IMG/VR virus record: IMGVR_UViG_3300002053_000122
Coordinates: 1-25,531 of that record
Source: a virus
Direction: 5' to 3' (one strand)
Length of the DNA stretch: 25,531 nucleotides
Positions 1-25,531 of the stretch are shown here, one piece after another. The notes under the pieces were generated by a model. It worked only from the letters and a program-made list of their open reading frames with translations. It was not told the origin of the DNA and searched no databases. The stretch's first letter is position 1, and each line of letters begins with the position of its first letter. Position numbers and translations under genes: made by a program.

Positions 1-22
1 TACCTAGTATGTCTTCAAACAT
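1..22 (-). CDS. Partial gene start, MFEDILG leader protein (cut by left edge)
   Basis: Only seven codons fit in the window: ATG at 22 reads MFEDILG and then runs off the left edge. The start overlaps the last codons of the preceding 157-residue gene, the same arrangement as at other junctions here. The peptide closely matches the starts of three other genes in the window (at 1404, 16539 and 24330), and this match is the main reason to call it a gene. Function cannot be judged. Confidence 0.5.
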
Positions 23-488
23 TTGCTTTCCTTATTTTATTGAAGGATTTTCTATTTCTTTCTATCCATCCTGATACGTTTACATATCTGTCTATCCATT
101 TGATGTTCTTTTCCCATATCCAGGATCTTCTCAGTATATATTCTTTTGCATATTGATCTTCTGGATAGTGTTCTGCTCTCTTCAGCATGTAGTTTAGCTG
201 ATCTGAAAATACCATTATTATTTTGCCCTGAAGCTTTTTTGCAGTACCGTCTAGAGTCGTGGTTTGATTCAGTAGATTTTGTGGCATAGCTGAAGAGTGG
301 ATCACTTCTGCATCCCATACATACACATCTTTTTTCTTTGTATCTGCCAGGAACCTTATATCGTTTGGAAGCTCTTTGATTTCTGAGGAAGTAGGGTTCA
401 CGAATATAGGAACTTCTATTTTCTTTCCCAGAAAAGACCAGGGAACTATATCATAGTATTTTTCTTTTAGATACTGTAGAAATTTCAT
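15..488 (-). CDS. Unknown protein with capsid-targeting-like leader (MKFLQYLKE)
   Basis: 157 residues. The first nine residues, MKFLQYLKE, fit the leader shared by many genes in this window and end in L-K-E, the form cut after Glu by T4-type prohead proteases. The rest of the protein is not recognised. It is rich in Lys, Trp and Tyr, with no membrane segment and no obvious catalytic motif. Its start overlaps the stop of the upstream zinc protein (ATGA), so the two are probably translationally coupled. By inference from the leader it would be carried in the virion and processed to about 148 residues. Confidence 0.75.
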
Positions 489-649
489 TCATCTTCTCCG
501 AATGGGTATTCTTCACCACCATCTTTTCTCAGGCATTCGTAGGAACAGTAGCCTTCAGACAGTGGATGAGTGTCAGAGTCATATCCACAGTTGGTACAGT
601 AGTGGAATTTCTTGTTGCATACTTTACATTTAGTCCCTCTGAAATCCAT
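485..649 (-). CDS. Small multi-Cys zinc-finger-like protein
   Basis: 54 residues, starting at ATG 649 behind an AAGGAA ribosome site and ending with a TGA that overlaps the next start. Cysteines come in pairs: CKVC near residues 8-11, CTNC near 18-21, then C-x3-C (CSYEC) near 35-39, followed by an acidic tail. His16 and nearby residues could complete one or two zinc sites. This is the general look of treble-clef or HIT/MYND-type mini zinc fingers, but I cannot assign a family. It is the first of about eleven small Cys-rich proteins in the window. Confidence 0.7.
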
Positions 650-734
650 AGTCATTCCTTATATTTATATTTCAGTGAAAAAATAAACCGTAGTTGAAGC
701 CCTTTGTTTACTTTATATTATAGGTATATGTGGC

Positions 735-1316
735 TCATGATAGATCAGATAGTTCTTGCTCTATATCATACATTCTATCATATATGGAATTATCCCATTT
801 CTCCCAATTATTGGTTTTGATTGCTTGATCTTCTTTCTTCTTTAATGTCTCATATTCTTTTCTAAGCTTTTCTATTTTTCTTAATCTTGCTTGATCAACA
901 TAGAGCTTTGACTTAATAGCATTGACCAGGGCAGCACCTTCACCTGTGAGCATACCTAACTCTATTTCTGTTTTAGGGAATAAGCTTTGAAGCTTGAGAA
1001 CCAATTCCTTCCCTATTCCCTGTCTCCTGAAGTTTTTATTGACTTCAATAAATTTTATAGATACTTCTTTTCCATAAATGGTGTAATCTATATATCCTGC
1101 TTTTTTACTATCCACTATTGCAGACAGTCTCATGTCTTTTTGGCCAGAACGATATCCAGTTAATTCATCATAAAATTCTATCTTTGATTCTGTTATAACT
1201 AGTGACTCTGGAAGGATCAATGCAGAATAGCCTGGATTAACTCCTGGCATCCATCTACCAGTATTCTCTCTTGGTTTAGGTTTATGCTTCTTCTTCAGAT
1301 ACTTTTTGAATTTCAT
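735..1316 (-). CDS. GNAT-type N-acetyltransferase with variant capsid-targeting-like leader
   Basis: 193 residues. A GNAT acetyl-CoA-binding motif A is visible at about residues 88-104 (strand IKFIEV followed by RRQGIGKEL, the R/Q-x-x-G-x-G/A loop), so it probably transfers an acetyl group from acetyl-CoA. The C-terminal 50 residues are charged and look like a coiled coil. The first residues, MKFKKYLKK, match the shared leader, but Lys replaces the Glu at position 9. The nearest L-x-E is LPE at residues 35-37. Its start lies inside the end of the MFEDILG gene (35-nt overlap). The substrate is unknown; phage GNATs can modify host proteins or antibiotics. Confidence 0.75.
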   Translation of the reverse strand: MKFKKYLKKKHKPKPRENTGRWMPGVNPGYSALILPESLVITESKIEFYDELTGYRSGQKDMRLSAIVDSKKAGYIDYTIYGKEVSIKFIEVNKNFRRQGIGKELVLKLQSLFPKTEIELGMLTGEGAALVNAIKSKLYVDQARLRKIEKLRKEYETLKKKEDQAIKTNNWEKWDNSIYDRMYDIEQELSDLS

Positions 1317-1404
1317 CCTCTTCGTCTTTCCATATCTTTTCTATCTCTTTCTGATTCTTCTCAGCTAAAGATAGATCTCTTTTTCCTAATATATCCTCAA
1401 ACAT
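1282..1404 (-). CDS. Short MFEDILG-leader protein (40 aa)
   Basis: 40 residues, highly charged and Glu-rich after the start peptide MFEDILGKRD. ATG 1404 is preceded by GAGGAATTAAA, a good ribosome site with normal spacing. The gene overlaps the acetyltransferase start by 35 bases in another frame, a longer overlap than elsewhere in the window. The start peptide recurs on three other genes, which supports real translation. No domain is recognised. It could be a small adaptor or a leader-plus-linker remnant of a longer gene. Confidence 0.6.
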   Translation of the reverse strand: MFEDILGKRDLSLAEKNQKEIEKIWKDEEDEIQKVSEEEA

Positions 1405-1423
1405 TTTAATTCCTCACTTTGGT

Positions 1424-1666
1424 CTATTTCCTACCTCTAAGTTGTCTTAGCCTTTTATCCTCATCGGCAATTTCTTTTTTAAGCTTACCACTTTTGATTT
1501 CTTCCATGGCTTGTTTAGATGCTTTTGCTTTGTCCATGCCTTTGGCAACAAGCTCTTTCATCCTTTTCATATGGACGTTAAGCTTTGCTTCTGTATTTCT
1601 CTGCTCCTTTGCACCAGTGGCAGCACCTAGAGGATGAGCTTCTTTTAGATACTCTTTAAATTTCAT
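1424..1666 (-). CDS. Lys-rich helical protein with capsid-targeting-like leader (MKFKEYLKE/A)
   Basis: 80 residues. The start, MKFKEYLKE followed by Ala, is the copy in this window closest to the T4 leader MKTYQEFIAE. The mature part is almost all charged helix, rich in Lys, Glu and Ala, with a segment of the M-x-K-A-K-A-x-K-Q-A type often seen in phage proteins and a basic RLRQLRGRK end. Small, basic, helical mature proteins of this kind resemble T4 internal proteins, which sit next to DNA in the head. The function after delivery is unknown. Confidence 0.75.
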   Translation of the reverse strand: MKFKEYLKEAHPLGAATGAKEQRNTEAKLNVHMKRMKELVAKGMDKAKASKQAMEEIKSGKLKKEIADEDKRLRQLRGRK

Positions 1667-1669
1667 TTT

Positions 1670-2173
1670 TTAGCCTACCTTAATTATTTCATCAAAACCT
1701 TCAGCCTTAGAAGGTTCCTCATAGTCCTTCATCATCTTTTCCATAACGTCTGGTGGTATGTGTTTACCAGTCTTTTTCTCTCTTAGTTTTAATCTTTTAT
1801 TCAACTCACTTTTACTGAGTTGAAATACTAGAGCAGTCTTCTTGTAGTCTGGAGCAAGTTTTAAATATTGTTTTCTAATTGCCTTAGTTAAATTGGTATT
1901 GTCGAGAACTATATTTCTACCTGTTTTTAGTGCTCTGGTAAAATCTTGTTTACCCATTTCAATTATATTATCTCTACCAAGGGCATCAAACATTTGATTA
2001 TATGATGCACCTAGTTTTTTAGCAAGTCTATCTACTATAGAGTCATTAGATACTATAAGATAGTCATTATATTTCCTTTTGATATATGTGCTCTTGCCTG
2101 TTCCTGGCAATCCCACGGCAACTACAAGTTCTTTTTTCACCTTTTCTTCTCCTATATATCGTTTAAGTTTCAT
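1670..2173 (-). CDS. P-loop kinase of the T4 polynucleotide-kinase type, with capsid-targeting-like leader
   Basis: 167 residues. The Walker A motif GLPGTGKST lies at residues 21-29. It is followed by a VSND motif near 41-44 and VLDNTNL near 89-95, in the order seen in the 5'-kinase domain of T4 Pnk and related AAA_33 kinases. A late KTGKHIPPDVMEKM segment corresponds to the lid and conserved basic region. It is about half the length of T4 Pnk and lacks a phosphatase domain. Kinase activity on a nucleic-acid 5' end is therefore likely but not certain; a small-molecule kinase is possible. The start MKLKRYIGE fits the shared leader, so it may be injected. T4 Pnk repairs tRNA cut by host anticodon nucleases, and early delivery would suit that role. 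Confidence 0.8.
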   Translation of the reverse strand: MKLKRYIGEEKVKKELVVAVGLPGTGKSTYIKRKYNDYLIVSNDSIVDRLAKKLGASYNQMFDALGRDNIIEMGKQDFTRALKTGRNIVLDNTNLTKAIRKQYLKLAPDYKKTALVFQLSKSELNKRLKLREKKTGKHIPPDVMEKMMKDYEEPSKAEGFDEIIKVG

Positions 2174-2174
2174 T

Positions 2175-2654
2175 TTATAACCATCTGGATCTTCTTATGG
2201 TTGCTGATGGATAAAGCTTAGTCCATTCCTCAGTTCCTTCTGGATATTCTTTGAGCCAATATTTATATCTATCTTTATGTCGTTCTCCAATATTGAAAAT
2301 CTTACAACCAAGATAGATTCCAAACTCTCTTATAGATATTGAAAAGAAGAACATCGGCAATGGTATATAAGTTCTGAATGTAAACCAGTAATCATCAGTT
2401 GTCCAGGGATTTCCCCAAACAATACTAGGAAGTTGTTTCCATCCATTCCATTTCCATTTCCAGAGCTTTGGTACTGGACCCATCCACTCACCAAAATTTA
2501 TAGAGAACTTAAAACCAAACCACGTATCCGGTGTATATCCTCTTTCATCAGAATCAAACCATAAACCTCTTTCTCTTGACATAATTGAGAATTGAAAATC
2601 AAATAATATTCTTGCCTGTTCTTTTTTCCATAGTGATTTAAAAAATTTTTTCAT
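2175..2654 (-). CDS. Trp/Phe-rich protein of unknown function
   Basis: 159 residues with unusually many Trp, Phe and Tyr (runs such as LWKWKWNGW and WFTFRTYIPLPMFFF). The protein looks beta-rich rather than a membrane protein, although one hydrophobic stretch lies near residues 98-110. The start MKKFFKSLWKKEQ is basic and aromatic but does not fit the leader on both neighbours. It begins with an ATGA overlap with the metallopeptidase-like gene and ends one base before the kinase start, so it belongs to the same operon. Not recognised. Confidence 0.65.
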   Translation of the reverse strand: MKKFFKSLWKKEQARILFDFQFSIMSRERGLWFDSDERGYTPDTWFGFKFSINFGEWMGPVPKLWKWKWNGWKQLPSIVWGNPWTTDDYWFTFRTYIPLPMFFFSISIREFGIYLGCKIFNIGERHKDRYKYWLKEYPEGTEEWTKLYPSATIRRSRWL

Positions 2655-3982
2655 GTGTATTTCTCGATCTCAAATCCTTTCTTGCTTTTCTTCTTTATAT
2701 AAATAGATGGAATACCTCTCATGAATGGTAAATCTTCCACTTGTTTTATATCCCATTTGCTAGTATCTAAAAACTTACTAAGAATCCTTATATAGATTTT
2801 TGATCTTCTAATGTCAGCAGGGTAGAAAGCAAGTTCAGTTGGTTTCTTCCTCTTAATAAATTCACCTATAGTTTTTGCAGCACCTAGAAAAATTTCCATA
2901 GGATTTGCTTTACCTCTTTTCTTCATGCTAAAGTCTGCTGTATATGCATCTTGAGCATATCTTTTAAATTGAACTATTATAGATGTGCCTGTGTCTCCAA
3001 TGCCCACTGTTGCTGCATCTTGAGTACCCCACCAGTCAGGTGTAGTTTCTGGTATGGTTGTAAATAATTCGTTTAGCCTACTTTCGGAAATATTACTGTG
3101 ATGTTCAATATACTGAACTAAATACTTCATAAATTTTTTCCAAACGGTAGGATATTTCTTTCTCATTTCCCAATATGGTTTAAAATTTTCTGATATTATT
3201 GCTATTGTAGAATGAAATCCTTTGTTTTTTAATCGTTCTATAATGAATGTTCCAACATCACCTGTTTCAGCCAAATTTTTCAGGGGTTTGTCACCTTTCA
3301 CTGGACCCTGCTTCTTCTCTTTGGTTACTTGTTCTTTGAAGTCTGACCCCCATTTCCATATATCAATAGCAGCACCTTGAGCAAAAGCCATTATCTCTAA
3401 ACCATCGGCATGATATTTTTCATAGTTTGTAATAATAAGTTGATGTTTATCTGCAAGCCATTTAGAAAAACTACCTACTGCACTTTCAAACTGTTTTTCA
3501 AATTGATCTGGTGTTAATCCTCTACCATTATTCCACCATCTTGTAAGCTGACCAGCATGGACCATTTCATGGTATGCAGTAGCCTTAAATTCATTTAGCC
3601 AGTGGTTGAATACTGCTGCTCTTTTGGAATATATTGATACATGCCATTTTTCAAAAGTTACAAATTTATTATAATAGATTTTGATTTGTGGTTGTATATT
3701 ATAATTTTTTCTACCTTTTTCTTTAATATACTGAACAGTTGTTGTTGCATTAATACGGTTAATTTTATCATTGTGTTTTAAACTAATATCTGCCCATACA
3801 GAAAATCGTCTTATTAAATATTCTAAATTTTGATGAAGATCTTCTGGAAACCAATTGCTTATGTTTTCTTTCATCTTATCATAGACAGTCTCAATAGCTC
3901 TTTGCAAATCTTTCCAGACTATTGGCACAGGAGTCACTATTGCTTCCTCTATTGTTTTATCCAGAAATGTTTTTAATCTCAT
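2651..3982 (-). CDS. HExxH metallopeptidase-like protein with leader variant (MRLKTFLDKTIEE/A)
   Basis: 443 residues, the largest gene of the left island. HEMVH at residues 138-142, followed by AGQLTRWW, is a gluzincin-type zinc motif. A candidate third ligand is the Glu of GLEIMAFAQ about 50 residues later, as in clan MA peptidases. The C-terminal third (from about 300) is a separate region of unknown fold ending in a Lys-rich tail. The start resembles the shared leader, but position 9 is Lys; an I-E-E followed by Ala at 11-14 supplies a possible cleavage site. If packaged, it would be a protease delivered at infection, but a role inside the head or tail cannot be excluded. Confidence 0.7.
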   Translation of the reverse strand: MRLKTFLDKTIEEAIVTPVPIVWKDLQRAIETVYDKMKENISNWFPEDLHQNLEYLIRRFSVWADISLKHNDKINRINATTTVQYIKEKGRKNYNIQPQIKIYYNKFVTFEKWHVSIYSKRAAVFNHWLNEFKATAYHEMVHAGQLTRWWNNGRGLTPDQFEKQFESAVGSFSKWLADKHQLIITNYEKYHADGLEIMAFAQGAAIDIWKWGSDFKEQVTKEKKQGPVKGDKPLKNLAETGDVGTFIIERLKNKGFHSTIAIISENFKPYWEMRKKYPTVWKKFMKYLVQYIEHHSNISESRLNELFTTIPETTPDWWGTQDAATVGIGDTGTSIIVQFKRYAQDAYTADFSMKKRGKANPMEIFLGAAKTIGEFIKRKKPTELAFYPADIRRSKIYIRILSKFLDTSKWDIKQVEDLPFMRGIPSIYIKKKSKKGFEIEKYT

Positions 3983-4509
3983 TTATTTTTACCTTTGTAA
4001 ATATTTTTATCAAACCATAATCCCATAAATCCCATTATTGCAAACTCATTCTTTTTTAATATCTGTGCTGCTTTTCCTGCATCGGTTTTTAAGATTTGCA
4101 TGTATGTTTCGTTCTCAACAATTTTCTTAAGACATATTTCATAAGTTAAATCAAAATGTATTTTCTTTGGTTTGTAAAAATTCCAAGCATGTTCAATAGG
4201 AATACCCATGCTACTGAAATAACCAACAACAACATCTATTTCTCTGGCTTTAGTTGCAGCAACCATCCATGCATTGCTATAGCATTCTTTAACTCTTGGA
4301 GATACTATGCCAAGTCTTTCTGTTATGATTTTCTCAAGAGTTGGATCAGATTTATATGATTGAACTGTGACTGGTTTGCCTTGCTGCAACTGCCAATCCC
4401 AATAAGCTATTTGCATAGGATGGGGATCTTCTTGTCGAGAAAGCAAAGACAACATTCCTTTGATATATTGTTTTAAATTACTTTCAATTAGATATCGTCT
4501 AAATTTCAT
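3979..4509 (-). CDS. Cys/His/Asp hydrolase-like protein with capsid-targeting-like leader (MKFRRYLIE/S)
   Basis: 176 residues. Three motifs are in the order of papain- or transglutaminase-fold enzymes: ECYSNAW with Cys76, PIEHAWNF with His107, and HFDLTYE with Asp120. Many phage hypothetical proteins carry this C-x-N-A-[WF] ... [IV]-[ED]-H-A-W ... D pattern. A thiol peptidase, amidase or transglutaminase-like activity is inferred; the substrate is unknown. The start MKFRRYLIE ends in L-I-E before Ser. It overlaps both neighbours slightly, in the middle of the leader-gene run. Confidence 0.65.
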   Translation of the reverse strand: MKFRRYLIESNLKQYIKGMLSLLSRQEDPHPMQIAYWDWQLQQGKPVTVQSYKSDPTLEKIITERLGIVSPRVKECYSNAWMVAATKAREIDVVVGYFSSMGIPIEHAWNFYKPKKIHFDLTYEICLKKIVENETYMQILKTDAGKAAQILKKNEFAIMGFMGLWFDKNIYKGKNK

Positions 4510-4735
4510 CTCTTGGTTTTCTACATTCCTCTAAAATTGTTCTGTCTATCAAATTTATCATCTCACATAAACAGTTCTTGCAAAGGCACGTTATCAGTGA
4601 GTTGTTAGTAGGGTTTTTCAAGGAACACATAACGGTACTTTGCTTTAAACAACGTAGGCAGTGAAGGGGCAATTTAAAACCACGTCCTTCTCTGGGGTTT
4701 TTCCATGCTTCTATGGGCAAACAATAATCACTCAT
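4499..4735 (-). CDS. Cys-rich small protein, likely zinc-binding
   Basis: 78 residues with nine Cys. CLRC near residues 26-29 and CLCKNCLC near 50-57 suggest a two-knuckle zinc site. A later Cys sits in EECRKP. The N-terminal part has a GRGFKLP stretch. The gene overlaps the next gene by 11 bases and starts at a TAATG junction with the upstream one. There is no leader peptide of either shared type. It could bind nucleic acid or a partner protein; no family is recognised. Confidence 0.65.
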   Translation of the reverse strand: MSDYCLPIEAWKNPREGRGFKLPLHCLRCLKQSTVMCSLKNPTNNSLITCLCKNCLCEMINLIDRTILEECRKPRDEI

Positions 4736-5346
4736 TACATTCCTTTTGCTTTCATATATTCTATTGTTGAATCCGGTGGTATGGAGTCTAGTTTTTTTAC
4801 AGTTTTTTTCAATATATTCATTGATCTGATTAAATAGGGTTGCCTATAGGCACTTGTTTTTGGTTCGTATGCAACAGAATCATACATATGTTCTGCCAGA
4901 GAAATAATGAAATTATAGGTAGCAAAAGCTACATCATATATTATTTTTGGTAAATTCTTACTGAGTCTGTTTCTAGCACTCTTTGCAGCTTTTTTAAGTC
5001 TTGGTGAGTTTTTCATAATAGAGTCAACAGACTTTTCTCCATATTTATTTCCTTCTCTAAGTTTCTGTTTTAGTCTGTCTATATATAAGTAACGTCCATA
5101 CTCAACCATGGATTCTTCTATTATTCCCATCTCTTCTCTAATATGCCCCATCTCTACCCATAATGGTTTATCATCTCTAGTGGTATATCTTGATATTGAT
5201 CCTAGAATACAGTGTGCAGCTTCAGCCATTCTTTGAGCACCTATCTCATATTCCGTATTTGCTTCATAACCTCCACCATCTGGTATCTCTCCAAACATAG
5301 ATGTTTCCAATGGACATGCTTCATTTATAAAGCTTTTTAATCTCAT
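4735..5346 (-). CDS. Basic helical protein with capsid-targeting-like leader (MRLKSFINE/A)
   Basis: 203 residues. The start MRLKSFINE followed by Ala fits the shared leader and the I-x-E cleavage form. The remainder looks all-helical: a Gly/Glu-rich early part, then a strongly basic stretch (about residues 115-135, KNSPRLKKAAKSARNRLSK), then helices to the end. Basic helical content suits a DNA-associated internal head protein. No enzyme motif is seen. It starts with an ATGA overlap with the 102-residue gene upstream. Confidence 0.7.
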   Translation of the reverse strand: MRLKSFINEACPLETSMFGEIPDGGGYEANTEYEIGAQRMAEAAHCILGSISRYTTRDDKPLWVEMGHIREEMGIIEESMVEYGRYLYIDRLKQKLREGNKYGEKSVDSIMKNSPRLKKAAKSARNRLSKNLPKIIYDVAFATYNFIISLAEHMYDSVAYEPKTSAYRQPYLIRSMNILKKTVKKLDSIPPDSTIEYMKAKGM

Positions 5347-5651
5347 TTTAGATAGTCCTTATCTACAGGCTCACAACTGAACCTATATTTTCCTTTATTA
5401 ATATATGTTACTTTATATTCTCTTTCTCCAGGACCAACTGGTAACATAAAAGTTGTTCCTATTTTAGGCAACCAAGGAATTGGCTCTTTTTCTTCCTGGA
5501 GATTTTCTAACATTTCTTCAGCAGTTGCTAATTCAGCATTTTTAGATTCTAATAATTGAAGCTTTTGTGCAACCTCATCTGGAAGAGGATCTTTAACACC
5601 TTCTCCCTGATCATCTTCTACCATTGGTATTACTATTCCACTTGCATCCAT
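5343..5651 (-). CDS. Acidic coiled-coil protein with C-terminal beta domain, unknown
   Basis: 102 residues. An acidic N-terminal segment is followed by a Leu/Glu/Ala heptad-like stretch (about residues 26-55), a Pro-rich hinge, and a small beta-rich C-terminal part with several Gly and Lys. It starts at ATG 5651 after AGGAGGTAATTTGTT, a very strong ribosome site. The same ribosome-site segment precedes the gene at 6693. It has no leader of either shared type, so it is a different kind of protein in the same operon. Not recognised. Confidence 0.65.
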   Translation of the reverse strand: MDASGIVIPMVEDDQGEGVKDPLPDEVAQKLQLLESKNAELATAEEMLENLQEEKEPIPWLPKIGTTFMLPVGPGEREYKVTYINKGKYRFSCEPVDKDYLK

Positions 5652-5670
5652 AACAAATTACCTCCTTTTA
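5649..5670 (-). repeat. 22-bp stop/ribosome-site/start repeat, copy 1
   Basis: This segment runs from the TAA of one gene through AAAGGAGG and AATTTGTT to the ATG of the next. It is identical over 22 bases to 6691-6712. The two downstream genes are unrelated, so only the translation-start segment is shared. It may reflect duplication of a junction or strong selection for an efficient initiation site. Confidence 0.75.
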
Positions 5671-6264
5671 ACCTTTTACTGATAGTTTTGCTGGTCCCTC
5701 TACTTTAAACTTCTTTTTAATCTTTTCTAGTTCGGCTTTGTCTCTTAATATAGCTTTACCTCTTCTCAGGGCTTCATCGTAATCTTCGAATGTTTCTATA
5801 GTTGCATACTTACGTGGTTTGACCCTGATCTGTAATAAGTAACCACCACCTTCTGCTTGCATCTCAGTTGTTGCAGCACCATACTCTTTACACATTTCTC
5901 TAAAGCTTTTATCGTGTTGTGAATATCCAATATGAATGACTTCATGTTTAATTACTTTTAAAGCTTTTTCTTTGTCTTTCATATCAAGCATTCTATCAGA
6001 GATATAAACTTTAAGATATTTTGGCAGACTAATAAGTGTATGACTAATAGCTTTTCCACCTTTACCAGGATGTATCAGTGCCATTAATGCTGTTGCCTTA
6101 CCACCTGCTGCTTTCAGATCATCACGGTTAGTAGTAAAGGAGAGGATCTTATTAATGTGTTTATTAAAAGTTTCCTCTCCCCATATTTTTTTAGTCCATA
6201 GCTTGTATTGATCTTCAACCCATGACTGGCTTATGCTTTCTATCAAATAGTGTTTTAGTCTCAT
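5668..6264 (-). CDS. SprT/WLM-like zinc metallopeptidase with capsid-targeting-like leader (MRLKHYLIE/S)
   Basis: 198 residues. HEVIH at residues 107-111, followed by His117 and F121 (H-x5-H-D-K-S-F), matches the HExxH ... H-x3-F pattern of SprT-like and WLM-like peptidases, so zinc-dependent proteolysis is likely. The upstream half includes a Gly/Ala-rich stretch. The C-terminal half is mixed charged helix. The start MRLKHYLIE ends in L-I-E before Ser. SprT relatives cut DNA-bound or misfolded proteins in cells. The leader implies this one could act inside a newly infected host; that step is inference. Confidence 0.75.
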   Translation of the reverse strand: MRLKHYLIESISQSWVEDQYKLWTKKIWGEETFNKHINKILSFTTNRDDLKAAGGKATALMALIHPGKGGKAISHTLISLPKYLKVYISDRMLDMKDKEKALKVIKHEVIHIGYSQHDKSFREMCKEYGAATTEMQAEGGGYLLQIRVKPRKYATIETFEDYDEALRRGKAILRDKAELEKIKKKFKVEGPAKLSVKG

Positions 6265-6518
6265 CCTATATTCTCTGTCACTGGAACTGTGATTTTATCT
6301 TTCTTTTGTTTCTTCACATCATCCCAATAACGAGAAGTGTTACCGGACCAATCACACATATCTGTTTTATTATTGTAATGTAATTTGAATCTGGTTCCCT
6401 TTGGAAATTGTCTTTCCATTAAATTACCACACTCAGGACAAACCTGTGAATCATAGCAGCAGAAGAGAAGCTTTTCCTCTTCATACCCACATTTACATTT
6501 GTAATCAAAAATTGGCAT
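6261..6518 (-). CDS. FmdB-like zinc-ribbon protein
   Basis: 85 residues from ATG 6518. I prefer this start to the in-frame TTG at 6533 because AAGAGG lies just upstream of the ATG and the product then begins MPIFDYKCKCGY, the classic FmdB-family opening (MPIYEYxCxxCG). CKCG and CPECG form the zinc ribbon, with extra Cys between them. The family is described as putative regulators; its molecular role is not settled. The gene follows the 57-residue gene with a one-base gap and ends with an overlap into the SprT-like gene. Confidence 0.8.
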   Translation of the reverse strand: MPIFDYKCKCGYEEEKLLFCCYDSQVCPECGNLMERQFPKGTRFKLHYNNKTDMCDWSGNTSRYWDDVKKQKKDKITVPVTENIG

Positions 6519-6519
6519 T

Positions 6520-6693
6520 TTAAACCTCTTCAAGTAATGAATTAATTTTTTCTAACAACCGTCTAGATGTATCATCACATTTACTTTTTAACATTGGTGT
6601 CATATCTTCTGGTCTAGTTGCTAGACACTTCAAAGACTCTGCAAGATTATATATCATATGAGTCCTATCAACTGCATTTAATGTATCACACAT
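6520..6693 (-). CDS. Short unknown protein (57 aa)
   Basis: 57 residues starting at ATG 6693 behind AAAGGAGGTAATTTGTT. It is probably helical and mildly acidic, with an amphipathic C-terminal helix rich in Leu, Glu and Lys and two Cys that do not form a motif. The strong ribosome site, the one-base spacing to the next gene and continuity with the operon support it as real despite its size. No family is recognised. Confidence 0.65.
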   Translation of the reverse strand: MCDTLNAVDRTHMIYNLAESLKCLATRPEDMTPMLKSKCDDTSRRLLEKINSLLEEV

Positions 6694-6712
6694 AACAAAT
6701 TACCTCCTTTTA
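6691..6712 (-). repeat. 22-bp stop/ribosome-site/start repeat, copy 2
   Basis: Identical over 22 bases to 5649-5670. It contains the TAA of the membrane-anchored coiled-coil gene, the AGGAGG ribosome site and the ATG of the 57-residue gene. Confidence 0.75.
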
Positions 6713-6880
6713 TTTGTCAACTTTATCTTTCAACTCTTTAACTTCTGCTTTTGCCTTTTCAAGAAGTTCTTCTGCTTTTGCTCTTGCTTCATCAACTTGT
6801 TTTTGGATTTTATTTTTGTAGATGTATACTACAGCACCACCTGCAACAACACCAACTACAAAAGCTATTACTATTCCCAT
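6710..6880 (-). CDS. Single-pass membrane protein with coiled-coil tail (56 aa)
   Basis: 56 residues from ATG 6880 after AGGAGGTAAACT. Residues 2-20 form one hydrophobic helix rich in Gly, Ala and Val with a GxxxGG-like packing motif. From about residue 22 there is a regular Lys/Glu/Ala heptad pattern to the end. This is the layout of small phage membrane anchors, like YtxH-type proteins or Rz/spanin-like helpers, with a short N-terminal anchor and a cytoplasmic or periplasmic rod. There is no holin-type charge pattern or second membrane segment. Function is unknown. Confidence 0.75.
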   Translation of the reverse strand: MGIVIAFVVGVVAGGAVVYIYKNKIQKQVDEARAKAEELLEKAKAEVKELKDKVDK

Positions 6881-6890
6881 AGTTTACCTC

Positions 6891-7073
6891 CTATTTGCAG
6901 TGAGGACAAACAAGGTCTTCCTCACTATTTTTTGCCCATGTGTGACCACATTTGACACACATGATTTCAGTTTTTCTTCTTATACTTTCCGGTACTTTCT
7001 TTACGTGATATGGTTTTTTAAGCCACTTTCGTCTAAGTTCTTGTTGTACCTCTTTTTCTGTTTGACTTTCCAT
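6891..7073 (-). CDS. Zinc-ribbon protein (60 aa)
   Basis: 60 residues. The first half is a basic helix (about residues 5-35). The second half is a minimal zinc ribbon, CVKC near 39-42 and CPHC near 56-59, ending one residue later. Helix plus ribbon is common in phage transcription or nucleic-acid-binding accessory proteins, but nothing shows which. It starts at a TAATG junction with the methyltransferase-like gene upstream and ends 11 bases before the membrane-anchor gene. Confidence 0.75.
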   Translation of the reverse strand: MESQTEKEVQQELRRKWLKKPYHVKKVPESIRRKTEIMCVKCGHTWAKNSEEDLVCPHCK

Positions 7074-7741
7074 TATCCCTTATATATTTTAAATCCACTT
7101 GTTTTTCTTAGAAGAGAATATCCTTCATCCTCTAACATTGGTATCCTCTGAAAACCCTTGACAGTAGTGAATCCATGGATACAAAACTTCATGATATCAT
7201 CATCAGTTAATTTTTTTTCAAGATATCTTCTTGCTAGTTCTTCATCATCAGCAGCATAAACATTGATAAAGAAATTTCCAACTATCCTATCTTGTCTCTC
7301 TAGTGCTTTCTTTGCTGATTGAAAGACATCCAGGTTACGTGAAATATGGTAATGCTGTTTGCAGTATACTCCCATCCATCGGAGAATCTGTTTCTCTTTT
7401 CTTTCTGGAACTACGTTTATAACGAAACAAGTAAATCCGGTATCAAATCTATCAGTTGTTGGAGGAACCTTTTTAGATAGACCATCATAGCCACTTGCCT
7501 TCTTACCATGAAACGGATCATATGCATAGACTGTGCATCCTTGCTCTCTAAGCCACTCAGAGTTTCTAGCATACTCCCCTGCTCCCCAATCAAGAACTCT
7601 ATCTCCAGGTCTGATCAGTCCTTGTGAGAATAACCATTTCACACCAGGAGCAACATTTCCCTTGATTGATGTTCCACCTCTTTCTGGTGGTGCTCCTTGA
7701 AAATATTTTGCAGCTTCTTCTAAATAGTCTTTTAACTTCAT
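7073..7741 (-). CDS. SAM-methyltransferase-like protein with capsid-targeting-like leader (MKLKDYLEE/A)
   Basis: 222 residues. VLDWGAGEY at residues 49-57 is motif I (SAM-binding Gly-rich loop) of class I methyltransferases. VYAYDPF about 20 residues later fits motif II (acidic end of strand beta2). A hydrophobic FDTGFTCFVINVV strand fits motif III/IV. I see no DNA-methylase NPPY or DPPY motif, so the substrate is open (protein, RNA or small molecule). The leader MKLKDYLEE precedes Ala, as in the best T4 matches. Its ATG overlaps the end of the frameshifted leader gene upstream (ATGA). Confidence 0.7.
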   Translation of the reverse strand: MKLKDYLEEAAKYFQGAPPERGGTSIKGNVAPGVKWLFSQGLIRPGDRVLDWGAGEYARNSEWLREQGCTVYAYDPFHGKKASGYDGLSKKVPPTTDRFDTGFTCFVINVVPERKEKQILRWMGVYCKQHYHISRNLDVFQSAKKALERQDRIVGNFFINVYAADDEELARRYLEKKLTDDDIMKFCIHGFTTVKGFQRIPMLEDEGYSLLRKTSGFKIYKG

Positions 7742-7955
7742 TTTATCTTGCTCTTCAAAAATTTTAGTACATCATCAGCTTTCATTGGATGATGTTCATG
7801 TCTAACAATAGTTTCAATTCGTTTCCAAAAACTTCCTGGTTTATATTTCTTGAGAAACTGCAAGTCCTCAATGTTATTTGGGTGTTTGTAATTACCACCT
7901 ACTATTTCTTACTCCATGATGCCATATCTTCTTTTATAAATTGTTCAAATTTCAT
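7738..7955 (-). pseudogene. Frameshifted leader gene (MKFEQFIKE/D...), one base short
   Basis: ATG 7955 reads MKFEQFIKEDMASWSKK and then meets TAG at 7902-7904. In the -1 frame, directly after the AAGAAA at the stop, an open frame continues with a plausible hydrophilic sequence (...GGNYKHPNNIEDLQF...; ...HHPMKADDVLKFLKSKIK) and stops at TGA 7738, exactly overlapping the next start as ATGA. The length, 218 bases, is one short of 73 codons. Adding one A to the AAA run would give one 72-residue protein. It is either a true mutation, an error in the sequence, or less likely a recoding site: the heptamer there is not a good slippery sequence. The first nine residues fit the shared leader. Confidence 0.7.
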
Positions 7956-8781
7956 TTTGCTTCCTCATAAAATAATCAATCATATTAAAAATGCCATTAA
8001 CATCTGTATTTTCATCCGTAGGAATTACAACTGAGTTATCATTATTAAAGTAATAAACTCCATTTTCTTTATAGAGTCCAGGAGAATCACCGTAAGAGAA
8101 GACAGGGTATCCTTGTAAGTTGGCTATAAACGTCCAATAGCTGATAGGACAAATAATAGCTTTTGCATTATCAAGGATCTTCATTATATATTTGAATCCA
8201 TTTTCGAAATAATCAACAAACTTAAGCATGACGTTGTTTTCAGAACAATAGCTTGTCAGTCGTAGGTCTCCAACTACGATAGCATCATATTTCGATACTG
8301 CATATTCATATACCTCTTCCAGATAATATCCTGGAGCAGGGATAAAGATCACCCTATTTAAATACTCTTCTTTAATATTTATATCTGGAACCTTAATTGG
8401 AGTGAATACTTTTTGGTATATTGAATAAATCGGTTTGTTTCTGGCATAGTTAATATTGTATATCTCTATATCTCTCTTAGAGCATTTACAAACATTAGCT
8501 ATTTTTTCTTTGAAGATCTTGGCTAGAAGTGCATGGTCTCTTTGTTTGAACTGATCATGTGTATATCCAAATTGACCTAATTCATCCCTGGATAAATGTT
8601 CATATACTGGAAAAATATTTTCAGACGAAATCCATTCATATAAAAAGGATCTGTTAAAATGTGTATTCAAAAACACAAGATCAGGACCAAGTGCTTTAGT
8701 TATCCATCTTATATAGGGTCTGAATGTAATTACTTCTTGCTCAAATTCTCCTATGTAAGGACCAAAACCGATTATTTTCAT
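7945..8781 (-). CDS. Glycosyltransferase-like protein
   Basis: 278 residues. The opening FGPYIGEFEQEVITFRPYIRWI resembles the start of a family of capsule or phage sugar-transfer proteins (GP[FY]IGEFGWEL...), in which the N-terminal Rossmann half begins this way. The middle has a strand-rich VIFIPAPGYY segment, and the C-terminal half has AIICPISYWTFIANLQGYPVFSYG, which looks like the donor-binding half of a GT-B fold. No sugar specificity can be read. It may decorate DNA, the virion or the host surface. It overlaps the frameshifted gene by 11 bases and the 155-residue gene by 4. Confidence 0.5.
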   Translation of the reverse strand: MKIIGFGPYIGEFEQEVITFRPYIRWITKALGPDLVFLNTHFNRSFLYEWISSENIFPVYEHLSRDELGQFGYTHDQFKQRDHALLAKIFKEKIANVCKCSKRDIEIYNINYARNKPIYSIYQKVFTPIKVPDINIKEEYLNRVIFIPAPGYYLEEVYEYAVSKYDAIVVGDLRLTSYCSENNVMLKFVDYFENGFKYIMKILDNAKAIICPISYWTFIANLQGYPVFSYGDSPGLYKENGVYYFNNDNSVVIPTDENTDVNGIFNMIDYFMRKQNEI

Positions 8782-9245
8782 AGTATATATTTGTCATTAT
8801 GAATAATGACATTACCACTCCACTTTTCAAAAACCTCTTTATATTCTTCAAAATCATCTTCTAATAGTTGAATAACTTCTATATTTCGTAAGATATCTTC
8901 AAGACAAATATTAAGTGCAAATTGCCTTTCAAAAGTAGATAACTTAGTAATGTTCAATAATACTTTGTTGTTCTTTCTAAAAAAAGAAATAAAACCTACT
9001 CCTTCTGCATTTTCAACATAAAATTTTTTGTTTGTTTTCTTTAATGCTTGGTTATATATCCTGATGTTATCTTCAATTACGAACCTTCTTGTTTTAGGAT
9101 ATAGTTGTAGCACCTTTTTAATTTTGTCTTCAGTGGGGTTAAAGAATTTCATTTTAATTAAATGTATTCGTGGAATTTCTATATATCTATTAATATTGTC
9201 CTCTGAAATACATACATAATCAGAACCAAGTCTAGTCATTCTCAT
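8778..9245 (-). CDS. Unknown protein (155 aa) between glycosyltransferase-like gene and primase
   Basis: 155 residues, mixed alpha/beta, rich in Ile, Lys, Phe and Asn, with no Cys cluster, membrane segment or nucleotide-binding loop. It is joined to both neighbours by 4-base overlaps (ATGA), so it is co-translated with the primase upstream and the glycosyltransferase-like gene downstream. Not recognised; it may be a partner of the glycosyltransferase-like protein, but nothing in the sequence proves it. Confidence 0.6.
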   Translation of the reverse strand: MRMTRLGSDYVCISEDNINRYIEIPRIHLIKMKFFNPTEDKIKKVLQLYPKTRRFVIEDNIRIYNQALKKTNKKFYVENAEGVGFISFFRKNNKVLLNITKLSTFERQFALNICLEDILRNIEVIQLLEDDFEEYKEVFEKWSGNVIIHNDKYIL

Positions 9246-10267
9246 TTCACAAAACCTCCTAATTGCAACCTGACCAATGCCCTCTCTAAATCATATGAGT
9301 TCTCTACAACAAAGTCATATACGTTTTCGATATTGAATTTTGATACAGCTTCATTTAAATCCTCAATACCTTCTCTCTTATATTTATCTGGAAAGATAAA
9401 ATATTTTACTTCTTTTTTGTATTCATTTCCAAAATGTTCTTTAAACTTTCCTGTGCCTGTAAATTTCCTGAAAGCAGTAATTCCAGGCTCATCATTATCA
9501 AAGAAAATTATAATACCTTTAGGATTGAGTTCGAAAAGATCTTTCAAGAAGAGTTCTGATATACTTGAACCTAAACATGTAGTCCCTTGATTAGGAATCA
9601 TAAAAGCATCTATTAATCCTTCTGTAACTATGATGTACTTATTAGGATCAAGGCTTTCCTTATTGAGAATGATTCTCTCTTTTTCAGTTGCAGGATTTTT
9701 ATACTTTGGATATACACTTTTATGTATAGCTCTTGCTTGGAAATACACAATACTTTTATTTTCGAATATAGGAATTATAATTCTACCTTTGTACTTGTCC
9801 TTGTATGCTACATACAGCTTTATATGTTTTGGAATATGACGGTCTTCAATAAATTTGAAAAGTTCTAGTTGATGCCTTTTAGTTATTATATCTTTCGGGA
9901 CATCTTCTACAGAAACACAATGTTCTAAAACATAATTATGACATGCTGTTTTCTCACTATTAAAACTTTTAATACCTCCATTCCATCTCTTTTCTGCATG
10001 TTCAATTCTTTCCATAAATCTGTTTGGACTATAATCAAACAAGATTCTTTTTGCTTCATCATAATCAATGCCTTTAACTTTTGCATACAGATCAATAAAA
10101 GAACCCGACTCACCACAATTAAAACACTGGTAAATCGGGTTTCCGTTATTATAATTTAAATTGAAACGTCTTTTAGAAAGGCTTTTCTTTGAGTAGTTAC
10201 CTTTACTTTTGGAAAATGTTCGAATACAAATTCTCTTACAACTTCTAGGTCTATCACTCTTCAACAT
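9242..10267 (-). CDS. T4 gp61-like DNA primase, zinc-binding N-terminus disrupted
   Basis: 341 residues from ATG 10267. TOPRIM signatures are clear: VTEGLIDAF with Glu216 and IIIFFDNDEPG with Asp257 and Asp259. The middle (KFIEDRHIP, RIIIPIF, FQARAI) follows the order in T4 gp61 (342 residues). It should make RNA primers at the replication fork with a DnaB/gp41-type helicase. Only the second half of the zinc ribbon (CFNCG, 48-52) is normal. The first 25 residues look out of frame. A GTG at 10257 (GTGA overlap with the upstream stop) opens another frame reading MIDLEVVREFVFEHFPKVKVTT, a convincing primase start, which should join at about 10192 to SKKSLSKRRF of this frame. The expected CPxCGD part is missing between them, which suggests a short frameshifting deletion. 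Confidence 0.85.
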   Translation of the reverse strand: MLKSDRPRSCKRICIRTFSKSKGNYSKKSLSKRRFNLNYNNGNPIYQCFNCGESGSFIDLYAKVKGIDYDEAKRILFDYSPNRFMERIEHAEKRWNGGIKSFNSEKTACHNYVLEHCVSVEDVPKDIITKRHQLELFKFIEDRHIPKHIKLYVAYKDKYKGRIIIPIFENKSIVYFQARAIHKSVYPKYKNPATEKERIILNKESLDPNKYIIVTEGLIDAFMIPNQGTTCLGSSISELFLKDLFELNPKGIIIFFDNDEPGITAFRKFTGTGKFKEHFGNEYKKEVKYFIFPDKYKREGIEDLNEAVSKFNIENVYDFVVENSYDLERALVRLQLGGFVK

Positions 10268-10433
10268 TTTCTCCTATTAGAAATCGGGCATCTACAATTT
10301 CATACCCACACTTAGGGCAAAAAACAAAAACAGCATCATTTACTTTAGTAAACTTGGCTCCACTTTCTTTTGTTGGTTTCCAGTCACAAAACCAACATGG
10401 ACCGACACTAACTTTAATTATCTTTTTCTTCAT
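10254..10433 (-). CDS. Zinc-ribbon protein (59 aa)
   Basis: 59 residues from ATG 10433. CWFC at residues 13-16 and CPKC at 39-42 form a four-Cys ribbon. The N-terminal MKKKIIKVSVGP strand is basic. The stop TGA overlaps the likely GTG start of the primase, so the two are translationally coupled. The gene begins inside the last codons of the next Cys-rich gene upstream. It is probably a nucleic-acid- or protein-binding accessory; no family can be given. Confidence 0.75.
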   Translation of the reverse strand: MKKKIIKVSVGPCWFCDWKPTKESGAKFTKVNDAVFVFCPKCGYEIVDARFLIGENVEE

Positions 10434-10599
10434 ATTCCCAACAATCGAACTCTATAGGTGTATATATGAGTGTCTTTTTAATTGGAACTGAATTAAAATA
10501 GTTTTTATCACAATCAACCATTTTACCATCAGAATTATAAAAGACACAATTTGTGCATAGCAAAATTTTACTTTTTAATCCTTCTATGGTGTGTTGCAT
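10414..10599 (-). CDS. Small Cys protein of C-x2-C-x-F-Y type
   Basis: 61 residues from ATG 10599; an in-frame TTG at 10608 would add three. The pattern CTNCVFYN ... VDCDKNYF ... FDCWEYEEKDN, four Cys with aromatic residues after each pair, recurs in the protein at 24348-24626. It suggests a shared small metal-binding fold rather than a plain zinc ribbon. It overlaps both neighbours. Whether the metal is zinc or an iron-sulfur cluster cannot be told. Confidence 0.65.
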   Translation of the reverse strand: MQHTIEGLKSKILLCTNCVFYNSDGKMVDCDKNYFNSVPIKKTLIYTPIEFDCWEYEEKDN

Positions 10600-10897
10600 A
10601 TTTTTCAACTTCTTTTCTAAGATCTGATGGAAATAGATTTAGTAGTTTATCAGGATCATCTGTCATGCCTGTGCTCTGTGCAATTATCCAAAATAATTCC
10701 CATGGATCAGCATCAGGATAGTGCTCTTTAAACCCTTTCCAATATTTTGGTAGAGCTTTCTTAATTGTTGAAGAGATTGCTGCTCTAGAGACCCCTAACT
10801 TTTTCCCTATATCTGAACCTGACATAGGTTCTTCGAATGGTCCTGTAATAATTCTTTCCAAGATCTGCTTCTCCAACAGATATTTCTCAAATTTCAT
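10568..10897 (-). CDS. HTH DNA-binding protein with capsid-targeting-like leader (MKFEKYLLE/K)
   Basis: 109 residues. A helix-turn-helix is visible at about 26-48 (SGSDIGKKLGVSRAAISSTIKKAL), the MarR/BirA-like spacing in which GVSRAAIS forms the turn and recognition helix. The C-terminal half is helical and aromatic. The start MKFEKYLLE fits the shared leader but is not followed by a small residue. In this leader, YLLEKQILERII might simply be helix 1 of the domain, so the packaging reading is weaker here. If packaged, it would be a transcription factor delivered with the DNA. It lies just downstream of nrdJ with a clear GGAGGGAAAT-type ribosome site. Confidence 0.7.
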   Translation of the reverse strand: MKFEKYLLEKQILERIITGPFEEPMSGSDIGKKLGVSRAAISSTIKKALPKYWKGFKEHYPDADPWELFWIIAQSTGMTDDPDKLLNLFPSDLRKEVEKYATHHRRIKK

Positions 10898-10906
10898 ATT
10901 TCCCTC

Positions 10907-13165
10907 CTAGCTACAAGAGCTATCACCACAATTCTGACAAACACCACATCCTTCAGTTTCTAAGTATGCCTTAACTCCACACCTTTTGCAAGTAGAAAAT
11001 GTGCTTCCATTTAAAAATTCTATTGTTCCCTTATCAGTATTTATATAATACCTTTCTAAAAGTTGAGCTAATCCATCTGGAATACTTAAAATCTGTGTAG
11101 GTCTAGAATCATCTTCTTCAAATCTATACCACTTAGGATTGCTGCTGTCAAGTCCTCTCAGTGTTTTTACTACTTCTTCCACTGGAACTCTATGCTGGAG
11201 GGCAATTGAAGCTACTCTTCCAAGTGCTTCAGACATTACCTTTGTTGTTTGTCCACTCTTCCCCACTTCAATAAAAACTTCTATTGGCTTTCTATCATCT
11301 GAGTTTACTGTTACATACATTTTTCCTTCTCCGGTTTCTATAGTGAATGTTTCACCGGAAAGTCTTCTTGGTCTCTTAATTTTCATTTGAGCCAGAAGTT
11401 GCTGTGCATCAATAGCAGTGATAGAATCTTTTTCTTTTTTGAAAGTTACAGGTTGATTTTTCTTTGATCCATCTCTATAGATGGTAAGCCCCTTAAGACC
11501 TTTCTTGTATGCATACTTATAAAGGTCAGATATTTCCTGTGCTGTTGTTTCTTTTGGTAGATTAACAGTACTGGATATTGCAGAGGAACAATGTTTTTGT
11601 ATGCTTGCCTGGATATCTATTCTATCTTTCGGTTTGATATCATGAGCAGTGATAAAAACTTCCCTGACCTCTCTTGGTATCCCATGAATGCCTTTTAAAG
11701 ATCCTCCATTTTCAAAGATCTTATCAATCATTCCATCACTCCACCACTCTTCATTTTTAACTCTTTCTAGAAAAGTGGGATTAGCTATTCTCATTATACC
11801 ACCATCTACTATCTTCTTTTCAAATACAAGGCCAAAGATAGGCTCAATCCCATATGAGCAGTCACAACTAAGTGCTGTAGTACCTGTTGGTTGACATGTA
11901 GTGAATTGAGAATTTCTAACTCCATATTTTTGAACTCTTTTTAATACTTTTCTATCATTAATTTGCTGCTTTAAAATATCATAAATATCTTCTTTAAAAT
12001 CATCATATTCATAGAACGGACCTTTCTCTTTTGCCAGTCGAGTACTACGATCCACACATGCTGTTGTAATAGTTCTCATAACTTCACCTGCAAATTTCTT
12101 ACCTTCAGGACCGTCATATCTATAATTCAGCATATACATTGCATCTGCAAGCCCCATTATTCCAACACCGATCTGTCTGTATTTTTGGGCAGTATCTTTG
12201 AAACGTGGATCTGGATAATCCATACTATCTATAACATTGTCCATAAGTCCAGTAATATTAAAAGCAGTTTTATATAAACCATCCCAATCGAAATCTTCAT
12301 CAACAACAAATTTACTTACATTTATTGCACTGAGATTACATACTCCAAAAGGCATCAATGGTTGCTCACCACAAGGATTTGTTGATTCGATGAGGAATTT
12401 CTTTTTGAGTGGGTTGAATCTCTGTACGGTATCTAGAAAAAGAACTCCTGGATCTCCAGTTTTATGAGACATTACAGCTAGTGTTTCCCAAAGTACTTCT
12501 GGATCAATTGTTCCTTTTTCAGATCCATTATAAGGTGTATATAATTGAAAGGGAACTCTATCTTCAAGAGACTGCATAAACTTATCTGTAATTGCAACAG
12601 ATATATTCATGTTTGTCAACCATCCTTCATTCTGTTTACATTGGATAAATTCCATTATATCAGGATGCCAACAATACATAGAGATCATAATTGCTGCACG
12701 TCTTACACGTCCACCTGATTTGGTAGTTTCACCTACGGCATCATATAATCTCATAAAGGTAATAGGTCCAGATGATTTACCCTCTGGGATTTCTCCAGGA
12801 TTGCCTTCAAAAATAAAAGCTTCTTTTTCTCTCAAATTTCCAATGGGGATACCAACACCAGCACCATACTGAAATATTTTTCTAGAAACATTAGCAATGT
12901 CATAGATACTTTCCATGGAGTCTTCTAAACCCACAACATGACAAGCACAGAAGTTTCTATGTTCTGTACCAGCATTTAAAAACACAGGTGTATTAGGTCT
13001 CCAGATATTTCCTACTAAAAGATTAAAAGTTAGATCTTCTTCTTCTTGATTTGTTGCAAATTCTTTTGCCACTCTTTTGAATGTTTCTTCTATAGATTCA
13101 TTTTGAAAACTATAGCCTGGATGCTTTCTAAAAACAGCTATAGCATTCTCACTTAAATTAATCAT
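10907..13165 (-). CDS. nrdJ: Class II (adenosylcobalamin-dependent) ribonucleotide reductase
   Basis: 752 residues in one uninterrupted frame (no intein). It reduces ribonucleotides to deoxyribonucleotides using a thiyl radical made with coenzyme B12. NPCGE at 263-267 holds the radical Cys265 with Asn263 and Glu267. The redox pair is probably Cys in NFCACHV (73-75) and Cys276 in FGVCNLSAINV. Other NrdJ-type segments are QYGAGVGIPIGNLR, GGIMRIANP and QPTGTTA. The end carries Cys pairs (CKRCG, CGVCQNCG, SCS) that can bind metal and shuttle electrons. It needs no oxygen or separate radical subunit, so it works in anaerobes but requires host B12. Its start overlaps the upstream stop (ATGA) and has little Shine-Dalgarno, so translation is probably coupled. 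No cobalamin riboswitch is visible. Confidence 0.93.
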   Translation of the reverse strand: MINLSENAIAVFRKHPGYSFQNESIEETFKRVAKEFATNQEEEDLTFNLLVGNIWRPNTPVFLNAGTEHRNFCACHVVGLEDSMESIYDIANVSRKIFQYGAGVGIPIGNLREKEAFIFEGNPGEIPEGKSSGPITFMRLYDAVGETTKSGGRVRRAAIMISMYCWHPDIMEFIQCKQNEGWLTNMNISVAITDKFMQSLEDRVPFQLYTPYNGSEKGTIDPEVLWETLAVMSHKTGDPGVLFLDTVQRFNPLKKKFLIESTNPCGEQPLMPFGVCNLSAINVSKFVVDEDFDWDGLYKTAFNITGLMDNVIDSMDYPDPRFKDTAQKYRQIGVGIMGLADAMYMLNYRYDGPEGKKFAGEVMRTITTACVDRSTRLAKEKGPFYEYDDFKEDIYDILKQQINDRKVLKRVQKYGVRNSQFTTCQPTGTTALSCDCSYGIEPIFGLVFEKKIVDGGIMRIANPTFLERVKNEEWWSDGMIDKIFENGGSLKGIHGIPREVREVFITAHDIKPKDRIDIQASIQKHCSSAISSTVNLPKETTAQEISDLYKYAYKKGLKGLTIYRDGSKKNQPVTFKKEKDSITAIDAQQLLAQMKIKRPRRLSGETFTIETGEGKMYVTVNSDDRKPIEVFIEVGKSGQTTKVMSEALGRVASIALQHRVPVEEVVKTLRGLDSSNPKWYRFEEDDSRPTQILSIPDGLAQLLERYYINTDKGTIEFLNGSTFSTCKRCGVKAYLETEGCGVCQNCGDSSCS

Positions 13166-13677
13166 ATTCTAAATGGTTCTCCTATTCTGTGTCTACTAAA
13201 TTCATATCTTGGTGGTTCGGTGGGATTTTCTGGATTAGTTAATATTGCTTCAAATTTAATTATTTTTTCTATATCGGTTAATACCATTCTATGGCTACAT
13301 ACAACACAATTAACATAAATACATTCCACCATTCTTTGGACTGCCATTTCATGTTCAGTTGCTTCATACAGATCATTTCTGTATCTTACTTTTGGTTCTA
13401 CATAAAAAACATATCTTGAACCACATCTGCTACATTGTATTCTTATTCTAGGATACTTCCTTTCATCTTCTCTTAGCAGTGATTCAAGATAATATTTTAC
13501 ATCATGTGGAAGGTTGTATAGTCTTTCATCGTGACCTATTCTATTGAGGATCTTATTTATTGTTGAGTCATAGAAAGGATCTTCTTCATCAGTTACGAAT
13601 CCTATTGGTCTCTTTTTTGGCTCTTCTTTTTTAAGGTCACATATACTATTTATAAATTGTTTAATAGATTGTTCCAT
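13162..13677 (-). CDS. Unknown protein with two CxxC pairs, upstream of nrdJ
   Basis: 171 residues. An acidic and charged N-terminal half (to about residue 75) is followed by CSRCGSRYVF near 82-85 and CVVCSHRM near 125-128, a zinc-ribbon-like pair separated by about 40 residues with a helical insert. The C-terminal end is Pro- and Arg-rich. It is coupled by ATGA to nrdJ, so the two are expressed together. It may be a partner or regulator, but no homology is recognised. Confidence 0.65.
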   Translation of the reverse strand: MEQSIKQFINSICDLKKEEPKKRPIGFVTDEEDPFYDSTINKILNRIGHDERLYNLPHDVKYYLESLLREDERKYPRIRIQCSRCGSRYVFYVEPKVRYRNDLYEATEHEMAVQRMVECIYVNCVVCSHRMVLTDIEKIIKFEAILTNPENPTEPPRYEFSRHRIGEPFRI

Positions 13678-13683
13678 TTCCTG

Positions 13684-13854
13684 TTAGTTTACTTTAAAAT
13701 AGATTATCCTCCTATTTGACATAAAAGTTGTTAAGCCACAGGTACATGTTTTTCTATAATGCCATGGTGCTTTTATATTTCTATTATCAACTATTATATA
13801 AACGGTTCTATTACATTTACTACAATCTCTTTTAATTCCTTCAAGATATTTCAT
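13684..13854 (-). CDS. Small zinc-ribbon-like protein (56 aa)
   Basis: 56 residues from ATG 13854, which lies inside the last codons of the thymidylate synthase-like gene. CSKC at 11-14 and C-T-C near 37-39 give a Cys4-like site (CxxC plus CxC). The surrounding sequence is basic with several Tyr and Trp. It ends six bases before the next gene. Conserved operon spacing and the motif support it; function is unknown. Confidence 0.65.
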   Translation of the reverse strand: MKYLEGIKRDCSKCNRTVYIIVDNRNIKAPWHYRKTCTCGLTTFMSNRRIIYFKVN

Positions 13855-14731
13855 CTTTTTCATCTCTTTCGATATTTAATCTGCAAGCAACGGCATCCAA
13901 TTGGAACCAATAACAATGAAGCCCTTTAGATGCAAAAGACAATGCCCCTGGTTGTACGTCACCAAGCATTTCACAGATGGTTTCCATTAATCGAACCATT
14001 CCTCCCATGTTCTCTGGCCAACCTCCCCATAAATCCCAAGACCTGAAGTAGACATTCATGAGAAGATATTTAGTATCACCTTCTTCAACTATCTTAGTAT
14101 CAATTCCTCTCAGGCATGGAGAGGTCTGTCTTTCAGTTTCATCCTTGTATGGGATATCATATGCCATATTGCTTTCTGGATATCCCACTTGAATATAACA
14201 ATGATTATTTGCATAGCCCTTCTCTTGATAATGTTTTACTATCCATTCAAGAGCATTTGGAACTCTTGCTATTAAGCTTTGTCCTTTCTTTGCTGTATAG
14301 CATAGATCACCAACAGGTGTTACTATTGTTGCTGGTTTACCACCAAATTTTTTTAGGCATTCCACAAGTAATTTTGCTTTTGGTAATCTATAGTCTCCAC
14401 CAACAATCCAGGTTGCATACTTGTAATGTTCATTACTTGCCAATGCACCATTCATAAGATAATTAGCAAAGTATTTTTCAATATCATCATCTGTTGTTGG
14501 TGGAGGGACAGCAAGACCCTCAAGACGTGGGGATAAAGGTCTATTGGTAGGATACTTGATACTTCCAGCTACAAAGTCAAACTCTAGTCTATCAGTCTCT
14601 TTCTCATATGAGCCAGTATCAATCCTGTTTCTTCTGCCATACTTATAGACTTCAGCTAAAAGTTTGAACCAAGTATCATCTAATGTGGTTCCTTCTACAA
14701 AAATAGGTTTAAATGTCTTCATCGAAATCAT
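13841..14731 (-). CDS. ThyA-type thymidylate synthase-like enzyme
   Basis: About 296 residues from ATG 14731 (or 293 from ATG 14722); AGGAGG lies just upstream of both. A longer in-frame ATG at 14824 would overlap the previous gene by over 100 bases and is unlikely. SPCLRGID supplies the catalytic Cys (206 from the 14731 start). YFRSWDLWGGWPENMGG aligns residue for residue with the E. coli ThyA segment RSVDIFLGLPFN: the Arg, Ser, Asp and Asn177 equivalents are all present, and GLHCY matches the late His-x-Tyr. Asn rather than Asp at the 177 position favours dUMP over the dCMP of T4 hydroxymethylase. It would methylate dUMP to dTMP with methylene-folate, next to nrdJ in the deoxynucleotide block. 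Confidence 0.75.
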   Translation of the reverse strand: MISMKTFKPIFVEGTTLDDTWFKLLAEVYKYGRRNRIDTGSYEKETDRLEFDFVAGSIKYPTNRPLSPRLEGLAVPPPTTDDDIEKYFANYLMNGALASNEHYKYATWIVGGDYRLPKAKLLVECLKKFGGKPATIVTPVGDLCYTAKKGQSLIARVPNALEWIVKHYQEKGYANNHCYIQVGYPESNMAYDIPYKDETERQTSPCLRGIDTKIVEEGDTKYLLMNVYFRSWDLWGGWPENMGGMVRLMETICEMLGDVQPGALSFASKGLHCYWFQLDAVACRLNIERDEKDEIS

Positions 14732-15131
14732 GTTCCTCCTGTTCTTCATCATATGATCCAGCAAGTCTAGGACCATCAAGGATTTTCCAAACGATTTCAA
14801 TTTTACCAGATTTATGTCTTTCAACTACATAATTTCTTCTTTCGTTTGGTCCTAGGTTTTGGTTGATCCAATGTATAGCTTCATCTTGGTTGAAGCAAAT
14901 TTTGGGACTGTTGTTGTAGCCATATGGCATTTGCCACTTTTTTTCAAATTCCTCTTTCTCTTTCTGATTCACAACTGCATAACGAGTTTTCATTGAGCAC
15001 TCCTTTGGTAAGAGGTTAACATTTTTTGCCTTTAGTATTATTTCATTTATTATTTCATTATCTATTTCTTTTACTATGCTTGGTACTTCTTCCCATTTTA
15101 CTATTCCATCATCATTGCATGTAATTTTCAT
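14709..15131 (-). CDS. Acidic-tailed unknown protein (140 aa)
   Basis: 140 residues from ATG 15131, chosen because it directly follows the TAA of the upstream membrane protein and has GGGGATG-type sequence before it. An in-frame upstream ATG at 15215 would overlap that gene heavily. The protein opens with a short beta segment, has a charged central part with KKWQMPYGYNN and an AIHWINQNLGPNERRNYVVE segment, and ends in a strongly acidic tail. No motif is recognised. Confidence 0.6.
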   Translation of the reverse strand: MKITCNDDGIVKWEEVPSIVKEIDNEIINEIILKAKNVNLLPKECSMKTRYAVVNQKEKEEFEKKWQMPYGYNNSPKICFNQDEAIHWINQNLGPNERRNYVVERHKSGKIEIVWKILDGPRLAGSYDEEQEEHDFDEDI

Positions 15132-15132
15132 T

Positions 15133-15408
15133 TTAGAACATCCCCTTCTGTTTTCTAAAATATGTATTGTCAATAGACATACATTGGAGACCACTATAGA
15201 AATCGGCAGTATCATTTTGAACTATATAACAGACCACACCTGCTTCTTCATCAATTATTCGTATCAATTTTGATTCTTTAGTTTTCTCTGGCAGAATTGC
15301 AACTACATTCATTTTATTTGCCAATATTATTGCTATAGCTAGTGGACTTCCGACAAGAACTATAGCTAGGACTAGCAACAATAAAATAATTAATAGTTTT
15401 CTAACCAT
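15133..15408 (-). CDS. Small membrane-anchored protein (91 aa)
   Basis: 91 residues. Residues 5-30 are a long hydrophobic stretch (Leu, Ile, Val, Ala) after MVRK, a single N-terminal membrane anchor or an uncleaved signal. The remaining 60 residues are soluble, with two Cys about 22 apart that could pair in an oxidising compartment. The start overlaps the RNase H stop (TAATG) behind GAGGTTATAT. In T4 several small membrane proteins sit in this kind of position, but none is recognised here. Confidence 0.7.
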   Translation of the reverse strand: MVRKLLIILLLLVLAIVLVGSPLAIAIILANKMNVVAILPEKTKESKLIRIIDEEAGVVCYIVQNDTADFYSGLQCMSIDNTYFRKQKGMF

Positions 15409-16301
15409 TAATATAACCTCATTAACATATTTTCGAACTTAGTAAATTCTTCAACATATTCTCTGAATCCCATTTTTTTACAGAATGGATAGATATTATC
15501 TGGCTCTGGATATTCATAGCTATTGTATGCTTTCCATATTCTGTTTTGAATAGTTTGAGGTATTCTTTTGAAGTCAATTAGGTTTCTGTTTATCTTGAAT
15601 CTTTCTTCAAGCCCATTCCTTTTAAGCCAGAACTCATAGCCCTCTTTTAAAACTTTCTCACACTTTGCAGGACCAAATCCTGGCTTTCTTTTTCCTTCTG
15701 TCTCAGGTGTTAGCCCATAATCTAAAGGAGTTATGACATTAAATATATCATCTTTTGCTTGTCCCATCAAGGACTTTTTAACTATAAATTCCTCTGCATC
15801 AGGCACAGAAACTTCCTTAGCTTGATTGGGGTTATAGATAATTACATTGTTCTTATCACTTAACTGAAGATAGTCCTCATCATTACTTATTATATAATAA
15901 AAGTCCTCCCCATGTAAAGCTATGATTCCAATAATATCGTCTGCTTCTGCATTTTTTACTTGTATAACCTTAAATGGAATGTTTTCTTTAATAGCTTTTA
16001 TGAAGCTGTTGAGATTGGAGTAAAAGAGATCCCAATTAACACCTGAAGTATCTCTCTTACCTTTTCTTGATTCTTTATACCTTTCAAAATATAATTTTCT
16101 CCATGACTTTCTATCATCACATGCAACAACAATTTCACTTACATTTTCAACACGAAATAGAGCTTTATAGATAGCATCGAAAGTCATGTATCTCCAGAGT
16201 GGAAATTCTGGTTGAGAGGTGTGAGCACCAACATCTTTCACAAAAAAAGTTCTGGTAGCTAAATTGTTAAAGTCGAATAATAAAACAGTTTTTCTTAACA
16301 T
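15408..16301 (-). CDS. rnh: T4 RNase H-type 5'-3' exonuclease (FEN family)
   Basis: 297 residues (T4 RNase H is 305). It removes RNA primers and flaps from lagging-strand fragments. Acidic metal-binding motifs are in the right order: LLFDFNN with Asp10, ACDDRKSWRK with Asp62-63, the conserved basic YKESRKGKR, NAEADD at 117-122, and ISNDEDYLQL at 138-147. A helix-hairpin-helix-like GFGPAKCEKVL follows near 208-218 and binds DNA. The C-terminal 70 residues are typical of the phage family. In T4 it works with gp32, whose likely homologue lies about 2.7 kb downstream here. It has no packaging-type leader, as expected for a replication protein. Confidence 0.9.
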   Translation of the reverse strand: MLRKTVLLFDFNNLATRTFFVKDVGAHTSQPEFPLWRYMTFDAIYKALFRVENVSEIVVACDDRKSWRKLYFERYKESRKGKRDTSGVNWDLFYSNLNSFIKAIKENIPFKVIQVKNAEADDIIGIIALHGEDFYYIISNDEDYLQLSDKNNVIIYNPNQAKEVSVPDAEEFIVKKSLMGQAKDDIFNVITPLDYGLTPETEGKRKPGFGPAKCEKVLKEGYEFWLKRNGLEERFKINRNLIDFKRIPQTIQNRIWKAYNSYEYPEPDNIYPFCKKMGFREYVEEFTKFENMLMRLY

Positions 16302-16314
16302 TATATATTCCTTT

Positions 16315-16539
16315 CTAATACACTACATTTTTTATTTCTAAATCTTCATCATATTCTACTGTCCATTTACCACCACATGTATTACAAACCATCGGCTGAT
16401 TAAATTGCTTTGCACTAGGAAATGTACCTGCTCCATCTTCTTCTATATTTAGTGCTCCACAATAGGGGCATCCTTCAAAATTAAATTCTGGTGTTGATGG
16501 TGTTGGCTCTTTTATAGTTCCAAGTATATCATCAAACAT
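16315..16539 (-). CDS. Zinc-ribbon protein with MFDDILG start
   Basis: 74 residues from ATG 16539, chosen because AGGA sits 5-6 bases upstream and the upstream gene ends one base before; an earlier in-frame ATG at 16572 would lie inside that gene. It opens MFDDILGTIKEPTPSTPEF, one of four MF[DEN]DIL starts in the window, then has a Pro/Thr linker. A ribbon follows: CPYC near 25-28 and CNTC near 52-55. Leader, linker and zinc module make a clear three-part design. Function is unknown. Confidence 0.75.
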   Translation of the reverse strand: MFDDILGTIKEPTPSTPEFNFEGCPYCGALNIEEDGAGTFPSAKQFNQPMVCNTCGGKWTVEYDEDLEIKNVVY

Positions 16540-16540
16540 T

Positions 16541-16822
16541 TTACTTCCTACAACGGTTTCTCCACCAATCACCTGGACGGTAATGAGGGTAATTCCTTTT
16601 ATAATAGTTCCTCTTATAATGATAATTTCTTTTAAAGTTGTTAGCAGGTGGTATGTGATGGTAAATCAAATGATCACCATTCATGAAATTTTTATAGATT
16701 AAATGATTACCATTCATGAAGTTATTATAAATCAAATGATTACGATTACAACCAGCAACTACATTACTAGCACTAATAAGTATAAACAATAAAGCAATTA
16801 ACATTATAATTAGTTTTTTCAT
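16541..16822 (-). CDS. Exported repeat protein, possible lipoprotein (93 aa)
   Basis: 93 residues. A signal peptide at 1-23 (MKKLIIMLIALLFILISAS) ends in VVAG followed by Cys24, a lipobox-like site, so it may be lipid-anchored. The mature part holds three tandem copies of an 11-residue unit, [ND]HLIY-x-N-F-M-N-G, the third decaying, then Tyr/Arg/Lys repeats (KRNY units) and a basic Trp-containing end. Such low-complexity, basic, aromatic exported proteins could bind cell-wall polymers or polysaccharide. It lies in the replication block, which is an odd place for an exported protein. Confidence 0.75.
   Translation of the reverse strand: MKKLIIMLIALLFILISASNVVAGCNRNHLIYNNFMNGNHLIYKNFMNGDHLIYHHIPPANNFKRNYHYKRNYYKRNYPHYRPGDWWRNRCRK
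16664..16747 (-). repeat. 33-bp tandem DNA repeat inside the exported repeat gene
   Basis: Two and a half units of about 33 bases, each containing AATGAT[CT]AC and CATTCATGAA on the plus strand, encode the HLIY-x-NFMNG repeats. The units differ at several third positions. Recent slippage or repeat-number variation is plausible. Confidence 0.7.
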
Positions 16823-17140
16823 TTACTTTACCCTTCTTATATATTGTTTACCATTATCATCAGTATATCTAATGAAGAACGGTTTATTGTATCTGGTTCT
16901 TTGCATATATTGCTGTATATTTGAGCCACTTTTAAAACGAAGTCTCTTTCTTCCAAACTCCATATTTTGATAGAACTCCCCATGCTCAACGTCAAAGACT
17001 GGCTTACCTTCTCTTTCTCCGTTTGCCATTACGTCTTCAACATCAGTTGCAACTCCCCCTTCTGGCTCTGATACAGCTAAATCTTGTTGTGCTATAGTCT
17101 CAGGACTGTGACCATTTTCAGCACCTAACATTTCACCCAT
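16823..17140 (-). CDS. Unknown protein with acidic N-terminal half and basic C-terminal half (105 aa)
   Basis: 105 residues from ATG 17140, behind a strong TAGGAGGTAAAATATT ribosome site. Residues 1-50 are acidic and likely disordered (Glu, Asp, Gly, Val). Residues 60-105 are basic and beta-like, with many Arg and Tyr. This bipolar design is common in phage scaffold-type or DNA-binding accessory proteins, but no family is recognised. The next gene starts directly at its stop. Confidence 0.65.
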   Translation of the reverse strand: MGEMLGAENGHSPETIAQQDLAVSEPEGGVATDVEDVMANGEREGKPVFDVEHGEFYQNMEFGRKRLRFKSGSNIQQYMQRTRYNKPFFIRYTDDNGKQYIRRVK

Positions 17141-17160
17141 AATATTTTACCTCCTACAAT

Positions 17161-17436
17161 TTATGGTTTTGTAACTTCTTTTGTTATATCAATTATTGTC
17201 TTATCTGCTCTTGGTGAGAAACCATCTCTAATGAGCCTATACAGAACCCTTATCTCAACATCCATATTTAAAAAATGTTTTACTAATTTAGGTCTTATTG
17301 TAGTTCCAATTTCTCTTATAAATTCTTTGTAATCTTCTGATGTACCTTCAAGTTGTTTTGCTTTTTGTATGGTATCTAAGATATAAACTAGAACTAAATC
17401 TGACCATTGCTCTTGATCTATTGTTATCTTTGCCAT
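17161..17436 (-). CDS. Unknown helical protein (91 aa)
   Basis: 91 residues, predicted helical from its pattern of Leu, Ile, Lys and Asp, ending in an ITKEVTKP tail. There is no Cys pair, signal or nucleotide-binding motif. It overlaps the start/stop region of the nuclease-like gene by one base (ATG at 17436), so it is probably co-translated with it. Not recognised. Confidence 0.6.
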   Translation of the reverse strand: MAKITIDQEQWSDLVLVYILDTIQKAKQLEGTSEDYKEFIREIGTTIRPKLVKHFLNMDVEIRVLYRLIRDGFSPRADKTIIDITKEVTKP

Positions 17437-17975
17437 TAATTTTTTTCCCTTACCTTAATTTCTTTAATATCTTCTGGAGAAATTAATTTAAAAAATCCCT
17501 CCATATCATAGAACCAAATTGGTGGTAAATTGTTTTCAAAGTTTCCAAGTTGTATAAAATTCAAGCTTTGAAGTTTATATCCAAGATTATGCTGCATAAC
17601 AATATCAATTCCAACAATTGGCTTCATGCCTTTCCTACGATAGATCAATAAAGGATATTTCAGGGATCTATCAGAATCTCTTATAGTTTGTTCCCAGAAC
17701 TCTCTTATATTAAAAGTTTTTATACCTTTAAAGTGCTGGTGAAATTTTGTGTTGGGATATCCAGTTTTACATTCAATACAAAACCTATCTGTAAGGAAAC
17801 ATGCTTCAGGTCTTAGTGCATGTATATCACCGGAGAGTTCTTTATTTGCTTCCGATAAAGTAGCAACACTACCACTGCCTAGCAGTCTCCAGTACCAATA
17901 AGGCTTTGTTTTTCCACTTGCCCATTTGGTTAAAAATTTGCTTATTTCTCTTTCGAAGTCTCCACCTTTTGCCAT
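17436..17975 (-). CDS. PD-(D/E)XK nuclease-like protein
   Basis: 179 residues. The core fits a restriction-type nuclease: an N-terminal helix with GGDFEREISKFL (Glu8 or Glu10), a WRLLGSGS turn, GDIHAL with Asp50, and FCIECKTG with Glu68 and Lys70, the E-x-K that binds metal. Resolvase-like members have this order and length. Roles could include Holliday-junction resolution, DNA repair or degradation of host DNA; the sequence does not choose between them. Three bases separate its start from the zinc-ribbon gene upstream. Confidence 0.65.
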   Translation of the reverse strand: MAKGGDFEREISKFLTKWASGKTKPYWYWRLLGSGSVATLSEANKELSGDIHALRPEACFLTDRFCIECKTGYPNTKFHQHFKGIKTFNIREFWEQTIRDSDRSLKYPLLIYRRKGMKPIVGIDIVMQHNLGYKLQSLNFIQLGNFENNLPPIWFYDMEGFFKLISPEDIKEIKVREKN

Positions 17976-17978
17976 AAT

Positions 17979-18146
17979 TTAATCTTCATCTTCCTCTTCT
18001 CTTTCTTCCCAATCATGACCACACATAGGGCAAAAGAAAGACACTCCAGAATAGCCTGGAGAAGCAACGTGAATTACCTTTTTACAATTAGGACAAGCAA
18101 CTGCAAATCTTTGGTATGGATCACTTGGGTTATATGGAAGACTCAT
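17979..18146 (-). CDS. Zinc-ribbon protein with acidic tail (55 aa)
   Basis: 55 residues from ATG 18146, with ATGA overlap with the leader gene upstream. CPNC at 18-21 and CPMC near 39-42 form a complete ribbon, followed by GHDW and a run of Glu and Asp. The short N-terminal part contains YNPSDPYQRF. It is close in size and design to the other small ribbons here and is probably a binding accessory. Confidence 0.75.
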   Translation of the reverse strand: MSLPYNPSDPYQRFAVACPNCKKVIHVASPGYSGVSFFCPMCGHDWEEREEEDED

Positions 18147-18412
18147 TTATGTTTTCCTCTCCACATTGTAGTTCCTTTTGCTTCATCTCTTACAGATGCA
18201 CAAAAAGCTTCTGGATCACTTAACTTACCTTTAATCTTTTTAACACAAGCATCGAACCATCCCTTATCATCAGGAGTTTTACCAGTTTCTTTTGTAAGGG
18301 ATTTTGCAAATTTCTGTACAGAACCTCTATCCCATCCTTTGGGGTATCCTTCCCATCCTATTTCCTTTCCCTTAAATGTAACTTTTTCTTCTAAATATTT
18401 TTTAAGCTTCAT
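18143..18412 (-). CDS. Small protein with capsid-targeting-like leader (MKLKKYLEE/K)
   Basis: 89 residues. The start MKLKKYLEE fits the shared leader. The C-terminal half, FDACVKKIKGKLSDPEAFCASVRDEAKGTTMWRGK, is a small module with two Cys that I know as a recurring element (C-V-K-K-x-x-G-K-x-x-D-P-x-A-F-C-A) in many phage proteins. The middle has GKEIGWEGYPKGWDRG. It lies directly downstream of a transcription terminator, far from the left island, and is the last clear leader copy. Function is unknown. Confidence 0.75.
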   Translation of the reverse strand: MKLKKYLEEKVTFKGKEIGWEGYPKGWDRGSVQKFAKSLTKETGKTPDDKGWFDACVKKIKGKLSDPEAFCASVRDEAKGTTMWRGKHK

Positions 18413-18432
18413 GTTCTTATTCTCCTAATAGC

Positions 18433-18495
18433 AAAAAAGACCTTACACTCTTATTTATATATCTATAAGATATTTATTAAGAATGAAGGTCTTTT
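18433..18495 (-). terminator. Rho-independent terminator after hsp20
   Basis: On the minus strand AAAAGACCTT (18495-18486) pairs with AAGGTCTTTT (18444-18435). Next inward, CATTCTTA pairs with TAAGAGTG, with one G-T pair and a one-base bulge, and an inner ATATCTTATAGATAT hairpin lies at the tip. The descending arm runs into TCTTTTTT. It lies in the gap between the Hsp20 stop and the ribosome site of the next gene. Confidence 0.8.
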
Positions 18496-18513
18496 AAAGA
18501 GAACAAAAAGTAA

Positions 18514-18879
18514 TTATTCTGATTTAAGCTCTATTTTTTTCACATCTTCTTTAGGAGTTTTAAGAGTTAATCTTAAAATACCATCCTTGATAATTGCATT
18601 AACCTCTTCATGAGAACCAACAGCATATCTTTTATAGATCTCTTTACGTCCTGCATAGCAACCTTCTTTTACCTCTCTTGTACCTTTAACGGTAAGTATG
18701 CCGTTTGATAATTCAACATCAATATTGGTTTCATTAAAACCAGGAACCTCTAATTCAAACACTCTGTCTTCACCAATTGAATAACAGACAGTATCATCAA
18801 AGATATTAGTGAAATCGAATTTAAAAAGATCATCAAAACCTTTGAAAAAATCATCCCATCCTCTTTTTGCTGGTAACAT
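18514..18879 (-). CDS. Small heat-shock protein (Hsp20 / alpha-crystallin)
   Basis: 121 residues. The alpha-crystallin domain covers about residues 35-118: FELEVPGFNETNIDVELSNGILTVKGTRE is the classic beta-strand pair, and IIKDGILRLTLKTPKE matches the conserved [AI]-x-K-[DN]-G-x-L-x-[LV]-x-[LV]-P/K segment. A short hydrophobic N-terminal arm (WDDFFKGFDDLFKFDF) is typical. It is an ATP-independent holdase; T4-like and cyanophages also carry these. It has its own promoter-like sequence and terminator, so it seems to be a single-gene unit. A strong AAGGAGG precedes the ATG. Confidence 0.9.
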   Translation of the reverse strand: MLPAKRGWDDFFKGFDDLFKFDFTNIFDDTVCYSIGEDRVFELEVPGFNETNIDVELSNGILTVKGTREVKEGCYAGRKEIYKRYAVGSHEEVNAIIKDGILRLTLKTPKEDVKKIELKSE

Positions 18880-18908
18880 TTTAAATACTACCTCCTTTTT
18901 TTTACTAA

Positions 18909-18936
18909 AAGATAATTATTAAAAAGAGGTTGTCAA
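18909..18936 (-). promoter_or_regulatory. Sigma70-like promoter for hsp20
   Basis: The -35 box is TTGACA (plus-strand tgtcaa 18931-18936), identical to consensus. After a 16-bp spacer the -10 box is TATCTT (aagata 18909-18914, 4 of 6). It lies just upstream of the Hsp20 ribosome site. It is less certain than the gene 32 promoter because the -10 match is modest. Confidence 0.5.
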
Positions 18937-18941
18937 GGGGA

Positions 18942-18955
18942 GGGGAGACCTCCCC
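18942..18955 (-). other. GC-rich hairpin between gene 32 and hsp20
   Basis: GGGGAG/CTCCCC self-complementary block with almost no loop (effectively GGGGA-N4-TCCCC), extended by further C/G runs on both sides. It is the most GC-rich spot in the window. It follows the gene 32 stop by about 40 bases, so it may end or stabilise that transcript. No U-run follows directly, so it is not a standard terminator. Confidence 0.5.
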
Positions 18956-18992
18956 CTGCACAATTTATGATGGAATCAAGTTATACTGATGA

Positions 18993-19970
18993 TTACAGAT
19001 TTTCTAGCTCTGCTAACAATGCTTCATCTGATTCATCTTCTACAGGTTTCTCAACCTCTTCTGGTTCCTGTTCCTTTGGTTCTTCTTGAGGTTCATCTGC
19101 TGGCAATTCAAGTTCTTTTTCTTCTTCTCTGTTTCTTTCTACTTTTTCTTTTGTTTCTCTAAGACCTTTCATTCTTTGCCATTCAGAGTCTACAAGTTCC
19201 CACACCATCTCGACCTTTAGAAGATCCTTAATTTCATCTTCAGGTCTCTCCAGATCCTTAACATACTCTTCAAGATTATAGCAATTTTTTAAGATCTGCT
19301 GGATCTGTCTGTCACTACCAAGAGCTTCTGCCTGTCTAGAGAACATAGAATCACTGTAATCTGGCCAAGTTCTACCTTCTCTATCTTTCTTAGTAGATTT
19401 AACTTTTAGGATAAAATTATATCCTTCTTCACCAGGATCAAAAATAGAATAACCATAACCTTGTTTAGTATCGGTTATTTCCTGTTTGAGTTTTGATTCT
19501 ACTCTACCAGGAAACTCATAAAGCTTTATGGTGTTTTCTACTTTTTCTTCTGGATCTTCTTTTTCAGCATCCCTAGGATCTTTTACTACAAACCAATTTC
19601 CAACATATTTTTCTTTCCTTTTATAAACTTGTGCTTGTTTCTTGTCTTCAGATCCTCCCATAAAAAGCTTCTGGGTTACGGAACACCAAGGACACCAATT
19701 TTCAAAATTCTGGGTCTTAGGGCATAGAACAAATTGCCATTGTTCTCCAGACATAAACATATGGTAATAATACTTTAAATAGAAATTGCCCTTTGGATCA
19801 GGTAGGAATCTACCTTCATAGACTTTTGGCTTGTCGGCAGTTCCTCTCTCTGGGGTTGCCCAGATCTTTCCCATTCGTGAGGAACTTTGATTTTGCTGCT
19901 CTTGTTCAGCTTCTTTTGTTTTTTGTTCTGCAAATTTCTTAAACAATTCTTGATCAATCCATTTACTCAT
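18993..19970 (-). CDS. 32: T4 gp32-like single-stranded DNA-binding protein
   Basis: 325 residues (T4 gp32 is 301). It coats ssDNA at forks and organises recombination. The zinc site is intact: His70, Cys83, Cys93 and Cys96 (H-x12-C-x9-C-x2-C). YKRKEKYVGNWFVVKDP and YNFILKVK align with the T4 OB-fold segments KRKTSYWANILVVKDP and ANFVLKVK. The last 55 residues are acidic and end DEALLAELENL, like the T4 tail DDLLNDL that binds partner proteins. The first 35 residues are charged and presumably form the cooperative binding arm. It has its own promoter and a repeat-bearing leader (20009-20048). It carries no packaging leader. Confidence 0.92.
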   Translation of the reverse strand: MSKWIDQELFKKFAEQKTKEAEQEQQNQSSSRMGKIWATPERGTADKPKVYEGRFLPDPKGNFYLKYYYHMFMSGEQWQFVLCPKTQNFENWCPWCSVTQKLFMGGSEDKKQAQVYKRKEKYVGNWFVVKDPRDAEKEDPEEKVENTIKLYEFPGRVESKLKQEITDTKQGYGYSIFDPGEEGYNFILKVKSTKKDREGRTWPDYSDSMFSRQAEALGSDRQIQQILKNCYNLEEYVKDLERPEDEIKDLLKVEMVWELVDSEWQRMKGLRETKEKVERNREEEKELELPADEPQEEPKEQEPEEVEKPVEDESDEALLAELENL

Positions 19971-20008
19971 AATTAATTTGTCTCCTTTTTATGTTAATTT
20001 GGCCTTCT

Positions 20009-20048
20009 GATTTCGTTAATTTCGGGTTTATTATCGGGAATTTCGGGT
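20009..20048 (-). promoter_or_regulatory. Repeated CCCGA leader motif upstream of gene 32, possible autoregulatory site
   Basis: The predicted leader, about 95 bases, contains ACCCGAAATT twice (minus strand, at 20048-20039 and 20027-20018, 21 bases apart), with CCCGATAAT between them and CGAAATC after. The stretch is A-rich and poorly able to pair. T4 gp32 represses its own mRNA by binding cooperatively over an unstructured leader, so this is a candidate equivalent, by inference. Confidence 0.45.
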
Positions 20049-20071
20049 AACTTGTCTTTAGGCTTATGACA

Positions 20072-20100
20072 ATTATACGACAATTTGAAGCAATTGTAAA
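20072..20100 (-). promoter_or_regulatory. Sigma70-type promoter for gene 32
   Basis: The -35 box is TTTACA (tgtaaa 20095-20100) and the -10 box is TATAAT (attata 20072-20077), separated by exactly 17 bp. Five of six and six of six bases match the consensus. It lies between the cassette terminator and the gene 32 leader, giving a predicted start near 20065. Confidence 0.85.
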
Positions 20101-20110
20101 CCCCTAAAAG

Positions 20111-20141
20111 AAAAAAAAAGAGATGGGATTTCTCCCATCTC
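20111..20141 (-). terminator. Strong rho-independent terminator after the exported-protein cassette
   Basis: On the minus strand GAGATGGGA, GAAA loop, TCCCATCTC, then nine T. The 9-bp stem is perfect (20133-20141 with 20120-20128). It lies 36 bases after the stop of the 257-residue exported protein and just before the gene 32 promoter. Confidence 0.92.
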
Positions 20142-20177
20142 CAAAAATTTAAAACTTTCTAGAAAGCTTTACTTGCT

Positions 20178-20951
20178 TTACTTTTGTACTCTGTGTTTAG
20201 TTGTTACATCAAGATTATTCAAAAGAATAAACTGTGCATAGGGTTTTGCTCTGTATCCAGCTTCACCCCAACTAACACCAGTACCACCAGTACCAGAACC
20301 ACCAGTAGCATCACCAGCATTATTGCTATCTTTCAAGAATGCTTGAGTATAGGATAGTCCAATACCTGCTCCCCATGATTTTAGTACGTTCATTGCACCT
20401 TCACCAACTAATAGAACTTCTTCACATTCAAGAGTATTGATTGCTTCTTCAAGAGCATTATAGAAGACATCAACAGAATCTCTTTCAGTTGTTTTTGAAT
20501 AGATGGTGATATATCCAACAGGTGCATAATTACCTTCAGGTTTTGTAAGATGAACTGTAACACTATCATCAGCAAGCCTATCACTCTTAGGAACAGAATC
20601 GGTAAAGATGTTTTTTCTCATCTTCATACGGCTCAACCCAGGATTGCTTGATAATAGAGCTTCAATTTCATTACGATTGAAGGTTTTCTTGAATAAGGTA
20701 ATTGCTTCAGCTTTCATGTAATTTGGTTGATTTGTTGCAGGACCAAAATATCCAGGCAAAAATGGATAGGTCATTTGTGGGGGAACTGGCATTCCCACTC
20801 TACCAACAGTATCACCATAGTTTTGTTCAACAGAAGCATTTACCGGACCTGCTGTTGCAGTTGCAGTTGCATCACCATCTGCAAATGCAGGAGATGTAAC
20901 CATAAGAGCAACAGCTAACAATGCCACAACACACATTACTAGTTTTTTCAT
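20178..20951 (-). CDS. Secreted protein of unknown function (257 aa), third gene of exported cassette
   Basis: 257 residues from ATG 20951, preferred over an in-frame TTG at 20969 because AAAGGAGT stands 7 bases upstream and the product then opens with a signal peptide. The signal peptide runs MKKLVMCVVALLAVALMVTS to PAFA/DG, a standard AxA cut. A short Ala/Thr repeat (ATATATA) follows, then a Pro/Tyr/Phe-rich stretch and a mixed alpha/beta body around GYITIYSKTTERDSVDVFYNALEEAI. The end contains a Gly/Thr linker (TGGSGTGGTG). One Cys remains in the mature protein, so there are no disulfides. It is probably periplasmic or surface-exposed and acts with the two genes upstream. No family is recognised. 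Confidence 0.8.
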   Translation of the reverse strand: MKKLVMCVVALLAVALMVTSPAFADGDATATATAGPVNASVEQNYGDTVGRVGMPVPPQMTYPFLPGYFGPATNQPNYMKAEAITLFKKTFNRNEIEALLSSNPGLSRMKMRKNIFTDSVPKSDRLADDSVTVHLTKPEGNYAPVGYITIYSKTTERDSVDVFYNALEEAINTLECEEVLLVGEGAMNVLKSWGAGIGLSYTQAFLKDSNNAGDATGGSGTGGTGVSWGEAGYRAKPYAQFILLNNLDVTTKHRVQK

Positions 20952-20975
20952 ATTGTAAACTCCTTTCAATTTATT

Positions 20976-22142
20976 TTATCGAAGACCACCGACACCAGCA
21001 GTGGTTGCAAATCCTGTTTGGAAGGATGTTGCTGAAATACCATTTGGTGAGGTTACTACACTATTATATCCACTGACAACTGCCATACCAGCACCGATTC
21101 CGACATCACCACATCGGCCACTGAAAATAGCACCTTCTGCTCCAGAGAATTGAGCCATACTGGAACCATATGCAAAAGCACCTGCACCGTTTGTTGCTAA
21201 ACCACTTTGAACAACCATGCCTTCAGAGGTAAGACCTGTAAGATCAAGATCACCCATAGATTTAGCATATCCACCTTGTACCATGGCAAAATTTGAACTA
21301 TATGTTCCAGCTTCATTCACAAATGAGCTTGCAAAAACATTTTGTTCAACTTTGACTGTACCAAAAAGGCAAACTTCAGCATAACCTTTACCTACATCAG
21401 ACTTATAGCCTTCAAATTCGGCAGTAGTGGAGCCAACACCACCTGCTACTGCAAAACTTTGGCCATTAGGATGTTCAACACCGGAGTTTCCATAGGCAAC
21501 AGCACTTAGCTCACCAGACAAATCTATAATAGCAGTTTGAGGACAATTAGGTGTGCCTTCTGCCCATGCTTTACCAAGAGCTATTAATTCTGCTTTGGTA
21601 TGAACGATTGTAAAAGACAAACCAGTTTCTTTCAAGCCAGTAGTGATTATACAGACTTTTGGAGGTAGCTGATAAATCTTCATCAATGCTCCAGCTTCAG
21701 CAGTTGCATTATGAAAAGTTTTTACCAGTTCAAAATGTCCTGGAATATAGATGCCACGTACAAATACCCACTCATTATTATCTTGTGGTTGTGGGTGTCC
21801 ATTAGGAAAGAATTTTAGCTTTCCAATATTTTGACCACCATGCTGTTTTTGATACCATCCAGCTTCACCGTCTTGGGTCCAATGTCCAGGGATATAATCC
21901 CATTCATAAGTGGTATAATCTTCACCAGTGGCATGAGCCATAGCTTCAGCATCAACACTGGCTACTGAATATCCACCTGCCAAATCACTGTTCTTATAAG
22001 AACCAAGAACAGAGTTAATAAGGGTTACACCTGCATCAGCATCCACGGTAACATCATTACATCCAGGACCGTGACATGCAATTGCTGGTACTGACACAAA
22101 AAGTGTCATTAATACTACTAACACCAATAACAATTTTTTCAT
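20976..22142 (-). CDS. Large secreted Gly/Ala-rich repeat-like protein (388 aa)
   Basis: 388 residues. The signal peptide MKKLLLVLVVLMTLFVSV ends PAIA/C, better as an AxA site than as a lipobox. The N-terminal body (about 25-200) has alternating small and aromatic residues plus Trp-rich WDYIPGHWTQDG segments. From about 205 to the end there is a run of short Gly/Ala/Ser/Val strands with recurring turns (AVAYGNSG, AVAGGVGS, AMVQGGYAKS, AYGSSMAQFSG, GMAVVSGYNS). This pattern suggests a beta-helix or other beta-solenoid, like surface adhesins or amyloid-type fibres. Six Cys are scattered through the mature chain. Function is unknown; it is the longest product of the exported cassette. Confidence 0.8.
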   Translation of the reverse strand: MKKLLLVLVVLMTLFVSVPAIACHGPGCNDVTVDADAGVTLINSVLGSYKNSDLAGGYSVASVDAEAMAHATGEDYTTYEWDYIPGHWTQDGEAGWYQKQHGGQNIGKLKFFPNGHPQPQDNNEWVFVRGIYIPGHFELVKTFHNATAEAGALMKIYQLPPKVCIITTGLKETGLSFTIVHTKAELIALGKAWAEGTPNCPQTAIIDLSGELSAVAYGNSGVEHPNGQSFAVAGGVGSTTAEFEGYKSDVGKGYAEVCLFGTVKVEQNVFASSFVNEAGTYSSNFAMVQGGYAKSMGDLDLTGLTSEGMVVQSGLATNGAGAFAYGSSMAQFSGAEGAIFSGRCGDVGIGAGMAVVSGYNSVVTSPNGISATSFQTGFATTAGVGGLR

Positions 22143-22197
22143 AGACTTTCTCCTTTCATGAATTTGTTGTATATATTATTGCCAATTAATATCAGGT

Positions 22198-22731
22198 TTA
22201 GTTTATCCCCTCCTTTCTCCCAAATTTGACATTAAAATAGCCTAACTTAAAAAGCACTAATCCATCACTATCTGCAACATCTGCTTGAATCTGAATTAAT
22301 CTATCTTCAACCATTGGCATCTGAAGCTGGAAGTGCTTTACTTGATCCTTACCTGTATACATTGTCTCTTTGGTAAAGTTATCATTCTCATCACCATAAC
22401 GAATATATTTAATTACTCTATATGGAACTTGTCTCTGATTCCATACTCTTAGAAAAAGGATAACATTTGTTGTTCTTTGTGTTTCTTTATTAGATAGGTA
22501 ATTTATTTTGTCGAAATCCAAATAAGCAGGATAAATAGATTCGGGACTTTCTTCATAATATCTGAGAAAGACTGCTTCTACAGTTATGCCTGTTTGTGGA
22601 TTTGTGAGTTGGATTGATTCTTCAGGAAGTTGTAAACCATCCTTTGTGATAAGACGAACTGCTGTACAACCAAAGGCAAACATAACCACAAAAAGTAGTG
22701 CCACTAAATATTGTATTTTTCTGATATACAT
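22198..22731 (-). CDS. Putative lipoprotein (177 aa), first gene of exported cassette
   Basis: 177 residues. Residues 1-21 are a signal sequence (MYIRKIQYLVALLFVVMFAFG) ending before Cys22 with T-A following, a lipobox-like site (AFGC). The mature part looks beta-rich with a DUF1425-like layout: an ITVEAVFLRYYEES strand, TTNVILFLRVWNQRQVPYRVIKYIRY, then FQLQMPMVEDRLIQIQADVAD. It is probably anchored to the membrane facing the periplasm. It is the first gene behind the promoter at 22783-22811 and has a TAGGAG ribosome site. As leader of the cassette it may be the anchor for the two secreted proteins; that is inference. Confidence 0.75.
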   Translation of the reverse strand: MYIRKIQYLVALLFVVMFAFGCTAVRLITKDGLQLPEESIQLTNPQTGITVEAVFLRYYEESPESIYPAYLDFDKINYLSNKETQRTTNVILFLRVWNQRQVPYRVIKYIRYGDENDNFTKETMYTGKDQVKHFQLQMPMVEDRLIQIQADVADSDGLVLFKLGYFNVKFGRKEGIN

Positions 22732-22782
22732 TTTTTTTCTCCTACAGATTAGGTGTGGTTTGTTATATGACCATTTGTTGCC

Positions 22783-22811
22783 ATTTTACCACATGGGTAT
22801 ACAAATGTTAA
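22783..22811 (-). promoter_or_regulatory. Sigma70-type promoter for the exported-protein cassette
   Basis: The -35 box is TTAACA (tgttaa 22806-22811) and the -10 box is TAAAAT (atttta 22783-22788), 17 bp apart, each five of six to consensus. The -35 overlaps the stop codon of the 57-residue gene upstream. It starts a transcript about 45 bases before the lipoprotein ATG. Confidence 0.7.
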
Positions 22812-22981
22812 CCTTCATTTAAAATATTTATTTCTTCATAAATTAAAGTATAGAATGCACTGCCATGTTTGCTAGTTCCCGAAAATGAAACATTGGGATT
22901 AATTCCTCTATCTTTAAGCTTCTGTAGTGCTTCTTCTAGTTCTGCTTCACCATAAACTTTTTGTGTTACGATTTTACCCAT
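22808..22981 (-). CDS. Short unknown protein (57 aa)
   Basis: 57 residues, beginning at a one-base TAATG overlap with the 159-residue gene. It has a beta-alpha-beta-like pattern: MGKIVTQKVY strand, a Glu/Ala/Leu helix, then a SFSGTSKHGSAFYTLIYEE strand pair. No Cys, membrane segment or leader. It ends exactly where the cassette promoter begins. Translational coupling supports it; function is unknown. Confidence 0.6.
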   Translation of the reverse strand: MGKIVTQKVYGEAELEEALQKLKDRGINPNVSFSGTSKHGSAFYTLIYEEINILNEG

Positions 22982-23460
22982 TATACTTTCCCCCTTATAA
23001 TAAAGCTTTCATATTCTTTAGCTTGTTCTTCAGCCTTCTTTCTAAATTCTTTTACATCTCTATGTGTGTAAACTCCAGACTTCCATCCCATTTGTTTTGC
23101 TTCCAGGAATGTCATTAATACATCAAAATGGTATTCTAGATCTTCAATTGTTTCTGGTTGCATATAAGTATAATTGCAAATTAATGATGGATTGCCTTGT
23201 TTTGTCAAGACATCTAAATTAGATGCTACGAAAGATATAGCAACTTCACCATTTATATTCTTTGTTTCAAGCCACTTTATACCACCTTTTATAGTAGCTT
23301 GCATTAGCATTATAACTTTCTGACAATCAAGAGCCTTTGATAATTTATCTTCATCTATATTATCTGCATTTTCTCCACGTAGCTTATCTTCAAGCTTTTT
23401 AATTTTAGCATCAATCTCTACCAGTGCTGTTTCAATAAATTTTTGAAGTTTTTTACTCAT
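22981..23460 (-). CDS. Unknown helical protein (159 aa)
   Basis: 159 residues. The first 60 are Lys/Glu/Asp/Leu-rich helix, probably coiled coil. The middle contains a conserved-looking GGIKWLETKNINGEVAISFVAS segment, and the C-terminal third is charged helix. No catalytic motif. It overlaps the 209-residue gene by four bases (ATGA), forming one operon with the candidate loader gene. Not recognised. Confidence 0.65.
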   Translation of the reverse strand: MSKKLQKFIETALVEIDAKIKKLEDKLRGENADNIDEDKLSKALDCQKVIMLMQATIKGGIKWLETKNINGEVAISFVASNLDVLTKQGNPSLICNYTYMQPETIEDLEYHFDVLMTFLEAKQMGWKSGVYTHRDVKEFRKKAEEQAKEYESFIIRGKV

Positions 23461-24086
23461 CCTATATACTCCCTCATTCTTTCCAGAAACCTTAGAATGG
23501 GTTCTTTATTAATAACTGCCATATGTTCTCTGTATTTTTCTATTATATATGGTACATGAGGACGGTGATCATCATCAATCTTAACAAGTCCTCTTCTTAT
23601 TAGCCAAACAAGAAAGTATGTATCAATATGACCTTGAATGTAATGTTGAACTGGAGCATACATATTCCCTTCTTTTATACAAGAGTACTGTCTAAGCAAT
23701 GAGACTTTAGGATTCACACCATTTCTCATGCTCATATACTGCTTTACGAATTTAGCAGAATCTATAAGAGATCTCTTGTTCAATTCCAAATCCCTCTTCA
23801 GCATCTTATCGTCTTTAATATACTTGATCATTGTTTTCTTATCAAAAAACCGTACATAAGAAAATCCTTTGCCATATAAATTAAAACCTGTCATGAAATA
23901 TCGTTCAGGATTTATCTTGTTCCACTTTGTATTAAAGTAATTTGTTGCCAGTTCTAGAGCATCCAGATTAGTTTTTGTCATTCTTGTCTTAAACTTCTCC
24001 CAATCTCTTGGCAGTCTATATGGTCTGCTAAGATAGTTTGCTTGAGCCTTTCTAAAAGCACAATATATATCCCAATCAGTTAGCAC
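23457..24086 (-). CDS. Unknown, weak candidate for gp59-type helicase loader
   Basis: 209 residues, mainly helical, basic and aromatic. Its size matches T4 gp59 (217). It opens DWDIYCAFRKAQANYL, comparable with VYKLYLMIKQHM in gp59, and the C-terminal helix pattern (QHYIQGHIDTYFLVWLIRRGLVKID ... EKYREH) is broadly similar. In T4 the loader gene lies near gene 32, and here it is upstream of the likely gene 32 with the exported cassette between. These points only suggest the call; no diagnostic motif exists, so it may be unrelated. Confidence 0.35.
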   Translation of the reverse strand: MLTDWDIYCAFRKAQANYLSRPYRLPRDWEKFKTRMTKTNLDALELATNYFNTKWNKINPERYFMTGFNLYGKGFSYVRFFDKKTMIKYIKDDKMLKRDLELNKRSLIDSAKFVKQYMSMRNGVNPKVSLLRQYSCIKEGNMYAPVQHYIQGHIDTYFLVWLIRRGLVKIDDDHRPHVPYIIEKYREHMAVINKEPILRFLERMREYIG

Positions 24087-24330
24087 GTTTTCCTACTTCC
24101 ACAGATATTCGTTTAGTACCTATATCTATAATAATATTTATTGTATGTTGATTTAACCATTTATATCCTAGTCTGTCAGAAAGCATTCTTTTTGCTTCAT
24201 TTGATAGAGATGGTACATACAATGTAGATTTCCTGCTGTAAATTCTGTTAAGTTCATATTCTACCCATTCTATTGCAGCTTCAACTATGGCTCTAGGAAT
24301 AGGTCTTGAATCTAATATATCATTAAACAT
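24076..24330 (-). CDS. MFNDILD-start protein (84 aa), unknown
   Basis: 84 residues from ATG 24330. It opens MFNDILDSRPIPRAIVEAAIEW, the fourth MF[DEN]DIL start in the window. The rest is a helix-rich middle and a short beta C-terminus (NIIIDIGTKRISVEVGKRAN). It overlaps the start of the next gene by 11 bases. No other motif. The start peptide may be a functional tag shared with the zinc protein at 16539. Confidence 0.65.
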   Translation of the reverse strand: MFNDILDSRPIPRAIVEAAIEWVEYELNRIYSRKSTLYVPSLSNEAKRMLSDRLGYKWLNQHTINIIIDIGTKRISVEVGKRAN

Positions 24331-24347
24331 CTAACACGTAAAATCTC

Positions 24348-24626
24348 CTATTTAATTACTTTGAGTGATTTGGGTCTCCATAACATCCACCACTTTCTTC
24401 TATAAGAAAAACACCAATCAGAAGGTGAAACTCTTTTAACATAAAATCTGCATCTGCTGAATGCTATATTACTTTTGAAAAACTTACACCAAGAACATTT
24501 TACTTTTGGCTCTTTTTTCATTTTGATTTCTGAACACCCCCAGATACAAATCCACCAATCAACACCATTTAGAGCATGGTGAATAATTCGAACCATTTCA
24601 CTCTTGCATTTGGAACAAATCCTCAT
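24348..24626 (-). CDS. Small metal-binding protein with two Cys clusters (92 aa)
   Basis: 92 residues from ATG 24626 (a TTG lies just before it in frame). CSKC near 4-7 with CIWGC near 27-31 looks like one zinc site. KVKCSWCKFF ... SRCRFY ... DWCFSY looks like a second, of the C-x2-C-x-[FY]-[FY] ... C ... C-x-x-Y type also seen at 10414-10599. The C-terminus is Trp- and Lys-rich. It starts inside the end of the 144-residue gene. Probably two small metal modules in one chain; role unknown. Confidence 0.7.
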   Translation of the reverse strand: MRICSKCKSEMVRIIHHALNGVDWWICIWGCSEIKMKKEPKVKCSWCKFFKSNIAFSRCRFYVKRVSPSDWCFSYRRKWWMLWRPKSLKVIK

Positions 24627-25032
24627 CAATCCAATCAGATTTACTATAGTCTTTAAAATTATGCTCTTGTAACATATTTAGATAATGTTGTCTGATTTCT
24701 TGTAACTCTCTATATTTCTCATTAATCATTTCAATCACACCTAATACTGCTGAACTAAATGAAGTGAAAACTTCATCCTCCTTAAATTCATTTGTTAATC
24801 CTTCAAACGGTCTCATATCATTAATTTCAGGTTTGTATCCTATTTTTTCTGCAAGTTTATAGATAACATAATCATCTTCAGTATCAAAACCTGCCCTAGC
24901 ATGTACACTTACTATTTTTAATTCTACAATTTTAAAAGGTTCTGCTTCAACTAAATTAGTTAGTCCAAATGAATTTTCAGCATAATTTCTTTTTATTATC
25001 CATACGTTTTGACCAATTGTAAGACAATCCAT
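24598..25032 (-). CDS. Unknown protein with beta N-terminus and helical C-terminus (144 aa)
   Basis: 144 residues. The first 45 residues are beta-like (GQNVWIIKRNYAENS ... FKIVELKIVSVHA), which could be an SH3-like or similar barrel. The second half is acidic helix and probably coiled coil (INEKYRELQEIRQHYLNMLQEHN). It starts at a one-base overlap with the glycosyltransferase gene and is therefore co-translated with it. Not recognised. Confidence 0.6.
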   Translation of the reverse strand: MDCLTIGQNVWIIKRNYAENSFGLTNLVEAEPFKIVELKIVSVHARAGFDTEDDYVIYKLAEKIGYKPEINDMRPFEGLTNEFKEDEVFTSFSSAVLGVIEMINEKYRELQEIRQHYLNMLQEHNFKDYSKSDWIDEDLFQMQE

Positions 25033-25531
25033 TATGGTAACCTCCTGCCAAATAGTTTTAGATACGAGTTGGCATAAAGCTTTAGGTTACCGGATTCTTC
25101 CCACCATAGTTGACCTTTCACTGTATAATAGTCTCTGTTATGGGCTTGCATTCTAAGACCCACATCTTTACCTAGTGCTTCAATATGAGCAATCATTTCA
25201 TCTTCATCTTTTGCTTTTAGAAATGCCTTATTATAAGGCTCTACATCTGAATATACAGCAGGGATTCCACATGCAGTATATTCAAGCATTTTAATATTGC
25301 TCTTACAAGCATTAAAAATATTATCCTCTAAAGGTGCTATACCAAAATCGGTATCTAAATTTTTTACATACTGTGGATATTCAAAAACAGGAACCCATTG
25401 ATGAAATTCTATTTTATTTTTTATAGACTCAAGTTCTACAGGCATTGCTCCTACGAATACCCATTGATATATATCTGTTGTCTTTCTAATAAAGTCCAAC
25501 AGTTTATTTCCAAAATCACCACCTTCAAGTC
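25032..25531 (-). CDS. Glycosyltransferase family 4-like, C-terminal part (start beyond right edge)
   Basis: At least 166 codons; the frame stays open to the right edge, so the N-terminal half is outside the window. VFVGAMP, FHQWVPVFEYPQYVKNLDTDFGIAPLEDNIFNACKSNIKMLEYTACGIPAVYSDVEPY is the donor-binding half of a GT-B enzyme. The E-Y-T-A-C-G-I-P-A-V motif, in place of the usual E-A-M-A-x-G-x-P-V-V, is the hallmark region, with the catalytic or ribose-binding Glu. It would transfer a sugar from a nucleotide sugar. The target (DNA base, virion or envelope) cannot be read here. Confidence 0.8.
   Translation of the reverse strand, partial: LEGGDFGNKLLDFIRKTTDIYQWVFVGAMPVELESIKNKIEFHQWVPVFEYPQYVKNLDTDFGIAPLEDNIFNACKSNIKMLEYTACGIPAVYSDVEPYNKAFLKAKDEDEMIAHIEALGKDVGLRMQAHNRDYYTVKGQLWWEESGNLKLYANSYLKLFGRRLP

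What the first reader, a model, noticed from the sequence alone, without database searches (positions are those of the whole stretch)
15..7955. A locus of unrelated proteins sharing a capsid-targeting-like start peptide: likely head-packaged, injected effectors
Seen: eleven genes in the window start M-[KR]-[FL]-x-x-[YF]-[LI]-x-E ([72 protein letters not shown], plus MKFEKYLLE at 10897 and MKLKKYLEE at 18412, and MRLKTFLDKTIEE as a variant). A further one, MKFKKYLKK, lacks the Glu. The proteins after it are unrelated: kinase, acetyltransferase, metallopeptidases, thiol hydrolase-like, methyltransferase-like, HTH and unknowns. Replication proteins here (gp32, RNase H, NrdJ, thymidylate synthase, Hsp20) lack it. 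Known: T4 internal proteins start MKTYQEFIAE, which targets them to the prohead, and gp21 cuts after [LI]-x-E. Inference: this phage carries a large set of enzymes in its head for delivery at infection, far more varied than in T4.
Basis: partly seen in the sequence, partly recalled or inferred. Interest (0 to 1): 0.92.

Follow-up and report, generated by a model that had tools for sequence, protein, structure and literature searches.

The report
Phage head-packaging tag on many enzymes
An uncultured group of T4-like viruses of bacteria puts the same short start tag on dozens of unrelated proteins, and the tag matches, position for position, the signal that phage T4 uses to load proteins into its head for injection, so these viruses probably deliver a large and varied enzyme kit with their DNA.

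Summary
Ten window ORFs start M-[KR]-[FL]-x-x-[YF]-[LI]-x-E, and two more are near-variants; all are on the minus strand. Across 26 contigs of the same uncultivated T4-like clade the motif marks 102 distinct start contexts and 0 of 8,276 internal ATG contexts. A slightly looser form marks 123 non-redundant genes in 78 families. The register is strict, conservation stops at the Glu, and selection is mainly on the protein.

The reading as a capsid-targeting sequence (CTS) is well supported. Conserved positions 3, 6, 7 and 9 match T4 CTS residues 4 and 7 (targeting) and 8 and 10 (processing). The clade has T4-type portal, gp21-type protease, scaffold and capsid protein, and many capsid proteins carry YLTE-type sites in the N-terminal arm. 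Tagged genes occur inside head operons. Untagged homologues start at the domain. The commonest cargo looks like ADP-ribosyltransferases, the class of T4's packaged Alt. A homologous array with a different leader, in cultured jumbo phage Atu_ph07, lies in a gene block rich in virion proteins by mass spectrometry.

Not shown: packaging, cleavage or injection in this phage, or a protease in its own fragment. Verdict: a new, greatly expanded variant of the T4 internal-protein system.

The parts
15..488 (-). Leader MKFLQYLKE (462-488) on a 157-aa protein; family with several leader-bearing paralogues in G021
735..1316 (-). GNAT acetyltransferase with near-variant leader MKFKKYLKK (no Glu at 9)
   Evidence: Pfam PF00583 E=4e-6; variant leader
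1424..1666 (-). Leader MKFKEYLKE (1640-1666) on an 80-aa lysine-rich protein with no family match
1670..2173 (-). Leader MKLKRYIGE (2147-2173) on a P-loop kinase (AAA_33, polynucleotide-kinase-like)
   Evidence: PF13671 E=2e-22; PHROG polynucleotide kinase; untagged phage homologues start at the P-loop strand
2651..3982 (-). Variant leader MRLKTFLDKTIEE on a 443-aa protein with an HExxH motif (metallopeptidase-like by eye; no Pfam match)
3979..4509 (-). Leader MKFRRYLIE (4483-4509) on a 176-aa protein of unknown fold
4735..5346 (-). Leader MRLKSFINE (5320-5346) on a 203-aa protein of unknown family
5668..6264 (-). Leader MRLKHYLIE (6238-6264) on a SprT/WLM-like metallopeptidase (weak match)
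   Evidence: PF10263 E=6e-5, below the curated cut-off
7073..7741 (-). Leader MKLKDYLEE (7715-7741) on a methyltransferase-like protein (phrog_14016)
   Evidence: PF13489 E=1e-3; phrog_14016 E=4e-31
7741..7955 (-). Leader MKFEQFIKE (7929-7955); the ORF stops after 17 codons, and the rest of the gene reads in another frame
   Evidence: intact homologue in G004 at 950-1234
10568..10897 (-). Leader MKFEKYLLE (10871-10897) on a small HTH protein (sigma-70 region-4-like)
   Evidence: PF04545 E=2e-5; several homologues lack the leader and start near the HTH
18143..18412 (-). Leader MKLKKYLEE (18386-18412) on an 89-aa protein; close homologue with the same leader in the relatives L002-L004

Best explanation
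The shared nine residues are a capsid-targeting sequence like that of T4 internal proteins. Late in infection the tagged proteins would bind the prohead core through the hydrophobic/aromatic face (positions 3 and 6). The phage's gp21-type protease would cut after Glu9 at the [YF]-[LI]-x-E site, freeing the mature enzyme inside the head. The enzymes would then be ejected with the DNA to act on the host at once: ADP-ribosylation, nucleic-acid or tRNA repair, nucleotide and protein modification, probably mostly against host defences. Shown by computation: the motif, its modularity, the selection mainly on protein, the clade's T4-type head and protease, and the correspondence to T4 residues. Inferred: packaging, cleavage, injection and the anti-defence role.
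For: Motif statistics and strict register. 78 families behind the tag. Position 3 was not in that search pattern, yet it is L or F in 110 of 123; conservation ends at Glu9. Codon and flank analysis. T4 mutagenesis: CTS residues 4 and 7 for targeting, 8 and 10 for processing (PMC9026906), with the same spacing as positions 3, 6, 7 and 9 here. Positive control: a pattern of this kind recovers T4 ipII and ipIII. T4-type head module with protease. 41 of 60 distinct capsid-protein N-termini carry a [YFWHQ][LIMV]xE site, most often YLTE, against T4's FLTE. Tagged genes inside or next to head operons in G009, G028, G022 and G025. Untagged homologues start at the domain. Commonest cargo looks ADP-ribosyltransferase-like. 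Homologous array in Atu_ph07 is gp53-gp63 of CDS 31-76, where 29 proteins were found in virions (PMC6102473). Tree: the window is nested among tagged records, and the head-module records G009, G021, G022 and G024 branch outside.
Against: No proteomics for this phage or any close relative. The window's own record and its nearest relatives (contigs of up to 40 kb) contain no head genes, so their protease is assumed. Most tagged genes lie outside the head operon (as do T4 ipII and ipIII). A T4 late-promoter-like TATAAATA at -30 to -50 is enriched before tagged genes overall (15/136 versus 62/2665), but a same-composition control word is also enriched (8/136 versus 35/2665), and none precedes the window's tagged genes. 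In the alignment, T4 FLTE and the clade's YLTE do not fall in the same columns because the arm varies in length. Some leader positions show codon bias, for example ATA for Ile. The ADP-ribosyltransferase fold match is weak (Arr Z 4.9). Which Atu_ph07 array members were detected in virions was not readable here.
Confidence: 0.85

Rival explanations
1. The peptide is a targeting tag for another place, such as the inner membrane, a phage replication compartment or a host complex, and is not a head-loading signal.
For: The tag looks amphipathic and sits on many enzymes of early-gene type; the window itself shows replication genes and no head genes.
Against: The near-invariant Glu and the abrupt end of conservation after it fit a cut site rather than a membrane anchor. 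The spacing equals the T4 CTS determinants. Tagged genes lie in head operons. Similar sites occur in the clade's capsid protein.
Confidence: 0.09
2. The tagged proteins are loaded into the prohead but act there as core, scaffold or DNA-condensing components rather than being injected as effectors.
For: T4 IPIII affects head assembly (PMC9026906). Some tagged products are small and lysine-rich (1424-1666), and large proteins of 775-831 aa with this leader or a close variant sit between portal and protease.
Against: Many cargoes carry enzyme domains with no expected structural role: kinase, GNAT, NUDIX, CCA-type nucleotidyltransferase, nitrilase, ATP-grasp, C39 peptidase. T4 IPI-III and Alt are injected (PMC12373910; PMC9026906).
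Confidence: 0.15
3. The shared start is a DNA-level feature, for example a translation-initiation or recombination cassette, with no peptide function.
For: Some codon bias in the leader: ATA for Ile at position 7, AAA/AGA at position 2.
Against: Nucleotide identity is high only at amino-acid-determining sites; upstream sequence (0.30-0.32) and codons 10 onward are at background. Leu, Tyr, Glu and Phe use several synonymous codons.
Confidence: 0.02

Closest known systems
T4 internal proteins IPI-III and their capsid-targeting sequence MKTYQEFIAE (Mullaney and Black)
   Same: Short N-terminal peptide of 9-10 residues on unrelated proteins; hydrophobic/aromatic, aromatic, Ile/Leu and Glu at i, i+3, i+4, i+6; the clade has a gp21-type protease.
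   Different: One residue shorter, with Leu/Phe at position 3. Up to 17 tagged genes in one record instead of three in T4, and many are enzymes rather than small basic inhibitors. No packaging data.
T4 Alt, the head-packaged, injected ADP-ribosyltransferase
   Same: The commonest tagged family looks ADP-ribosyltransferase-like, with a 'YRG/WRG' motif, invariant Arg and Glu and Arr/PARP-like fold matches.
   Different: No sequence relation to Alt was found or tested here. Several paralogues per genome. Fold support is weak.
Ejection proteins of giant phages (SPN3US, phiKZ), and the Atu_ph07 and Salicola SCTP-2 arrays seen here
   Same: SPN3US has large sets of inner-head proteins, some with propeptides cut after x-x-E; Atu_ph07 and SCTP-2 have tandem paralogues with their own shared leaders.
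   Different: SPN3US propeptides are mostly over 100 residues. Atu_ph07 uses M[KR]WxQLxE and SCTP-2 uses MK[IV]N-type leaders ending in Glu; their cleavage is not known.

Membership tests
T4-type capsid-targeting sequence | Short N-terminal peptide shared by otherwise unrelated proteins | tested here: met
   123 non-redundant genes in 78 families; conservation ends at residue 9; 102 starts versus 0 internal sites
T4-type capsid-targeting sequence | Targeting residues (T4 positions 4 and 7) and processing residues (8 and 10) | tested here: met
   Same spacing at positions 3, 6, 7, 9; T4 roles from PMC9026906; leave-one-out test
T4-type capsid-targeting sequence | gp21-type prohead protease encoded by the same phage | tested here: inconclusive
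   Met in nine related records; the window's own record is a fragment without head genes
T4-type capsid-targeting sequence | Protease site of [LI]-x-E type also in the capsid-protein propeptide | tested here: met
   41 of 60 distinct capsid N-termini have [YFWHQ][LIMV]xE directly, 17 more a later [LIMV]xE. That the site is used is inferred from T4 FLTE65, whose columns do not align exactly
T4-type capsid-targeting sequence | Leader is removable and not part of the fold | tested here: met
   Untagged homologues start at the domain; leader residues low-confidence in the model of the ADP-ribosyltransferase-like family
T4-type internal (injected) proteins | Present, cleaved, in purified virions | not testable with these tools
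   No virion proteomics for this clade; indirect support only from Atu_ph07 CDS 31-76 (PMC6102473)
T4-type internal (injected) proteins | Enter the host with the DNA | not testable with these tools
   Needs an experiment
ADP-ribosyltransferase superfamily (main cargo family) | ART fold with conserved catalytic residues | tested here: inconclusive
   Model pLDDT 85; top hit 2aua (unknown function, Z 6.8), most others are ADP-ribosyl-transfer folds (Arr Z 4.9, PARP-1, OspC3, KptA); Foldseek not significant; no Pfam match

The most novel reading that the evidence does not exclude
T4's capsid-targeting trick has become a general secretion-like system in this clade. One short tag is added to almost any protein, giving virion cargoes of roughly ten to twenty or more different enzymes per phage (paralogous ADP-ribosyltransferases, tRNA and nucleic-acid repair enzymes, nucleotide hydrolases, acetyl- and methyltransferases, peptidases) that reach the host before any phage gene is expressed.
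Probability: 0.6. Interest if true: 0.85.

Novelty: new variant of a known kind. Interest (0 to 1): 0.74.

Why it matters
If true, a nine-residue tag reads out, from sequence alone, the set of proteins a phage injects. That turns many 'unknown' phage genes into a testable list of first-strike effectors and likely anti-defence proteins. It also gives a natural library of enzymes already adapted to packaging in a T4-type head. In the literature held here T4 has three such internal proteins and related phages at least ten in all (PMC12373910); this clade alone gives 78 families.

Tried and rejected
Pfam Gp23 (PF07068) and Peptidase_S77 (PF03420) searches of the first relatives found nothing; their controls did not ring either, so this shows no absence. 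PHROG models and a G009 query then found the modules. T4 late-promoter test: some enrichment, but a control word is enriched too and the window's tagged genes have none, so it was not used as main evidence. Structure of the 15-488 family: low confidence (pLDDT 66), not pursued. Foldseek against PDB for the ADP-ribosyltransferase-like family gave no significant hit; only the second-look aligner gave the fold hint. A scan of GTDB genomes for a host-linked copy gave one close relative (48% identity in RNase H) in a Thermoplasmata MAG, possibly mis-binned, so the host is unresolved. A T4-like panel (HTVC008M, C48C1, phiN3, P-HM1, KVP40, S-PM2, Cr30, W-14) shows pattern counts close to control, so the expansion is not general to T4-like phages. 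Literature searches found no earlier report of this clade's leader.
Full report
Observation. The window is a 25,531-base virus record. ORF listing and motif scanning confirm the leaders: ten minus-strand ORFs begin M-[KR]-[FL]-x-x-[YF]-[LI]-x-E with ATG, and two more are near-variants (2651-3982, 735-1316). One of the ten, MKFEQFIKE, heads a frame of only 17 codons. The missing part reads in another frame just downstream, and an intact homologue exists in related contig G004, so this copy is damaged or mis-assembled.

More than chance. Relatives were reached through the T4-type gp32 and RNase H of the window and through the capsid protein of one relative, and 26 contigs in all, the window included, were examined. 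A simple gene caller gave about 3,600 genes. The full motif occurs at 102 distinct early-ATG contexts and 0 of 8,276 internal-ATG contexts. The Lys/Arg-to-Tyr spacing is strictly three: 114 start matches, against 1-5 at any other spacing. Leaving each position free returns the same residues: Glu at position 9 in 102 of 133, Tyr/Phe at 6 in 102 of 109, Lys/Arg at 2 in 102 of 107. With a slightly looser pattern, 123 non-redundant genes carry it, in 78 families by BLAST of the part after residue 9. Position 3 was not part of that pattern and is Leu or Phe in 110 of 123, and conservation ends sharply after Glu9. Many further homologues carry small variants (MSRLEDYITE, MRLNGYLINE, MKFGTFILNE).

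Protein-level selection. Nucleotide identity among leader genes is high only at amino-acid-determining sites. The 45 bases upstream (0.32) and codons 10 onward (about 0.3) are at background, and Leu, Phe, Tyr and Glu use several codons. Some codon bias exists, for example ATA for Ile.

The tag is an add-on. In an 'FISPKG' family some phages start at the domain (MEAAYFISPKG) and others have the leader first (MKYHTYLNEISNTVAYWISPTG). The HTH protein at 10568-10897 has untagged homologues that start about 20 residues later. The kinase at 1670-2173 matches untagged phage kinases that start at the P-loop strand (MNQPQLIVMVGLPGSGK). A CCA-type nucleotidyltransferase is tagged in G025 and untagged in G021 and G027. 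In a predicted structure of the commonest cargo family the leader has low confidence (pLDDT about 48-64), whereas the domain is well predicted.

Link to head assembly. The G009 head module matches PHROG portal, head maturation protease, scaffold and major head protein, and a protease of this family is present in nine related records. The order is that of T4: gp20, (gp67, gp68), gp21, gp22, gp23. Tagged genes lie in this block: an acetyltransferase between portal and protease in G009, an 831-aa protein next to the portal in G028, and a gene just after the capsid gene in G022. A second set of small late-operon proteins starts M..EKIDxYLxE. Of 60 distinct capsid-protein N-termini, 41 have a [YFWHQ][LIMV]xE site in the N-terminal arm, most often YLTE; T4 gp23 carries FLTE at residues 62-65, its known cut site (general knowledge; PMC5694885 gives a 65-residue propeptide). 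In the alignment the two do not share columns because the arm length differs.

Correspondence with T4. According to the review PMC9026906, the first ten residues of IPIII suffice for packaging; residues 4 and 7 matter for targeting and 8 and 10 for processing, and Asp at 10 blocks processing but not targeting. T4's MKTYQEFIAE therefore has its determinants at i, i+3, i+4 and i+6, and the present leader has them at 3, 6, 7 and 9, the same spacing. A DNA pattern for this arrangement recovers T4 ipII and ipIII. The near-variant without Glu (735-1316) would by this logic be targeted but not cut; that is inference.

Cargo. Family matches include P-loop kinases and zeta-toxin-like kinases, CCA-type nucleotidyltransferase, HAD phosphatase, NT5C nucleotidase, cyclic-phosphate receiver domain, nitrilase, GNATs, NUDIX, RimK ATP-grasp with a zinc-protease domain, C39 peptidase, amidoligase, methyltransferase and a cytidylyltransferase with DUF6267. 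The commonest family (26 members, 16 with the leader) has a '[LF][YW]RG' motif and invariant Arg and Glu. Its model resembles Arr, PARP-1, OspC3 and KptA, all ADP-ribosyl-transfer folds, at modest Z (Foldseek alone was not significant). T4 Alt is a packaged, injected ADP-ribosyltransferase (PMC9026906), and T4 Ip1-3 inhibit restriction enzymes (PMC12373910), so an anti-defence or host-takeover role is the natural guess.

Independent hint from a cultured phage. Homologues of the ADP-ribosyltransferase-like family occur as tandem arrays in Agrobacterium phage Atu_ph07 and Salicola phage SCTP-2. In Atu_ph07 nearly all begin M[KR]WxQLxE, and in SCTP-2 they begin MK[IV]N-type leaders ending in Glu. 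The Atu_ph07 array is gp53-gp63; the numbering was checked against gp70, the helicase-primase. The authors report by mass spectrometry that CDS 31-76 is one of three virion-protein clusters, with 29 proteins found (PMC6102473). Which members were found could not be read.

Placement. In an RNase H tree the window sits within a set in which all but two records (G008 and G013, both fragments) carry the leader; records with both leader and T4 head module (G009, G021, G022, G024) branch outside it. The window's phage therefore very likely inherited the same head type, although its fragment does not show it. Known T4-like phages outside the clade show pattern counts close to control.

Judgement. The anatomy, the position-by-position match to T4 mutagenesis data and the head-gene context make a capsid-targeting sequence by far the best explanation (0.85). 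Delivery as injected effectors is likely but inferred. No held paper was found that describes it. It is a new, greatly expanded variant of a known kind.

Noticed in passing
L067 7292-8965 (G009); G021 104577-106289: The gp21-type prohead protease is interrupted in frame by a roughly 350-residue intein-like insert next to the conserved His-Pro motif (HPE|C...HN in G009). G021 has a similarly split match.
   Followed up: partly
L265: T4 AF158101 18966-19130 (-): T4 gp61.1, a 54-aa hypothetical protein, starts MKTFKEFIKE, a good capsid-targeting-like leader; a possible further T4 internal protein.
   Followed up: no
L260 (Atu_ph07 39484-50592); L261 (SCTP-2 208780-214398): Tandem arrays of ADP-ribosyltransferase-like paralogues with array-specific leaders, in cultured jumbo phages.
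   Followed up: partly
G025 99758-101580, G026 53233-53930, G028 42183-42533: Small late-operon proteins with a second leader type, M..EKIDxYLxE; function unknown, perhaps core proteins like T4 gp67 and gp68.
   Followed up: partly
window 7741-7955: Broken leader gene: 17-codon ORF followed by the rest of the gene in another frame; intact homologue in G004.
   Followed up: partly
L240 3118-4908: Tagged 596-aa protein with a cytidylyltransferase-like domain plus DUF6267 (E 2.5e-104).
   Followed up: no
G009 and G010 (many loci): Over a dozen copies of a roughly 290-aa protein (MNIKYKLEEVRSYIES..., cysteine-rich repeats plus an endonuclease-like tail by eye) scattered through the genome, perhaps homing genes.
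   Followed up: no
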